From Gracilibacillus orientalis (lineage in GTDB: Bacteria; Bacillota; Bacilli; Bacillales; Amphibacillaceae), in the NCBI RefSeq assembly GCF_900114645.1, contig NZ_FOTR01000018.1:1-64000 (forward strand): a DNA stretch of 64,000 nt, given 5' to 3'. The position numbers and the translations under genes were made by a program. The notes beneath the pieces were generated by a model. The model saw only the letters and a list, made by a program, of their open reading frames with translations. It was not told the origin of the DNA and made no database searches. This document shows, piece after piece, positions 1 to 64,000 of this stretch (positions are counted from its first letter, which is position 1; every line of letters starts with the position of its first letter).

Positions 1-222
1 ATAAATCCCATTCACTTTTTGATGAAGATTTTCCATCTCCTCTAATAAAGTTTCATTTAGTTTATCCTCATCTGTTGGTGTTCGATTCAACCATTTATAA
101 TAGGAGGCACGTGCCACCTTTGCTATTTCGCATAATAACAGAATAGAAAAATTTTCTTCCTCGTAAAGTTGTTGAATCGCTAAATAGCGATTTTCTAAAC
201 GAACATGGGTTATGACCGCCCC
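1..222 (-). CDS. IS3-family transposase OrfB, N-terminal part (cut by window edge)
   Basis: The reverse strand continues from OrfA in the -1 frame and reads on to the window edge. It gives an OrfB-like N-terminus that contains EIAKVARASYYKW, typical of the helix-turn-helix start of IS3-family DDE transposases. The catalytic rve domain lies outside the window. The overlap with OrfA contains AAAGGGGG just before the OrfA stop, a plausible -1 slippage site that would give the OrfAB fusion transposase. No separate OrfB start with a good ribosome site is visible, which fits production by frameshifting. Confidence 0.8.
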
Positions 223-890
223 CTTTCGATCTCCTCTAACTTTTTTAAAAAGGCATTCTCCGCTCGCAACCGTTCATTCTCTTTTTCCATCCGACGTATC
301 TCTAACTTCATTTTTTCTTCCGGTGATAATTCTTCCTCTGTTTTAGAACGACCACGTCGGTCTTTTAACGCATCCCATCCACCAGCTTCATATTTTCGCA
401 CCCATTGATAGACTTGTTGGTAAGATACTTGATTGGCTACCGCCGTTTTATGATAATCCTTATGATTGGCTAAAGCGTCTTGTACAATCTCAATACGTTT
501 CTGCCACGTGGTTTTTCTCCCTTTGGTCATAGAGCGACTCATTCCTTCCGGTTGTCCTTTTATTTCTCTATGACCATTATAATCTTTCATCCATTTTCTT
601 AAAACAGATGTGCTGGAAATCCCATGCTTTTCTATGACATCTCTTTGTGAATAGTTACCTGAAAGGTAATCTGATATGGCAACTAATTTCATTTCTTTTG
701 TGTAGGTTTTATTGTGGGAAGTTCCCTTTAAACCTTCCACACCGTATTTTTCCACCATTTTCATCCAATGCACAAGGGTGGTATTATGTACACCGTACTT
801 TCGCTGGATCTCACTTAAGCTATATCCCAGATTTTCATAGGCATCCAATACTGTCCGTTTAAATTCAGCAGTATGACCTTTTCTGGACAT
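210..890 (-). CDS. IS3-family transposase OrfA (helix-turn-helix protein)
   Basis: The product is about 226 residues. Two helix-turn-helix units cover roughly residues 1-55 and 60-110, and a third HTH-like part lies before a C-terminal leucine-zipper-like helix rich in K, E, R and L (about 185-225). This is the layout of long IS3/IS150-group OrfA proteins, which bind the terminal inverted repeats. The ATG at 890 is chosen because GGGGGAG lies 8 bases upstream; an in-frame TTG at 908 is less likely. The ORF is intact. The element's other end is outside the window, so completeness cannot be judged. Confidence 0.85.
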   Translation of the reverse strand: MSRKGHTAEFKRTVLDAYENLGYSLSEIQRKYGVHNTTLVHWMKMVEKYGVEGLKGTSHNKTYTKEMKLVAISDYLSGNYSQRDVIEKHGISSTSVLRKWMKDYNGHREIKGQPEGMSRSMTKGRKTTWQKRIEIVQDALANHKDYHKTAVANQVSYQQVYQWVRKYEAGGWDALKDRRGRSKTEEELSPEEKMKLEIRRMEKENERLRAENAFLKKLEEIERGRS

Positions 891-906
891 AAAAATAACT
901 CCCCCC

Positions 907-941
907 AAGTAGCAGATTTTTATTTTTTAATCTGTCTACTT
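907..941 (-). repeat. Hairpin in the IS leader, next to the OrfA ribosome site
   Basis: AAGTAGCAGATT (907-918) pairs with AATCTG(T)CTACTT (929-941), a 12-bp stem with a single bulge. It lies directly upstream of the OrfA Shine-Dalgarno. Hairpins here can limit translation from read-through transcripts in IS elements; that role is inferred. Confidence 0.5.
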
Positions 942-1227
942 AGAAGGGAGCTTATCAATCTAATTAAAATGCTTGATTTCATGCGCTTTTTTTATGATTT
1001 AAACGAAGTGATTTTTAACTTATGTCCAGGACTCCCAAAAACGATGAAGTAGTTCACCATTTACCCAATGTACTAATAATAGTTAAATCCTTGGTTCGAA
1101 TAAGTTAGTTTAAACAATTGCAAAAAAGTATTATTGTTGGAAAGGTTGATGAGTGCTATGATTTTTATCAAAACTATAAGGATTGAGGTGATTTATCTAG
1201 AAACGATAAAAAATGCTAACAACAAAT

Positions 1228-1241
1228 TGTAAGCGTTTAAA
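1228..1241 (+). promoter_or_regulatory. cre-like site upstream of the rhamnogalacturonan locus
   Basis: TGTAAGCGTTTAAA differs from the cre consensus TGWAARCGNTWNCA at one position. It lies 57 bases before the GH2 start in the 942-1297 gap, which otherwise holds the IS border and no convincing ORF. It suggests CcpA repression of the locus in the presence of preferred sugars. Confidence 0.5.
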
Positions 1242-1297
1242 ATTTAATTACTAAGGTTAAAGAACTCTTATTAAAAACAGGAGGAAAAATACAGAAT

Positions 1298-4200
1298 ATG
1301 GGTAATTATGAGAAGCGTTTAGAAAAGGAAGTTCACTCACAAATTTTTAATTTTAACTATAGTTGGCAGTTTATACTTGCAGATAAATTTCCACTTAATG
1401 AGGCATTAGATGCATGGCAAGATGATAAAGGTAGATATTTTTATGAAAAAGATTATGAGGAAAGCGGTTGGGAGACTGTAGGGGTTCCACATACTTATAA
1501 TGATAAAGATTTATTTGTGTCAAGAATTGAAGATGCAGGAAGTGGACAAAAAAGAACATTTTCTTTTTATAGAAAATGGTTCAGTCTTCCTTCTGAGCAT
1601 AAAGGAAAGAACGTCTTGATAGAGTTTGAAGGAATCCGACAAACCTGTTATCTATATGTGAATGGAACGATGGCAGGTTATTACGAGGCAGGTGTTGGCC
1701 CATTTGGATTTGATTTAACACCCTATATAGATTTTGAAGGAGACAACTTGATAGCAATTGCTACTGACAATACATCCTCCAGGAATTTAGATGCATTTGT
1801 TGCTGAAACACCAAATGTAGAAGGTGCAATACCCGGTGGATTCTTATCATCTCAAAACCCAGACAATATGGATGAAAGCATCCGAGGTGTAGGATATTTT
1901 TGGAATGCGAATGATTTTAATCCCAGTATAGGTGGTCTTTCAAAGAATATACGGTTACACATTAAACCCAAGTTACATATAACACTCCCGATTTACAGTA
2001 ATCTTCAAACAAAAGGAGTATATATATACGGGTCAGATTATGAGATTAAAAATAAAAAAGCTACTATACATGTAGATGTAGAGTTAAGAAATGAGAGTGA
2101 CTCGGACAAAAATGTAACATTAGAATCTATCATTATCGATCATAAAGGTCATGAAGTAGCACGGATGTCTTCTGGCGAAATACAAATACCTAAAGCAAGA
2201 GAATTACCTAATTTGCCACAACAATCAATAACGCCAAAAGATGCCTATTCCAAAGAAGGTAACCAGTATATACCATTATTCGAAGAAGACGTCGAGCCTA
2301 CAAAAACTGATTCATTAGAGGTAACTTTAGTGAAATCTAATGCTCTAGGTTCCAATCTACGGTTTTGGTCACCAGATGATCCATATTTATACACGGTTCG
2401 AACTTATTTAATATACAATGGAGAAGTTTTAGATCAAGTGACAAATGTTACAGGATTTAGGAAGGTTTCTTATGATTTCGAGAGTGGGTTGAAAATAAAC
2501 GACTCTCGTGTATGGTTGACAGGATATGCTCAACGCGCAGCTAATGAATGGGCAGTTATTGGAACGGCACCAGATTGGCTGAAAGATATCGATGCCCAAT
2601 TAATTCGTGAAAGTAATGCAAATCATATCCGTTTTATGCATGTGGCAGGTAGTCCAGCAGATATTCGATCGTTTGATCGTTCTGGCGTTGTTTGTACACA
2701 ACCTGCTGGAGATAAAGAAAAAGAGAACTTTGGCAGACAATGGGATCAACGTGTCGAATTAATGAGAGATGTCATCATTTATTTTAGGAATAATCCTTCG
2801 ATATTGTTTTGGGAAGCGGGCAATAATTCCATAAATAAAGAACATATGCGTGAAATGCGTTTATTAAAGGAGAAGCTTGATCCTACTGGTGGCAGATATA
2901 TGGGGTGCCGTACATTAAATACAGAAGAAGTATTAAATGAAGCGGAATATGTAGGTACCATGTTAAACCGTCATGCTGGGCGTTATCAATCTGAGAAAAT
3001 GCCAGTTACAGAGACTGAATATTTACGTGAGGAAGCCCCTAGACGTGTCTGGGATGATTTTTCACCCCCTGATTTTGATTATGATAATTTATGGTTAGGT
3101 CAAGGTGGCAGGAAACAAATTGGTGGTGATTGTCATGATCTTACTTCTGAAGATTTAGCTCTATATGCAGCAAAAGGGTATGCTGAATTTTTTAATGATC
3201 GGATTGGTGGAGCATCTGGGAAAAATCTTTATTCAGCAGCAGCGGCATTATGTTGGACAGATTCAGCTCAACATGGAAGGCAAGCAGCTAGTGAAAACGC
3301 TAGAATGAGCGGCCGCGTAGATCCAGTTCGTATCAAAAAACAAAACTTTGATGTATTTCGTACCATGCAATCACCAGTACCAATGATAAAAATTCTTGGA
3401 CATTGGAACTATCCTTCTGAAAGTGATAGGAACTATCGTTATCCGGTTAAAGAATTTGACGGTACTTATTGGAGAAAAACGGGAGAATATAGCTACAGAA
3501 ATCCAAAAGATAAAACGGTATATGTTATTGGTAGTTATTCCATCGCAAAAATAAAACTTTTTATAAATGGAGAATTTGCAGCAGAATGTGATAATACAAT
3601 TGATACTTTTGTCTTTCCATTTCATCATATTGATATTACTCAATCTGGCTCAATTACAGCAAAAGCATATGATTATAATGGGAATCAAGTAACTACAGAT
3701 ACAATTGAAACGGTATCCCAACCTGCAAAATTAAAGCTTAAAGCACATGTTGGCGATCGAGGACTTTTAGCAGATGGAACAGATATAGCTTATGTTGATG
3801 TGGAGGTTTTAGATGTTAGTAATCATCGTCACCCACTAGCTGATGATCGGATAGATTTTACGATGGAAGGTGAAGGTTTTTTTCTAGGTGGTTACAATAG
3901 TGGGCGTTTCAATGGCTATGGAAAAGAAGATAGTGTGATTCATAAAAATTATGTTTTTGCAGAATGCGGAAAGAATCGAGTATTCATCCGTTCCACAAGA
4001 AATGCAGGAAAAATAATATTATCAGCAAAAGTAAGCGGACTACCTGAGGAACGTATTGAGATCCATAGTAAATCAATGGACACAGGTGCACTAACAGTTG
4101 ATTTTCCACAATATCTTGAACCATTATATGCTGAGCACCCACCTGAAAATAGTTTTGCATTCAAAGCTATACCACAAGCCGATGCAGCTAAATATACGGA

Positions 4201-4591
4201 ACCAGATGAAACATATTGTAAGGTCGTGGTAAATGGGCAAGAACCTAATACAAATGGTATTTTAAGTGTTTTTGAGCATGGAAGTGTTTATAGTCCAATT
4301 TTATTTATAATAGACAGCATGAAAAAAAATTACCCGCAATTATTTGACTATCAATACGATGAAGAGCAGGGAATTCTGACGTTCATTTCAGATGGTAAAA
4401 CGATCATTGCCGAAAAAGGGCGTACACATCTTCTAGTAGATGGAGAAGAAAATCTATTAAATGGGGAGCCATATATCAATAAAGATGGTGTATTCATAGT
4501 AGAAATAAATGCTGTAATATCTTATATAAAAAATGTTGTTTCTTATTATGATGAGAAGGCTAGTTTATTCCGTATCGAAATTCCAAAATAA
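1298..4591 (+). CDS. Glycoside hydrolase family 2 enzyme (beta-galactosidase-like), pectin side-chain type
   Basis: A 1097-residue cytosolic protein without signal peptide. The N-terminal GH2 sugar-binding domain (about 15-200, with LIEFEGIRQTCYLYVNG) is followed by an Ig-like domain (about 235-390), a TIM barrel (about 390-720), further beta-sandwich domains, and a C-terminal part (about 965-1095) resembling the copper-amine-oxidase N-like domain (PF07833). The barrel motif NNPSILFWEAGNN ends in Asn510 where classical GH2 enzymes have the acid/base Glu (GNE). A TETEY motif supplies a likely nucleophile Glu. Substrate is unknown; the context points to galactosyl, arabinosyl or galacturonosyl side chains of rhamnogalacturonan. 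GGAGG lies upstream of the ATG. It is the first gene of the locus, 26 bases from the next. Confidence 0.8.
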   Translation: MGNYEKRLEKEVHSQIFNFNYSWQFILADKFPLNEALDAWQDDKGRYFYEKDYEESGWETVGVPHTYNDKDLFVSRIEDAGSGQKRTFSFYRKWFSLPSEHKGKNVLIEFEGIRQTCYLYVNGTMAGYYEAGVGPFGFDLTPYIDFEGDNLIAIATDNTSSRNLDAFVAETPNVEGAIPGGFLSSQNPDNMDESIRGVGYFWNANDFNPSIGGLSKNIRLHIKPKLHITLPIYSNLQTKGVYIYGSDYEIKNKKATIHVDVELRNESDSDKNVTLESIIIDHKGHEVARMSSGEIQIPKARELPNLPQQSITPKDAYSKEGNQYIPLFEEDVEPTKTDSLEVTLVKSNALGSNLRFWSPDDPYLYTVRTYLIYNGEVLDQVTNVTGFRKVSYDFESGLKINDSRVWLTGYAQRAANEWAVIGTAPDWLKDIDAQLIRESNANHIRFMHVAGSPADIRSFDRSGVVCTQPAGDKEKENFGRQWDQRVELMRDVIIYFRNNPSILFWEAGNNSINKEHMREMRLLKEKLDPTGGRYMGCRTLNTEEVLNEAEYVGTMLNRHAGRYQSEKMPVTETEYLREEAPRRVWDDFSPPDFDYDNLWLGQGGRKQIGGDCHDLTSEDLALYAAKGYAEFFNDRIGGASGKNLYSAAAALCWTDSAQHGRQAASENARMSGRVDPVRIKKQNFDVFRTMQSPVPMIKILGHWNYPSESDRNYRYPVKEFDGTYWRKTGEYSYRNPKDKTVYVIGSYSIAKIKLFINGEFAAECDNTIDTFVFPFHHIDITQSGSITAKAYDYNGNQVTTDTIETVSQPAKLKLKAHVGDRGLLADGTDIAYVDVEVLDVSNHRHPLADDRIDFTMEGEGFFLGGYNSGRFNGYGKEDSVIHKNYVFAECGKNRVFIRSTRNAGKIILSAKVSGLPEERIEIHSKSMDTGALTVDFPQYLEPLYAEHPPENSFAFKAIPQADAAKYTEPDETYCKVVVNGQEPNTNGILSVFEHGSVYSPILFIIDSMKKNYPQLFDYQYDEEQGILTFISDGKTIIAEKGRTHLLVDGEENLLNGEPYINKDGVFIVEINAVISYIKNVVSYYDEKASLFRIEIPK

Positions 4592-4617
4592 CAATTAATG
4601 TTGAAAGGAGAAATAAT

Positions 4618-7209
4618 ATGGAAGGAAATGTATCTTTATCTTGGTTAGGAAAAAAACCTAAAATAACTACTGGAGTAACATGGGGAATCCCATGGGAAAA
4701 AGGTATGTTAAACAAAAAAGACCCTTTAGAACTAGTTGATGCAAACAATGTTGGAATCCCTCTTCAAAGTTGGCCTACTGCCTTTTGGCCAGATGGTAGT
4801 GTGAAGTGGACAGCACATGCTGTGTCATTGAAGGATGAAGTTAATACAGAACGCTTACAGATTAAAAAGGGTAACATAACGAAAGAAATGGATCCACTTA
4901 AGTTAGAGGATGGCTCAGACTCTATTTATATAAATACAGGCAAAGTGAGTTGCCAAGTAAACAAAAAAGGAGATACTGTAATTGGAGAAGTTTACTATGG
5001 GGATAATCTTGTATGTCAAGGTGGCTATTTAAAAGGCATACGAGAATCAAAAAATAAAACGGACGGAATAGTAACATGGAAGCAAGAAGAATTCTATAGT
5101 GAAATTAAAAATGTTGTAGTTGAACAAGATGGACCTATCAGAGCAGTAGTGAAAATTACAGGTAGGCACAAAATATATACAGATAAACGTGAATGGCTGC
5201 CTTTTACACTTAGGTTGTATTTTTATACAGGTCAAACTTCTATAAAAGCAGTTCATACATTTTTATATGATGGGAATCCACACAAAGATTTTATTAAAGG
5301 AATAGGAATAGACTTTAAAATTCCAATGAACGGCCCATTATATAACAGACATATAAGGTTCGCAGGTGATACCGGTATGTTTAGTGAGTCTCCCAAAGGT
5401 ATGTTAACCTGGCGTACATCCGGTAGATATGAAGAACTTTACAAGGAGCAAATGGCAGGGAGATCTATTGAATTCGATTCTGAAGATCATCATTTTGTGG
5501 AATTGTTAGATGATTCTGCGACATGGAATAATTTCAAGCTAGTCCAAATTTCTGCCGACTCCTATACCATTTCAAAGCAAACAAGAGAAGAATTTGCATG
5601 GATTCGTGCTGTATCTGGAAAACGAGCAGGTGGCTTAGCATATGTTGGTAGTGAAACAGGCGGAATCGCTGTTGCTGTTCGGAATTTTTGGAAAAAACAA
5701 CCGTCCTCTCTTGAAGTGAAACAATTATCTGAGCAAACATCCACTTTATCAGCATGGTTTTGGTCACCAGATGCACCATCGATGGATTTAAGACATTATG
5801 ATTCAGAAACACACGTAAAATCATCTTATGAGGGTGCAGAAGAATTTCGCAGTACTCCTTATGGAATTGGGAATACAAGTGAGATAACAATTGATTTATT
5901 CAATAGTACTCCAGAACAGGAATTACTACAAACATTAGTTGAAGAAAAAGAATCCCCACCTTTACTAGTGTGTCATCCAGCCCATTACCATGATACAAAA
6001 GCGTTAGGGGTTTGGAGCTTAAAAGATGATAGTACCCCCATAAAAGCGAACATAGAAAAAGCACTTGATGAAGTGCTCCAATTCTATCTTGATGAGGTGG
6101 AGCAAAGAGGTTGGTACGGTTTTTGGGATTACGGGGACGTGATGCATAGCTATGATCCTATTCGACATGTATGGAAATATGATTTAGGTGGATGTGCTTG
6201 GCAAAACACCGAGCTAGCACCTAATTATTGGTTATGGTACATGTTTTTACGCTCCGGACGGGAAGATATATTCCGGTTTGCGGAAGCAATGACACGACAT
6301 ACGAGTGAAGTTGATGTATACCATTTGGGTGAATATGCAGGACTTGGATCAAGGCATAATGTGGTTCATTGGGGTTGTGGATGTAAAGAAGCACGAATAG
6401 GTGCTGCAGGACTTCATAAAATATATTACTATTTGACAGCTGATGAACGGATCGGTGATATTATGGATGAAGTAGTTAATGCTGATTATACAACAGAACA
6501 CCTTGATCCAATGAGAGCATATTATACAAAGGATCATTTCCCTACTCATGTACGAAGTGGCCCTGATTGGGCAGCATTTTGCTCTAATTGGTTAACAAAG
6601 TGGGAACGATATGAAGATACTAATTTTAGAGATAAGATGTTAACAGGTATTAATTGTCTTAAAAAAATGCCTCATCGTTTGTTAACTGGTCCTGTTTTTG
6701 GATATGAACCAAGAACTGGAGAATTAAAATTCATGGGTAATGAAAATTGGGGTCATCATTTAATGATGAGTATGGGTGGTGCCCAAGTATGGATGGAAAT
6801 GGTGGAGGTTCTAGAAGATGTCGAATGGAAAGACATGCTTGTTGAATTTGGAGAATTTTATAATCTATCAAACGAAGAAAAATCGCAAAGGACATCTGGA
6901 GCGATTCAAGGTGATAAACCGTGGGGAAGTTCCATGTTATCTTCATCATTAGTAGCATATGCTGCAGCAAATAAAAAAGATGCAGAGCTGGCAAAACAAG
7001 CATGGCAATATTTACTTGTAGATTCTACACACTGGCAAATAAAAACGCCATTAAAAGCTGAGAAAACATCAGACTATGTGAAACCAGTTGTAGAAGTGAA
7101 ATCGATGTCAACGAATACAGCTTCCCAATGGTCTCTTAATTTAATTGTTTGTTTAGAACTAATTGATCAATATCTAGAGTCAGCGATGTTGGATGATGAG
7201 AAGTCTTAG
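4618..7209 (+). CDS. Exo-rhamnogalacturonan lyase family protein (YetA / PL26-like)
   Basis: An 863-residue protein without signal peptide. The order is an N-terminal RIFT-barrel-like domain (opening with VSLSWLGKKP and GVTWGIPW), a central beta-sandwich, and a C-terminal alpha/alpha toroid rich in W, Y and H (about 470-850, with WYGFWDYGDVMHSYDP and ARHNVVHWGCGC-like stretches). This matches B. subtilis YetA (about 857 residues) and the fungal PL26 exo-lyase PcRGLX, which releases unsaturated galacturonosyl-rhamnose from rhamnogalacturonan I. A cytosolic exo-lyase fits uptake of oligosaccharides by the Lpl-type importer downstream. AAAGGAG lies 8-9 bases before the ATG. The family call is firm; exact activity is inferred from relatives. 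Confidence 0.85.
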   Translation: MEGNVSLSWLGKKPKITTGVTWGIPWEKGMLNKKDPLELVDANNVGIPLQSWPTAFWPDGSVKWTAHAVSLKDEVNTERLQIKKGNITKEMDPLKLEDGSDSIYINTGKVSCQVNKKGDTVIGEVYYGDNLVCQGGYLKGIRESKNKTDGIVTWKQEEFYSEIKNVVVEQDGPIRAVVKITGRHKIYTDKREWLPFTLRLYFYTGQTSIKAVHTFLYDGNPHKDFIKGIGIDFKIPMNGPLYNRHIRFAGDTGMFSESPKGMLTWRTSGRYEELYKEQMAGRSIEFDSEDHHFVELLDDSATWNNFKLVQISADSYTISKQTREEFAWIRAVSGKRAGGLAYVGSETGGIAVAVRNFWKKQPSSLEVKQLSEQTSTLSAWFWSPDAPSMDLRHYDSETHVKSSYEGAEEFRSTPYGIGNTSEITIDLFNSTPEQELLQTLVEEKESPPLLVCHPAHYHDTKALGVWSLKDDSTPIKANIEKALDEVLQFYLDEVEQRGWYGFWDYGDVMHSYDPIRHVWKYDLGGCAWQNTELAPNYWLWYMFLRSGREDIFRFAEAMTRHTSEVDVYHLGEYAGLGSRHNVVHWGCGCKEARIGAAGLHKIYYYLTADERIGDIMDEVVNADYTTEHLDPMRAYYTKDHFPTHVRSGPDWAAFCSNWLTKWERYEDTNFRDKMLTGINCLKKMPHRLLTGPVFGYEPRTGELKFMGNENWGHHLMMSMGGAQVWMEMVEVLEDVEWKDMLVEFGEFYNLSNEEKSQRTSGAIQGDKPWGSSMLSSSLVAYAAANKKDAELAKQAWQYLLVDSTHWQIKTPLKAEKTSDYVKPVVEVKSMSTNTASQWSLNLIVCLELIDQYLESAMLDDEKS

Positions 7210-7330
7210 TACGTAACTATATAGCTGCTAATAATTATGAAATGATCTGAATTTAATAAATTAGTATGGAAGGAATTTATCAATATATAGGTAAGAATGA
7301 AAGAAACCATATTCTTTTTATTTATAATGT

Positions 7331-7865
7331 AAGAAAGTATAAAATCCTTAGTATAACAGCGTTTTGTCTTATAGCAGCGAAATAAATAAAGAGTGTTTTG
7401 AAAGGTATAGAGTGCTGGGCACAGCTCCGGAAAAATGCTTCGCTTTCCGCGGGCCTGGCTTCAGCTAATTTTTTTAAATAAAATGAATTTTATTTAAAAA
7501 AATGGATCTTCAGCTCATGCTATTCCCGCAGGAGTCTTCGCATTTTTCCTGCGCTTTAAGATAGGCTCTACACCTATGGTGACAGCTAATATGTTGGCTT
7601 TTTATAGCGATAGAAAATAGGGTTCTACATGATGCAGTAAACGCAAAAATGATACTATATAATAAGTTGTAGAACATAACCATAGCGCAGGCCGACCGTT
7701 TCGACTCCTGGGGAAATAGCGTGATCTGAAGATCCACTTTGAAAAGTGTTTTTCTTTTCAAAGTTAGCTGAAGAGCATGCCCCCGGAAAGCGAAACGGTC
7801 AGCCGAAGCGGTTGCCGTAGCAGATGAAAACATTTCATCATTTCTAACTTGGTTAGAGTACATTA
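7331..7865. repeat. Composite structured intergenic repeat (copy A)
   Basis: This fills most of the 767-base gap between the PL26 gene and the regulator. Its ends are nearly identical to the shorter copy at 40216-40402. Inside are two hairpin units in opposite orientation: 7431-7547 (outer arms AAAAATGC/GCATTTTT, with a perfect 17-bp AT hairpin at 7468-7484/7487-7503) and 7694-7800 (outer arms GACCGTTTCG/CGAAACGGTC, inner stem 7736-7746/7754-7764). The segment between them is framed by CCTGCGCT/AGCGCAGG (7548-7555/7684-7691). Each unit carries the core CGCTTTCC...TTCAGC...TTCAGNTCA/TATTCCC.CAGGAGTC or its reverse complement. No gene is supported here. Confidence 0.85.
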
Positions 7866-7937
7866 TCTTGGTTTATAAACGAAAGGACCGGGTGGGCTTT
7901 CCCGGTATTTCTTAAAAACACCTTTTCCTCACAAGTG

Positions 7938-7951
7938 TGAAAGTGCTTACA
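7938..7951 (+). promoter_or_regulatory. cre-like site before the YesS-like regulator
   Basis: TGAAAGTGCTTACA matches the cre consensus TGWAARCGNTWNCA at all but one position (T for C). It ends 34 bases before the regulator's start, a position where CcpA binding would block transcription. Confidence 0.55.
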
Positions 7952-7985
7952 ATTGTGGTAAGATATTTTATGTGAGGTGAAGAAA

Positions 7986-10331
7986 ATGAAAAACAATAAG
8001 TTTTTTTCAAATATGAAGGATTGGTTCGTTAGTCGTTGGCAAAGTAATTACTTTAGGAAAAGTTTCCTAATGATTTTATTTATCACTTCTATTCCAGGCA
8101 TTATATCAGGTGTTGGAATCTATACATTTGGTTTAAGTTCTACAGAAAATGAATTGCGAAAAGTCCATTTAGAAGAAATAGATGAGCGTTCGCAAAATAT
8201 TGATGATCAATTTAATTATTTGGAAGAATCACTTACCTATTGGGCATTTGAACCAACTTTTAATTATCACCTAACTTCCACGGATTTTGTTTATGACTTT
8301 CAAGTAACAAGAGAAATTATGAAAAAATTATTGATATTGCAAGGTAGTCAATCTCTTATAAGTGAGGTTAATTTGTTTATCGAAGCAGAACAAGGACCTA
8401 TTTTATTCAATCCATATTTGAATCATATAAGCGAAGATGGAGTACAGAAAGCGTATCAGACTTTGTTGGAAGCTCCTAAAAATATTTCTTGGGATCACGA
8501 TGAAGCATTTTTTCAACATACAGAATTTCCTAATAACCTGATCTTAACACACCAAATACCTGGGGTGATAAGTAGTCCGTTTGGAGCAATTATTGTTTCT
8601 ATCGACAGTGAAAGTCTTAAAAGTACGCTTGAAACCTTAACACCTTATAGTAATGGGATTACGTTACTAATGGATGAGGATAATGATTTGTTGTTATCGA
8701 CTGAAGAATCTGCAGAACATAACTTTACGAATAAGCTAGTCTCCATGTTTTCCAATCAGGATATATCTGATCATTCATTTCAAATGGATTGGGATGATAA
8801 AACATATTCGATTTCCTATGGTGCTTTTGATCGTGTTGGATCGCAGTGGACGTATGTCTCGGCAGCCCCAATATCAGCTATTACTTCACCAATTATTACG
8901 ATTTCAAAAATAATTCTTATTGCCAGTTTGACTATTTTTGGATTAGCATTTTTACTAACATTATTTGCATCGAACCGTTTGTATCAACCTATAAGAAATT
9001 TGACAAGTAGTTTTACAACATCTAATCACTCAACAACAAAAGGAACAAGAGATGAATTTAAACAAATTCGTGATCGAATAGATACCTTGACATCTGAAAG
9101 TGAACAATTGGAAAAAAGAATTACGTATCAAATACCTCAACTAAGACAGAACTTCCTTATTCAGTTAACGAAAGGATTTTTATATGATTTTGACGAAAAG
9201 GCATTAAAGAAAAGAATGGAAAACTATCGGTGGAATGTAGAAAATCACTCGTTTGTATTATTAGATATTCAATTAACAGGCATGTATAAGAAAGAGGAAC
9301 ATAAGTATGAAGATGATAGTTTAATTGCTTTTGCTATGGCAAATATTGCTGAAGATTTAACGAAAGAGTACATGGATCAGTATACCGTACTTAATCAATA
9401 TGATATGACGGCTACCATATTTTTAATAGTTCCTAACCAAATCACAAATTCGACGGAACTTTTAAAACAACTTGTCCATGATATTTCAATAGCTATCAAC
9501 CGCGTATTATCGAGATATGTCACGATTACCATCAGTTCGAAGACACCGAAAATAAAAGATATTAATTACCTTTTTGAAGAAATAGGAAGAGTCAAACGTT
9601 TTCGAGATTTTAATAATCAAAATCAAATTCTTATGTTAAATGAAGTGGAAAAAGATGTGTCAGGTCAAAGATTATTCTATCCTTTTGAAATGGAAAAGGA
9701 GATTATACAGTGTATTAGAAGAGGTAAAGTGAATGAAGCGGAGGAGTTGATCCGTCCGTTCTTCGATGAGCTACTTGAAAACAGTACAAAAGAAGTAAGT
9801 GTTCAAGCTGGAATAATGCAATTATATAGTGCGATTCAACATGAAATATTACTTTCAGGTGTTGATCCGGTAGTTTTGTATAAAGGACGCAATATGTATG
9901 GAGAGTTGTCCCAACTTCGTGAAGTAGAATGGATAGTGAAATGGTTAATTGAACAAGTGATTACACCATATATCACCTATGTGGAAGATAATATGAACAT
10001 GGAAATGAAAATGGTTGTCGATAAAATTGTTTCTTATATAGAGGAACATTACATGGAAGATATCTCACTTGAAAGTTGTGCGGATTATGTTGATACAACA
10101 CCTTATACATTAAGTAAAGCATTTAAAAAAGTATATGGTGACAATTTTATAGATTACCTGACAAAAATAAGAATGAATAAAGCAAAAGAGCTGTTATTAC
10201 AAACAAATATGAAAATACATGAAATTGCAGAAGAAGTTGGATACAGGCATAGTTATTTTAATAGAATATTTAAAAAACATGTAGGTTTGCCTCCGAGTCA
10301 ATATCGTAAATCGAGAGCAAGTAATTCTTAG
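7986..10331 (+). CDS. YesS-like membrane-bound AraC-family transcriptional regulator
   Basis: About 781 residues. One membrane helix near residues 25-47, an extracytoplasmic sensor-like region (about 50-290), a second helix (about 295-320), a cytoplasmic linker, and a C-terminal pair of AraC/XylS helix-turn-helix motifs (last ~100 residues, with ISLESCADYV and MKIHEIAEEVGY). This is the layout of B. subtilis YesS, the activator of rhamnogalacturonan genes. The ATG at 7986 is preferred over the in-frame GTG at 7977 because GAGGTG sits 6 bases before it. It is followed 11 bases later by the GH106-like gene. The likely role is activation of the flanking operons; the inducer is unknown. Confidence 0.85.
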   Translation: MKNNKFFSNMKDWFVSRWQSNYFRKSFLMILFITSIPGIISGVGIYTFGLSSTENELRKVHLEEIDERSQNIDDQFNYLEESLTYWAFEPTFNYHLTSTDFVYDFQVTREIMKKLLILQGSQSLISEVNLFIEAEQGPILFNPYLNHISEDGVQKAYQTLLEAPKNISWDHDEAFFQHTEFPNNLILTHQIPGVISSPFGAIIVSIDSESLKSTLETLTPYSNGITLLMDEDNDLLLSTEESAEHNFTNKLVSMFSNQDISDHSFQMDWDDKTYSISYGAFDRVGSQWTYVSAAPISAITSPIITISKIILIASLTIFGLAFLLTLFASNRLYQPIRNLTSSFTTSNHSTTKGTRDEFKQIRDRIDTLTSESEQLEKRITYQIPQLRQNFLIQLTKGFLYDFDEKALKKRMENYRWNVENHSFVLLDIQLTGMYKKEEHKYEDDSLIAFAMANIAEDLTKEYMDQYTVLNQYDMTATIFLIVPNQITNSTELLKQLVHDISIAINRVLSRYVTITISSKTPKIKDINYLFEEIGRVKRFRDFNNQNQILMLNEVEKDVSGQRLFYPFEMEKEIIQCIRRGKVNEAEELIRPFFDELLENSTKEVSVQAGIMQLYSAIQHEILLSGVDPVVLYKGRNMYGELSQLREVEWIVKWLIEQVITPYITYVEDNMNMEMKMVVDKIVSYIEEHYMEDISLESCADYVDTTPYTLSKAFKKVYGDNFIDYLTKIRMNKAKELLLQTNMKIHEIAEEVGYRHSYFNRIFKKHVGLPPSQYRKSRASNS

Positions 10332-10342
10332 GAGGAATGTAA

Positions 10343-12847
10343 ATGGATGCTTTATATCAACAATTTTTAAATCCAACATCAGAATTTTCACCAATGCCAT
10401 TTTGGTTTTGGAATGATCGTCTAGATAAGGAAACATTACAAAACCAAATAGAAGATTTTCAAGATAAGGGTGTGGAAGGCTTTGTCTTACACCCGAGAAT
10501 AGGTATTCCTGAACAAACAAAATATTTATCAGATGAATTTATGGAATATGTAAAGTTTGCCGTTGAGGAAGCAAACAGACGTAACATGCATGTTATTTTA
10601 TATGATGAAGCGATGTATCCTTCCGGAGCAGCTAATGGAAAAGTGGTAGAAAAAGATCCTACATATGCGAGTAGAGGATTGTATGTTAAGGTCATTGATC
10701 CAATAGATCATGCAATGGAGATACCATTGCAAAAAGATGATCGCTTAGTGGCAATCTATTTAGCTGCTAAAAATGGTACAGACTGCTATCATGCAGAACA
10801 AATAAGCTGTATCTATCCTCTAAATGCACAGGTTGTGGAACTGAAAGATGAAAAAGTAATGATCTCTGAAGAGGTAATCGAATCATATTTTCAAGTAAAC
10901 AATCGAAGAAAAGAAGATTACACCTGTATTTTTTTAATGGAAAGTTATACACAAGGTACCATTAGAGGGGTTCACAAGAATCAAGATGATGGACAAATAA
11001 ATGCACCACGTTCAGCAGATCTCTTAAATCCAACGGCGGTGAAAGCATTTATCAACATTACACATGAGAGATACAAGGAAGTGGTAGGCGCATATTTCGG
11101 AAATACTGTTTTTGCGATGTTTACTGATGAACCAGATATTACAGGAAGAAACGCCAAACCAGGTTGTTTGCCATGGACTAAGGACTTTGAGAAATATTTA
11201 TATCATGAGGGTTTACATATTGAAGACTTACCAGGTTTGTTTTTTGATATTGGTGAAAAAACAAAAAACGTAAAGCAAATCTACGAAAAAGCAATTAATA
11301 AGCGAATGCTAGAAACTTATTATATACCGATTGCAGAATGGTGTGAAAAAAATCATCTGTTTTTAACAGGACATCCTGCCAAAAGTGATGATATTGGTCT
11401 ACAAAAATCCTTTACTATTCCGGGTCAAGATGTGGTTTGGAGATGGGTAGCACCTGAAAAAGAAAAAGGGATAACTGGTGAACACTCCACTGCCGCAAAA
11501 TGTGGTAGTGATGCTGGTAGGCATTATAATCGACGTAGAAATTTGAATGAGTATTTAGGTGTTTGTGGCGTTGATAATAGTTGGAATCTTTCAGCATCTG
11601 ACATGAAATGGTATACAGATTGGTTGGCGGTAAGAGGGGTGAATTTATTTTGTCCACATGCCTTTTACTATTCAATAGAGGGTGAAGAAAGAAGTCATGA
11701 ACGCCCGCCTGATGTTGGTCTTAATAATGTTTGGTGGCCGTATTATCGATATTTCAGTACGTATATCAAAAGAATAAGTTGGCTTATGACAGATAGTGTC
11801 AATCAGGCAGAGGTAGCAATTTTATCTTTAAATAATCATATGCCATGGAAAGTGGCTAAGTATTTTTATGAGCATCAAATCGAATTTAATTATTTGCATG
11901 AATCCTTATTTGTTGATAATCAAATAGAAGTAAAAGGGGATCGTCTTCTCGTCGGTCAACAGTCATACCGCTCTGTAGTAGTTGATAATATGGATTTGTC
12001 ATTATTTGATCAAACAGTTGTTGAACAATTAGAACAGTTTGTATCAAATGGAGGTAAAGTTTATTTCATTACTGACAATGTAGACAAAGAAGTTTTATCT
12101 ACTGTTATTTATATATCCCCAACCGATGAAGAGCGACTAGAAATGCACTTTTCACCATATCGAAATGCAATAGTGCAAGGGGTTAGTCAGACAATCCGAA
12201 TGACAAAAATAAAAAAGAGTGGTCGTTTGTTTTATTTTATAACTAATGAAGGTGATGTTCATTATAAAGGGAAAATACAATTTGTCTCCGATCAACCGAC
12301 AAAAGAATGGAATCCCTGGACAGGTGAAGCTCGGTCTTTAATCAATCAGAATGATAAGGAATATTTGCTTGAGCTTCCACACCGAGAATCGATTATTTGG
12401 TGTGTAGAAGACGACGTTGCTTCTACTAAAAAACAAACATGTAATCAAGTAGTGGAAATTAATCCGAACCTACTTGTACAAGACAAAGCAAAGGATGTTT
12501 GGAATAGATCAGAGTTGTGTGATTGGAGTAAGTGTGAGGATCTTCAACATTTTTCAGGTACGATTGAATACCAATTTGTTTTTCAATATGATGGTGATAA
12601 ATTGGATGAGATAGTTATTGATTTAGGAGCTGTTTATGAAATAGCGGAGGTAACGCTCAATCATTCAAAATCAGAAGTGAAAATGTGGGCGCCATATCAT
12701 GTATCATTTCCAGGAAAAATAGTAAAACAAGAAGAAAACTTACTTCAAGTTCGTGTCACTAATAACAGTGCCAACCTTATGGACAAAGAATTATTACCAT
12801 CTGGATTGATCGGTCCCGTTAGAATAATAGGGAATAACTATGAATAA
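10343..12847 (+). CDS. GH106-like putative alpha-L-rhamnosidase
   Basis: An 834-residue protein with no signal peptide. The N-terminal barrel carries PMPFWFWNDRLD, DKGVEGFVLHPR, LYDEAMYPSGAANG and MFTDEPDITG, features of the GH106/alpha-L-rhamnosidase-like glycosyl hydrolases. The C-terminal ~120 residues resemble the galactose-binding jelly-roll seen in these proteins. It is shorter than classical GH106 enzymes (about 1000-1100 residues), so it may belong to a related family. Between a rhamnogalacturonan regulator and an acetylesterase, removal of terminal rhamnose from imported fragments is the most likely task. A good GGAGG precedes the ATG. The reaction itself is inferred. Confidence 0.65.
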   Translation: MDALYQQFLNPTSEFSPMPFWFWNDRLDKETLQNQIEDFQDKGVEGFVLHPRIGIPEQTKYLSDEFMEYVKFAVEEANRRNMHVILYDEAMYPSGAANGKVVEKDPTYASRGLYVKVIDPIDHAMEIPLQKDDRLVAIYLAAKNGTDCYHAEQISCIYPLNAQVVELKDEKVMISEEVIESYFQVNNRRKEDYTCIFLMESYTQGTIRGVHKNQDDGQINAPRSADLLNPTAVKAFINITHERYKEVVGAYFGNTVFAMFTDEPDITGRNAKPGCLPWTKDFEKYLYHEGLHIEDLPGLFFDIGEKTKNVKQIYEKAINKRMLETYYIPIAEWCEKNHLFLTGHPAKSDDIGLQKSFTIPGQDVVWRWVAPEKEKGITGEHSTAAKCGSDAGRHYNRRRNLNEYLGVCGVDNSWNLSASDMKWYTDWLAVRGVNLFCPHAFYYSIEGEERSHERPPDVGLNNVWWPYYRYFSTYIKRISWLMTDSVNQAEVAILSLNNHMPWKVAKYFYEHQIEFNYLHESLFVDNQIEVKGDRLLVGQQSYRSVVVDNMDLSLFDQTVVEQLEQFVSNGGKVYFITDNVDKEVLSTVIYISPTDEERLEMHFSPYRNAIVQGVSQTIRMTKIKKSGRLFYFITNEGDVHYKGKIQFVSDQPTKEWNPWTGEARSLINQNDKEYLLELPHRESIIWCVEDDVASTKKQTCNQVVEINPNLLVQDKAKDVWNRSELCDWSKCEDLQHFSGTIEYQFVFQYDGDKLDEIVIDLGAVYEIAEVTLNHSKSEVKMWAPYHVSFPGKIVKQEENLLQVRVTNNSANLMDKELLPSGLIGPVRIIGNNYE

Positions 12848-12865
12848 AAGAAAAGGGCTGAGAGA

Positions 12866-13492
12866 ATGAAGGCACGACTATTCTTAGCAAGTGATTCTAC
12901 ATGTCAAACTTATCAGGAAAAAGATGCTCCACAAGCAGGATGGGGACAGTTTTTACCAAACTATTTAAAAGAATATTCCGTATTCAATCATGCAATTGGT
13001 GGCCGAAGTTCGAGGACGTTTATCGAAGAAGGTAGATTAAAAGAAATCGAAAAAAACATTACAGAGGGAGATTATCTCCTTGTCCAAATGGGCCATAATG
13101 ACGCAACAAAAGAGAAACCGGAAAGATATACAGAAGCCTATATAGATTATAAAGAATATTTAAAACAGTATATAGAAGTTGCGAGGGTAAACAAAGCAAT
13201 ACCAATATTGATAACACCAGTTGCCCGATTGCATTTTGTTTCTGGCGAATTTTTAGTCGATTTTGGTGATTATTGTAATGCCATGAAAGAAGTTGCAGAA
13301 GAAGCGGGATGTCCATTAATAGATTTAATGACGTTGAGTATTCATCATCTAACAGAAATAGGATTTGATGAAGCAAAAACATTATATATGGTCGATGTGA
13401 ATGGGACGGACCATACTCATTTTACTGCAAAAGGAGCGGATCAAATCGCAATTATAGTTGCAAAACAATTACAATCCATTATAATATCATAA
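12866..13492 (+). CDS. Rhamnogalacturonan acetylesterase (SGNH hydrolase, YesT/RhgT-like, CE12)
   Basis: A 208-residue cytosolic SGNH/GDSL hydrolase. The blocks are visible: the nucleophile in ASDSTC (Ser11), the Gly block NHAIGGRSSRTF, the Asn block QMGHND, and the C-terminal Asp-His block DHTHFTAKGA. It matches B. subtilis YesT/RhgT (CE12), which removes acetyl groups from galacturonate residues of rhamnogalacturonan I so lyases and hydrolases can work. It follows the GH106-like gene by 18 bases and ends with a terminator, so regulator, rhamnosidase and esterase likely form one operon. Confidence 0.88.
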   Translation: MKARLFLASDSTCQTYQEKDAPQAGWGQFLPNYLKEYSVFNHAIGGRSSRTFIEEGRLKEIEKNITEGDYLLVQMGHNDATKEKPERYTEAYIDYKEYLKQYIEVARVNKAIPILITPVARLHFVSGEFLVDFGDYCNAMKEVAEEAGCPLIDLMTLSIHHLTEIGFDEAKTLYMVDVNGTDHTHFTAKGADQIAIIVAKQLQSIIIS

Positions 13493-13504
13493 CTAACTGT
13501 GATA

Positions 13505-13536
13505 AAATCCCCGTACTTATGCAGTATGGGGATTTT
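13505..13536 (+). terminator. Rho-independent terminator after the acetylesterase
   Basis: ATCCCCGTACT and AGTATGGGGAT form an 11-bp stem with one G-U pair, followed by TTTTT. It closes the regulator-rhamnosidase-esterase unit. Confidence 0.85.
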
Positions 13537-13784
13537 TCTCTAATAAATATAACAAGTTGGAAGAGATGAGAAGAAATTCTATGGGAAACAACTAATACAA
13601 TTTCGCAATGGTGTATCAATACGATTGATTGTTTGGAAATTTTATAGTATAGAACATATAATACCAGCTTGCAAAAAAGTGTTATATCGAAAAAAAAGTG
13701 TTAAAACAGAATTGCAAACCCTTACAAACTAAGGTTGTAGATTATCTTGTAAGAATGAACAAAAATTGAATATTGATGGAAAAA

Positions 13785-13798
13785 TGAAAGCGTTTTAT
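13785..13798 (+). promoter_or_regulatory. Possible cre-like site upstream of the ABC importer
   Basis: TGAAAGCGTTTTAT keeps the TGAAAGCG half of cre but misses the final CA. It lies in the 400-base leader (13537-13936) before the substrate-binding protein, in which no ORF is convincing and which must hold the promoter. Confidence 0.35.
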
Positions 13799-13936
13799 AT
13801 TTGATTCAACGACACACATTGATTCCTTTTCAAAATTTAAGAAAAGGGGGAAACAAAAAATAGAAATCATTTTGTGAAAATGAAAAAGGAAATGTGGTAG
13901 TCTAATATGATTTAGTCAATTTCAGGGAGGGTCAAA

Positions 13937-15475
13937 ATGAAATCAAAATTTCTTCGTTATTTATTAATGGGTTTATTTGTAGTTGGAATATTAGTAGTAA
14001 CAGGTTGTAGTGATAATAGTGACACTGCAGGTAGTGATAGTGGTGATTCAGGGAGTGAACAAACTGATGAAAGTTCGGAAGAAAGAATGCATTTGCGTGT
14101 ATTTGCCCCCACTTTTACTACAGAACCACCAACAGATGATAGTCCAGTCTTAAAGAAAATAGAAGATTACACAAATAAAAAGATTACGATGGAGTGGGCA
14201 CCTAACAGTAACATAGATGATAAGTTCAATATTACTTTATCATCAGGAGACTTACCGCATGTTATGATGGTCCCTGGTAAATCACCAAGTTTTGTCAGTG
14301 CAGTAGAAGATGGAGCATTTTGGGAATTAGGTTCTTATTTGGAGGAATATCCAAATCTAAGTCAGGCTAATGAAATTATTATGAATAATAGTTCGATTAA
14401 TGGAGATATTTATGGAATTCCTCGTACACGTGATTTGGGTCGTAATGGTGTCATTATTCGCAAAGATTGGTTAGAGAACCTTAGTTTGGAGAAGCCAGAA
14501 ACAATTGATGATTTTTATAATATGTTAAAAGCATTTTCTGAAGAAGACCCAGATGGAAATGGAACAGATGATACGTATGGTATGGTTGTTTCAAAATATG
14601 AAGGCCCGTGGGATGTCATGCAAACATGGTTTGGTGTACCAAATAAATGGGGTGAAGATGAAAGTGGTGAATTATATCCATTCTTCATGGATGATAATTA
14701 CCTAGAGTCATTAAACTTCTTTAAAAAGCTTTATGATGAAGGTCTTGTGAACGATGATTTCGCTGTAATGGATCCAGCACAATGGTCTGATCCTGTAATA
14801 TCTGGTGAAGCAGGTGTTCAAGTAAACGTATTGGATGAAGGTCATCGAATTCAAGAAAAAATCATTGATGCAAATCCTGATAATGCGGATCCAATCACTG
14901 TAATAAAAACCGTAGAAGGTCCTACAGGATTACACAATTTACCGACATCTGGTTATTCAGGTATGCTTTCTGTTTCCAAAACGTCAGTTAAATCAGAAGA
15001 AGAATTAAAACAAGTGCTTGATTTTCTTGACAAAATGAATGATGAAGAAGCACAAAAGCTTGCAGAGAACGGTATAGAAGGAAAGCATTATGAGAAAGTA
15101 GATGGAGAATATCAATCAAAAGTAAAGGATGATCCAGCACTACAAGCAGAAGTAGATGGATTTAATCAAATGTTAATGTATATTCCAGAAGCTAAATCGA
15201 TAAAACCTGATTCATCACCATTGCGTGAGTTAGAAACACAATTAAAGGTCGAGAATGAAGATATAGTTGTTGCAAACCCAGCAGAATCATATATTTCAGA
15301 AGTATACTCTAAAAAAGGTCAGCAACTTGACAATATCATTTTAGATGCACGTATTAAATATATTGTTGGGCAAATCGATGAAGCAGGATTAGAAGATGCT
15401 GTAGAGCGTTGGAAAAGTTCTGGTGGTACAGAATACATTGAGGAAATCAATCAATTACATCAAGATGCTCAGTGA
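13937..15475 (+). CDS. Sugar ABC transporter substrate-binding lipoprotein (LplA-like)
   Basis: A 512-residue lipoprotein. The signal peptide ends in the lipobox VVTGC with Cys24 as the lipidated residue, then comes an acidic S/D/G/E-rich linker and a family 1 solute-binding domain as in LplA/YtcQ-type proteins. It should capture oligogalacturonide or rhamnogalacturonan oligosaccharides outside the membrane and hand them to the two permeases downstream. GGGAGG lies 7 bases before the ATG. The strongly acidic linker (DSGDSGSEQTDESSEE) fits a salt-tolerant host. The ligand is inferred from context. Confidence 0.88.
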   Translation: MKSKFLRYLLMGLFVVGILVVTGCSDNSDTAGSDSGDSGSEQTDESSEERMHLRVFAPTFTTEPPTDDSPVLKKIEDYTNKKITMEWAPNSNIDDKFNITLSSGDLPHVMMVPGKSPSFVSAVEDGAFWELGSYLEEYPNLSQANEIIMNNSSINGDIYGIPRTRDLGRNGVIIRKDWLENLSLEKPETIDDFYNMLKAFSEEDPDGNGTDDTYGMVVSKYEGPWDVMQTWFGVPNKWGEDESGELYPFFMDDNYLESLNFFKKLYDEGLVNDDFAVMDPAQWSDPVISGEAGVQVNVLDEGHRIQEKIIDANPDNADPITVIKTVEGPTGLHNLPTSGYSGMLSVSKTSVKSEEELKQVLDFLDKMNDEEAQKLAENGIEGKHYEKVDGEYQSKVKDDPALQAEVDGFNQMLMYIPEAKSIKPDSSPLRELETQLKVENEDIVVANPAESYISEVYSKKGQQLDNIILDARIKYIVGQIDEAGLEDAVERWKSSGGTEYIEEINQLHQDAQ

Positions 15476-15494
15476 TAATATGTAATGCATAACT

Positions 15495-15528
15495 AGTAAA
15501 AAGCAGGTCTTGTAACCTGCTTTTTACT
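15495..15528 (+). terminator. Intercistronic hairpin between binding protein and permeases
   Basis: AGTAAAAAGCAGGT and ACCTGCTTTTTACT form a perfect 14-bp stem with a 6-base loop, 20 bases after the binding-protein stop. It probably stops part of the transcripts or protects the upstream mRNA, so the binding protein is made in excess over the permeases. Confidence 0.7.
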
Positions 15529-15555
15529 TCAAATACTAGGTTAAGAGGGGATTCG

Positions 15556-16506
15556 ATGGAAAATGTACATGAAAATAAGATAAACAGTGTTGGACAACAA
15601 AAGAAAAGTAAATGGAGTCAAATATTAAAAGAAAAATGGCTCTATTTTATGATATTACCAGGATTAGCTTATTTTATTATCTTTAAGTACGTCCCTATGT
15701 GGGGGATAATTATTGCTTTTCAAGATTATTCACCTTTTCTAGGAGTATGGCAAAGTCAATGGGTGGGGTTGGAACATTTTCAATATTTCTTTTCAAATCC
15801 TGACTTTTTACGATTATTAAGAAATACGTTTATCTTAGCTCTATATGACCTTGTCTTCTTTTTCCCAGCACCAATCATTTTATCTTTGATGCTGAATGAA
15901 ATAAGGTTAAGTGCCTATAAGCGTACACTGCAAACATTTGTATATGTACCACACTTTATGTCTTGGGTAATTATTGCAAGTATCAGTTATGTGTTTTTGA
16001 CAACTGGTGGAGGTTTAGTAAACGATTTAATTGCAAGATTTATAGGAACAGAAGTTAATTTCTTGTCAAGTCCTGAGTGGTTTAGACCGATGATTATCGG
16101 ACAAATTATTTGGAAAGAAACAGGTTGGGGTACAGTAATCTTCCTAGCAGCCTTAGCAAGTGTTGATCAAGAACAGTATGAAGCTGCTATCGTTGATGGT
16201 GCAGGTCGATTCCGTAGACTTTGGCATGTTACCTTGCCAGGATTACGAAGTACGATTGTAATTTTATTAATTTTAAGACTGGGTAATTTTCTAGACACAG
16301 GTTTTCAGCAAATATACTTAATGTCCAACTCGTTAAACCGTAGTGTGGCAGATGTGTTTGATACGTATGTATACTTTGTCGGTATCACCGAAGGGGCGTT
16401 TAGTTACAGTACTGCTGTTGGTTTATTTAAATCAATTGTAGGTATCGTTTTAATTGTTGGTGCCGATAGATTTGCTAAAAAATTAGGTCAGAGTGGTTTA
16501 TTCTAA
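15556..16506 (+). CDS. Sugar ABC transporter permease (LplB-like)
   Basis: A 316-residue inner-membrane protein with about six hydrophobic segments. The EAA loop EAAIVDGAGRFRRLWHV near residues 213-230 contacts the ATPase. It is most like LplB/YtcP-type permeases of the CUT1 group. The leader before the first helix (about 25 residues) is polar and basic. It pairs with the next gene to form the channel; no ATPase gene is in the locus, so a shared MsmX-type ATPase encoded elsewhere is expected. AAGAGGGGA lies upstream of the ATG. Confidence 0.9.
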   Translation: MENVHENKINSVGQQKKSKWSQILKEKWLYFMILPGLAYFIIFKYVPMWGIIIAFQDYSPFLGVWQSQWVGLEHFQYFFSNPDFLRLLRNTFILALYDLVFFFPAPIILSLMLNEIRLSAYKRTLQTFVYVPHFMSWVIIASISYVFLTTGGGLVNDLIARFIGTEVNFLSSPEWFRPMIIGQIIWKETGWGTVIFLAALASVDQEQYEAAIVDGAGRFRRLWHVTLPGLRSTIVILLILRLGNFLDTGFQQIYLMSNSLNRSVADVFDTYVYFVGITEGAFSYSTAVGLFKSIVGIVLIVGADRFAKKLGQSGLF

Positions 16507-16539
16507 CCTAATCAACAAGAAGAGGAGGGGTTATTAAAC

Positions 16540-17418
16540 ATGCACAAAATGCATAATACAGGTCCAGGAAGAGTATTTGATATTTTTAATCACATATTTC
16601 TGGCGGTAGTAGCGATGATTACCGTAATTCCATTTTTATATATTATAGGTGGTTCATTTGCTTCTGAGTCAGAACTTGCGACAAGATCATTTTTTGTCAT
16701 ACCACATGAATTTACAACAAACGCTTATAATTATATATTTTCAACAGATGCGGTACTTAGAAGCTTAGGTATATCAATCCTTGTAACTGTGTTAGGTACA
16801 CTTGTCAGTATGATCCTAACACTTACTATGGCTTACCCATTATCAAGACCAACTATGATAGGACGTAACTTATTATTGAACTTAATTTTGTTTTCGATGC
16901 TTTTTGGTGGGGGTATGATTCCTACTTATTTACTTGTAAAAGAGTTAGGTTTATTAGATTCAATTTGGGCGTTAATTTTGCCAGTAGCGATTAATCCATT
17001 TAATTTAATTATCGTTAAAACGTTCTTTCAGCAATTGCCCAAGGAATTAGAAGATGCATCCAAAATAGATGGCTGTACAGAGTTCCAAACATTTTGGAGA
17101 GTTATGTTGCCACTATCAAAACCAGTAATTGCGACTTTTACATTATTTTATGCAGTATTTTATTGGAACGATTTCTTCAATGCCTTACTTTATTTAACAG
17201 ATACATCAAAATGGCCCATTCAATTATTACTTCAACAGTTAGTAATGGTAGCAAATACAGGATTAGGAGACTTACAAGAGGCCTCTCTATATGAACCACC
17301 TGAAGAATCAGTTAAGTTAGCGGTTATTGTTGTAGCGACAGTTCCCATTTTAATATTCTATCCGTTTTTACAAAAGCACTTTGCCAAAGGTGTCATGCTA
17401 GGTTCCGTGAAAGGATAG
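16540..17418 (+). CDS. Carbohydrate ABC transporter permease (LplC-like)
   Basis: A 292-residue permease with six predicted membrane segments and the EAA loop EDASKIDGCTEFQTFWRV around residues 168-185. It belongs to the LplC/YtcP group of MalG-type permeases and works with the preceding LplB-like subunit. GAGGAGGGG lies upstream of its ATG, 33 bases after the previous stop. The substrate, as for the rest of the importer, is probably a rhamnogalacturonan-derived oligosaccharide. Confidence 0.9.
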   Translation: MHKMHNTGPGRVFDIFNHIFLAVVAMITVIPFLYIIGGSFASESELATRSFFVIPHEFTTNAYNYIFSTDAVLRSLGISILVTVLGTLVSMILTLTMAYPLSRPTMIGRNLLLNLILFSMLFGGGMIPTYLLVKELGLLDSIWALILPVAINPFNLIIVKTFFQQLPKELEDASKIDGCTEFQTFWRVMLPLSKPVIATFTLFYAVFYWNDFFNALLYLTDTSKWPIQLLLQQLVMVANTGLGDLQEASLYEPPEESVKLAVIVVATVPILIFYPFLQKHFAKGVMLGSVKG

Positions 17419-17441
17419 TATACCATGGCTAACTATTAGCT

Positions 17442-17478
17442 CGGACAGAAGGTGTATGGAGATATTTACTTCTGTCCG
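17442..17478 (+). other. Hairpin without T-tract between permease and YesU-like gene
   Basis: CGGACAGAAG (17442-17451) and CTTCTGTCCG (17469-17478) pair perfectly. No run of T follows, so it is more likely an mRNA processing or stability element than a terminator. The rest of the 226-base gap shows nothing definite. Confidence 0.45.
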
Positions 17479-17644
17479 TGAATAAGAAGGATTAGAACAA
17501 ATGACTATCATAGGAGATGAGGTAGTTCTTTGTTTCCGTCTTTCTTATAGGTATTCAAGTATTTAGCTTTATTTGAACTATATATCAAAACTTTTCAGTT
17601 TTTGAAAATATGTATGTTGATTTAAGTATGGGAGGAAATGGATA

Positions 17645-18340
17645 GTGAAAAATATAACTTTTGAAGCACAAGAAACTATATATGAAAATGCGCTATCTAG
17701 TGCAGATTCTATAGAGGATTGGGTAAATGAAGGTCAGGTAAAAACAAGTACTTGGAATAATAAATTGTTGTTAGAAAATAAGCTGGATCCAGAAGAATTT
17801 GGTGATCATGCTCATTGGTTGTTATGGTGCCCAATCGAATTCCCAGATAAAATTATGATAGAGTGGGATTTTTATCCATTAGAAGAACCTGGTCTTTGTA
17901 TGATGTTCTTTGCTGCAACAGGAATAAGAGGTGAAGATCTATTTGACCCATCATTGCCGAAACGAACTGGTTTTTATCCAGACTACCATTCCGGCAAGAT
18001 AAACACATTGCATCTATCTTATTTTAGACATAAACATGCAGAAGAACGTGCTTTTCGGACATGTAATTTACGGAAAAGTCATGGATTTCATTTAGTAACA
18101 CAAGCAGCTGATCCATTACCACCAGTAGAAGATGCTATAAATCCATATCATATGAAACTGATAAAATACGAGCAATTCGTTCATTTTTATATTAATGATT
18201 TACATGTACTTGAATGGGAAGATGATGGCTCAACTTATGGACCAATATATCAAGGAGGAAAAATAGGTTTTAGACAAATGGCACCCATGAAAGCAGCTTA
18301 TGCGAATCTTTCTATAAAAAAAGTCATGAAGAAAACCTAA
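17645..18340 (+). CDS. DUF1961 family protein (YesU-like)
   Basis: A 231-residue protein that matches YesU of the B. subtilis rhamnogalacturonan locus in length and in motifs such as HWLLWCPIEFPD, IEWDFYPLEEPG and GKIGFRQM. The fold is a concanavalin-type beta-sandwich; the family has no settled enzymatic role and may bind or cleave an oligosaccharide. No signal peptide. GTG is used as start: GGAGG lies 9 bases before it and an ATG at 17638 runs into a stop at once. Confidence 0.8.
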   Translation: MKNITFEAQETIYENALSSADSIEDWVNEGQVKTSTWNNKLLLENKLDPEEFGDHAHWLLWCPIEFPDKIMIEWDFYPLEEPGLCMMFFAATGIRGEDLFDPSLPKRTGFYPDYHSGKINTLHLSYFRHKHAEERAFRTCNLRKSHGFHLVTQAADPLPPVEDAINPYHMKLIKYEQFVHFYINDLHVLEWEDDGSTYGPIYQGGKIGFRQMAPMKAAYANLSIKKVMKKT

Positions 18341-18354
18341 TAGGAGGCATTTAT

Positions 18355-18996
18355 ATGTTAGGGAATGGATTTATAAGTAAATTTTATTTCTTCGGGGAAA
18401 CTGTACTGTTGTTATTATATGTGAATTTTTTATGGGTATGCTTTACACTTCTAGGTGCTATTGTATTCGGTATTGGTCCAAGTACTGTAGCAATGTTTAC
18501 CATTTTTAGAAGATGGTCCAAAGGTGAAGAGGATATACCTGCTTTTAAAGTATTTTGGCAAACCTTTAAAAAAGAATTTAAGCGAGCTAATGGATTAGGT
18601 CTTCTCATTCTTCTTTTTACGTATATGTTATATATAAATTTCAATTTTTTACAATTGGACAATGAATGGATGCAACAAATGATAAAGAACGTGTTAATAA
18701 TTGTTTCCGTTGTCTTTGGAATTATGGTTGCTTATATTTTTCCAATGTATGTGCATTATGATAACAAATTATATAATTATTTTAAAAATGCAATTCTTAT
18801 TACGATCTATTCACCAATACGAACCATTTACTTAATAGCAGCTTGTTTAACTTTATACTATTTATATTTTACGTTACCAGTATTCCTATTTTTTCTTGGT
18901 GGTAGTTTGTCTAGTTTAGTCATTATGTGGATCAGCTATCGTACATTTGTAAGGTTAGAAATAAAACAAGAAAAGCTGCAAGAAACGGAAGCATAA
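18355..18996 (+). CDS. DUF624 membrane protein (YesL-like)
   Basis: A 213-residue membrane protein with about five hydrophobic helices and the family signature near the N-terminus (LLYVNFLWVCFTLLGAIVFGIGPS, then a FRRW.KGEED loop). DUF624 proteins accompany sugar ABC importers and AraC-type sensors in Firmicutes; YesL is the B. subtilis counterpart in the same locus. The function is unknown; help to the importer or the sensor is a guess from linkage. AGGAGG lies before the ATG, 14 bases after the YesU-like stop. Confidence 0.8.
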   Translation: MLGNGFISKFYFFGETVLLLLYVNFLWVCFTLLGAIVFGIGPSTVAMFTIFRRWSKGEEDIPAFKVFWQTFKKEFKRANGLGLLILLFTYMLYINFNFLQLDNEWMQQMIKNVLIIVSVVFGIMVAYIFPMYVHYDNKLYNYFKNAILITIYSPIRTIYLIAACLTLYYLYFTLPVFLFFLGGSLSSLVIMWISYRTFVRLEIKQEKLQETEA

Positions 18997-19016
18997 TAGG
19001 TGAAGGAGTTTTTTAT

Positions 19017-20285
19017 ATGACGAGCACTCAAGCAGAAATTGAACCAGTACTATTAAGAAAACTTGATTTATTAAAATCCGGTAAAAATTGCAAGATGTTT
19101 CTCGGTGATTTGACTGGAGATGGAAGAATGGACCTGTTAATGGTTCAACCTGATGGAGGTATTGATGATAGGTATGTACCGCATCAAGTAGAAGCAATGA
19201 CCGCGTTTGACTTGGAAGGTAATATTTTGTGGCAAGTTGGTACCCCAAGTAAAGCACCAGGCGGTCCGGGAAGTGATTATCCTGTACAAATATATGATAT
19301 TGATGGGGATGGTTATAATGAAGTCCTCTGTGTGATGGAAAAACAATTCTATATCCTCGATGGTGCAACTGGCCAAACAAAAAAAAGCTATTCATTACCG
19401 AATGAGGAAGCACACGATTGTATTATTATTGCGAATTTAACAGGAAATCCGTTTCCACAAGATATCATTTTAAAAGATCGATACCATCAAATGTGGGCAC
19501 TTAATAATGAATTTGAATTGTTATGGACGCATAAAGGAAATATCGGGCACTTTCCATGGGTATTCGATTTTAATGGTGACGGAAAAGATGAAGTAATGGC
19601 AGGTTATGATTTTTTAAGTTCAGATGGCCAAATATTATGGTCTTGTCATGATCTAGACGACCATGCAGATTGTATATGGGTAGGAAAAATCCAATCAGGA
19701 ACTAGTGAAAACCAGATAGTAATTGGTGGTAGTGTAACGGTTTTATATGATTGGAAAGGAAATGAACGTTGGCGATATAATGACTCCATTGAATCGCAAC
19801 ATATTTGTTTAGGTAAATTTAGAAATGATTTACCTGGATTACAAATTGCCGGCTTAGACAGAATTATACGTGGTTCCAGCTATTCAGATGGGAGAGATGG
19901 TATCTTTTTGTTAGATGCAAATGGACAAGAAATTTGGAAAGAAAATAGAGTTACAGGTGGTTGGTTAACCATTATCGATACCATTAATAATTGGGACGAT
20001 CATGATCTAGATTATATTATAGCCTACAGACGAGGAGATAATGTATATCCAACAATCTATGATGGATATAAAAATGTAGTGACAACATTTCCTAAGGATG
20101 GCTACTTAGTGTTTGGGGATCTTACTGGAAATGAAAAAAATCAAGTTATCATTTATGATCAAACAACAGCTTATGTGTACGGAAGTGAATATATAGATCT
20201 TTCAGTGAAAAGTGGAAGAACTCAACTACAGAGTAAACGATCATATTCTGTTACATTATATCCAGGTGGAGAGTATTTAGATTAG
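19017..20285 (+). CDS. Cytosolic beta-propeller protein, PL11-like (FG-GAP/VCBS repeats)
   Basis: A 422-residue protein built from repeats with calcium-loop motifs such as GDLTGDGRMD, YDIDGDGYNE, FDFNGDGKDE and FGDLTGNEKN, alternating with ILW and MWAL strand motifs. This is the propeller type of rhamnogalacturonan lyases of family PL11 (YesW/YesX). It lacks the N-terminal beta-sandwich and linker of those ~600-residue enzymes and has no signal peptide. It could be a reduced lyase working on imported fragments or a binding protein; the sequence alone does not decide. The ATG at 19017 is chosen for GAAGGAG 8 bases upstream. It is the last gene of the locus. Confidence 0.65.
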   Translation: MTSTQAEIEPVLLRKLDLLKSGKNCKMFLGDLTGDGRMDLLMVQPDGGIDDRYVPHQVEAMTAFDLEGNILWQVGTPSKAPGGPGSDYPVQIYDIDGDGYNEVLCVMEKQFYILDGATGQTKKSYSLPNEEAHDCIIIANLTGNPFPQDIILKDRYHQMWALNNEFELLWTHKGNIGHFPWVFDFNGDGKDEVMAGYDFLSSDGQILWSCHDLDDHADCIWVGKIQSGTSENQIVIGGSVTVLYDWKGNERWRYNDSIESQHICLGKFRNDLPGLQIAGLDRIIRGSSYSDGRDGIFLLDANGQEIWKENRVTGGWLTIIDTINNWDDHDLDYIIAYRRGDNVYPTIYDGYKNVVTTFPKDGYLVFGDLTGNEKNQVIIYDQTTAYVYGSEYIDLSVKSGRTQLQSKRSYSVTLYPGGEYLD

Positions 20286-20377
20286 CAATTAATTCATTAG
20301 CGTAAGTATGTTACTAGGCTACATGTCACCTTAATAACGGAAGTAAACTAGAGTCTATTTAATTAGTTGTTTAAGCT

Positions 20378-20419
20378 AAAGAGCTATCTCATTGTCAACA
20401 GACTTTGAGATAGCTCTTT
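20378..20419. terminator. Terminator between the pectin locus and the chemoreceptor
   Basis: AAAGAGCTATCTCA and TGAGATAGCTCTTT form a perfect 14-bp stem followed by T on the plus strand and flanked by A, so it may serve both convergent genes. Confidence 0.85.
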
Positions 20420-20502
20420 TGTTTAATAGATAATATTGTCAAACTAAATTAATGTGTAATAATACTACAAAAGAAATTCGCAACAAGGAATTTGTGCCTT
20501 AC

Positions 20503-22665
20503 TTATACTTTGAATTTTGTCATCATTTCTTGTAGCTCTTCAGATAGTTGTTTTAATTCATCCGAAGTAGTAACAAGCGACTCACTTACTTTTAATTGTT
20601 CCTCAGTAGTAGCTGATACTTCCTCGCTAATTGCAGAAGATTGCTGTGCTGTTGCACTTACCTGGTGAATGGTTGAAGTCAATACCTCTTGGGAGTCTCT
20701 TAACTGCTGTATAGATTGAGTAACTTGCTGAATTTTGCCGGTAAATGTACCCATATTTTCTCCAACCCCATTTAATATTACTTGAGTCTCTTCTGCTTGA
20801 GTTACTTGTTCTTTAAAACGAGGTGTAGATTTCTCTAAAACTTCTAGCGTTTCATTTACTTCATTCACGATCCCTGTTGTAATTTCATCCACTTTATCAA
20901 TCGAGTCTTTAGATTGGGTAGACAGTTTTCTAATTTCATCGGCAACCACTGCAAAACCTTGACCAGCTTCTCCAGCACGGGCTGCTTCAATTGCAGCATT
21001 GAGTGAAAGTAAATTTGTTTGTTGTGCAATGTTCGTGAGCATTTCCATTACTTGATTGATTTGCTCTGTACTTTGTTTCAATGTATCTACTTTTTCGACG
21101 AGTGCATTTGTCATTTGCTCGCCATCTTTTGTTTTGGTTACTAACTCGTCCATCTTTTCTAAACCTTCATGACTTCGTTCTAGTACTTCTATCGCATGAT
21201 TTTCCATGACACTATTATTTTCGAATACATTCTCCACTTCATCATGAATATTGGATGCTAATGAATTACCTTTTTCTGCTTCATCTGTTAAGCCTGTAGC
21301 ACCACTGGCAATTTCTTCAGATGCAGCAGCTACTTCTTTAGCTGATTGTGATTGCATTTGAGAGATATCAGTTAATTCAATCGCAGCATTTAATACTTTG
21401 TTTGCAGATTCTCTCGTTTGATGCATCATACCTGCTATATTTTCAAGCATTTCATTAAAGCCTTCTGCTAGTTCACCTATTTCATCCTTACGTGATGTAT
21501 GATTTGATCTCACCGTTAAATCCCCTTGTTTCGCTGAAGCCATCAGATTTGAAACATCAGCAATTGGACGAGCAATTGTTTTGACTATTCTTCTAGCAAT
21601 GAAAAGAGAGATAATTAACGATAATATGACAATACCAGCTGTTACGTAAAAGATAATGGTGGTATCCTTAGTTAATTCTGCCTCAGAAACAGAACCTACT
21701 AAATACCAATCTGTCACATCTGAATCATCTTGGAAAATGAGTTGACCATTGTCTTCGGTCATGTTGTCTTCAGAGTCTACTGCAATTTGGTGATCATATG
21801 GTTGCGTTATTTCCTCGGTAGCAAAAGAAAAAACTACTTCATTATGTTGATCTACAATACTGGCTGAGCCTTCTTCCCCAAAACTAACGTCTTGTAGAGC
21901 ATCTTCAAATACGGCAGTATCTAATTCAACAATTAAAATATATTCTGTACCGCTAATTCTTAATTTTTGTCCAAAAGCAACTGAAGGTTGCTCCGAGGTA
22001 TCACTAATTCCTTGAGCAAGACCACCAATCCATGCTGTCGAACCTTCTGATTCAAGTGCTTCTTGATACCAGTCGGAACTAAAAACAGCTTCTTCTGGAA
22101 GCGTTTCTGAAGAAGATACTAATCTTTCTTTTTCAGTATGTAGTAGGTAAAGACTTACATTATTATCAATCATAGTAATTTGGTTTAGCTCATCATCAAT
22201 CGTACTTTTTAAATTGAAATAATCAAAATCATTTGTTTCTTCAAACCTATCCAGTTCGGCTAATGTATTGCTAAAGTTATCTGCCATTAAAATTTCTGTC
22301 ACTCGATCTTTATATTGATTCATTAAATAATCGAGTTTATCTCCAGATTGGACAATGGTTTGTTCAGAAGCCTCTGTTACTTTATCTTTAATAATACTAT
22401 TAGATATAAAATAAGAAGCAACTCCAACGATCACAACACTGATCAGTACAGTTACTAATATACTCGTTAATATTTTTGTACTAATGGAATCTTTTTTTGA
22501 CACATTTGTATCTTGTCGTATTAGATGTGCATCCTTACCGTTTTTGTTTAAACCTTTTATTTTTAGCTTACCTGTGGCATTTCTTATCTTTTTCGACGTG
22601 TTCATAAAAGCTTGTTTTGTTTTAATGAAACCGCTTTTACTTTTGCTTATAAATTTTTTTGCCAT
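20503..22665 (-). CDS. Methyl-accepting chemotaxis protein with long basic N-terminus
   Basis: A 720-residue chemoreceptor. An unusual cytosolic lysine-rich leader of about 65 residues precedes the first membrane helix (about 68-90). Then come an extracellular Cache-type sensor (about 95-335), a second helix (about 340-362), a HAMP domain (about 365-415) and a methyl-accepting signalling domain with the hairpin tip [22 protein letters not shown]. It relays an external signal to CheA/CheW; the ligand is unknown. Standing next to the pectin locus it might sense pectin sugars, but that is only proximity. A clear GGGG-rich ribosome site precedes the ATG. Confidence 0.92.
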
Positions 22666-22865
22666 AATAGAATCCCCCGTATTTCTTGTATTTAATAGTA
22701 AAGGCTTTCATAAATCGAATTAGGTATTAAATCTTGGTGTGTATGATTTTTGATCATTAAGGATTAGTTCAAATTGATTATAACATGTTTAGGATTAATT
22801 AACGACAAGAAACGGGAAACTTTTTACCTAATCAATAAAACAGGACTAAAGAACTAATTTTATCG

Positions 22866-22901
22866 CAAAAAAATGGCTCATACCATTCAATGGTATGAGC
22901 C
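22866..22901 (-). terminator. Terminator of the DsbA-like gene
   Basis: GGCTCATACCA (22875-22885) pairs with TGGTATGAGCC (22891-22901); on the minus strand it is followed by A and seven T. It lies 21 bases after the stop. Confidence 0.88.
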
Positions 22902-22922
22902 TATATTTGCAAGTAGCGTTTT

Positions 22923-23624
22923 TTAATTACAATTATCCCCGTCACAAAAACTACCTTGTTGCAGGTTCAAATTTTCTAATTGATTATTTTCTTCTTCGGC
23001 TACTTTTTCTAATGCTTGCATAAATGTTTCTATTGGTTGAGCGCCAGAAATAGCATATTTTTTGTTGAGAACAAAAAATGGGACGCCTGTAACTTCTAAT
23101 TGTTTTGCTTCTGCTTCATCTTGTCTGACTAATTCTGCATGGATTGTTTCATCATCTAAAATGCGTTGAACTTCTTGTTGATCAAAGCCAAGTTCCTTTG
23201 TAATAGATTGAAGCGTTTCTTTATCACTAGGATCTTTGGACAAGGTAAAGTAATGGTAAAGCATCGTATCTACATATTCTGTTTCGCGTCCCTGTTTTGC
23301 AGCATATTTACTTAACCGGTGTGCATCAAACGTATTCCCTGGTTTCATCGTGTCAAAAACAAAGTCCAAACCTAACGCTTTTGCTTGTTCACCAATTTGT
23401 TGATTGGCCTCTTTTGCTTGATTAATTGTCATATTGTATTTAGCGGCTAAAGATTCATGTATATTTTTCCCTGAATATTTAGCTGCGTTTGGATCTAACT
23501 CAAAGCTTTTATATTGAATCGAAACATCTAATTTTTGTGGAAATCTTTCCAACGCTTGTTCTAATCTTGTTTTACCAATATAACAGAATGGACAAACAAA
23601 ATCTGACCATATTTCAATTTGCAT
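22923..23624 (-). CDS. DsbA-family oxidoreductase (FrnE-like)
   Basis: A 233-residue cytosolic thioredoxin-fold protein. The CPFC active site (Cys11, Cys14) follows the first strand, the helical insertion is as in FrnE/DsbA-type 2-hydroxychromene isomerase-like proteins, and a cis-Pro motif GVPFFV sits near residue 180. The C-terminus ends in an extra cysteine pair, FCDGDNC. FrnE proteins are linked to resistance to disulfide and oxidative stress. AGAGAGGTG precedes the ATG. A monocistronic unit with its own terminator. Confidence 0.88.
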   Translation of the reverse strand: MQIEIWSDFVCPFCYIGKTRLEQALERFPQKLDVSIQYKSFELDPNAAKYSGKNIHESLAAKYNMTINQAKEANQQIGEQAKALGLDFVFDTMKPGNTFDAHRLSKYAAKQGRETEYVDTMLYHYFTLSKDPSDKETLQSITKELGFDQQEVQRILDDETIHAELVRQDEAEAKQLEVTGVPFFVLNKKYAISGAQPIETFMQALEKVAEEENNQLENLNLQQGSFCDGDNCN

Positions 23625-23716
23625 AAAAACACCTCTCTTAACCTTCTATCTTATTCTGACATAAAAACATCAGTCAAAGAAAGGAATTTGCTTAAGGAGG
23701 TGCTTGTACTGTGCTG

Positions 23717-25525
23717 TTATTTGTCCGTTTTATCTTTTCCTGTGTCTTCTTCTGTTATTTCCTCGATAATTTCTTCTTTCATATCATCATATATTTTATC
23801 CTTGAAATCATCATATAATTCTTCTTTCATATCATCATAAATTTCTTCTTTAAAGTCATCATAAAAATCATTTTTCATATCCTGATAGATATCTTCCTTG
23901 ACGTCATCTTTGAAATCATCACGGATATCTTCTTTTACTTCGTCTTTAAACTCATCTCTAAACTCACTTTTTACACGTTTTTCACGTTTTCTTCTATGGA
24001 GTCTTTGATCGAGTTTCCAATCCCTTCCTAGTGTGATAACAATGGAAATGATCATAAGTACCATTACAATTGCGAAAGGTAATGCAGCAATTATAGAAGC
24101 AGTTTGAAGCGCATTTAATCCGCCACCTCCACTAAAGAGTAGTACGCTTGCTGCACCAGCGATCAAGAATCCCCACGTTAACTTTACTGAGTTTTTGGGC
24201 TCCAGATCACCGTTAGATGTCATTGATCCTAATACAAATGATGCTGAATCGGCTGAAGTTATAAAGAAAATTAAGATTAAAAGTATCGCTAATGTATTGG
24301 TAATGATACTTAATGGCAGTTCGGCGAGTGTGGCAAATAATGCTAACTCAACATCTGAATTAATTAATTCAGCGAGACCTCCAGCTCCGTACATTTCAAT
24401 ATTTAATCCTGTACCACCAAAGGTAGTAAACCATATGACGGCAAGCAGGGAAGGGACAATTAGTACACCTGCCATGAATTCTCGGATGGTTCTCCCTTTG
24501 GAAATTCGAGCAATGAAAATTCCCATAAATGGAGCCCATGAAATATGCCATGCCCAAAAGAAGATGGTATTCGTTCCCAACCATTCACTTTCTGAGAATG
24601 GTGTTAATGTAAGTGCCATTGGAATAACGTTTGTTACATAACCACCTAATGTCGTAACAAAACTTTCGGCAATGAATAATGTAGGTCCGACGATAATAAC
24701 AAATAATAAAAGTAATCCAGCTACAACCAAGTTAATATTACTTAATATTTTAATTCCGCGGTCAAGACCACGAGCTGCTGAGAGCATAAATAATACTGTT
24801 ACGATACAAATAATCACTAATTGTGTCCACGGTGAGTTAGGGATTGGTGTGATATGAGATAATCCACCTGTAATTTGCATGGCACTTAAACCAAATGTTG
24901 TCGCAACCCCTGTACAAGTAGCTAATACGGCTAATGTATCGATAGTCTTCCCAGCCCAACCATTTACTCTGTCACCTAAAATAGGGTAAAATGCTGAACT
25001 TATTAATGCTGGACGGTCTTTTCGATACTGGACATAAGCTAAAGTCATCCCAACGATAGAAAAAATAGCCCAAGGGTGTAATGCCCAGTGATAGGAACCA
25101 TATCGTAATCCAGCTAATGCTGATTCCCTTGTTCCTGGTTCATAACCAAATGGTGGATCCATATAATATAGAACTGGTTCTGCAACTCCCCAGAATACAA
25201 ACCCAACACCAATACCAGCTGCAAACAACATTCCGATCCATGAGAACCATGAATATTCTGGTTTATCGTCTGGTTTCCCTAAACGAATTTTTCCATAAGG
25301 ACTTAAAGCTAATGCAATAACAAAAACAACAAACAAGGCTGTGATTAGCATGTAGAACCAACCAAAGTTTGTAATCATCCATTCCAGCCCTGCATTCGCA
25401 GCATTGTTTAAGGATGATGGCGATATAGCGCCCCAAAGTACGAAGACGGTAACTAAAATAGCTGAAATAAAAAATACTATGCCGATTTTCCCAACTTTAT
25501 CATTAATGGATTCCTCTTTTTTCAT
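23717..25525 (-). CDS. BCCT-family osmolyte transporter with repeat-rich C-terminal tail
   Basis: A 602-residue transporter with twelve membrane segments and the BCCT signature around GVGFVFWGVAEPVLYY and the tryptophan-rich helix WAWHISWAPFMGIF. It should import glycine betaine, choline or a similar osmolyte with sodium or protons. The normal fold ends near residue 510. An extra ~85-residue tail follows, made of near-octad repeats of the type DDFKEEIY / DDMKEELY. In BetP the cytosolic C-terminus senses osmotic state, so this tail may be a sensor or an oligomerisation helix. GAAAGGG lies well upstream of the ATG; the start is set by alignment to the family. Confidence 0.9.
   Translation of the reverse strand: MKKEESINDKVGKIGIVFFISAILVTVFVLWGAISPSSLNNAANAGLEWMITNFGWFYMLITALFVVFVIALALSPYGKIRLGKPDDKPEYSWFSWIGMLFAAGIGVGFVFWGVAEPVLYYMDPPFGYEPGTRESALAGLRYGSYHWALHPWAIFSIVGMTLAYVQYRKDRPALISSAFYPILGDRVNGWAGKTIDTLAVLATCTGVATTFGLSAMQITGGLSHITPIPNSPWTQLVIICIVTVLFMLSAARGLDRGIKILSNINLVVAGLLLLFVIIVGPTLFIAESFVTTLGGYVTNVIPMALTLTPFSESEWLGTNTIFFWAWHISWAPFMGIFIARISKGRTIREFMAGVLIVPSLLAVIWFTTFGGTGLNIEMYGAGGLAELINSDVELALFATLAELPLSIITNTLAILLILIFFITSADSASFVLGSMTSNGDLEPKNSVKLTWGFLIAGAASVLLFSGGGGLNALQTASIIAALPFAIVMVLMIISIVITLGRDWKLDQRLHRRKREKRVKSEFRDEFKDEVKEDIRDDFKDDVKEDIYQDMKNDFYDDFKEEIYDDMKEELYDDFKDKIYDDMKEEIIEEITEEDTGKDKTDK
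23741..23970 (-). repeat. Tandem repeats coding the BCCT tail
   Basis: On the minus strand, units of about 24 bases coding (D/E)D(F/M)K(E/D)(E/K)(I/L)Y recur, with F and M alternating so the larger period is about 48 bases. Upstream units are less regular (KEDIRDDFKDDV). This marks growth by duplication inside a coding region. Confidence 0.75.
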
Positions 25526-25858
25526 ATGTACCTATGTCATTTCTTTGTTGACATAGTTCCCCCTTTCTTATTGCAGATCTGATTAGCGAATAATATGCCT
25601 AATTGGTATACCCGGATTTCTACATATTTACACTATTATTTTTTAGCATAGCCATTTTTTTCAAAAAAATCAGTTAGATTAGACACTTTCTTTTTATTCG
25701 CACCGATTATAAAAATAAGTGAATATCCATGTCAAACGCCAGGACAAAGAAGGAGGTTGATACATATTCTAATATGAGTCCTTACTATGCACTGTTCTAA
25801 GAGGAAGAACTCAACTGCTTAGTGACTCGAATGTAGAAATCTGAGGAGGTGTTCGGTA
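25526..25858. other. Gap between BCCT gene and holin-like gene
   Basis: It must hold two divergent promoters. AAGAAGGAGGTTGAT at 25747-25761 is a strong ribosome site, but only very short ORFs follow it. No RNA gene or repeat is recognised. Confidence 0.4.
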
Positions 25859-26122
25859 GTGGAAGAATTTTTGTATTTACTACCAGAGGATTTTCACTTT
25901 ATCATACCAGCACTCTGGTTTATCGGATACGCTTGTAAGAGAACACCATTTATACCTGATTGGCTAATTATTTGGATTTTATTAAGCATTGGAGTCCTAG
26001 CAGCATGTAATTTATATGGTTGGAACATTCGATCAATTGCTGAAGGTATTATAGCAACTGGTTTAGCTGTATTTAGTCATCAAATTGTGAAACAAACTAG
26101 TAATAGAGTGGAAGAAGTATAA
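25859..26122 (+). CDS. Small holin-like membrane protein
   Basis: An 87-residue protein with hydrophobic segments (about 13-27, 36-52 and 63-79) joined by short charged turns and ending in a charged tail, as in phage holins of the Hol44 type. Its gene lies 13 bases before a peptidoglycan hydrolase, the usual holin-endolysin order. GTG start with GAGGAGG 9 bases upstream. No other phage gene is near, so it is a prophage remnant or a domesticated lysis or export pair. The holin call rests on size, topology and neighbour. Confidence 0.65.
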   Translation: MEEFLYLLPEDFHFIIPALWFIGYACKRTPFIPDWLIIWILLSIGVLAACNLYGWNIRSIAEGIIATGLAVFSHQIVKQTSNRVEEV

Positions 26123-26135
26123 GGGAGGGGAGTTA

Positions 26136-26996
26136 ATGGCTGAATTTCGTGGATTTCGAATTACAAGTTCTTACGGATACAGAACACATCCGATAAGGGA
26201 ATCGAGAGAATTTCATGCAGGTGTTGATTTAGTAAAATCACATCAAGCCCCAATCCAAGCATTTACTTCAGGTACAGTGATTTATGCTGGCTTTGGTAAA
26301 AGTGGTACAGGCTTAGGGGGATATGGAAATGTAGTCTTAATAAGAGATAGAAGTAACAGAGCACAGCTTTATGCACACATGGATTCTGTCGCTGTAAAGA
26401 ACGGTCAAACTGTATCTCAAGATCAGGTAATTGGTTATCAAGGAGCAACTGGGTTCGTTACAGGTTCACATATGCATTTCGAAGTACGTAAAAAAGTAGA
26501 GACTGCACCTCCATATGGATATCGGGCTGCTAAACCCTCATCTACATTGAGTCCAATATCTTATGTGAAGCAGTTTAGTCAAAACGAAAATTTAAAAGAA
26601 AAAAGTAATGGGACACAAGTGCGAAATCTGCAACGAGAATTATTAAAGCTTGGGTTTAATCTAAATAAATATGGTGCAGATGGTGTGTTTGGAAATGAAA
26701 CAGAATCAGCAGTAAAAGCATTTCAGCGATCCGAAGGTATAAAAGTAGATGGAATTGTGGGGCCAGTAACTAGAGCGAGATTAAACAAAAATACCACATT
26801 AGTAGCCAATTATCCTGGGATTATAAAGAGGGGAAGTAAGGGAGAAATAGTTGAAATTATTCAACGTAAAGTAGGTGCTAAAATCGATGGCATTTTCGGA
26901 CCAAAGACAAAGCAAAAAGTAAGACAATACCAAAGACGAAAAAATATAAAAGTGGATGGAATTGTAGGGCCAGAGACATGGCAAAAATTATTTTAA
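26136..26996 (+). CDS. M23 peptidase with two peptidoglycan-binding domains (endolysin-like)
   Basis: A 286-residue enzyme. The N-terminal M23 domain (about 5-140) has zinc ligands His27 and Asp31 (FHAGVD) and the HxH pair His112/His114, with His81 in YAHMD as further catalytic residue. Two PG_binding_1 repeats follow (about 150-218 and 222-285), each with a G.FG..T...V..YQ-type core. It should cut stem-peptide cross-bridges. There is no signal peptide, so export depends on the holin or lysis. GGGAGGGGAG precedes the ATG. Sharing an operon with the holin-like gene supports a phage origin. Confidence 0.9.
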   Translation: MAEFRGFRITSSYGYRTHPIRESREFHAGVDLVKSHQAPIQAFTSGTVIYAGFGKSGTGLGGYGNVVLIRDRSNRAQLYAHMDSVAVKNGQTVSQDQVIGYQGATGFVTGSHMHFEVRKKVETAPPYGYRAAKPSSTLSPISYVKQFSQNENLKEKSNGTQVRNLQRELLKLGFNLNKYGADGVFGNETESAVKAFQRSEGIKVDGIVGPVTRARLNKNTTLVANYPGIIKRGSKGEIVEIIQRKVGAKIDGIFGPKTKQKVRQYQRRKNIKVDGIVGPETWQKLF

Positions 26997-27045
26997 AAAG
27001 GAGGGAGACCTTCTTTTTCTTTTGCGGATAATGTTGATAAGTGGT

Positions 27046-27145
27046 AGGAAACGCTACGGCAAGATACTGCGCTTTCCACGTCCTCGGTTGCCTCAGAAAA
27101 CAATGTACGTTCTGTTCCCGTAGGAGTTTAGGTATCTTGCCTACG
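27046..27145. repeat. Structured intergenic repeat, single unit (copy C)
   Basis: The outer stem is GGCAAGATAC (27058-27067) with GTATCTTGCC (27132-27141), a perfect 10-bp match. Inside is a diverged form of the core seen in copy A: GCGCTTTCC...CCTC near the left and GTTCCCGTAGGAGT near the right. The outer stem sequence is unrelated to those of copy A. The rest of the 550-base gap (26997-27546) holds the SulP promoter and no ORF. Confidence 0.7.
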
Positions 27146-27448
27146 CTAAGCATAGTGTTCTCATTATCGAAAGAAGGGAATTCATGGAATTATATTCTAT
27201 GGATTTCTTCTTACTTGATAAGAAATACATAATAAGCTGCGGAAAAAAGTGTACTACTGGGGAACTTACGTGATAAAGATTCACTTTACCCCTCTGATTA
27301 TAGTCTCATCTTATCGGTTATTTTTTCCAATTTGGAAAGGAGTACATAGAAAAATAAGTTTTATATTCGGTTTTGCGAAAAAAGAGAATAATAGAGCATG
27401 TACATGAAAATGAAAGAATGAGTACAGTGTTCGCGTTTACATCAAGTT

Positions 27449-27476
27449 TTGTCGATTCTGTGAATTGTGGTATGAT
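27449..27476 (+). promoter_or_regulatory. SigA-type promoter of the SulP-Usp operon
   Basis: TTGTCG, a 16-base spacer and TATGAT, 70 bases upstream of the SulP start. Confidence 0.6.
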
Positions 27477-27546
27477 ACGTCTTGTTCATTTCGGGAAATT
27501 TCTTTGAGGGGATCAGAGAAACCAAAATATTAGAGAGAGGTGCTTC

Positions 27547-29007
27547 ATGAACTTAGCAAAAATAAAAAAAGATTGGTTTGGCAATGTTAGAGGAGATGTT
27601 TTAGCCGGGATTGTTGTAGCATTAGCGTTAATTCCGGAGGCCATTGCCTTTTCCATTATCGCTGGTGTCGATCCAATGATTGGATTGTATGCAGCCTTTT
27701 GCATTGCGGTAATGATTGCTTTTGTTGGTGGCAGACCAGGTATGATTTCTGCAGCAACAGGTGCAATGGCGTTGTTGATGGTTACACTGGTAGCTGATTA
27801 TGGATTGCAGTATTTACTAGCAGCCACAATTTTGACTGGTGTACTACAGATTTTGTTCGGTGTCTTTAAATTAGCAGCAGTGATGAAATTTGTACCACGT
27901 TCGGTGATGGTAGGTTTTGTTAACGCGCTAGCTATTCTCATCTTTACCGCACAGTTGGAACACTTTGAAGGTGAAAGTTGGGTAATGTATGGCTTAGTTG
28001 CTTTAACTCTAGCAATTATTTATATTTTTCCAAGAATTACGAAAGCTGTACCATCTACCTTGGTAGCAATCATAGTAGTGACGGTTTCAGCTATTTATTT
28101 TGGATTTGACATACGTTCTGTAGGTGATTTAGGTAATTTAAGCTCTGAACTACCCGTATTTTTAATTCCGGATATTCCGTTAAATTTTGAAACATTAGCT
28201 ATTATTTTCCCTTATTCATTATCTCTTGCGATAGTAGGTCTGCTGGAATCATTGTTAACGGCCAATATTGTTGATGATATGACAGATACAGAGAGTGATA
28301 AAAATAAAGAAAGTCGTGGACAGGGTATCGCGAATATTGTATCAGGATTCTTCGGAGGTATGGCGGGATGTGCCATGATCGGTCAGTCCGTAATTAACGT
28401 AAAATCTGGCGGCCGTGGTCGATTATCTGCTTTAGTTGCCGGTGTATTTTTAATGTTTTTGATCTTTGTATTAGGAAATGTTGTGGTGCAAATCCCAATG
28501 GCTGCACTTGTGGGTGTCATGATCATGGTATCAATCAGTACATTTGATTGGTCATCACTGATAAACCTTCACAGAGTCCCTAGAACAGATGCTGCTGTTA
28601 TGGTGATTACAGTCGGTGCTGTAGTGGTAACACATGATTTATCGATAGGTGTATTAGCTGGTGTACTTTTAAGTGCTATTTTCTTTGCAGCTAAAATTTC
28701 AAAAGTGAAAGTGACACAAATGGTAGCAGTTGAGGGTAAGAAAAAGGTGTATAAAGTAGATGGACAAATATTCTTCGCTTCAGTTACTGACTTAGTAACT
28801 AAATTCAATTATAACGAAGAAGTGGAAGAAGTAGAAATTGATTTAAGCCTTGCTCATTTGTGGGATGATTCTGCAATTGGTGCTTTAGACAAAATTGAGT
28901 CGAAATTTGAGCAGAATCATGTTAAAGTATCTTATACAGGTTTGAATGCGGAAAGTAAGCAATTGAAGAAGAAAATCGGTGGCTTATCAAAAGCTTCAGG
29001 TCATTAA
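27547..29007 (+). CDS. SulP-family anion transporter with STAS domain
   Basis: A 486-residue protein. The N-terminal transporter domain (about 15-390) carries the SulP pattern [20 protein letters not shown] and AAFCIAVM; a short STAS domain covers about 400-480 ([12 protein letters not shown]). SulP proteins carry sulfate, bicarbonate or other anions, often with sodium; small bacterial members next to a Usp gene resemble BicA-like bicarbonate carriers. The substrate cannot be read from sequence. AGAGAGGTG precedes the ATG. The Usp gene starts 20 bases after the stop, so the two form an operon. Confidence 0.88.
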
Positions 29008-29027
29008 TGGATAAATGAGGTGGAGAA

Positions 29028-29444
29028 ATGTATCAAAAGATTTTATTAGCAGCTGATGGTTCAGATCACTCCATTAGAGCAGCATCTCATGCGATAAAAG
29101 TTGCGCAAATTGATCAAGGTAAAATAGATATTTTATATGCAGTGGATGGCAAAACTTCTAAAGAGGATGTCTTGCATGGTTTAGATAAATATGATGTAAA
29201 AAAAGAAAGACAAGAAAAATTAAAACCAGTTATAGATATAATCGAAGAAGCTGGTCTGGAATGTGAAACACATGTAGTTCACGGTGAACCAGGTCCTGCA
29301 ATAGTAGATTTTGCTAACAATAATGAATATGATTTTGTTGTGGTAGGAAGCCGAGGATTAAATCAAGTGCAAACGATGATACTAGGTAGTGTCAGTCATA
29401 AAATTGCAAAACGAGTACATTGCCCCGTATTAATAGTTAAATAA
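29028..29444 (+). CDS. Universal stress protein (UspA family)
   Basis: A 138-residue single Usp domain. It begins MYQKILLAADGSDHS and ends with the ATP-binding motif G-x2-G-x9-G-S in GSRGLNQVQTMILGS, so it is the nucleotide-binding type. It is co-transcribed with the SulP transporter and may regulate it, as fused SulP-Usp proteins elsewhere suggest. A ribosome site GAGGTGGAG lies directly upstream. Confidence 0.92.
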   Translation: MYQKILLAADGSDHSIRAASHAIKVAQIDQGKIDILYAVDGKTSKEDVLHGLDKYDVKKERQEKLKPVIDIIEEAGLECETHVVHGEPGPAIVDFANNNEYDFVVVGSRGLNQVQTMILGSVSHKIAKRVHCPVLIVK

Positions 29445-29447
29445 TCT

Positions 29448-29486
29448 AAGAGATAACAGGTTTAATAACCTGTTATCTCTTTTTTG
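29448..29486 (+). terminator. Terminator of the SulP-Usp operon
   Basis: AAGAGATAACAGG pairs with CCTGTTATCTCTT around an 8-base loop, followed by TTTTT. Confidence 0.92.
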
Positions 29487-29560
29487 TTAATAAGGTGAAG
29501 AAGACTTACTTACGTATGCTACCAATACATTTATAGCATAATGAATAGAAAGAATATGTT

Positions 29561-30214
29561 ATGCTTGATAGAAACTCTGATAAAGCGGTGGTTACATTGT
29601 TAAAAGACACAGGAGAGCGTGTTATTCCTGAGAAGATGGACATTACGAATGAGTTATTAATTGAACACATAGCTCGTTATCATTTTTCAGTACCCCATGT
29701 ACATGGGAAAGTATTGGATTTTGCAACTGGTGTTGGTTATGGAGCACATGTGGTTGCGAAGAAATGTAAACATAATCTCGAAGAAATTATCGGTGTTGAT
29801 ATTGACCCGAAAGCAATTCAATACGCAAAAACAACCTACTATCATCCATTATCTAAATACATGTTGGCAGATGTAACAGATCTAGCATTACCTGATCAGT
29901 TAGGTACATTTGATGTTATTTTAAGTTTTGAAACAATTGAACATATTGAAAATGAAGATCAATTTATGGAAAATATTTATCATTTACTTAAACCTGGTGG
30001 AAGTTTAATTTTATCAACTCCGTTCGGTGCAGGTAAGGGAAAACCATGTAGTTCACCATTCCATGTGCATCAAATGACAGAAAATGAATTTTCATCTATG
30101 TTTGATCAATTCAAAAAAAAGAGATTTTTCTATCAAAAAGGAGCTTTAATAGAACCAATCGAGGGCTCACAGATGGATCGTAGACCTCTTGGAGTTGTTA
30201 TTGCATCGAAATAA
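29561..30214 (+). CDS. Class I SAM-dependent methyltransferase
   Basis: A 217-residue Rossmann methyltransferase. Motif I is VLDFATGVGYGAHVV near residues 46-60, followed by an acidic residue in VDIDPKAI, and motif IV-like FDVILSFETIEHIE near 115-130. The target is unknown; small proteins of this type modify quinones, lipids or small metabolites. The ribosome site is weak and the first 30 residues are less typical, so the true start could be at a nearby codon. A terminator precedes and follows, so it is monocistronic. Confidence 0.8.
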   Translation: MLDRNSDKAVVTLLKDTGERVIPEKMDITNELLIEHIARYHFSVPHVHGKVLDFATGVGYGAHVVAKKCKHNLEEIIGVDIDPKAIQYAKTTYYHPLSKYMLADVTDLALPDQLGTFDVILSFETIEHIENEDQFMENIYHLLKPGGSLILSTPFGAGKGKPCSSPFHVHQMTENEFSSMFDQFKKKRFFYQKGALIEPIEGSQMDRRPLGVVIASK

Positions 30215-30234
30215 GAAGTATACGAATTATGAAT

Positions 30235-30270
30235 AAACAACGAACATCAAGTTGGATGTTCGTTGTTTAT
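30235..30270 (+). terminator. Terminator of the methyltransferase gene
   Basis: AAACAACGAACATC pairs perfectly with GATGTTCGTTGTTT around a 6-base loop. Confidence 0.85.
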
Positions 30271-30272
30271 TG

Positions 30273-30344
30273 TTCCTTGGAAAAGTACTGCTGTTCCTTG
30301 GAAAAATGAGTATTTCCAAGGAACAGCAGCACTTTTCCAAGGAA
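30273..30344. repeat. Large hairpin with repeated TTCCTTGGAA motifs
   Basis: The arms 30273-30304 and 30313-30344 are complementary over 32 bases with one mismatch, around an 8-base loop. TTCCTTGGAA occurs twice in the left arm, and its reverse complement occurs twice in the right arm and once more nearby (about 30355-30364). It lies in the gap before the chemoreceptor. An ORF reading through it is a by-product of the repeats. Confidence 0.8.
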
Positions 30345-30536
30345 GAGAACGAGAATTCCAAGGAAGAAGTAACAAACACAGGAAGTAGAGCGTTGATCTG
30401 TTCGTATTTAATTTATTTTTTGTTCCAGCTTCTTCTTTAGTTATTTAGGACTTTTATCACGTCACTTATAGTAATGATTTCAATTAAGTGATAATATGTG
30501 TGTAGGGATTATATACTATAGAGGAAGGGGACAATC

Positions 30537-32327
30537 ATGAAGAAATTTCAGCAAATTAAATACAAATTACCAGCAATTATGATTTTACTTTTAGTTATTC
30601 CAATGGGGGTTGTTGGTTACATAGCCTATGAAAAGACAGAGATATTGGAAAAAGCAATGATACAAAAAGATGATATTGTAGAAATGTCACCAAAATACCA
30701 GGAAACTTTTGAAAAATACGAAACATTTCTAACATCACTTACTGAATCAGAAGAACTAAACTATAAAAAGGTTTCCACCTCTAATTTGGAAGATGCAAAC
30801 TATAGTCATATGCCTACAGTTAACGATTCCAAGTTAACGAATTATTATGAAAGTTACTTAACAGAGCAAGCTCAAAACGATGAATATATAATTAATTTAT
30901 ATTTAGGAACCGCTGAGGGCGCTTTATATTTAAATAATATTCCTGATAGTGATGTGAACTTGAATGATTACGATGCAACAACAACCGACTGGTATAACCA
31001 GGCTGTTCAGTCACAAGATGAGGTAATATGGACTCAACCATATATTGATACTGCTTCCGGCAAGCCGGTGGTAACTTTGGCAAAGGCATTTTATGGAGAT
31101 GACGATGAATTAATCGGGGTAGGGGCAATTGATTTTGATATGTATCTTATTGCTTCAAGTTTACGGCAGGATCTTGTTACATCAACTCTCATTACGATTA
31201 TTGTCTCTATGATTGTAGGTCTAGCAATTGTCACTTTGATCGTAAGAACGATAAATCATAATATCTCGACGATTAAGAAGGAAATGAATCGTTTGGCACA
31301 AGGTGATCTAACGGGAGAGGAAGTCAAGGTAAAAAGTAATGATGAATTTACGGAATTGGCGAAAGCCATGAATCAAATGAAAAATAATTTGTATGAAATG
31401 ATCAATAAAGTGATGATGGCTACTGGCCGTGTTATGGACCAGAGTGGTACGTTAAATCAATCTGCAGACCAAGTGCGTGAGGGTAGTGAACAAATTGCGG
31501 CTACGATGGAAGAATTATCGTCTGGAAGTGAATCACAAGCAAATCATGCATCAGATTTAGCCGGTTCGGTAGAGCAATATAATCACAAAGTTAAAGAAGT
31601 AGCGAATCAAGGATATCAGGTTGCTAATGAATCAGAAGATGTCATGAACATTAGTCAAGGTGGTCGTGAGGATCTTGAGAAGTCAGTTAATCAAATGAGA
31701 ATCATACATCAAATGGTACAAGATTCTTATCAAAAGGTATCGGGATTGGATAAACGTACGGAAGAAATTGATAAAATTGTCATTGTTATTAAAGAAATTG
31801 CCGAGCAAACTAATTTACTTGCATTGAATGCTGCTATCGAAGCAGCAAGAGCGGGTGAAGCAGGAAAAGGTTTTGCTGTAGTGGCAGATGAAGTTCGAAA
31901 ACTTGCAGAACAAGTAACAGATTCTATTGCCGACATAACCGGGCTAGTTGCGAATATTCAGGATGAATCAGGACAAGTTGCAGAATCGTTAGAATCTGGC
32001 TTTAAAGAAGTGGAAAAAGGAACGGAACAAATGGAAAAAACAGGTGACACCTTTTCACAAATTAACCTATCTATTACCGATATGGTAGATCGTGTGAAGC
32101 ATATGGTGGGAAATCTGGAAGAAGTAAATGAAAACAGTGTGGAAATGAATAAATCGGTAGATGAAATTGCTGCTGTAAGTGAAGAGTCTGCAGCTGCCGT
32201 TGAGGAAACCGCGGCATCAGCTGAGGAAACCAATCATTCCATGGAGGAAGTATCCAAGAGCGCTAATGAATTAGACGTCTTAGCAGATGAATTACAAAAA
32301 CAAATTCAAAAGTTTAAAATTCTTTAA
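30537..32327 (+). CDS. Methyl-accepting chemotaxis protein
   Basis: A 596-residue chemoreceptor. First membrane helix about 14-32, an extracellular Cache-like sensor about 35-215 (with [20 protein letters not shown]), second helix about 217-238, HAMP about 240-292 and the signalling domain with tip [22 protein letters not shown]. The last residues form the usual coiled coil ending in KFKIL. GGAAGGGG lies before the ATG. The ligand is unknown. Sequence and layout differ from the chemoreceptor at 20.5-22.7 kb, so it is not a recent duplicate. Confidence 0.92.
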
Positions 32328-32487
32328 AATAGATAGAGATAGGCTTAAATGTCTGTCTCTACTTTTTTATTGATATATTAAATGTTAGAAAAGGAAACTC
32401 AATAATGGTATGATTCAGTGAGAGATTCGTAAAATTCTAACCAACGAAAAATTACTATACTAAGAATAAAATATTGGAGGTAATATC

Positions 32488-32793
32488 ATGAAAAAAGTTC
32501 AGGCAACAGAATTAGCTGAAAAAGTAAAAAACGGAGAAAAATTAAATATAATTGATGTTCGAGAAGATGATGAAATAGCACAAGGTATAATCCCTGGTGC
32601 AAAACATATAAAATTGGGAGAAATTCCTGACCGCTTAGAAGAATTTAATAAAGACGAACATTACTATATGGTATGTCGTTCCGGAGGTCGAAGTGGCCGA
32701 GCAACTGAATATTTAGAAGGAAATGGAATTGAGGCAACAAATATGGAAGGCGGCATGCTAGCTTGGGAGGACGAAACAGATATACCCGAATAA
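32488..32793 (+). CDS. Rhodanese-like domain protein
   Basis: A 101-residue single rhodanese domain. The active-site loop MVCRSGGRSGRA carries Cys63, and the N-terminal IIDVRE and C-terminal EGGMLAWED motifs are typical. It can carry sulfane sulfur as a persulfide in the cytosol. The acceptor is unknown. GGAGG lies before the ATG and a perfect terminator follows, so it is transcribed alone. Confidence 0.92.
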   Translation: MKKVQATELAEKVKNGEKLNIIDVREDDEIAQGIIPGAKHIKLGEIPDRLEEFNKDEHYYMVCRSGGRSGRATEYLEGNGIEATNMEGGMLAWEDETDIPE

Positions 32794-32832
32794 ATGTCCC
32801 CTAGTATATGCTAATTGAAAACTGTCCAATGT

Positions 32833-32866
32833 AAAAAGAGTAATCCTGATCAGGATTACTCTTTTT
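32833..32866. terminator. Palindromic terminator after the rhodanese gene
   Basis: A perfect 34-base palindrome: AAAAAGAGTAATCCTGA followed by its reverse complement, ending in TTTTT. It lies 40 bases after the stop. Confidence 0.88.
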
Positions 32867-33003
32867 ATTGCTGCAAGCAGTTTGACTCGGTTTTCTTATC
32901 AATTTATTGCATTGTATTAATGCTGAATCGATATAGGATTCTATTGATATGATGTTATAATTAGAATATAAAGGTATTTTTTAAGAAGTGGTTGGTGATC
33001 AAG

Positions 33004-35550
33004 ATGGAAATGGAATTAAAGGTATCAACAGGAATTCCTGGATTTGATAAGACAATTGACTCGCTGAGATTAGGAGATAATGTAGTATGGCAAGTTGATA
33101 ACATTCTTGCATATAAAAATATTATTACTCCCTATGTAGATAAAGCGTTACAAGACGATCGAAAAGTAATCTATGTACGCTTTGGTAAACATGAACCATT
33201 AATAGAAAGAGACGGAGTTAAGCAATACAATGTTGATGCCAAAAAAGGATTTGAAAGCTTCGCTACCGAGATACATCGATTAATTGAAAATGAAGGATTT
33301 AAAACGTTCTATGTTTTTGATAGTTTGACGGATTTATTATCTAGTTGGTGTTCAGATTTAATGATTGGAAACTTTTTTAAAGTATGCTGTCCCTATTTAT
33401 ATGAGTTAGAGACGGTAGCTTACTTTGCGATTAACCGTAATGTTCATACCTATAGCACGATTGCCCGAATACGTGAGACCACACAGGTTTTATTAGATTT
33501 ATATGAGGTGGAGGGCAAGCACTATATTCATCCATTAAAAGTCTGGCAACGCTATTCTCCTACCATGTTTCTCCCACATTTAATTGAAGGTGACCGGGTA
33601 AAAAGTATTACAGCAAGTTCAGAAGCCTCTGCTTTATTTTCTAATATCAATCGTGTGGAAGAACGGATGGATTATTGGGATGTTATTTTTTCAAGAGCTC
33701 TTGAAGACTTGAAAAAAGATCAGGTGACACAAGAAAAAACAAAGAGATTATTGATGACGCTGTTAATTGGTGAAAAGTCGAGAATGTTCGATCTTTGTGA
33801 TCAATATTTTACATTACAAGATATTTTAACGATTGCCTCAAGAGAAGTTGGGACAGGATTTATCGGTGGTAAAAGTGTTGGGATGCTATTAGCCAGAAAA
33901 ATCCTAAAAGAAGATAAGAAGAGCCGGTTTACTAAATATATGGAAGCGCATGATTCCTTTTATATCGGATCTGATATTTTCTACACCTATATTGTTCAGA
34001 ATGACTGGTGGAAATTACGTGTTAAACAGAAAACAAAAGAAGGTTACTTTAAGTATGCACGGGAATTACGGGAGAAATTATTAAATGGAGAGTTTCCAGC
34101 TAATATTAAAGAACAATTCGTCCAGGTGCTGGAATATTTCGGTCAATCTCCAATTATTATTCGTTCTAGTTCTTTGTTGGAGGATAATTTCGGGAACGCG
34201 TTTGCAGGAAAATACGATAGCGTCTTTTGCGTCAATCAAGGAACACCTGAAGAACGTTACAAGGCGTTAGAAGATGCAATACGTACTGTATATGCTAGTA
34301 CGATGAATGAAGATGCACTGGAATATCGTATGAATCGAGGTTTATTCGAAAAAGATGAGCAAATGGCAATTTTGATACAGCGAGTATCTGGTGATCATTA
34401 TGAAGATAACTTCTTCCCGCATATTGCTGGTGTTGGTAATTCTTCCAACCTCTATGTTTGGGACAAAAGTGTTGATATGGATGCAGGGATGGTTCGTTTA
34501 GTATTTGGATTAGGTACCAGAGCAGTTGATCGGACTGTAGATGACTATGCCAAAATTGTTACACTGGACCAGCCGACACGAAAGCCATTAATGCATATGG
34601 ATGACTTAAAGAAATTTTCGCAGCATGGAGTAGATGTTTTATCAATGTCTAAAAATGAATGGACTAGTGTAAAGTTAGATGAGGCAATAGCCAATGTATG
34701 GGATGTCGAGCGGAATTTATTTGCTTCGATCGATACCGAAACAACTTTGCGATTGAAGGATTTAGGCTATAAGAACATGCCAACTCCATATATTCTTGAT
34801 TATAAAAATTTATTAAAAAACTCTAGCTTTCCAGAAGTGATGAGAGAGCTATTAGCAGAAATAGCACGTGTCTATGATTATCCAGTGGATGTTGAGTTCA
34901 CCGCCAATTTCCATGATAAGGATAATTTTAAAATTAACATCGTTCAATGCAGACCATTACAAACTAAAGGACTCGGACAATCAGTAGATATTCCTGAAGT
35001 TACATCTGATGAACCATGCTTTATTCAAACAGAAGGTAACTTTATGGGAGGTAATGTTCGGTTACCAATTGATTATTGTATTTATGTAGATATGGATGGT
35101 TACCTTAATTTAAGTGAACAAGATAAATACAGTGTGGCGCGTACCATTGGTAAAATAACAAGAGATCTCAAAAATGAACGTGTGTTTCTAGTTGGTCCGG
35201 GTCGGTGGGGTACATCCACACCTTCACTTGGTGTTCCTGTTCACTTTTCGGAAATTCAGCATGTGGATGCTATATGTGAAGTCTCATCACAGGCAAAAGG
35301 CTTTATGCCGGAATTATCATATGGCAGTCATTTCTTTCAAGATATTGTTGAATCGGATATTTTTTATGCGGCAATTTTCGATGGGGAAGAGGGTGTCCGT
35401 TTTGAACCTTCCTATTTAACTGAACAAGAAAATATCTTGACAAAATGGGTAGAAAATCCAACAGTCTCAGAAGAAGTGATCCATGTAAGTAAAGTAACAG
35501 ACATGGAATTATTATCAGACATTGTGAAGCAAAAATTGTTATGTAGATAA
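33004..35550 (+). CDS. KaiC-like / PEP-synthase ATP-grasp (PPDK_N) fusion protein
   Basis: About 848 residues. The N-terminal ~230 resemble a RecA/KaiC-type domain (STGIPGFDKTIDSLRLGDN, later YVFDSLTDLLSSW), but the P-loop is missing: VWQVDNILAYK stands where GxxGxGKT would be. The middle (about 285-650) is a PPDK_N ATP-grasp domain with GGKSVGMLLARK, IIIRSSSLLEDNFGNAFAGKY and ILIQRVSG. A C-terminal block holds VGPGRWGTSTPSLGVPV and SYGSHFFQD. There is no phospho-His swivelling domain and no PEP-binding barrel, so normal PEP synthase or PPDK chemistry is unlikely. It may phosphorylate an unknown partner. The ATG at 33004 is preferred over the TTG at 32992 because GGTGAT lies just before it. 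Monocistronic. Confidence 0.75.
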   Translation: MEMELKVSTGIPGFDKTIDSLRLGDNVVWQVDNILAYKNIITPYVDKALQDDRKVIYVRFGKHEPLIERDGVKQYNVDAKKGFESFATEIHRLIENEGFKTFYVFDSLTDLLSSWCSDLMIGNFFKVCCPYLYELETVAYFAINRNVHTYSTIARIRETTQVLLDLYEVEGKHYIHPLKVWQRYSPTMFLPHLIEGDRVKSITASSEASALFSNINRVEERMDYWDVIFSRALEDLKKDQVTQEKTKRLLMTLLIGEKSRMFDLCDQYFTLQDILTIASREVGTGFIGGKSVGMLLARKILKEDKKSRFTKYMEAHDSFYIGSDIFYTYIVQNDWWKLRVKQKTKEGYFKYARELREKLLNGEFPANIKEQFVQVLEYFGQSPIIIRSSSLLEDNFGNAFAGKYDSVFCVNQGTPEERYKALEDAIRTVYASTMNEDALEYRMNRGLFEKDEQMAILIQRVSGDHYEDNFFPHIAGVGNSSNLYVWDKSVDMDAGMVRLVFGLGTRAVDRTVDDYAKIVTLDQPTRKPLMHMDDLKKFSQHGVDVLSMSKNEWTSVKLDEAIANVWDVERNLFASIDTETTLRLKDLGYKNMPTPYILDYKNLLKNSSFPEVMRELLAEIARVYDYPVDVEFTANFHDKDNFKINIVQCRPLQTKGLGQSVDIPEVTSDEPCFIQTEGNFMGGNVRLPIDYCIYVDMDGYLNLSEQDKYSVARTIGKITRDLKNERVFLVGPGRWGTSTPSLGVPVHFSEIQHVDAICEVSSQAKGFMPELSYGSHFFQDIVESDIFYAAIFDGEEGVRFEPSYLTEQENILTKWVENPTVSEEVIHVSKVTDMELLSDIVKQKLLCR

Positions 35551-35634
35551 CATTACGTTGGTAAAAATTAATACAAAACAATAAAAAGAGTATAAAATCG
35601 TCAAGTGGACTCATGCTATAAATGAGGTGATGGT

Positions 35635-35790
35635 ATGGATCCAAAAAAGAATTCCAAAATTGCAGAACGAAATTATGAGGTAGAAGATTATAAAAGAAAT
35701 GATCAGATGAGCAAAGGCTTGGCCGAAACACATGAACAAGTGTCAGATAGCTATATGGATGGAGATAACGAAGAAGAACTGTCTGAATAA
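35635..35790 (+). CDS. Small YozQ-like protein (DUF4025)
   Basis: A 51-residue acidic protein with YEVEDYKRNDQMSKGLAETH followed by EQVSDSYMDG. This is the pattern of YozQ/DUF4025 proteins in Bacillus, of unknown function. GAGGTG lies 5 bases before the ATG. Its stop codon lies inside the loop of the terminator that follows. It is separated by 84 bases from the large fusion gene and may be expressed with it. Confidence 0.75.
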   Translation: MDPKKNSKIAERNYEVEDYKRNDQMSKGLAETHEQVSDSYMDGDNEEELSE

Positions 35791-35806
35791 GGCAGTTCTT
35801 TTTTTT
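35774..35806 (+). terminator. Terminator overlapping the YozQ-like stop
   Basis: AAGAACTG (35774-35781) pairs with CAGTTCTT (35793-35800), followed by a T run. Confidence 0.85.
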
Positions 35807-35851
35807 CTGAGTAAAGTTAAGATTTCTCTTAAATTTACTCAGAAAAAAATA

Positions 35852-35903
35852 TTGTCACTCATACTCTTTTGTGTTAACTTTTAATTTGTGATGGTTAACG
35901 AAG
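35852..35903 (+). promoter_or_regulatory. Promoter with BirA (biotin repressor) operator for bioY
   Basis: Two GTTAAC half-sites (35873-35878 and 35894-35899) are separated by 15 bases, as in the Bacillus BirA box (TTGTTAACC-N-GGTTAAC). The left half overlaps a putative -10 region downstream of TTGTCA (35852-35857, 17-base spacer). Repression by BirA loaded with biotin is expected. Confidence 0.8.
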
Positions 35904-35914
35904 GGGAGAGAGAA

Positions 35915-36454
35915 ATGCAATCAAGTAAATTACGGGGACTTATTTTAGCAAGTATTTTTGCTGCGATTACAGCTATTTTAGCACAATTGCAAGTGCAACT
36001 ATGGGTCGTTCCATTCAGTGGACAGACATTAGCTGTAGGTTTAACGGCTACGATTATTGGTAGCAAGATCGGGGCACTTTCTATGATTGCCTACATGTTA
36101 ATAGGTATGATTGGTCTTCCTGTGTTCTCTGGTTTAGAGGGAGGTCCACAGGTTTTAGTCGGACCTACGGGAGGTTACATCTTTGGCTTTATCGCTACTG
36201 CTTACATAACCGGACTTATTTTAGAAAAAACATCCTTTAATTTCAAGATGGCATTAATTGCAAACATAATTGGCATGTTTGTTAGCTTAGCATTCGGCAT
36301 GACTCAGCTTAAATTTGTTGCAGAATTAAGCTGGAGTGCGGCAATGATGTCAGGAGTATATCCATTCTTAATTGTTGGAGTCATCAAAGCAATTCTTGCA
36401 AGCTGGCTTGGAATTATGATCAGAAAAAGATTAATGAAAGCCAATTTATTGTAA
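35915..36454 (+). CDS. bioY: Biotin transporter BioY
   Basis: A 179-residue membrane protein, the substrate-binding S component for biotin. It has the BioY hallmarks: an N-terminal AAITAILAQLQ helix, VPFSGQTLAVGL and the GPTGGYIFGF motif, within six membrane segments. The ATG at 35915 follows AGGGGAGAG; an upstream in-frame GTG/ATG at 35888-35891 would lie inside the BirA operator and lacks a ribosome site. No AT module is adjacent, so it works alone or with shared EcfAAT subunits. The BirA box supports the role. Confidence 0.93.
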   Translation: MQSSKLRGLILASIFAAITAILAQLQVQLWVVPFSGQTLAVGLTATIIGSKIGALSMIAYMLIGMIGLPVFSGLEGGPQVLVGPTGGYIFGFIATAYITGLILEKTSFNFKMALIANIIGMFVSLAFGMTQLKFVAELSWSAAMMSGVYPFLIVGVIKAILASWLGIMIRKRLMKANLL

Positions 36455-36457
36455 ATA

Positions 36458-36509
36458 GAGGGGCAGGTTGGTGGACTCGATAAAGGTTCATTAAGTCTGT
36501 CCCTCTGCC
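36458..36509 (+). terminator. Possible terminator of bioY
   Basis: AGAGGGGCAG and CTGTCCCTCT can pair with one mismatch around a long loop, then GCCTTGTTTT. It is weaker than the other terminators here. Confidence 0.4.
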
Positions 36510-36627
36510 TTGTTTTATGGTATGATAATGGATGTGAAATTTTTCTTTCTAAATAATGTTTTTGCGTCATATAGTATAAGTGATGTTCGAAATTTATAAG
36601 TTGAGATTGATAAGGGAGCGTTCATAC

Positions 36628-37404
36628 GTGTTTATGGAAATAGATCAAATAAAAGTTCATTATAAACAAACTGGTGAGGGTCGTCCTGTCGTTATGCTTC
36701 ATGGTTGGGGAACGAGCCTCGATTTGTTTGAAGATTTACAGAGTAATTTAAGTGCTAATTTTCAGGTTACATCATTGGACTTTCCTGGTTTTGGCAGAAG
36801 TGATGAACCAGCTGAAGCATGGGATGTTAGTCAATACACCGATTTTTTAGAGAAGTTTTTAGCAGAATTAGAGATTGACAATCCGATTTTAATTGGACAT
36901 TCATTTGGTGGAAGAGTATCCATAAAATATGCAGATCGACACGACAGTAATGTACATAAAATCATATTAATAGGCAGTGCCGGTGTGAAACCAAAGCGTA
37001 AAGCTGATTATTATGTAAAAGTATACACATTTAAAACATTGAAAAAGGTGCTAAGCCTACCCATTTTAAATCGATATAAAGAGGATATTATTGCGAGATA
37101 CCGTGGTAAAGCAGGGTCTTCTGATTATCAAAATGCGTCTAGAGTGATGCAGCAAACATTAAGTAAGGTAGTTAACGAGGATCTGCAGCATCATATGCCT
37201 AACATTAAAGCACCGACCTTATTAGTTTGGGGTGCCAATGATGCATCAACGCCAGTACAAGATGCGAAAATAATAGAAAAATTAATTCCTAATGCCGGTT
37301 TAGCGTTAATTGAGAATGCCGGTCATTACGTGTTTTTAGAACAAAAACGGCGTGTGGCAGTGATTGTGGATACTTTTTTAGAAGAAGATAAAGGAGCAGT
37401 TTGA
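36628..37404 (+). CDS. Alpha/beta hydrolase
   Basis: About 258 residues. The nucleophile elbow GHSFGGRV, the acid loop WGANDAST and the histidine in NAGHYVFLE are all present; LHGWGTS supplies the oxyanion loop. The substrate is unknown. The GTG at 36628 has GGGAGCG 7 bases upstream and is preferred over the longer frame from 36580. It overlaps or abuts the MurF-like gene, and the trio hydrolase-MurF-like-Ddl looks like one operon, which hints at a role in cell-wall metabolism. Confidence 0.85.
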   Translation: MFMEIDQIKVHYKQTGEGRPVVMLHGWGTSLDLFEDLQSNLSANFQVTSLDFPGFGRSDEPAEAWDVSQYTDFLEKFLAELEIDNPILIGHSFGGRVSIKYADRHDSNVHKIILIGSAGVKPKRKADYYVKVYTFKTLKKVLSLPILNRYKEDIIARYRGKAGSSDYQNASRVMQQTLSKVVNEDLQHHMPNIKAPTLLVWGANDASTPVQDAKIIEKLIPNAGLALIENAGHYVFLEQKRRVAVIVDTFLEEDKGAV

Positions 37405-37406
37405 TC

Positions 37407-38978
37407 ATGCAGATTATATTTTCAATTGTAAGTGTATTATGGATGGTATATGTATTTTTTCGTGTCAAACAAGCGATCCATATGCTGCAATTAAACAGTT
37501 ATTTTAATAACCGATTATGGCGGTGGATGACAGATCATTGGACAAAAGCAGTACCTGTCCATGAGTGGCTTGCACTTATTTTAGCATTTCTTTTGTTTTT
37601 AGAATGGAATTGGCTGATATTCGTTATCGCATTGCTCGGACTGTTTATACCGAGAAATAAACAAGAAAAGAAAAAGCTGGCGGTTACCGCTCGTATCAAA
37701 CGTCTTATCGTGACAATTGCTATTATTTATCTTTTCTTGTTAGCAACAAGCTTACATTTTATTTGGAATGATTACCCGTTAAGCTATGCTGGATTAGTTA
37801 TTGTACTAGGTTCTGTACTCACTTATGGCTTGGTGTTGTTGGCTAACCTGATTAATAAACCAATCGAAAATAATATCAAAGAATATTATTATAAAGATGC
37901 GAAGCGTATTATCGATAGTGCTAAAAATACAGCAACAGTTGGTATTACGGGAAGCTTCGGTAAAACGAGTACAAAATTTATTCTAGATACCATTTTGTCA
38001 TCACAATTTAATACATTAAAAACACCGAACAGTTTTAATACTAAAATCGGTGTAACCATTACAATTCGTAACTCATTAAAGCCATATCATGATGTGTTTA
38101 TTGCCGAAATGGGTGCAAAAGAACCAGGCAATATTCAAGAAATCTGTGAATTGGTTGGTCACAAATATGCGATTTTAACGGCAATCGGTGAACAACATTT
38201 AGAAACATTTAAAACACTTGAAAACATACAAAAAACAAAGTATGAAATTGTGGAATCATTGCCAGCTGATGGTGTCGCCTTTTTAAATCGTGATGATCAA
38301 AATATTATGTCTTATACACCGAAAAATCAGTGTCGCAAAGTCTATTTTGCGATTGATGACAAAGAGGCAGATTATCTTGCTTCTGATATTCGTTTTCACA
38401 ACAAAGGAACGACTTTTAGAGTAACGAATAAAGCAGGATCATTGGATGCAGATTTTGATACAAAGCTGTTAGGGAAACATAATGTTTATAACATTTTGGC
38501 TGCGATCAGTGTTGCATGGGAAATGGGTGTGCCAGTCTCCAAACTGCAGCTGGGTGTCAAGAAGATTCAAGCAGTTAAACACCGTATGGAAATTAAGAAA
38601 GGTTTCGGTAATTTAACGGTGATTGATGATAGCTTTAATTCGAATCCGACTGGTTCGCGTATGGCTTTAGAGGTACTTTCTTCAATGGAAGGATACAAAG
38701 TACTAGTAACACCAGGTATGGTAGAATTAGGCGATAAGGAATATCAATATAATAAAGCATTTGGTGAATATGCGGCAGATGCATGTGATTATGTGATTTT
38801 AGTTGGGGAAAAACAAACTGTGCCAATTCAGGATGGGCTTCAAGAAAAAGGCTATCCCGAAGAGCAATTGTTTATCGCTAAAGACTTAAATCATGCGATA
38901 TCACAAATCCAGGCATTAAACCGTCAAGATGCTATTATCCTATTGGAAAATGATTTACCAGACACATATAATGAGTAA
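37407..38978 (+). CDS. MurF-like Mur ligase with N-terminal membrane domain
   Basis: About 523 residues. The first ~160 contain several hydrophobic helices, not present in classical MurF (about 450 residues). The Mur ligase core follows, with the ATP loop GITGSFGKTSTK, MGAKEPGNI and HRMEIKKGFGNLTVIDDSFNSNP. MurF adds D-Ala-D-Ala to UDP-MurNAc-tripeptide, and the next gene makes D-Ala-D-Ala. A membrane-tethered paralogue, possibly acting on a lipid-linked or modified precursor, is plausible. The ATG at 37407 lies 10 bases after AAGGAG and just past the hydrolase stop; the TTG at 37401 is an alternative. Confidence 0.82.
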   Translation: MQIIFSIVSVLWMVYVFFRVKQAIHMLQLNSYFNNRLWRWMTDHWTKAVPVHEWLALILAFLLFLEWNWLIFVIALLGLFIPRNKQEKKKLAVTARIKRLIVTIAIIYLFLLATSLHFIWNDYPLSYAGLVIVLGSVLTYGLVLLANLINKPIENNIKEYYYKDAKRIIDSAKNTATVGITGSFGKTSTKFILDTILSSQFNTLKTPNSFNTKIGVTITIRNSLKPYHDVFIAEMGAKEPGNIQEICELVGHKYAILTAIGEQHLETFKTLENIQKTKYEIVESLPADGVAFLNRDDQNIMSYTPKNQCRKVYFAIDDKEADYLASDIRFHNKGTTFRVTNKAGSLDADFDTKLLGKHNVYNILAAISVAWEMGVPVSKLQLGVKKIQAVKHRMEIKKGFGNLTVIDDSFNSNPTGSRMALEVLSSMEGYKVLVTPGMVELGDKEYQYNKAFGEYAADACDYVILVGEKQTVPIQDGLQEKGYPEEQLFIAKDLNHAISQIQALNRQDAIILLENDLPDTYNE

Positions 38979-38998
38979 TTTATTGGGAGGAATAGGCT

Positions 38999-40177
38999 GT
39001 GAAAACGAAAGTAGCCGTAATCTTTGGTGGCGTTTCTGTAGAACATGAAGTTTCCGTTATCTCGGCACTTCAGGCATTCAATGCAATCGACCGATCAAAA
39101 TATGATCCGGTACCTATTTATATTAGTAAAACAAAAGAATGGTATACAGGAGATGTATTAACGGATATTGAGAATTATAAAGACTTGGATCAACTGTTTA
39201 AACAGGCAGACAGAGTCGTATTGGAACAGGAAAGGGAAGGAACCATTGTTCTTAAGAAAAAAGATCGTTCTCTTTTCTCGAAAGGTGTTATAACAACGAT
39301 TGATGTCATTTTCCCGGTTATTCATGGTACCAATGGTGAGGATGGCTCTTTACAAGGTTATTTTGAATTATTAGGTCTTCCTTATGTTGGCTGTGATGTT
39401 GCATCATCAGCTGCAGGAATGGATAAAGTGATGATGAAGCAGATTTTACGTGATTCCGGCGTGCCAATTGTTGATTATGAGTGGTTTTATTCCACTCAGT
39501 GGCACGAGCAACAGGATGAAATTAAGCAATTAGCTGAAAAAGTCGGTTATCCCGTTATTGTTAAACCAGCTAACCTAGGATCAAGTGTAGGTATCTCTAA
39601 GGTGAGTAACGCAGAGGAATTAGACGAAGCAATTGATCTTGCGATTTCCTATAGTTTTAAAGTGATTATTGAGAAGATGGTCACAGATTTAACAGAGGTT
39701 AACTGTTCTGTTATTGGTGATTATGAAGAAGTGGAAAGCTCTGTCTGTGAACAAGTGTTGAGCACGGACGAGATTTTATCTTATGCAGACAAATATCAAA
39801 GTGGTGGTAAAACGGGAGATACAAAAGGAATGGAAAGTGTCAATCGAATTATCCCTGCTGAAATTAGTGAGGAAGCAACTGCAAAAGTAAAAGAACTGGC
39901 GGAGGTAACCTTCCGTTTGTTGAATGCTAGCGGTGTATCTCGAATAGACTTCTTGTTAAATCCAGAAGGAGAAGTGTTCGTAAACGAAATTAACACCATT
40001 CCAGGTTCATTGTCCTTCTATTTATGGGGACCAAGTGGTAAAGATTTTGAACAACTTACTGACCAATTAATTCAACTAGCCCTAAAACGAGAAAGAGAAC
40101 GTCAATCGATTCAATTTTCAATCGACACCAACCTTTTCTCCTTACAAAGCAAAGGCCAAGGTACAAAAGGAAAATAA
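38999..40177 (+). CDS. ddl: D-alanine--D-alanine ligase
   Basis: A 392-residue ATP-grasp ligase. The N-terminal VIFGGVSVEHEVSVISA, the grasp motif VKPANLGSSVGISKV and the metal site NEINTIPGSLSFYLW are clear. The omega-loop region between YADKYQSGG and IIPAEI is several residues longer than in standard Ddl enzymes (YLSDD..Y..PA), and the protein is about 30 residues longer overall. It could prefer D-Ala-D-Ala or another depsi/dipeptide; loop changes can alter the second substrate. GTG start with GGGAGG 8 bases upstream. A terminator follows. Confidence 0.88.
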   Translation: MKTKVAVIFGGVSVEHEVSVISALQAFNAIDRSKYDPVPIYISKTKEWYTGDVLTDIENYKDLDQLFKQADRVVLEQEREGTIVLKKKDRSLFSKGVITTIDVIFPVIHGTNGEDGSLQGYFELLGLPYVGCDVASSAAGMDKVMMKQILRDSGVPIVDYEWFYSTQWHEQQDEIKQLAEKVGYPVIVKPANLGSSVGISKVSNAEELDEAIDLAISYSFKVIIEKMVTDLTEVNCSVIGDYEEVESSVCEQVLSTDEILSYADKYQSGGKTGDTKGMESVNRIIPAEISEEATAKVKELAEVTFRLLNASGVSRIDFLLNPEGEVFVNEINTIPGSLSFYLWGPSGKDFEQLTDQLIQLALKRERERQSIQFSIDTNLFSLQSKGQGTKGK

Positions 40178-40180
40178 CCA

Positions 40181-40210
40181 AGACACGGATTAACTCCGTG
40201 TCTTTTTTTT
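40181..40210 (+). terminator. Terminator of ddl
   Basis: AGACACGGA and TCCGTGTCT form a 9-bp stem with a 5-base loop, followed by eight T. Confidence 0.9.
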
Positions 40211-40215
40211 AATTA

Positions 40216-40402
40216 AAGAAAGTATAAAATCCTTGGTATAACAGCGTTTTGTCTTATAGAAGCGACATAAATAAAGAGTGTTTTGAAATGTATAGAGTGC
40301 TGGGCACAGCTCCGGAAAGCGAAACGGTCAGCCGAAGCGGTTGCCGTAGCAGATAAAAACATTTCATCATTTCTAACTTGGTTAGAGTAGATTATCCCGG
40401 TT
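40216..40402. repeat. Intergenic repeat, shortened copy B
   Basis: Nearly identical to both ends of copy A (7331-7433 and 7783-7865). The 356 bases that lie between two CCGGAAA direct repeats in copy A are absent here. Only one arm (CGAAACGGTC) of the second hairpin unit remains, so its partner arm is lost. Most likely a deletion product of a full element. An ORF crossing it on the minus strand is not a gene. Confidence 0.85.
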
Positions 40403-40593
40403 TTTCTTATTACAATAAAAAAGCAAGAAAATGGTGCGCAAAAAACATAAACTACGAAGTTATACTTTATCAAGGTGCTAATCGTCCGTAAAACTCCCAC
40501 TGGTGGAAACCTCACTTTATAGACTCCATCATTCATATTCCTTCATATTAATATTTTCACAAAAATTTATAGAAATTAACATACTTTTAAAAT

Positions 40594-40845
40594 CTAATAA
40601 TAAAATATAAATAATAGTAGCATAATTCTTAGTAAAGCCCCTCCTTGAATAGAAAAGAAAGTCACCCATTTGATATGGAGTCTGTCATATGGTGATTGAT
40701 ATTCTTCAAAACTATTCACTCTAGTAAACACTTTTCTATAGCTGAAAACTATAATATCAAAGATTGTATGGATAAGTAAAAGTCCTATCATTAAATAAAA
40801 AGTCCCGATAAAACTTCTTTCATTAATGTAATCATCTTTCTAAAA
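40594..40845 (-). pseudogene. Possible remnant of a small membrane protein gene
   Basis: The minus strand codes a protein-like stretch: DDYINERSFIGTFYLM, then a hydrophobic helix, a charged loop (SFEEYQSPYDRLHIKW) and a second helix up to the stop at 40594. An internal ATG at 40791 has no ribosome site, and upstream of the stretch there is a stop with no start codon. It may be the 3' part of a decayed gene. I do not recognise the family. The rest of the gap (40403-40969) holds the oppA leader and nothing else clear. Confidence 0.35.
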
Positions 40846-40969
40846 ATTACAAAAATAAAATCCAGGTTATAACTAATATTCGCGGGCATTATATCGGATA
40901 TAGTGGATGGTACCAAATTTTAACTAAAAGTGTTTAATAAATTAAAAATATATAGGGGGTATCATTTTA

Positions 40970-42703
40970 ATGAGACATAACAAATGGTGGTTGTTAGTGT
41001 TAGCACTCGTGCTAGGTTTAGTACTTGCTGCGTGCTCGGATGCAAATGAAAGCACAGAAGATGAAGATGACAACAGTACGGAGGAAGGTAATGAAGAAGG
41101 TAATACAGAAGAAACCGAGAGCGATGGCGAAAAAGTCTTACGTATTTCATCAACATCTGATATACCGACAATGGATCCGATCCTTGCAGAGGATAATGTA
41201 TCTTTTCAATACACGGATACAGTCTATGAAGGTTTATATCGCTTAGCACCTGATGGTGAAATTGTTTCCGGTATTGCAAAAAAAGATGAAACAGAAGTAA
41301 GTGATGATGGCTTAACGTATACTTTCCATTTACGTGAAGGTGCGCAATGGGAAAACGGTGACCCTGTCACTGCTCATGACTTCGTTTATGGGTGGCAACG
41401 TGCCATTAATCCGGATAACGGATCATTTTATGCTAACTACTTAATGAATGGTAAAGTTAAAAATGCAACTGAAATCTATGTAACAGAAGATGAAGAATCT
41501 GATGTAGAACCATTAGAACCCGCTGAATTAGGAGTAAGTGCTCCCGATGATTATACATTTGTTGTCGAATTAGAAAAACCAGTACCTTATTTCGAATCAT
41601 ATGCGGCATTTCCAACATTCTTACCGATGAATCAAGAATTTGTCGAAGAACAAGGCGATGATTTTGCTTTAACACCTGATAATATTCTATCAAATGGTCC
41701 TTTCAAAATGACGGAATGGAATGAAGAGGCAGGTTGGGAATTAGAAAAAAATGAAACCTATTGGGATGCAGAAAATGTGGCATTAGATGGCATTTCTGCA
41801 AAAGTAATTAAAGATGCAGATACAGCACTTTCAAATTATGAAGTTGGTGAATTAGATCGAGTTACCTTGTCAGGTGCACAGGTACAAGATAATCAAACAA
41901 GTCCAGAATTCCATTCACTTACTGAAACAAGTGTTTTCTGGTTGAAGTTTAATCAAGATTCTGAATCTGCAAACGAGTATATGCAAAATGTTAACTTTAG
42001 AAAAGCATTAGCAAAAGCATTTGATAAACAAGCATATGTTGACGTTGTTTATGGAAATGACTCAACTCCAGTTAATTTCTTTGTTCCGGAAGGCTTTGTT
42101 GAACATCCAGAAACAGGAGAGGATTTCCAAACAGGTAGCGATGTTTTAGCCTATGACGTGGAGGCAGCACAAGAACTATGGGCAACAGCAAAAGAAGAAA
42201 TAGGATTTGATGAAGTGACATTATCTTTCTTAAGTGGAGACAGTGATGTAGCGAAAAATATTAGTGAATTCATGAAAACAGAACTAGAAAGCAATTTAGA
42301 TGGTTTAACAATTGAAGCCAACAATGTTCCATGGGCACAACAATTAGATATTATGCGTGAACAAGATTATGAATTAGCAGTTTCTGGTTGGGGACCTGAT
42401 TATAAAGATGCTGTTTCTTTCGTAGATCTTTGGGTGACAGATGGCGAAAACAATGATATTGGTTATTCTAACGAAGAATATGATGCTCTTGTAGAAGCAG
42501 CGAAAGGTGAACTGGCAACTAGCCCAGTAGAACGTTTCGAAGCAATGCAAGAGGCAGAGAAAATAGCTTTAGAAGAAGCTGCAATTGGCCCTATTATGCA
42601 ACGTAAAACATCTGTCCTCTTTAAAGATTATGTAAAAGGTATGGAATCATTAAATCCATTTGGTAATGACTATAGCTTCAAATATGTTGATATGGTTAAG
42701 TAA
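40970..42703 (+). CDS. Peptide ABC transporter substrate-binding lipoprotein (OppA-like)
   Basis: A 577-residue lipoprotein with signal peptide, lipobox LAAC (Cys22), an acidic linker (ESTEDEDDNSTEEGN) and an SBP_bac_5 domain (about 50-575) with MDPILAEDNVSFQYTDTVYEGLY and the QWENGDPVTAHDFVYGWQR motif of oligopeptide-binding proteins. It captures peptides outside the cell for an Opp-type importer. No permease or ATPase genes are next to it, so it must share a transporter encoded elsewhere. GGGGGT lies upstream of the ATG. A terminator follows. Confidence 0.92.
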   Translation: MRHNKWWLLVLALVLGLVLAACSDANESTEDEDDNSTEEGNEEGNTEETESDGEKVLRISSTSDIPTMDPILAEDNVSFQYTDTVYEGLYRLAPDGEIVSGIAKKDETEVSDDGLTYTFHLREGAQWENGDPVTAHDFVYGWQRAINPDNGSFYANYLMNGKVKNATEIYVTEDEESDVEPLEPAELGVSAPDDYTFVVELEKPVPYFESYAAFPTFLPMNQEFVEEQGDDFALTPDNILSNGPFKMTEWNEEAGWELEKNETYWDAENVALDGISAKVIKDADTALSNYEVGELDRVTLSGAQVQDNQTSPEFHSLTETSVFWLKFNQDSESANEYMQNVNFRKALAKAFDKQAYVDVVYGNDSTPVNFFVPEGFVEHPETGEDFQTGSDVLAYDVEAAQELWATAKEEIGFDEVTLSFLSGDSDVAKNISEFMKTELESNLDGLTIEANNVPWAQQLDIMREQDYELAVSGWGPDYKDAVSFVDLWVTDGENNDIGYSNEEYDALVEAAKGELATSPVERFEAMQEAEKIALEEAAIGPIMQRKTSVLFKDYVKGMESLNPFGNDYSFKYVDMVK

Positions 42704-42740
42704 CCAATTTGAAAGTCTCATCTCATAGAATGGAAAGATA

Positions 42741-42772
42741 AAAAGAGTATAGCATTAGCTATACTCTTTTTT
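42741..42772 (+). terminator. Terminator of the OppA-like gene
   Basis: AAAAGAGTATAGC and GCTATACTCTTTT pair perfectly around ATTA, then TT. Confidence 0.9.
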
Positions 42773-42799
42773 GTATTGGAAGACAAAGGAGGGGCGATA

Positions 42800-43666
42800 T
42801 CACCCTCGATATATTTGTCTGAGGTAGTCAGTGGGTGGCATGCCTGTTACTTTTTTGAAAACTCGGCTGAAATAGAAGGGGTTGGAGAATCCCAGCTTAT
42901 CGCTTACTTCTGAAACATTAAAGTTTTCTTTTCGAAACAGTTGAATTGCTTTTTCCACCATTCGCTCATTTTGATATTGTGTAATGCTTTTACCTGTGTG
43001 TTGTTTAAACAAGGTGGAAAGGTAAGCATAATTCATGTTTAAAGTTTTTGAGATCTCTTGACTGGATAATTTGTGCCTTTCCTGTTTATCAATTAGCTGA
43101 ATCATTTTGGTAATCATTCGATTTGATTTCATGTTAGCATAGGTTTCTAGATTTTCTAAGTATAACGCTAAGAAAAACTGGTATGTATGCACACTGGTTA
43201 GTAATGGTCTCATTGGATGAGATGATTCAAACATTTCTAATATCTGTTCGAGTTGTGATTGAGTATAACCAAGATGAGACACTTCCCCGTATTTAGGCAT
43301 AGTCAACTTCCTCTGATATTCTTCATGATGAATAAGCGAGGTTTTTCCATAAGTGCTATATTCGTTAATGTTTTCCTGTATGTCATGATTAAAAAAATGA
43401 ATGTAAAACCATTGAGATCCTGGTTGATAGAAATCTTTTCCCCAATGATGAATATTTTTTCTAAGAAAAAGATAGGAGCCTTCCTTAAGATTATATACTT
43501 CATTATCTTCTATTACTTGTAATTGTCCTTTTATAACGTAAACAAATACATTTAATTTTGGCATAACACGATCAGGATGTTTCTCAATACCATTTTTATC
43601 ACCCATTAAACCAATTTCATGGATAAGAGGAAATGAACTGCTTGAGATAATCACTGGATGAGACAA
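42800..43666 (-). CDS. AraC-family regulator with cupin-like N-terminus
   Basis: About 288 residues. The N-terminal ~140 form a cupin-like sugar-sensing domain (VFVYVIKGQLQVIED, GSYLFLRKNIHHWG); the last ~100 hold two helix-turn-helix motifs (LSSQEISKTLNMNYAYLS and NVSEVSDKLGFSNPFYFS). The TTG at 43666 is chosen as start because AAGGAG lies 8 bases upstream; a longer frame from 43768 would begin with a hydrophobic stretch that covers the promoter. It is transcribed away from the GH127 gene, with 142 bases between them, and is its likely regulator. Arabinose-containing inducer is a guess. Confidence 0.85.
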   Translation of the reverse strand: MSHPVIISSSSFPLIHEIGLMGDKNGIEKHPDRVMPKLNVFVYVIKGQLQVIEDNEVYNLKEGSYLFLRKNIHHWGKDFYQPGSQWFYIHFFNHDIQENINEYSTYGKTSLIHHEEYQRKLTMPKYGEVSHLGYTQSQLEQILEMFESSHPMRPLLTSVHTYQFFLALYLENLETYANMKSNRMITKMIQLIDKQERHKLSSQEISKTLNMNYAYLSTLFKQHTGKSITQYQNERMVEKAIQLFRKENFNVSEVSDKLGFSNPFYFSRVFKKVTGMPPTDYLRQIYRG

Positions 43667-43808
43667 AAAGATCGCTCCTTCCGAAATAGTATAAATATAT
43701 TCTATCAAAATTCCAAAAAAAAGATATGTAATTGTAATAATTGTGAATGTACAAGAATTATATAACAACTCATACTAGTATTTAAGATCGTTAGCGGAGG
43801 TGTAAGAC

Positions 43809-46085
43809 ATGCAAAAAGTGAATTTATTAGACGGAATGTTTAAAAAGTCTCAACAAAAAGGTAAGGAATACTTACTTTATTTAGATGTCGATCGACTTGT
43901 TGCTCCATGCTATGAAGCGGCAGGTAAAACAGCTAAAAAAGAACGTTATGGTGGATGGGAATCGAAGGGGATTGCAGGCCATTCAATTGGTCACTGGCTA
44001 TCAGCTGCAGCAACGATGTATCAAGTAACAGGTGATGAAGAGTTAAAGGGTAAAGTAGAATATGCTTTAGCTGAATTAGCTGCTGTTCAGTCCTATGATA
44101 AGGATGGTTATGTCAGTGGTTTCCCACGGAGTTGTTTTGACCAAGTATTTTCTGGTGAGTTTGAAGTAGACAACTTTAGCCTGGGAGGATCATGGGTGCC
44201 TTGGTATTCCATACATAAAATCTACGCGGGACTTATCGATGTCCATAAACTAACAGGTTCCCCATTAGCATTGAAGATTGTTACGAGACTTGCCGATTGG
44301 GCCTATCATGGATTAGTGAATTTAACAAAAAAACAATTTCAACGTATGTTGACATGTGAACATGGTGGGATGAACGAAGCTTTTGCAGATCTTTATTTGA
44401 TTACGGAAGATGCCCGCTATTTAGAGTTAGCTGAAAGGTTTTACCACAAGGCTGTATTGGACCCATTAGCGAACAATCAAGATGATTTAGAAGGAAAACA
44501 TGCCAATACACAAATACCAAAAGTGATCGGCGTAGCTAAACTCTATAATATTACGGGCAAAGAAAAGTATAAGCAGATCGCGACATTTTTTTGGGATCAG
44601 GTTGTTCATCATCGCTCATATGCAATTGGAGGAAATAGTATTCGTGAGCATTTCGGTCCTGAAAATGCCGAAGAACTGGGAATACTAACAACGGAGACAT
44701 GTAATACGTATAACATGTTAAAGTTAACGGAAATCATCTTTAGATGGGAATGTTCCGCTCATTACTATGATTATTATGAGCGTGCTTTATACAACCATAT
44801 TCTTGCGTCCCAAGATCCTGATTCAGGGATGAAAACATACTTTGTATCTTCTGAGCCTGGTCATTTTAAAGTATATCACTCACATGATAATTCGTTCTGG
44901 TGTTGCACTGGTTCAGGGATGGAAAATCCAGCAAGATATAATCGACGTATTTACGAAAAAATCGATGACAGGTTATATGTGCACTTATTTATCCCAGCAG
45001 AAGTATCATACGAGAATAATGAAATGATTATCAAACAGCAAACAGCCTTTCCATATCAGCCAAGTACAACCATCACAATAGAAAAGGCGGGCAGTGAAAT
45101 AAAGGAAATTGCTATACGAAAGCCTGCCTGGTTCTCAGATGAACCAACAATAAAAATAAATGGAAACGAAGTACCAACTGTAGAAGATAAAGGATATCTG
45201 ATAATAAACCATTCCTGGCAAAATGGAGACCAGATTACATATGATTTACCGCTAGATTTACATCGATATCATGCAAAAGATGATAAGAAAAAGCAAGTAA
45301 TCATGTATGGTCCCATTGTGTTAGCCGGAGCCCTAGGGCGAGAGAATTTCCCGGAAACAGATATCTTGGATGATCATCTGGCATTAAACAACCATCCTTT
45401 AATTGACGTACCAACACTGGTAACAGAAGGGCCACTAAATGAGTGGATAAAAGTTAATAATAATGAAAAGCTGTTATTTGAAACAGAAGCAATCGGACAA
45501 CCTGATCATCAGCGGGTAAAGTTGAAGCCTTTTTATGATATACATCATGAACGTTACACAATATATTGGAATATTATGTCGAACCAGGAGTTCAAAGAGT
45601 TCGGTGATGAAGAAAAAAATCAGAAAGCACGACAGCAACAAATTATAGTCGATGAGGTCACACCTAATGAACAGCAACCAGAAGTAGATCACAATATGCA
45701 AGCAAGAAATTCAACTTCCGGATATAGCAATGATGTTCATAGTGGATGGAGAGAAGCTAGAGATGGTGGTTATTTTAGCTATGATTTAAAAGTCGACCCT
45801 ACAAGAGAAATGTATTTATATGTAACGTATAATAAAAGTGATTTTACGATAGAAATAGAAGGAAAAAAGCTGGATAGGGATTTTGAGATAAAAATTGATG
45901 GGTATGTACTAGCCAAAGAGCACTTTAATCAACCAAATATTGGAGAGTTATATTCAAAAACGTATCCGATACCAACTGAACTAATTAATGGTAAAGACAA
46001 GGTTGCGGTTACATTTGCTGCAGAGAAAAATAAGATTGCAGGTGGCGTATACCATGTCAGAATGTTAAACAACCAATCATTATAA
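43809..46085 (+). CDS. GH127-type beta-L-arabinofuranosidase (DUF1680)
   Basis: A 758-residue cytosolic enzyme. The alpha/alpha-barrel opens with GGWESKGIAGHSIGHWLSA; the catalytic/zinc set of GH127 is visible as Glu296 and Cys298 in TTETCNTYNMLK and Cys365-Cys366 in SFWCCTGSGMEN. In HypBA1-type enzymes the cysteines bind zinc and one acts as nucleophile. A C-terminal ~130-residue beta domain follows. It should remove beta-L-arabinofuranose from plant glycans; related GH146 enzymes look alike, so the family number is not certain. AGCGGAGG lies before the ATG. Confidence 0.85.
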   Translation: MQKVNLLDGMFKKSQQKGKEYLLYLDVDRLVAPCYEAAGKTAKKERYGGWESKGIAGHSIGHWLSAAATMYQVTGDEELKGKVEYALAELAAVQSYDKDGYVSGFPRSCFDQVFSGEFEVDNFSLGGSWVPWYSIHKIYAGLIDVHKLTGSPLALKIVTRLADWAYHGLVNLTKKQFQRMLTCEHGGMNEAFADLYLITEDARYLELAERFYHKAVLDPLANNQDDLEGKHANTQIPKVIGVAKLYNITGKEKYKQIATFFWDQVVHHRSYAIGGNSIREHFGPENAEELGILTTETCNTYNMLKLTEIIFRWECSAHYYDYYERALYNHILASQDPDSGMKTYFVSSEPGHFKVYHSHDNSFWCCTGSGMENPARYNRRIYEKIDDRLYVHLFIPAEVSYENNEMIIKQQTAFPYQPSTTITIEKAGSEIKEIAIRKPAWFSDEPTIKINGNEVPTVEDKGYLIINHSWQNGDQITYDLPLDLHRYHAKDDKKKQVIMYGPIVLAGALGRENFPETDILDDHLALNNHPLIDVPTLVTEGPLNEWIKVNNNEKLLFETEAIGQPDHQRVKLKPFYDIHHERYTIYWNIMSNQEFKEFGDEEKNQKARQQQIIVDEVTPNEQQPEVDHNMQARNSTSGYSNDVHSGWREARDGGYFSYDLKVDPTREMYLYVTYNKSDFTIEIEGKKLDRDFEIKIDGYVLAKEHFNQPNIGELYSKTYPIPTELINGKDKVAVTFAAEKNKIAGGVYHVRMLNNQSL

Positions 46086-46089
46086 TGAA

Positions 46090-46119
46090 AAGATCCCCAA
46101 TTTATCGGGGATCTTCTTT
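46090..46119 (+). terminator. Terminator of the GH127 gene
   Basis: AAGATCCCC and GGGGATCTT pair around an 8-base loop, followed by CTTTAT. Only four bases after the stop. Confidence 0.8.
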
Positions 46120-46152
46120 ATAGGTGAAACAGGATACCTTGGATATATCTAA

Positions 46153-46293
46153 TTAGTTATAGAAAGAAGCACCAACAATTATTAATAAGATGAAAAGAAC
46201 AACGATTAAGGCGAATCCACCGCCATAACCACCGCCGTATCCATATCCACTACCATATCCACCATACGGATCGCAGCCTCCATAATAGCTCAT
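46153..46293 (-). CDS. YjcZ-family small glycine/tyrosine-rich membrane peptide
   Basis: A 46-residue peptide. It begins [18 protein letters not shown], continues glycine-rich, and ends in one hydrophobic helix ([18 protein letters not shown]) and YN. This is the layout of the YjcZ/SscA group of sporulation-associated small proteins in Bacillaceae. GGAGG lies 9 bases upstream of the ATG. Function is unknown beyond a link to spores or membranes. Its terminator is not obvious. Confidence 0.88.
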
Positions 46294-46610
46294 TCCTGAT
46301 CAACCTCCTTGTGTATTGTCACTATACAATGTATGTACCTTTGCCAAATAAGTTAGGGTAAATGACTAGTTTTAGAAAAAATGGGCGATAACAGTTTTTA
46401 AAAATTCCCTGTCAGATAAATTTACAAGCTTAATGTTACACTGAAAATCCTTTGTTATATTATATTTATTATATTAATTAGTGAATGTGGAAAGTTCATT
46501 AATTAATAAAATACATGTAAGCCTAAATAATTAGTCCACTTTAGCTTGCTTATATGTATGAAAGCTTTTAGCTCCCCTATCCATTTAAGGTGTCTGTTTT
46601 CACGAAACAC
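46294..46610. other. Gap upstream of the YjcZ-like gene
   Basis: AT-rich; it should hold the promoter of the small gene. I see no ORF with a ribosome site, no repeat and no RNA gene. Confidence 0.4.
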
Positions 46611-46645
46611 AAAGAAGCCAACTTCAAAACGAAGTTGGCTTCTTT
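46611..46645 (-). terminator. Strong hairpin downstream of the HAD gene
   Basis: AAAGAAGCCAACTTC and GAAGTTGGCTTCTTT form a perfect 15-bp stem around AAAAC. It lies 100 bases past the HAD stop and probably ends the HAD-lipA-lipM transcript. Confidence 0.75.
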
Positions 46646-46744
46646 GTATACTTATATAATTGTGCCGATACAACATTAACTACGAAGTAACTTCTTTGGT
46701 GACAGGCTTCCTTCTTTTCTTCTTTTTAATGAATGTTGTTTTGG

Positions 46745-47539
46745 CTAGTCTTCGGCAATGCCTAATTGTTTCAAGCCGTTATAAATACCAGACTCCTCGA
46801 CGGAAGTGGTACGATGTTTGGCGTATGGAAAAAGGTCAGGAGTTGCATTTGCCATAGCAAAGCTTTCACCGGCATATTGCAACATCTGTTTATCATTCAT
46901 CCCGTCACCAAAAGCAATTGCTGCTTCAGGTGGAATGTCCAATTGATTGAGCACTTTTTTAATTGCTTGTCCTTTGTTCACATTTTCTCTTATCATGTCA
47001 TAACAATTGTCCAAACCATCAACATTTACTTCTGAAAAATAAATATCTTCACCCTTAAGATCATATCGAGCTGGCTCGTCAGGTTTAACATCCATAAGTG
47101 TTATCCCTAATATTTGATCGCGATATTTGCCTTCGTATGATTGGTAATCTTTCAAAGCAAAATAATCAATGAAATCTTTTACAATCGGCTTTGTTTTAGA
47201 AGTAAGTAAGTTTAATTCGTTTGTATAAAGAATCATTTCATGCTCATTTTGTTTAGCAACACCTAGAAAGTGATCGATCACAGAACCTGCAATTGGTTCG
47301 TCAACAACGGTCTTACCATTATAGATAGCGTACGCTCCGTTATAACCAATAAAAGAGTCAACAGCTAAAGTTTCTGCTATATCATGAATTTCATGCAATG
47401 GACGACCCGTTGCTAAAAATACTTCTATCCCTTTGTCTTGTGCTTGTTTAATGGCTATTTTAGTCGTATCTTCAATCGTATGATCCCGACGTAAGATGGT
47501 TCCATCAATATCTAAGAAAAGAACTTTGTAGTTGGTCAT
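46745..47539 (-). CDS. Cof-type HAD family hydrolase
   Basis: A 264-residue HAD phosphatase of the Cof (IIB cap) type. Motif I is FLDIDGTIL (Asp10, Asp12), motif II LATGRP, motif IV AFGDGMNDKQML. It hydrolyses small sugar or nucleotide phosphates in the cytosol; the substrate is unknown. GGGAGACTT lies before the ATG. It sits 22 bases after lipA and may share the transcript. Confidence 0.92.
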   Translation of the reverse strand: MTNYKVLFLDIDGTILRRDHTIEDTTKIAIKQAQDKGIEVFLATGRPLHEIHDIAETLAVDSFIGYNGAYAIYNGKTVVDEPIAGSVIDHFLGVAKQNEHEMILYTNELNLLTSKTKPIVKDFIDYFALKDYQSYEGKYRDQILGITLMDVKPDEPARYDLKGEDIYFSEVNVDGLDNCYDMIRENVNKGQAIKKVLNQLDIPPEAAIAFGDGMNDKQMLQYAGESFAMANATPDLFPYAKHRTTSVEESGIYNGLKQLGIAED

Positions 47540-47561
47540 TGTAAGTCTCCCTTTATCTTCA

Positions 47562-48509
47562 TTAAAAAGTAAAGTTCTTTAGTTCATCGCCACTTGTTTC
47601 TTCATAGCCTTTCATATACTTAATACGGCGTTGAGCGGCAGTTTGGTTTACTTGCTCGTCAGCGTGATAGGATGAACGAACTAATGGCCCAGCTTCACAA
47701 TGCTTAAATCCTTTAGTTAAAGCTATTTGTTTTAATTCATTAAACTCATCCGGATGATAATAGCGTTCAACATTTAGATGTTTTTTTGTAGGCTGTAAAT
47801 ATTGACCAATCGTCATAATATCCACATTGTTAGCACGTAAATCATCCATTGTTTCAATAATTTCCTCTTTTGTTTCACCAAGTCCCACCATAATGCTTGA
47901 TTTTGTTGGTTTACTGGGAGCAATTTCTTTCACTCGGCGTAATAACTCAAGTGAACGATCATACATGGCGATTGCACGTACTTTTTTCGTAAGTCTTCTA
48001 ACTGTTTCAATGTTATGATTAAAAATATCAGGACCACTGTCCATTAGGGTATGTAAGCTTTCGTAATCACCTTTCATATCAGAAGGTAAAATTTCAATCG
48101 TGCAACCTGGGACTCTTTCACGGATTTGACTAACCGTTTCAGCAAATACAGCAGCACCGCCATCTTTCAAATCATCTCGTGCAACAGCAGTAACAACCAC
48201 ATGTTTTAAGCCCATGATTTCAACGGATTCTGCAACTCTTTGTGGCTCGCCCCAATCCAATTCATTCGGAAGTCCGGTCTTAACAGCACAGAATCGACAG
48301 CCTCTTGTACAAGTGTCCCCTAAGATCATAAAGGTAGCTGTTTTTCTCTCGCTCCAGCATTCGTGAATATTCGGGCATCTTGCCTCTTCACATACTGTAT
48401 TTAAACGTTTGTCACGCATTAAATGTTTTAGACGGTTATACGATTTGTTTGTATTGATTTTTATTTTCAACCATTCAGGTTTTCGAAGATATTCTTGTTC
48501 TTTTACCAT
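47562..48509 (-). CDS. lipA: Lipoyl synthase LipA
   Basis: A 315-residue radical SAM enzyme that inserts two sulfur atoms into octanoyl groups on lipoyl domains. The auxiliary cluster ligands are Cys40, Cys45 and Cys51 ([12 protein letters not shown]) and the radical SAM cluster ligands are Cys67, Cys71 and Cys74 (CTRGCRFC). The C-terminal RSSYHADE motif supplies the conserved serine that completes the auxiliary cluster. AGGAG lies before the ATG. Adjacent to lipM, so the two consecutive steps of lipoate synthesis are encoded together. Confidence 0.96.
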
Positions 48510-48521
48510 TTTGTATCGCTC

Positions 48522-49340
48522 CTATCTAGTAAAGTTCCATTGATCACTTACATATTTACTTTCCATTAATGCATTGATTTCCTGTTCTTGTTCCTTTGTA
48601 AATTGAAATTCCTGCAACTCAATGTCTAATCCTTTTTCAAATCCCTTTTTGAAGGCAAGTTTCATTTCTTCTAATGTGACGTTTCGGTTGGCTGCTTGCT
48701 CAATAGAAATTGCTTTATCGTTAAATGCATCTCGAGCCCTTTGCTTTACTCTTTCATTGCGGTAGACAAACAAATCATAGAGTTTATCATTGTCCACTGC
48801 TAACGGGATCGACCCGTGCTGTAAAATAACTCCTTGTTTTCTTGTTTGGGCACTTCCTGCAGCTTTTTTATCATCTACTACAAGTTCATACCAAGAAGGC
48901 TCTTCAAAACAGACAGCAGATTGTGTTGTATTTAACTTACCCTCAGGTGTGGCAAAGGATGCATCAATACCTAAAGTACGAAAACCTTCTAACAGTCCTT
49001 TTGAAAGCACCATATAGGCTTCTTTTATCGATTTAGGCATTTTAGGATGTTCCTCGGAAACGATCACACTGTACGTTAATTCCTGATCATGTAAAACAGC
49101 GCGTCCGCCGGTCAACCTTCTGACAAGTTCTATCCCGTTTTTACGGACTGCTTCCAAATCAATCTTATTTCCCGTTTTTTGAAAATAGCCGATCGATAAC
49201 CCTGCCGGTAGCCATTCATAAAATCGAATGGTCGGTGGTATTTTTTGGTCGCTGTGCCACTTTAATAAGCACTCATCAACCGCCATATTATAGGCTGGTG
49301 TTTGTTTCTGTGTGTCTATAAAATACCATGTCTCAGTCAT
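48522..49340 (-). CDS. lipM: Octanoyltransferase LipM
   Basis: A 272-residue member of the biotin/lipoate ligase fold. The catalytic Cys144 lies in SAVCFEEPSWYEL and the conserved lysine in DDKKAAGSAQ; RRLTGGRAVLHDQELTYS is the family signature. LipM moves octanoate from ACP to the GcvH H-protein. The position of the cysteine separates it from LipB and from LplA ligases; LipL has a different placement. It precedes lipA by 12 bases. Confidence 0.9.
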   Translation of the reverse strand: MTETWYFIDTQKQTPAYNMAVDECLLKWHSDQKIPPTIRFYEWLPAGLSIGYFQKTGNKIDLEAVRKNGIELVRRLTGGRAVLHDQELTYSVIVSEEHPKMPKSIKEAYMVLSKGLLEGFRTLGIDASFATPEGKLNTTQSAVCFEEPSWYELVVDDKKAAGSAQTRKQGVILQHGSIPLAVDNDKLYDLFVYRNERVKQRARDAFNDKAISIEQAANRNVTLEEMKLAFKKGFEKGLDIELQEFQFTKEQEQEINALMESKYVSDQWNFTR

Positions 49341-49757
49341 ATAGCGTTAGTCTCTCTTCAAGAGAAAACTAATCCCCCTTATTAGAATTTTTAGAAAGAA
49401 AATATAATTGTCCGGCTTCGTATTATTTTCTGATCCAATGAGAAAAATCACCACGAAAGGTAAATTTCAGGATTGCATTCATTTAATCATCAGAAAATCA
49501 CTACCAGCATAGGCAGAATACGTAGATTCCTGTGAAAAGGTAGTATTCATCCATACATTTTTCATTCATTCGCTGTTTTTTAGCTACTTAAATAGGATAA
49601 ACAGAGCAGAATGGTTGCTTTTTCTTAAACTTTTCCATAATTTATGGTACATCCTTGATATATATATGTCAAAAAATTAAGATAAATATGAATTATTGCA
49701 CAATATGGTATAGTAGAAGGGGTGAGAAGAAATAAGACAACAGGGAGATACATTAAT
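49341..49757 (+). promoter_or_regulatory. Gap with probable promoter of the AEC transporter
   Basis: TTGATA (49655-49660), a 17-base spacer and TAAGAT (49678-49683) form a possible SigA promoter about 75 bases before the AEC start. The remaining bases also hold the leader of lipM; no ORF or RNA gene is supported. Confidence 0.4.
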
Positions 49758-50669
49758 ATGAGCGGATTTAATGAGCAATTTATTATTTCCATTGTTATTA
49801 TTGCAATTGGATATTTGTTAAAGCGATTTAATCTTGTTAAAGAGAAAGATGGAGAAGGAATAGCAAGGATAGTATTTAATTTAACGTTACCATGTTTAAT
49901 TATAGTAACCTTTAGTGATATAGAGTTTACATTTTCGTTATTTTATTTGATTATTATTGCTTTTATATATGGAGTTATCAATGCAGTAATTGCTCTCATG
50001 GTATTTCGCAATCATACGAAAGATATTAAAGGTATGTTTGGTATGATGGTACCAGGTTTAAATATTGGATTATTTGCCTATCCACTGGTAGAAGGTTTAT
50101 TTGGTTTTGAAGGGTTAAAATATTTTGGCATGTTTGATGTTGGGAACGCATTTATTGTATTTGGACTCAGCTATATTATTGCTGGTGTATATGCAGGAAG
50201 TGCCGGAATGCTAGAAACACGGTCAATTATTGTAAAATTATCCAAGTCTATTCCACTGCAAACATACCTTATTATGTGTTTGTTAAATATTATCGGTTTT
50301 CAGCTACCTGATGTCGTTGTAGAGGTATCGAGTGTGATCTCTGTAGCAAATATGCCGTTATCACTATTATTATTGGGCTTATATTTAAACTTTTCCTTTG
50401 CAAAAGGGTATGGAAAACTTCTTGCTAAATTTTTATTCACAAAATATGGGATTGGTTTGATTACTGGATTTGCATGTTATCTGTGGTTACCGGTAGAAGA
50501 AATGTTTAAGTTTACCTTATTGATCGGTTTTATATTACCGACACCAGCATCTGTATTACCGTATGCCCTTATGTTTGGTTATAACCAACGGCTGGTAGGA
50601 ACAGCATCCAATATCACGATGATTATTAGTTTTGTCTTAATATGGTTGATTGTCAATCTTATAGTCTAG
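49758..50669 (+). CDS. AEC-family transporter
   Basis: About 303 residues with ten hydrophobic segments in two blocks. It has the AEC hallmarks FNLTLPCLIIVTFSD near the N-terminus and a second half ending in PASVLPYALMFGYN. AEC proteins export or import organic acids such as malate or act as auxin-type carriers; the substrate here is unknown. The ATG at 49758 follows GGGAGA at 9 bases and is preferred over the longer frame from 49722. Confidence 0.9.
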   Translation: MSGFNEQFIISIVIIAIGYLLKRFNLVKEKDGEGIARIVFNLTLPCLIIVTFSDIEFTFSLFYLIIIAFIYGVINAVIALMVFRNHTKDIKGMFGMMVPGLNIGLFAYPLVEGLFGFEGLKYFGMFDVGNAFIVFGLSYIIAGVYAGSAGMLETRSIIVKLSKSIPLQTYLIMCLLNIIGFQLPDVVVEVSSVISVANMPLSLLLLGLYLNFSFAKGYGKLLAKFLFTKYGIGLITGFACYLWLPVEEMFKFTLLIGFILPTPASVLPYALMFGYNQRLVGTASNITMIISFVLIWLIVNLIV

Positions 50670-50711
50670 TTCATTTTACTAATTCATTATAATATTTATA
50701 CATAACAAGAG

Positions 50712-50924
50712 GTGAATGTTGAAAAACTTTTTGAAGATAATGTAGACGTTTCACCTGAGGATGCGCCAAGGTGGGTCGAAAAAATCGTAGACGATCAGCT
50801 ACAAGCTTTTCAAGGTAGAATTGTTACGGTTTATGATAACGTGGATGACTTAAAGCGAAAGGCATCAGAAACTAGTGAAACAGATTATCGTTATTTAAGG
50901 TGGAAGGATTTTTCGCAACTATAG
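50712..50924 (+). CDS. Small acidic protein of unknown function
   Basis: A 70-residue soluble protein rich in D, E and V (LFEDNVDVSPEDAPRWVEK, DDLKRKASETSETDYRYLR). I do not recognise a family. It lies 42 bases after the AEC gene and 6 bases before the TauE-like gene, so it is probably co-transcribed with the latter. GTG start with AAGAG close upstream. Confidence 0.55.
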   Translation: MNVEKLFEDNVDVSPEDAPRWVEKIVDDQLQAFQGRIVTVYDNVDDLKRKASETSETDYRYLRWKDFSQL

Positions 50925-50930
50925 AATGAG

Positions 50931-51686
50931 GTGTTTAACATTTTTGACTTAACTATTATAGAATGGATTATTATCATTTTTTCGGCTCTTTTAATAGGTT
51001 TTGCCAAAGCTGGTGTAGCAAGTATGGGAATATTGGTTGTTACTATTTTTATGATGATCTTTCCTGCTCGTGAGTCTGTAGGGATTTTATTACCTTTACT
51101 CATTATCGGAGATTTATTTGCAGTTATCTATTATCGCAGAAATGTCGTTTGGCGTTATTTGTTTTCCTTGATGCCATGGGTATTGGGAGGGCTTGTACTC
51201 GGATATCTTGTTTTAGATATCGTAACTAGTGAACAGTTAAAACCATTGATTGGGATGTTAGTATTAGCACTTATTTTATTACATATTAGCAGAGAAAAAC
51301 TAGGTGAACGCTTTGTAAAACTGTTACCAGAATCAAAGTTATTTACTTTTAGCATGGGGATTTTAGCCGGTTTTACAACTATGATCGGTAATGCTGCTGG
51401 TGGAGTTATGGCAATTTACCTCCTTGTCAAAGGTTTACCAAAACAAGAATTTGTGGGTACTGGCGCTTGGTTTTTCTTATTTGTTAATATTATCAAAGTC
51501 CCATTCTATATTTCATTAGGCATTATTACAGTGGAATCCATAACGTTCAACTTATGGCTTATTCCTGCGATACTCATTGGAGCCTTAGTAGGTGTGCGAG
51601 TTATTAAAATTATGCCACAAAAAGTATTTCAAATATTGGTGTTGACTTTTGCAGCAATAGGAGCTATTAGGCTTATCATAGGTTGA
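50931..51686 (+). CDS. Sulfite exporter TauE/SafE family protein
   Basis: A 251-residue membrane protein with about eight segments. The repeat halves carry the family pattern ALLIGFAKAGVASMG and GFTTMIGNAAGGVMAIY. TauE/SafE proteins export sulfite, sulfoacetate or other organosulfur anions. It lies near methionine and sulfate genes, which fits sulfur handling without proving it. The GTG start has only the overlapping AATGAGG as a ribosome site. A hairpin follows. Confidence 0.88.
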   Translation: MFNIFDLTIIEWIIIIFSALLIGFAKAGVASMGILVVTIFMMIFPARESVGILLPLLIIGDLFAVIYYRRNVVWRYLFSLMPWVLGGLVLGYLVLDIVTSEQLKPLIGMLVLALILLHISREKLGERFVKLLPESKLFTFSMGILAGFTTMIGNAAGGVMAIYLLVKGLPKQEFVGTGAWFFLFVNIIKVPFYISLGIITVESITFNLWLIPAILIGALVGVRVIKIMPQKVFQILVLTFAAIGAIRLIIG

Positions 51687-51725
51687 TAGAATCACCACTT
51701 TGCATGTCTCTATTCTTAACGAACT

Positions 51726-51758
51726 AGCAGGAGTATTGTTACAATACTCCTGCTTTTA
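51726..51758 (+). terminator. Terminator between tauE-like gene and metC
   Basis: AGCAGGAGTATTG (51726-51738) pairs with CAATACTCCTGCT (51742-51754), then TTT on the plus strand. The right arm overlaps the 3' end of metC. Confidence 0.8.
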
Positions 51759-52905
51759 CTGTTAGGGCATTTTTAAAGTCTTCGATAAGATCTTCTTCGT
51801 TCTCAATTCCGACAGATAAACGGAATAGGCGTTGACTAATCCCTCTAGCTTCTCTTTCTTCAGCTGGCATGGCGGCATGGGACATAGTGGCAGGATGAGA
51901 TAAAATCGATTCCACTGCTCCCAAGCTAACAGCAAACACAGGGATGCTTAATTGTTCTACAAAGCTTTTGGCATCTACATGGTCCTTTAATACAAAAGAT
52001 AATACAGCTCCTGGACTCGTAGATTGTTTGGCATGGATAGAAGAGCCGGGATGATGATGTAAACCAGGATAATATACATGTTCGATTTCGTTATGTGAAT
52101 GGAAAAATTCAGCCAGCTTTATTGCTGATGATACACTTCTGGTGAATCTCGGTTCTAATGTCTTCATTCCTTGCAATAGTTGATAACAATCTGTTGCACC
52201 AAGAATTGCACCATACGTGTTTTGAACAAATTTCAGACTAGCAGCAAGTTCTTGATTTTTCGTAACAGCTAATCCAGCAACGATATCACTATGACCAGAT
52301 AAAAATTTAGTGGCACTATGTAGTACGATATCAACACCTAGATCCAGTGGTTGTTGATGCAATGGGGTCATAAATGTATTGTCTAAAAACGTTAAACAGC
52401 TGTTATTCTTTGCAAGCTGAACAACTTTCCTGATATCGGTAATTTGTAACAGCGGATTTGCAGGTGTTTCCATGTATATAACCTTTGTATTTGGCTGAAT
52501 CGCTTCTTCTATTTCTACTGGATTCGTCATATCAACAAAAGTATGTTCAATCGAAAATTGCGTTAGTAATTGTGTGACACAACGAAAGGTACCACCGTAA
52601 ACATCCTTGGTAATAACGATGTGATCACCAGCATGTAACAGCATAAAAGCGGATGATATCGCAGCCATACCAGATGAGAATGCAAAACCGGCTGTTCCAT
52701 TTTCTAATTTTGCAATGGCTACTTCTAATTGGTCGCGTGTAGGATTACCAGAACGGCTATAATCATAATCACCAAATTCATTTAATTGCTGTTGGTGATA
52801 GGTGGATGATAAATAAATTGGTGGATTTACCGCACCTGTATGCTTTTCTTGATAGCCTTGCTGGTTACCACCATGTGCAAGAGTTGTTTCTTTTGAATGT
52901 CCCAT
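51739..52905 (-). CDS. metC: Cystathionine beta-lyase (MetC-like)
   Basis: A 388-residue PLP enzyme of the Cys/Met metabolism family. The PLP lysine lies in LHSATKFLSGHSD, and the PLP-phosphate contact in YDYSRSGNPTRDQLE. By analogy to the B. subtilis metI-metC operon it cleaves cystathionine to homocysteine; gamma-lyase activity cannot be excluded from sequence. One base separates it from the metI stop. It belongs to the SAM-riboswitch transcript. Confidence 0.88.
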   Translation of the reverse strand: MGHSKETTLAHGGNQQGYQEKHTGAVNPPIYLSSTYHQQQLNEFGDYDYSRSGNPTRDQLEVAIAKLENGTAGFAFSSGMAAISSAFMLLHAGDHIVITKDVYGGTFRCVTQLLTQFSIEHTFVDMTNPVEIEEAIQPNTKVIYMETPANPLLQITDIRKVVQLAKNNSCLTFLDNTFMTPLHQQPLDLGVDIVLHSATKFLSGHSDIVAGLAVTKNQELAASLKFVQNTYGAILGATDCYQLLQGMKTLEPRFTRSVSSAIKLAEFFHSHNEIEHVYYPGLHHHPGSSIHAKQSTSPGAVLSFVLKDHVDAKSFVEQLSIPVFAVSLGAVESILSHPATMSHAAMPAEEREARGISQRLFRLSVGIENEEDLIEDFKNALTVKAGVL

Positions 52906-52906
52906 A

Positions 52907-53992
52907 TTATTTTCCTCCTAATGCTTGTTGAATATCTCGTTTCAAATCTTCTACATTCTCAATCCCAACAGAAAATCGGAGTAATGTATCACTAATTCCT
53001 CGTTTTTCCCGTTCTTCTTTCGGAATATCTGCGTGGGTCTGGGTTGCTGGATAAGTAATAAAACTCTCCACTCCTCCTAAACTTTCTGCAAATGATATTA
53101 TTTTTAGTTGCTCTAGAAATGGAGAAACAAGCGTTTTATCCACTACACGAAAACTAATCATCGCTCCTTTACCAGGATAGAGAACTTCCTTTATTAATGG
53201 TAATTCTTTCAAAAATGTTACCAATTGCTTTGCATTTTCTTGTTGCTTCTCAAGTCGAAGGGACAGGGTTTTCATTCCTCTTATTAAAAGCATCGTATCC
53301 ATCGGTGACAGTACTGCACCAATGGCGTTGTGTAGATAGGTTAATCGTTCACCTAAATCAGCATCCTGTACTACTACTAACCCCGCAAGTACATCATTAT
53401 GTCCGCCTAAATATTTAGTAGCGGAATGGATAACAATATCTGCACCTTGTGTTAATGGCTGTTGCAAATATGGTGTGTAAAAAGTGTTGTCTACAATTAA
53501 AAGCAGTTGATGTTTCTTTGCCAGTATAGCTAATTTCTCAATATTAATTTCCGTTAATAAGGGGTTAGTTGGTGTTTCTATGAAAATAGCTTTGGTATTT
53601 TTGTTAATGTACTGCTCCATTTCTTCTGCATCTGCATATACTGGTTTAATGTTATAAGATTCTTGAAAATGCTGAAATAATCGATAACTTCCACCATAAA
53701 TATCCTCGGTAACAATAATTTCATCTTCTTGTTTGAATAAAGAAAAGACTAATTGGATGGCAGCCATACCTGAAGAGCATGCGAGTCCCTTCGAACCTTG
53801 TTCTAATGTTGCGATCGCATCTTCAGCAATTTCTCGTGTAGGATTTGCAGAGCGTGTGTAATCATAACCGGTAGACTGTCCCAGTGAACTGTGTTGATAT
53901 GCGGTCGAAAAGTAAATAGGTGCCTCTACTGCACCAGTACGTGGATCTTTCCGGTTGCCGATTTGCGCAAGAATTGTTTCGATATTATTCAT
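52907..53992 (-). CDS. metI: Cystathionine gamma-synthase / O-acetylhomoserine sulfhydrylase (MetI-like)
   Basis: A 361-residue PLP enzyme of the same family as its neighbour. The PLP lysine lies in IHSATKYLGGHND and YDYTRSANPTREIAE binds the cofactor. It is the first gene behind the SAM riboswitch, as metI is in B. subtilis, and joins acylhomoserine with cysteine or sulfide. AAGGATG lies upstream of the ATG. Together with metC it makes homocysteine for methionine. Confidence 0.9.
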   Translation of the reverse strand: MNNIETILAQIGNRKDPRTGAVEAPIYFSTAYQHSSLGQSTGYDYTRSANPTREIAEDAIATLEQGSKGLACSSGMAAIQLVFSLFKQEDEIIVTEDIYGGSYRLFQHFQESYNIKPVYADAEEMEQYINKNTKAIFIETPTNPLLTEINIEKLAILAKKHQLLLIVDNTFYTPYLQQPLTQGADIVIHSATKYLGGHNDVLAGLVVVQDADLGERLTYLHNAIGAVLSPMDTMLLIRGMKTLSLRLEKQQENAKQLVTFLKELPLIKEVLYPGKGAMISFRVVDKTLVSPFLEQLKIISFAESLGGVESFITYPATQTHADIPKEEREKRGISDTLLRFSVGIENVEDLKRDIQQALGGK

Positions 53993-54013
53993 TTTGTTAC
54001 ATCCTTTCTAAAT

Positions 54014-54045
54014 AAAAAAGAGGTCTTCGATAAGTAGAAGACCTC
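54014..54045 (-). terminator. Riboswitch-controlled terminator of metI-metC
   Basis: GAGGTCTTC (54020-54028) pairs with GAAGACCTC (54037-54045); on the minus strand six T follow. This is the expression platform of the SAM riboswitch upstream. Confidence 0.9.
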
Positions 54046-54065
54046 CTTGATTAAGGTTGCATTCT

Positions 54066-54169
54066 CTTATCTTTGGTAATGTACCATCTGGATTTAGCAC
54101 CATACAATGTTATTGCTGGTTGCTGAAGTGTCATCGGGCCAGTCCCTACACCTCTCTCGATAAGATATT
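54066..54169 (-). promoter_or_regulatory. SAM-I (S-box) riboswitch for metI-metC
   Basis: On the minus strand CTTATCGAGAG, AGGGACTGGCCCGATGA, CAGCAACC, GGTGCTAAATCC and the closing GATAAG appear in order, the conserved S-box. When SAM is bound, P1 forms and the terminator at 54014-54045 stops transcription. Confidence 0.96.
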
Positions 54170-54193
54170 AAGTTATGGAAATATAATACAATC

Positions 54194-54222
54194 ATCATAC
54201 AATACAAGAGAAATAATTACAA
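54194..54222 (-). promoter_or_regulatory. Promoter of the metI-metC transcript
   Basis: On the minus strand TTGTAA, a 17-base spacer and TATGAT, about 25 bases before the riboswitch. Confidence 0.6.
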
Positions 54223-54255
54223 GCTAAATCCAAAAAAATAATTATATGGAATCTA

Positions 54256-54284
54256 TTGACAATTAAAGAAGAATAGCTTATAGT
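54256..54284 (+). promoter_or_regulatory. Promoter of the cysP-SUMT transcript
   Basis: Consensus TTGACA, a 17-base spacer and TATAGT, 42 bases upstream of the second riboswitch. Confidence 0.8.
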
Positions 54285-54325
54285 ATGTACATCATTAACC
54301 GTCGAAAAAATAAAAATAATAGATT

Positions 54326-54427
54326 ATCTTATCAAGAGAGAAGGAGGGGTCTGGCCCTGTGAATTCTCAGCAACAGGCTACCATAGCACTGTGCTACTTC
54401 CAGCAGGTTTCACTTGGCAGATAAGAG
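54326..54427 (+). promoter_or_regulatory. SAM-I (S-box) riboswitch for cysP-SUMT
   Basis: CTTATCAAGAGAG, TCTGGCCCTGTGAA, CAGCAAC, GTGCTACTTCCAGCAG and the closing GATAAG follow in S-box order. The P2/P3 loops differ from the other copy, so the two are not a recent duplication. Confidence 0.92.
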
Positions 54428-54428
54428 G

Positions 54429-54463
54429 AAAACTCCTACTTTATCGTCAAGTAGGAGTTTTTC
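54429..54463 (+). terminator. Riboswitch-controlled terminator before cysP
   Basis: AAACTCCTACTT and AAGTAGGAGTTT pair perfectly, followed by TT; it is the off-state structure of the upstream riboswitch. Confidence 0.9.
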
Positions 54464-54551
54464 TATATTCATAATCCGAGTTTTCCTATTGGGATATTTA
54501 TAATAAAAAAATACCACTTATTGATTTTAGTGGTGAAAGTTGGGATCTGAG

Positions 54552-55649
54552 ATGTTAGCAATCATTGCGATATTAGCTGCTTGTCTATTTGCCTTTAACA
54601 TTGGAGCAAGTGGTTCAGCAGCTAGCATGAGTATTACGTACGGAACTAAAGTGATCAGGCAACGTAAGTATGCGCTAATCATCGCGGGAGTAGGTGCTAT
54701 TACTGGTGCCATATTAGGAGGTCAACATGTTACGAATACTCTTGGAAAAGGTATCATCTCCGAAGAAATTCTCGATATAAAAATTGCTTGTATTATTTTA
54801 GTTGTTTCGGGTTTTACATTATTAATTACTAATTACATCGGAATTCCGTTATCTACGAGTGAGGTAACGGTTGGTGCTATAATTGGCGTTGGTCTCAGTT
54901 ATCAACAACTGAACCTTCATACGGTATTAGTAATTATAGCCTTCTGGATTGTTATACCAGTGGCAGCCTTTATAATAACGATGTGCCTTGAAAAAATCAG
55001 AAAAAAGATAAATAATAAAATAAATTTCCAACCTCCTATAAAGCTATTAACTTTTTTATTATTCTTAACTGGTATAATAGAAGCAATGGCTGCTGGTATG
55101 AATAATGTAGCGAATGCTTTAGGACCATTAGTAGGTGCAGGGATCACCTCAATGGAAATAGGTTTACCTTTGATGGCAGTCATTGTAGCGTTAGGGAGTA
55201 TATTGTTTGGTGGTAGAGTATTAGAAACAAATGCCAAAAAAATTACTTCACTAACTTTAGGAAATGGTATTGTAATTTCTGGCGCTACCGGAGGACTGGT
55301 AGTAGCTGCATCATTGCTAGGTATTCCAATCCCGATGACACAAGTAACAACCTCTGCGATAGTAGGGATAAATGCCAGTAACCAATTTAAAGATGTTTGG
55401 AAACAAAAAATTATACATCAAATAGCGAAGGTGTGGATTACATCTCCGATAGTTTCATTAATTATTGCCTTTGGATTGACAGAAATAATAGTTCATCAAA
55501 GTTTTGATCAAGTGATACTGTTAACATTAGCTATTAGTGCTACTTATATTTTAGTGAGATATCGAGAGAAACCGGCAAAGACGAATACAAAAAAAGGATG
55601 GGATCAACGTGGGGAAAGTGTACTTAGTGGGAGCAGGACCAGGAGATGA
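54552..55649 (+). CDS. cysP: Sulfate permease CysP (PiT family)
   Basis: About 365 residues with some ten membrane segments. The duplicated PiT motif is seen as FAFNIGASGSAASMSITYG and MAAGMNNVANALGPLVGAG. PiT proteins normally move phosphate, but this subgroup (B. subtilis CysP/YlnA) moves sulfate; the SAM riboswitch and the SUMT gene behind it support sulfate. The ATG at 54552 aligns with CysP; a TTG at 54540 is an alternative. It overlaps the next gene by 41 bases. Confidence 0.88.
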   Translation: MLAIIAILAACLFAFNIGASGSAASMSITYGTKVIRQRKYALIIAGVGAITGAILGGQHVTNTLGKGIISEEILDIKIACIILVVSGFTLLITNYIGIPLSTSEVTVGAIIGVGLSYQQLNLHTVLVIIAFWIVIPVAAFIITMCLEKIRKKINNKINFQPPIKLLTFLLFLTGIIEAMAAGMNNVANALGPLVGAGITSMEIGLPLMAVIVALGSILFGGRVLETNAKKITSLTLGNGIVISGATGGLVVAASLLGIPIPMTQVTTSAIVGINASNQFKDVWKQKIIHQIAKVWITSPIVSLIIAFGLTEIIVHQSFDQVILLTLAISATYILVRYREKPAKTNTKKGWDQRGESVLSGSRTRR

Positions 55650-56358
55650 AGAATTAATTACTGTGAAGGGATTGCGTGCTATACAAGAAGCGGATGTCAT
55701 CCTGTATGATCGATTAGTAAATCCATCATTACTAAATCATGCCAAAGAAAATACAGAATTGATTTTCTGCGGGAAAGAACCACGTAAACATGGATTGATT
55801 CAAGAAAAAATAAATGAGCAACTTATTGATTATGCTGCTAATGGAAAAATTGTAACAAGATTAAAAGGAGGAGATCCTTTTATTTTCGGTAGAGGTGGGG
55901 AGGAAGCCATTTATCTTGAAGAAAATCAGATTGAATATGAAGTAGTACCAGGAATCACCTCTGGAATAAGTGCTGCGGCATATGCTGGAATTCCACTCAC
56001 ACATCGTCATATAAGTGGATCGGTAAGTTTTATTAATGGTTCTAACCCCGAAACTAAAACAGACGAACAATGGCGTCATATTGCCAACGGAGCCGATACA
56101 TTGTGTTTTTATATGGGAATCAAGAAGTTCCCTATTATATGTGAAAAATTAAAAAATGCAGGATTAAGTAAGACGACGCCTGTGTCTATTATTCATTGGG
56201 GGACATTACCACAACAAAAAACGATTGTAGATGACTTAGAAAACATTTCAGATAGGTTAGACGAAGTCAGCAATCCTTCTTTAATTGTCATAGGTGAAGT
56301 AGTCCGACTTAGGGAGCAAATTAATTGGTATAAGGAATCATCAGAAGCATTGATTTAA
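55609..56358 (+). CDS. Uroporphyrinogen-III C-methyltransferase (SUMT, YlnD-like)
   Basis: A 249-residue SAM-dependent methylase. It carries VYLVGAGPGDEELIT, RLKGGDPFIFGRGGEE and the GITSGISAAAYAGIPLTHR loop, all typical of SUMT. It makes precorrin-2, here for the siroheme of sulfite reductase, which fits co-expression with sulfate uptake as in the B. subtilis cysH operon. GTG start inside the end of cysP, with GGATGGGA upstream. The chelatase and dehydrogenase genes are not adjacent. Confidence 0.93.
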   Translation: MGKVYLVGAGPGDEELITVKGLRAIQEADVILYDRLVNPSLLNHAKENTELIFCGKEPRKHGLIQEKINEQLIDYAANGKIVTRLKGGDPFIFGRGGEEAIYLEENQIEYEVVPGITSGISAAAYAGIPLTHRHISGSVSFINGSNPETKTDEQWRHIANGADTLCFYMGIKKFPIICEKLKNAGLSKTTPVSIIHWGTLPQQKTIVDDLENISDRLDEVSNPSLIVIGEVVRLREQINWYKESSEALI

Positions 56359-56360
56359 GA

Positions 56361-56396
56361 AAAGACTAGTTATGATCATCATAACTAGTCTTTTTT
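56361..56396. terminator. Bidirectional terminator after SUMT
   Basis: AAAGACTAGTTATGA and TCATAACTAGTCTTT pair perfectly, followed by T. It overlaps the last codons of the convergent small gene. Confidence 0.88.
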
Positions 56397-56651
56397 GATA
56401 ACATTCATAATTTGTTCTTGATCTTTTTCCCAGTCCCATTGTGGATTTATCTGGTCTATAAATTGTTGAAGCTGTTTTTCTGACAAGTCCTTTTTACCAT
56501 TAGAATTATTAAGATAGGATTTCAATTCCCATTCTCCACCTTTTTTATTTTCGATAGTTTGCCACTTCACAGTAAATATATAGTCATTTCCATTAATATC
56601 AGCATGAATTAATAAGATATCCTTGTGTAAGATAAAGTTACTCAGTTTCAT
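56385..56651 (-). CDS. Hypothetical 88-residue protein
   Basis: A small soluble protein with alternating hydrophobic and polar residues in the first half (ILLIHADINGNDYIFTVKW) and an acidic, helical second half (LSEKQLQQFIDQINPQWDWEKD). I do not recognise a family. A good ribosome site AGGAGGTG before the ATG and normal codon use support a real gene. It is alone, convergent with SUMT and 74 bases from the MFS gene stop. Confidence 0.65.
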   Translation of the reverse strand: MKLSNFILHKDILLIHADINGNDYIFTVKWQTIENKKGGEWELKSYLNNSNGKKDLSEKQLQQFIDQINPQWDWEKDQEQIMNVIKKD

Positions 56652-56725
56652 AACAAAGCACCTCCTAAGTGAAGTATATCATATAATGAGATGGGGTACA
56701 TTGGTTGAATATAAAGGGAATAACT

Positions 56726-58210
56726 TTAATTTCTGTTTTGCTTATCGATTGTTGCTTTTGGAAAGAACCATAAAATGACAAAGGTTAAGGTTCCGATGAT
56801 AAATAATCCAGTATAAACAGTATGCAAAGCATAGGTTAAACCATCCTGCATTGATGCCAGTGTTTCAGGAGAAATTGTTTCGCGCATTCCTTCATCTAAC
56901 AACATATCTGTACTGGCAATTTCAAGATCTTCTCCTTTTTGCTGGTAGTAATGATTTAGTCGCATGTTCAATACTCCACCAAGAAAAGCCGCACCGACCG
57001 CACTGCCAATAATCCGCATAAACATATTAAGTGATGTAGCAACGCCTCTTTCGTACCAAGAGACGGTATTTTGGATCGACACGATAAAGGTGGTGGAAGA
57101 TAAACCCATTCCGACACCAACGATAAATGAGCTGATACCAGCATAGATTGGCCCTTTATCGGCATCTAAAAGAAAGAATAAAAAAGTACCAAGAAATAAA
57201 GCAAATCCACCTGCGAAGGCTGTTAGTCGGAATCCTATTTTTAATACAAGATGTCCAGCAAGTGTTGCTGATATTGGCCACCCTATCGATAAAGTACTTA
57301 AGGTAAAACCAGCAACAATAGCTGATTCCCCCATAACTCCTTGAACATAAGTAGGTAAAAAACTAGAAAGTCCAAGAATGATCATCCCTGAAAGTAATGT
57401 TGCGATATTCGCTATGACAATTAATTTATTTTTCCATAAAGCAAGTGGCATCATTGGCGAGGGTGCCTTATTTTCATGCCATAAAAAGATGGTCATACAA
57501 ATTACAAAAATAAGTAATAAACTAATGGTCTCCAAGGATAACCAAGCCCAACTTGTTCCAGCCTGTACAAAAACAACAATCAGACAGGAGATAGCGATGA
57601 AAAACAAGCTGGAACCAGTATAATCGATCGTTTTTTTCTCTGTATTAACTTCTTCGTGAAAAAAGGTAATGACTCCTATAAGTCCAATAATTCCGATTGG
57701 TATATTCATCCAGAAAATCCATGCCCAATCAATAAATTGAACAATAACTCCTCCAAATAATGGACCAAGCACAGATGAGATGCCCCATACACTTGCTAAG
57801 TATCCTTGGACTTTTGCTCTTTCTTCTATGGTATAGATATCGCCTACAATGGTAGTGACAATCGGTTGAATCGCACCCGCTCCAAGTCCCTGAATCAGGC
57901 GAAATACGATAAGTGCACCCATGGTTGGCGCAAATCCACAAAGAATGGATCCAATTAAAAAGATAACAACTCCAATAATAAAAATAGGTTTTCTACCAAA
58001 GAGGTCAGCTAATTTTCCGTATATCATCGTTGTTACAGCTTGCATTAATAAAAAACTTGAAAATACCCAACTATATAAGGAAAAACCGCCCAAATCAGCC
58101 ACAATATTAGGCATTGCTGTTGCGACAATTGTACCTTCAATTGCAGCCATAAACATGGACAAAACAAGTGAAGCAAGTACTAAAGGGCGTTTCGTAATTT
58201 TATTTGGCAT
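56726..58210 (-). CDS. MFS drug efflux transporter (DHA2, 14 segments)
   Basis: A 494-residue transporter with fourteen hydrophobic segments. Motif A is GKLADLFGRKPIF and motif C-like GSILCGFAPTMGALIVFRLIQG and GISSVLGPLFGG are present, as in EmrB/QacA-type multidrug pumps. It should extrude lipophilic compounds using the proton gradient; substrates are unknown. It is encoded alone, without a TetR or MarR neighbour. AAGGACGG lies upstream of the ATG. Confidence 0.93.
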   Translation of the reverse strand: MPNKITKRPLVLASLVLSMFMAAIEGTIVATAMPNIVADLGGFSLYSWVFSSFLLMQAVTTMIYGKLADLFGRKPIFIIGVVIFLIGSILCGFAPTMGALIVFRLIQGLGAGAIQPIVTTIVGDIYTIEERAKVQGYLASVWGISSVLGPLFGGVIVQFIDWAWIFWMNIPIGIIGLIGVITFFHEEVNTEKKTIDYTGSSLFFIAISCLIVVFVQAGTSWAWLSLETISLLLIFVICMTIFLWHENKAPSPMMPLALWKNKLIVIANIATLLSGMIILGLSSFLPTYVQGVMGESAIVAGFTLSTLSIGWPISATLAGHLVLKIGFRLTAFAGGFALFLGTFLFFLLDADKGPIYAGISSFIVGVGMGLSSTTFIVSIQNTVSWYERGVATSLNMFMRIIGSAVGAAFLGGVLNMRLNHYYQQKGEDLEIASTDMLLDEGMRETISPETLASMQDGLTYALHTVYTGLFIIGTLTFVILWFFPKATIDKQNRN

Positions 58211-58335
58211 AAGCGTCCGTCCTTTTTTCTAATCTGTTTCTATTGTATCAGAAATTAACAAATATGTATGAGAAAGCAAATCAACAGCAATTGTGGTAAA
58301 ATAAAGAAAGCGATACCAGAACAGGAGTGATGTTT

Positions 58336-59487
58336 ATGTTAACCAATCGGTTAGAGGATTTATTGCAAGGGTTTGTGGATAATGGACCAGCTGGAGTAGC
58401 ATTATCTGTAAAAAAAGAAAAGCAATCAATTTATCAAAATTATTTCGGTTATTCAGATTTGAATAAACAATCATTGATTAATGACAAAACAATTTATCGT
58501 ATCTACTCCATGTCTAAAGTAGTAACGTGTGTAGCAGGGTTACAACTGTTAGAACGTGGAAAGATTTTGCTGACGGATCCACTATCTGCTTATTTACCAG
58601 AATTTAAAAATATGGATGTACTTGAAAATGGACAACTGGTGAAAGCAAATCAGGAAATATTGATTAAGGACCTCTTTACGATGACTTCAGGAATTACATA
58701 TGGTGGGAAGCAAACAGAAGTAGAAAGAATGACTAGTCAAGTGATGAAGGAAGTTCGAGATGAAGAACATTCTAGAGAGGTAACAAAACTCCGATTATTG
58801 GCCAAAAAACTGAGTGATAATCCACTAGAATTTCATCCTGGTACCCATTGGAAGTATGGGCTTAGTCATGATGTACTTGGAGCACTAATTGAAGAAGTGA
58901 GCGGTATGTCATTCGGAGAATATTTAACAGATAATATTTTCCAACCGTTAGGCATGAATGATACTTTCTTTAAAATCCCTTTGGCTAAAAAGCATCGATT
59001 AGCAACATTATATGATCGCAAAGAAACTGGTGAATTAGTAAAGAATACGTGGTTAGATAGTGATGCTGAACCGATCGCCGTATTTGAAAGTGGAGGTGCA
59101 GGTCTTCATTCAACGCTAACCGATTATCAACAGTTTGCTCATTGTTTGGCATTGGGTGGAACAATGGATGATGTAACTATTTTAAGTAAGAATACCATTG
59201 AATTAATGGCCCAAAACCATTTACCGGATGAAATTCTGCCTGAATTAGGATGGAATTATGATAATGGTTATGGTTACGGATTAGGTGTTCGAGTCATGAT
59301 CGACCAAACAAAAGGCGGAAGTAACAGTTCCATAGGTGAGTTTGGCTGGTCAGGTTTAGCAGGTACATATGTGTTTATCGATCCGAAGACCAAACTATCT
59401 GCTGTTTATATGCAGCAAATGTTACCAAACTTTGAATTTTATCATCAGCCAAGAATTCGAAATGTTATTTATGGGGCAGTCAATTAA
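58336..59487 (+). CDS. Beta-lactamase-family serine hydrolase
   Basis: About 383 residues with the class C/EstB fold. The nucleophile motif is SMSK (Ser58, Lys61), the second motif YGLSHD stands for YxN, and a late GLAGTYVF region replaces the KTG box. No signal peptide, so a cytosolic esterase or peptidase is more likely than resistance. The ATG at 58336 has GGAG 8 bases upstream; two earlier in-frame starts do not. It is followed 11 bases later by an esterase gene and they share an operon. Confidence 0.88.
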   Translation: MLTNRLEDLLQGFVDNGPAGVALSVKKEKQSIYQNYFGYSDLNKQSLINDKTIYRIYSMSKVVTCVAGLQLLERGKILLTDPLSAYLPEFKNMDVLENGQLVKANQEILIKDLFTMTSGITYGGKQTEVERMTSQVMKEVRDEEHSREVTKLRLLAKKLSDNPLEFHPGTHWKYGLSHDVLGALIEEVSGMSFGEYLTDNIFQPLGMNDTFFKIPLAKKHRLATLYDRKETGELVKNTWLDSDAEPIAVFESGGAGLHSTLTDYQQFAHCLALGGTMDDVTILSKNTIELMAQNHLPDEILPELGWNYDNGYGYGLGVRVMIDQTKGGSNSSIGEFGWSGLAGTYVFIDPKTKLSAVYMQQMLPNFEFYHQPRIRNVIYGAVN

Positions 59488-59498
59488 GGAGGGTTTTA

Positions 59499-60289
59499 AT
59501 GGCACTAATCAAATGCGATTTTTTTCAGAAGTATTAACAATTAGCACATCTATGACGGTGATTTTACCTGAAGAAACAACTAGTCAAATTGGACTTAAAA
59601 ATAACCGATCTGATGGCAAAATACCTGTTTTGTATTTGTTGCATGGCTTTAGTGATGATCATACGATCTGGTCGAGACGTACATCGATTGAAAGATACGC
59701 AGCGGAATATGGAATTGCTGTTGTAATGCCACAAGTTGATCATAATTTTTACTCAGATATGCAATACGGTAAAAAATATTGGACGTTTATTTCGGAAGAA
59801 TTACCTCGAATTGCTCGTTCTTTTTTTCCATTATCGGTAAAGAGAGAAGATAATTTCGTTGCAGGTTTATCCATGGGAGGATATGGTGCTTTTAAATGGG
59901 CACTTCGTAAACCAGAGCAATTTACTGCAGCAGCAAGCTTATCCGGTGTATTAGATATTGCGACTCATGCAGAAAAGGCTCGTGAAGAACAGGATCCGAT
60001 TAATAACGCGCTTTATCAAGTTTATGGGGAACAAGACCTTCATGGGACAGATCAAGATTTATTCACTGTTATAAAGGAATTGTTGAAGAGTGAAAAAGAA
60101 CTCCCACAATTATTTCAAGCGTGCGGTACAGAGGATTATTTATGGGAGGATAATCAGATTTTTAATCAATTTGCTGAAGAAAACAACCTTCCTCTTGTAC
60201 ATACCTTCACAACAGGCACTCACGAATGGGGATATTGGGATGAAAAAATCAAAGAAGTATTAGCGTGGTTGCCCATCAAAAAATCATAA
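59499..60289 (+). pseudogene. Esterase (FrmB/EstA-like alpha/beta hydrolase), frame broken near the start
   Basis: The body (59513-60289) codes an alpha/beta esterase with LLHGFSDDHTIWSRR, nucleophile motif GLSMGGYGAF and the terminal histidine in THEWGYWD. The natural start is the ATG at 59499, 5 bases after AAGGAGGG, coding MALIKCDFF, but after a run of seven T the frame stops after four more codons. One extra T would join it to SEVLTIST, giving the usual family N-terminus. An ATG at 59513 is in frame with the body but lacks a ribosome site. So this is a real mutation, a slippage site or a homopolymer sequencing error. Confidence 0.8.
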
Positions 60290-60430
60290 ACAAGAACTCT
60301 GCCAAGAGAGGTAAATCACCATAGAACTTGTCATGGATTTCATCTCACTTAATCAGAAAAACGATCTTGAGCTGTGGAAAAATGCGATGCTCTTGTGGGA
60401 ACAACTACAATAAGCATAAAACTGGAAGAA

Positions 60431-60476
60431 AAAGACTACACACATTTCATACGAATGAGAAATGTGTGTAGTCTTT
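60431..60476. terminator. Terminator between esterase and LLM oxidoreductase
   Basis: AAAGACTACACACATTTC and GAAATGTGTGTAGTCTTT form a perfect 18-bp stem, with T following on the plus strand and A-run flank for the minus strand. Confidence 0.92.
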
Positions 60477-60507
60477 TATACGTATATTCTTGAACTGTAC
60501 ATAGTCA

Positions 60508-61509
60508 TTAGCCATGTACAAGGTCGGATACAATTTGGTAAGAATTTTTACGTTCTTCATGATCATAAATTTGTGAATTAATAATTACTTCATTTGCTTC
60601 TGTTTCTGCGATAAATGCAGCTAATTTTTCTCTGACTACATCTTTATCTCCAATAATAGTTGATTTGCTGTTGACTGATTTTTCAACCGATGCTTTTTCG
60701 TAAATGGTCCATTCTTGTTCAATATCATCAATCGGCGGCATTAGTTGAGAAGGTTCGCCACGTATCATTGACAAGAATTGCTGTTGTTGAGAAGTCGCTA
60801 ACCATTTTGCTTTTTCAGTTGTTTCAGCAGCAATAATGTTAACACCAACCATCGCATGTGGTTTACTAAGTTGGTTCGATGGTGTAAAACGCTCTCGATA
60901 TAAGCGTAATGCCGGTATGGTATAATCAGGTGAAAAATGACTTGCGAATGCAAAAGGTAGCCCTTTTTCGGCAGCAAGGCGAGCACTAAAATCACTTGAC
61001 CCAAGTAACCATAATGGCACATGTGCGTCTTTACCAGGAACTGCTTTTACTCTAGCTGTACCTGCAAAGTAGTTTTCTAATTCTTCTACTTGATTCGGAA
61101 AATCTTCCGCACTGCTGTTTAAGGTGCGTCTTAGAGCATAAGCAGTTGCTTGATCACTACCAGGCGCACGGCCTAAACCTAAATCAATTCTATCCGGATA
61201 TAGTGCATCGAGTGTCCCGAATTGCTCAGCAATGACTAACGGTGCGTGGTTGGGAAGCATAATACCACCTGCACCTACGCGGATTTTTTCTGTGTGACTA
61301 GCAATATGACTGATAACGAGTGAAGTTGCAGAACTGGAAATACCAGGCATATTATGATGTTCCGCTAACCAATAGCGGTAGTATCCTAATTTTTCTACGT
61401 GTTGTGCTAAGTCCGCACTATTTTGAAAAGATAATGAAGCATTATGTCCGTGCAAGACAGGTGCTAAATCTAATATTGAAAATGTAACATTGGAGAACTC
61501 TGTTCCCAT
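60508..61509 (-). CDS. LLM-class flavin-dependent oxidoreductase (luciferase-like)
   Basis: A 333-residue bacterial luciferase-like TIM barrel with [31 protein letters not shown] and [12 protein letters not shown], all typical of the MsnO8-type group. It uses reduced flavin to oxidise an unknown substrate. The start at 61509 is chosen for AAGGAGTG just upstream; the frame extends further 5' but that part overlaps the divergent DUF488 gene start. Convergent terminator at its 3' end. Confidence 0.9.
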
Positions 61510-61597
61510 GTAATCACTCCTTATTTTACTTGAGGATGTAAGAAATGATACGCTCATAAACAGAAAAGGTCTAATACTTTGCTTGGGGGTGTTTTCC

Positions 61598-61948
61598 ATT
61601 CACTTAAAGCGTGTTTATGACGAAGTGAGGGAAGAAGATGGTTTTCGAATTCTTGTGGATCGTGTTTGGCCTCGAGGGGTTTCAAAAGATAGGGCACAGG
61701 TAGATGTGTGGCTAAAGGAAATTGGTCCTTCTCCTAAGTTAAGAAAATGGTTTCATCATGATCCTGCTAAATTTGAGCAGTTTAAGCAATTATATCTAAA
61801 AGAATTAAAACAGGAACCAGAAAAAAGGGAAGCATTGGATCAATTATGTACCTATTATGAGGAGTATGAGCATAACATCACATTAGTGTATGCTGCGAAA
61901 GAACAACAATATAATCATGTAGTTATATTGACAGAATTAATCACATAA
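61598..61948 (+). CDS. DUF488 family protein, possibly with an ATT start
   Basis: About 116 residues. The family pattern is clear: [32 protein letters not shown] and [12 protein letters not shown]488 proteins such as YeaO are of unknown function. The only good ribosome site, GGGGGTG (61585-61591), lies 6 bases before an ATT codon at 61598, and the family N-terminus (M-x-L-K-R-V-Y) aligns with that ATT. Upstream in-frame GTG (61589) or TTG (61583) have no ribosome site of their own. A terminator follows. Confidence 0.82.
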
Positions 61949-61950
61949 AA

Positions 61951-61985
61951 AAACGCTTATGCTAAAAAGCATAAGCGTTTTTTCT
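61951..61985. terminator. Bidirectional terminator between DUF488 and csp
   Basis: AAACGCTTATGC and GCATAAGCGTTT pair perfectly; A run on the left and T run on the right serve both convergent genes. Confidence 0.92.
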
Positions 61986-61997
61986 ATTAAGCGCTAA

Positions 61998-62198
61998 TTA
62001 GTTTTTTACAACGTTAGCTGCTTGTGGTCCACGGTTACCTTCTTCGATATCGAAAGTTACGCTTTGACCTTCTTCAAGTGTTTTAAAGCCTTCGCCTTGG
62101 ATAGCAGAGAAGTGTACGAATACATCGTCTTGTCCTTCTACTTCGATAAATCCAAAACCTTTGTCTGCGTTAAACCATTTTACTGTACCTTGTACCAT
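61998..62198 (-). CDS. Cold shock protein (CspA/CspB family)
   Basis: A 66-residue single cold-shock domain. RNP1 is KGFGFIEV and RNP2 VFVHFS; the protein is acidic, as usual in Bacillus. It binds single-stranded RNA and DNA and acts as an RNA chaperone. AGGAGG lies before the ATG. A leader of about 115 bases separates it from a near-consensus promoter, as in cold-induced csp genes. Confidence 0.95.
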
Positions 62199-62319
62199 AT
62201 TTCTTTTCCTCCTAGTGTGAACCGTTCACACAATTGTATTACTATTCTTGCTCTTGCCCCAAAACGAAAACTTAACGTTACGATACTTGAAGGTGTCATC
62301 GAACAAAATAGCTAAGGCA

Positions 62320-62348
62320 ATTATAGCAAGTAAAAAATCAAATTGCAA
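62320..62348 (-). promoter_or_regulatory. Strong promoter of the csp gene with long leader
   Basis: On the minus strand TTGCAA, a 17-base spacer and a perfect TATAAT. Transcription should start near 62313, leaving a 5' leader of about 115 bases. The rest of the gap up to 62683 holds the next gene's leader and nothing else recognisable. Confidence 0.85.
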
Positions 62349-62683
62349 GTCTATGTTGAAATTAATTATGATTTTGTTTATTTTTTTGTTTGCTGCAGTT
62401 CCCATAGCATTTTGTAATCGACAGCCGTTGTTTCTAAATTGATTTTATCACGGTCTACCCCGCGTAAAAACCCTACTGAGGGTCTCACTTTATGTAGTCC
62501 AGGTGTGTCCATATGGTATGAATATGGATTGCTTAAGTGTTAATTGTTAGTATAAGATAAGTTTGTCGTGTTTTAATAATACGCATGGAAATATGGTCAA
62601 CACCGATATTTTTAGCGATTGTAAAACAAGAAGCAGAGCCACAAGCAATGTATTGGAAGGATTGTATAGAAGGAGTTAACAAA

Positions 62684-63724
62684 ATGTCAATTATGAAAGA
62701 GAAAATAAAATATTTATTTACCGGATATTTTGCACTAGTAATGGCAACAGGTGCTTTATCAATTGCTTCACATTTGCTGGGATTTTCAAAAATAAGTCAG
62801 GTTCTTTTATTTTGTAATGTTATTTTTTATTCGGTAATAGCTATTCTAACCATTGTTAGAGCCTTCTTTTATTTTGAAAATGTCAAAGAAGATTTAACAA
62901 ACCATTTAAAAGGTCCGGGTTTTTTTACTTTGGTAGCAGGAACGAATGTTTTTGGAAGTCAGCTTGTTATTCTTGAAGAAATGTACAGTTTGGCATTTAT
63001 TTTGTGGATATGTTCCATCTTCTTATGGATCGTTATCATGTATTCATTTTTTACTGCGGTTACTATTAGTGAGGATAAACCAACATTAGCGGAAGGGATT
63101 AATGGGGCTTGGTTAATTGCGACCGTGGCCACTCAATCAATTGCTGTATTAGGGATTTTACTGGTCCCGTTTTATGAAAATCAAGCCTTCATTGGTTTTA
63201 TAAACTTCTTTACACTATCCATGTTCTTATTAGGCTGTATGCTATATTTAAGTATTATAACGTTAATTTTTTATCGTTTTACTTTTTTGCATTTAAAATA
63301 TGCAGCATTAACACCTCCTTATTGGATTAATATGGGCGCGGTAGCAATTACGACGTTGGCTGGTTCCATGATTATTATGAATGCAGTCGGTTCACCATTA
63401 ATCGAACAATTCTTATCTTTTATTAAGGGCTTCACATTATTTTTCTGGGTAACCGGTACATGGTGGATTCCATTATTAATCATTTTGATGTATTGGCGTT
63501 ATATTGTTCATCGTTTTCCGATTAATTATGATTACCAGATGTGGGGGATGGTGTTCCCGCTTGCGATGTATACGACTTCTACATATAAACTTTCCGAAGC
63601 ATTAGGGATCCCTTTTCTGAAAAATATTTCACATGTATTTATTTTCCCAGCATGGATTACATGGGGATTTGGCATTATATTACTTATGGTACATCTATAC
63701 ATAGATTTCGTCAGACAAAAATGA
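62684..63724 (+). CDS. TDT-family transporter (tellurite-resistance/dicarboxylate type)
   Basis: About 346 residues with ten hydrophobic segments. YFALVMATGALSIASHLLGF opens the first helix, GTNVFGSQLVIL and GAWLIATVATQSIAVLG are the conserved inner helices of the TehA/SLAC1/Mae1 family. These carry malate, sulfite or other anions; the substrate is unknown. The ATG at 62684 follows GAAGGAG 8 bases upstream; an in-frame start at 62585 has no such site. Confidence 0.85.
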   Translation: MSIMKEKIKYLFTGYFALVMATGALSIASHLLGFSKISQVLLFCNVIFYSVIAILTIVRAFFYFENVKEDLTNHLKGPGFFTLVAGTNVFGSQLVILEEMYSLAFILWICSIFLWIVIMYSFFTAVTISEDKPTLAEGINGAWLIATVATQSIAVLGILLVPFYENQAFIGFINFFTLSMFLLGCMLYLSIITLIFYRFTFLHLKYAALTPPYWINMGAVAITTLAGSMIIMNAVGSPLIEQFLSFIKGFTLFFWVTGTWWIPLLIILMYWRYIVHRFPINYDYQMWGMVFPLAMYTTSTYKLSEALGIPFLKNISHVFIFPAWITWGFGIILLMVHLYIDFVRQK

Positions 63725-63797
63725 TCTTGTTATTGCTGATAAAATTTAGTATGATGTATTGATGAAAACAAGAGCTATACGGAAATGAGGGATTCAG

Positions 63798-64000
63798 ATG
63801 AAAAGCTCCATTTATTCATTGACATTTGATCAAATGCAAGAATGGTTAGTAGAACATGGTCAAAAGAAATTCCGTGCTAAACAAGTTTGGGATTGGTTAT
63901 ATAAAAAAAGAGTGAATACTTTTGCAGAAATGTATAATTTAAATAAGGATTGCCAATTGGTATTAGAGGAAAACTTTGATTTAGGTACACTAGAGCAAGA
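63798..64000 (+). CDS. rlmN: 23S rRNA (adenine-C2) methyltransferase RlmN, N-terminal part (cut by window edge)
   Basis: The first ~67 residues are present: [18 protein letters not shown] then [17 protein letters not shown], the N-terminal helical domain that recognises rRNA and tRNA in RlmN. The radical SAM cluster region lies beyond the window. ATGAGGGA provides the ribosome site 6 bases upstream of the ATG. Confidence 0.85.

Follow-up and report, generated by a model that had tools for sequence, protein, structure and literature searches.

Three hairpin units lying between genes in Gracilibacillus orientalis have a common core, and their outer stems are unrelated to each other in sequence, yet each of these stems pairs within its own unit. 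The question raised by this locus is what such units are and why the pairing of their stems is kept while the letters change. In the present study, the stretch of 64,000 nucleotides that carries them (contig NZ_FOTR01000018.1, positions 1 to 64,000), called the window throughout, was compared with the rest of the genome, with other genomes of the order Bacillales and the class Bacilli, and with known mobile elements.

Results

All six outer-stem words of the three units in the preliminary description were recovered at their positions (Table 1). Units 1 and 2 lie head-to-head within a 535-bp repeat (family A), of which four more copies were found with an identity of 87-96% over at least 490 bases. 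The stem that had been described as tying these two units (7548-7555/7684-7691) was confirmed, and it corresponds to the conserved boundary box of each unit. Unit 1 is made up of the boundary box GCTCCGG.., the core CTTTCC..GGAGTC and the boundary box CCTGCGCT, and the typical unit of the genus reads GCTNCGG, variable stem, [C/G]CTTTCC, stem, inner hairpin, stem, [A/T]GGAGT[C/G], variable stem and CCTNCGCT. The spacer separating the two units has the position at which some other genomes retain transposase remnants. Unit 3 sits within a longer repeat (about 27031-27273). Four short family A copies were also found, one of them in the window, and the junction of their two parts falls within a CCGGAAA repeat. 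The R1 covariance model used for scoring was built from 24 units of the same genome, including two of the three window units and a near copy of the third. In RNA folding, 0, 0 and 5 of 200 shuffles were as stable as units 1, 2 and 3, respectively; in DNA folding, these numbers were 0, 0 and 17 of 200 (z = -4.5, -5.3 and -1.5). Unit 3, a shortened copy, is therefore weak on its own.

Table 1. Coordinates of the repeat features in the window
Feature	Position	Strand	Remarks
Family A repeat, with two head-to-head hairpin units within	7331..7865	+	4 further copies; ends aligned
Hairpin unit 1	7424..7555	+	R1 model 120.7 bits; RNA fold z -5.3
Outer stem of unit 1	7431-7438 / 7540-7547		AAAAATGC / GCATTTTT
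Spacer between head-to-head units 1 and 2	7556..7683	.	No transposase remnant recognised
Hairpin unit 2, opposite strand	7684..7809	-	R1 model 128.7 bits; RNA fold z -6.4
Outer stem of unit 2	7694-7703 / 7791-7800		GACCGTTTCG / CGAAACGGTC
Hairpin unit 3, shortened copy	27053..27147	+	R1 model 53.6 bits; RNA fold z -2.1
Outer stem of unit 3	27058-27067 / 27132-27141		GGCAAGATAC / GTATCTTGCC
Terminator-like stem-loop with T-run	40180..40210	+	Immediately precedes the short family A copy
Short family A copy without hairpin pair	40216..40394	+	Same short form in L022, L023 and L024

Several other structured sequences were noticed in the same genome. A loose motif search of the stretches examined returned 92 rows, at least one of which is false. 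Apparent decayed fragments of the hairpin unit are present in the window at 49515-49540 and 60366-60405 (GGCAGAATACGTAGATTCCTGTG.. and TGGAAAAATGCGATGCTCTTGTGGGAA..), and an extra insert, ACCCAAGGGCACAAGTGCGACATCTG..CAGTGTCTTCTATGCC, stands between the core and the inner stem in L044 (1729-1911), L053 (1555-1737) and L105 (about 1130-1210). The short inverted repeat at 30273-30343, with words such as CTGCTGTTCCTTGGAAAA, is distinct from the hairpin unit and has matches elsewhere in the stretches of this genome. Two SAM riboswitches were seen back to back on opposite strands, at 54064-54166 (-) and 54326-54427 (+), about 160 bp apart.

The covariation of the stems between units, which had been proposed from the three window copies, exceeded what shuffled or slid controls gave in three sets of units, and structural covariation across units is well supported. 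In the set of 33 units (A4), hand-picked from matches in 21 genomes and aligned with MAFFT, the covariation score was 0.430 versus 0.129 after shuffling and at most 0.104 after sliding; 87.1% of the cells were paired, versus 68.2% in the shuffles, and double changes were seen in 24 of 30 pairs. Among 24 non-redundant units of the same genome, also aligned with MAFFT, 82.9% of the cells pair (shuffled 68.0%) with a score of 0.332 versus 0.136 after shuffling and 0.141 for the best slide; in this smallest set the further pair types, counted as one of five measures, came to 49 and did not exceed the shuffles (49.7). The score was 0.338 versus 0.118 for 118 units of named genera (Sediminibacillus, Alkalibacillus, Aquibacillus, Gracilibacillus and others), in an alignment fitted to the model. 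When arms were swapped among the 33 units, natural pairs had a mean of -15.6 kcal/mol and swapped pairs -6.5, none of 10,000 permutations was as stable, and 26 of the 33 left arms ranked their own partner first, with the mis-anchored left arm of L307 retained in the test. Both arms could be obtained for 231 of 268 aligned units, giving 132 distinct arm pairs; at least 9 pairs were formed in 85 of these 132, versus 5.6% of cross pairs. The exchange can also be seen inside one genome (G204), where two near copies differ, having GGAACTTG/CAAGTTCC and AAAACTTG/CAAGTTTT.

Matching stems could also arise by replication slippage, in which one arm is copied from the other (quasi-palindrome correction) with no selection for structure. 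Double changes far outnumber one-sided changes, as such copying would have it, and the inner arms of L026 (1584-1710) and L058 (1516-1697) are palindromic by eye where those of their sister units are not. Correction, however, would erase mismatches, and the T-G pair, the [A/T] bulge and the CTTTCC/GGAGT core persist across the class; six core pairs, the T-G pair included, are identical in 33 of 33 units, a persistence that the search itself favoured because the model that retrieved nearly all units contains the core. As a general explanation of the stems, slippage is improbable. Selection for structure, which the preliminary description had read directly from the covariation, is still the best reading since the mismatches are conserved, but arm-to-arm copying also seems to occur in L026 and L058.

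The mention of similar repeats in Bacillaceae in the preliminary description was borne out. A model match was obtained in 148 of 199 sampled genomes of the order (75 of 96 genera), with up to 17 candidates scored per genome, and, at the level of the class, in 75 of 299 genomes, of which 60 lie outside the order. The order and class samples overlap within the order, and as the genome sets overlap, some loci may be counted twice. In the open-access literature, no clear description of the repeat or its relatives was found among the matches listed, with the exception of Bhal-1 as a possible relative; when the core letters were used as a text query, the matches among those listed looked unrelated. 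A phage origin was considered and set aside, with one query giving no match in phage records and one exact pattern giving none in viral contigs. One Radiobacillus record labelled as a plasmid (NZ_CP088021.1) has the core chromosomal genes metG, purR and glmU and may therefore be chromosomal.

The alternative that had been named as refuting, decayed transposons with fixed terminal repeats, turned out to be largely true as well, in that the units are parts of mobile elements. Their terminal repeats vary, however: carriers of this one hairpin core were seen with at least four different ones. In Gracilibacillus, a carrier with AAACTGCG ends was seen with both ends, and its pattern gave 101 matches versus 10 with a reversed control; this family is short and multi-copy, with terminal inverted repeats and no transposase, in the manner of MITEs. 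The carrier in G098 has GGCTCTGTTAAAGTT ends, and several of its copies show, by eye, duplications of 8-9 bp. In G107, the same terminal repeat adjoins a fragment related to the IS1595-family transposase, the link being a tblastn annotation at 88% identity; as the carrier of the G098 unit thus has an IS1595-type terminal repeat, the module is not confined to one family. A Pfam search of the L260 fragment gave no match, PF12762 matched in none of four genomes (G098 and G107 included), and the intact IS1595 copy examined has no unit. Another IS1595-type fragment (L185; NF033547, below cut-off) lies between two units and was not counted as a transposase link, because the left unit seems to be part of a separate AAACTGTG element. 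The third carrier end, GAGGCTGGGACA(T/A)AA, recurs at full-length PF13751 copies in G204, G252 and S. aureus and, slightly altered, in G098. The fourth, GGGGCTGTCC in G352, is shared with the left end of a PF13751 copy in that genome. None of these four ends was seen in the window's family A, and a terminal inverted repeat was not recognised in its aligned ends. No transposase was linked to the AAACTGCG terminal repeat; 20 stretches were taken in the search for its autonomous partner, and the frames read in two of them (L089 and L093) were housekeeping genes.

These carriers also bear on the idea of a REP/BIME-like system in which the hairpins are moved by a Y1 (RAYT-type) transposase. BIMEs resemble the present repeats, being palindromic units in inverted pairs between genes, and this likeness recommends the idea. 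In this genome, however, no intact Y1 transposase was found; the single Y1 match covers 35 of 121 positions and has an internal stop. The G098 carriers, with their terminal inverted repeats and duplications, are DDE-transposon-like. A RAYT/REP origin is disfavoured by the lone broken match and is highly improbable.

The connection with IS1182 came from PF13751, for which 47 matches were listed in 20 chosen genomes and 30 were taken for inspection; 17 of these 30 loci had a unit match (E up to 1). Thirteen loci were partial or broken, and there the unit stood beside the remnant in nine and, in five of them (L286, L297, L300, L305 and L307), one unit stood on each side, head-to-head. Among these five, L297 has a weak second unit (E 0.45), and L307 has a PF13751 match that falls short of the curated cut-off; L288, with a frame of 413 aa and a unit 285 bp away, was left out of this count. 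In L286, three transposase pieces matching NF033551 at 3-59, 61-135 and 429-466 lie between a unit at 837-944 (+) and another at 1802-1954 (-); they are IS1182 by NCBIfam, and each is well under the whole-protein cut-off since each is a fragment. Among 16 full-length loci, a unit in the leader, between the left end and the transposase gene, was found only in the four from G252. The same arrangement is present in ISSau3, an IS1182-family element of S. aureus, with the unit at 1645-1742 ahead of the transposase at 1837-3483. In the full-length copies from G012, G098, G204 and G352, the element itself contains no unit. A PF13751 search of the G. orientalis genome gave no match, so no IS1182 mobiliser was seen there. 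In a further genome (G016), a complete copy of the IS1182 family, whose ends are GAGGCC.CTGAAAAA, occupies about 250-2190 of L284; it lies within a hairpin unit and has a 9-bp flanking repeat, CGACCGATC, on both sides; a unit can thus itself be a target.

Of 110 neighbours less than 400 bp apart (model and motif matches), 106 were head-to-head, and the other four (L037, L042, L046 and L048) all belong to three-unit elements. For transcripts coming from either flank, this means that the unit is met in the same orientation, a point in favour of the view that the unit acts as RNA, as a structured portion of an antisense or leader RNA by which the transposase is silenced and shielded from read-through from either side. 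The tsr24 family, moreover, scores 214 bits on the strand antisense to the transposase gene, where it spans the leader of ISSau3 together with its unit. The window copies, on the other hand, have no transposase gene to regulate and still keep their paired stems, and G-U makes up only 2.3-3.0% of standard pairs outside columns dominated by G-U, which seems low for RNA helices, with two tRNAs as comparator. This low content leans to DNA or arm copying, although two tRNAs are not a fair comparator. We regard an RNA role as possible but doubtful.

Terminator-like stems were concentrated at one end of the elements. Within 72 nt on the outer side, they were found at 28 of the 49 left-type ends of the main family, that with AAACTGCG ends, and at 11 of the 17 left ends of family A, one of which (L021) is the same place as the stem at 40180..40210, whereas 64 of 712 control windows (9%), taken from 34 repeat-free gaps of the same genome, were positive. 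At right-type ends none was found in 14, and a separate right-end scan gave 5 of 38; the copies of this genome often keep a terminator only on the left. Its elements thus often lie at terminators; insertion at stem-loops or terminators is reported for IS1272 and some members of the IS1182 family. By the same rule, the copy at 7331 has no terminator-like stem.

Flanking direct repeats above the control maximum (15; 300 draws) were detected in nine of 105 head-to-head pairs with enough flank, and the window pair is not among the nine. A whole stem-loop is duplicated over 31 bp (arm 12), 27 bp (arm 11) and 24 bp (arm 8) at L307, L300 and L297 (G480) and over 19 bp (arm 7) at L128 (G107); by eye, copies of a stem-loop of about 25 bp also flank L286 (G480). 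The 16-bp flanking repeat of L305 (G107) is part of a terminator, and the repeats of L179, L233 and L032 are not palindromic. For pairs of the G. orientalis genome, this test revealed no stem-loop duplication, and no offset stood out when target duplication was sought at its copies with an end pattern loose enough to let noise in.

With genes called by a simple open-reading-frame rule, unit-bearing gaps were codirectional in 37 cases, convergent in 24 and divergent in 6 (6/67 divergent), versus 116, 44 and 66 of gaps without units (66/226 divergent); in the G. orientalis genome, 38 unit gaps were codirectional, 9 convergent and 2 divergent, with 3 at contig edges. The intergenic sequence measures 345 bp in G107 with the element and 57 bp in a relative of the same genus (G220). 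The short sequence in relatives of G107 fits insertion, and these relatives are too diverged for a duplication to be read.

Discussion

Our findings indicate that the repeats are real, widespread and transposon-borne. Most probably, the units are hairpin modules carried by small mobile elements with a tendency to insert at transcription terminators. This explanation brings together the covariation of the stems, the head-to-head rule, the IS1182 remnants between units, the adjacency to terminators and the whole stem-loop copies that flank elements in two other genomes. Our confidence in it is lowered because the copy at 7331 lacks a terminator and few pairs have duplications. In the fullest arrangement seen, two head-to-head units, one inside each element end, surround a transposase gene that was always broken here. 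Most copies, among them those of the window, have lost the gene and retain a short spacer, so the elements are non-autonomous (MITE-like).

We propose that the hairpin persists on account of its shape, which a structure-reading transposase would recognise at the element ends, most likely in extruded or single-stranded DNA. Pairing would then be selected while the letters of the stem were free to drift, and a short, nearly invariant core would stay, with CTTTCC opposite [A/T]GGAGT, a bulge and a T-G mismatch. The units would accordingly serve as shape signals at the element ends, and it is presumably the transposase that reads them. Family A and the AAACTGCG elements may well descend from IS1182-type elements; for the window copies we can only infer this ancestry, since they have no transposase and no proven target duplication. 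More tentatively, a single structure-defined hairpin module, whose core of about 11 bases hardly varies and whose stems can be exchanged freely, might have been adopted by unrelated transposon lineages of Bacilli (IS1182-type, IS1595-type and AAACTGCG type), letting them land beside terminators harmlessly, by duplicating or abutting them, with their ends recognised by shape and not by sequence.

If this is so, a very common repeat of Bacillus-like genomes is tied to terminator-seeking transposons, and a handle independent of sequence is gained on how transposases may read the shape of DNA. The tolerance of so many insertions would follow from their landing at terminators, sometimes with duplication of the entire terminator. 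An origin is also suggested for tsr24, a catalogued sRNA of S. aureus.

What is new here is a variant of known things, namely MITEs and hairpin targeting of the IS1182 type. The tsr24 model (Rfam RF02577) covers the S. aureus version of the unit, while its match in the window is partial, with 28 bits against a gathering score of 50. Bhal-1 of Bacillus halodurans, a 74-bp structured intergenic family in a related genus (PMC2267715), could be compared by its description only, in the part of that report available. Like bacterial MITEs, including the pneumococcal BOX, RUP and SPRITE repeats, the present repeats are short, structured and present in many copies. According to the accessible part of that work, the pneumococcal repeats are almost absent from other streptococci (PMC3049150), whereas here one hairpin module is found across unrelated carrier ends and across a class, with covarying stems. 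The closest likeness is to the IS1182 family (IS1272 and ISSau3): stem-loops or terminators are targets in both, ISSau3 contains the unit, and remnants of the family lie between paired units in other genomes; the window copies differ in having no transposase and other ends. In the available portions of the reports on it, IS1272 (with TnSha1) picks hairpins, some of them terminators, with no sequence preference, and removes the hairpin (PMC5678879, PMC4923244). Five elements in our material (L307, L300, L297, L128 and L286) are instead flanked by two copies of the stem-loop. The model proposed for IS1272 has, in the text available, a side branch in which the whole stem-loop is duplicated (PMC5678879), and the copied stem-loops described here fit this duplicating branch.
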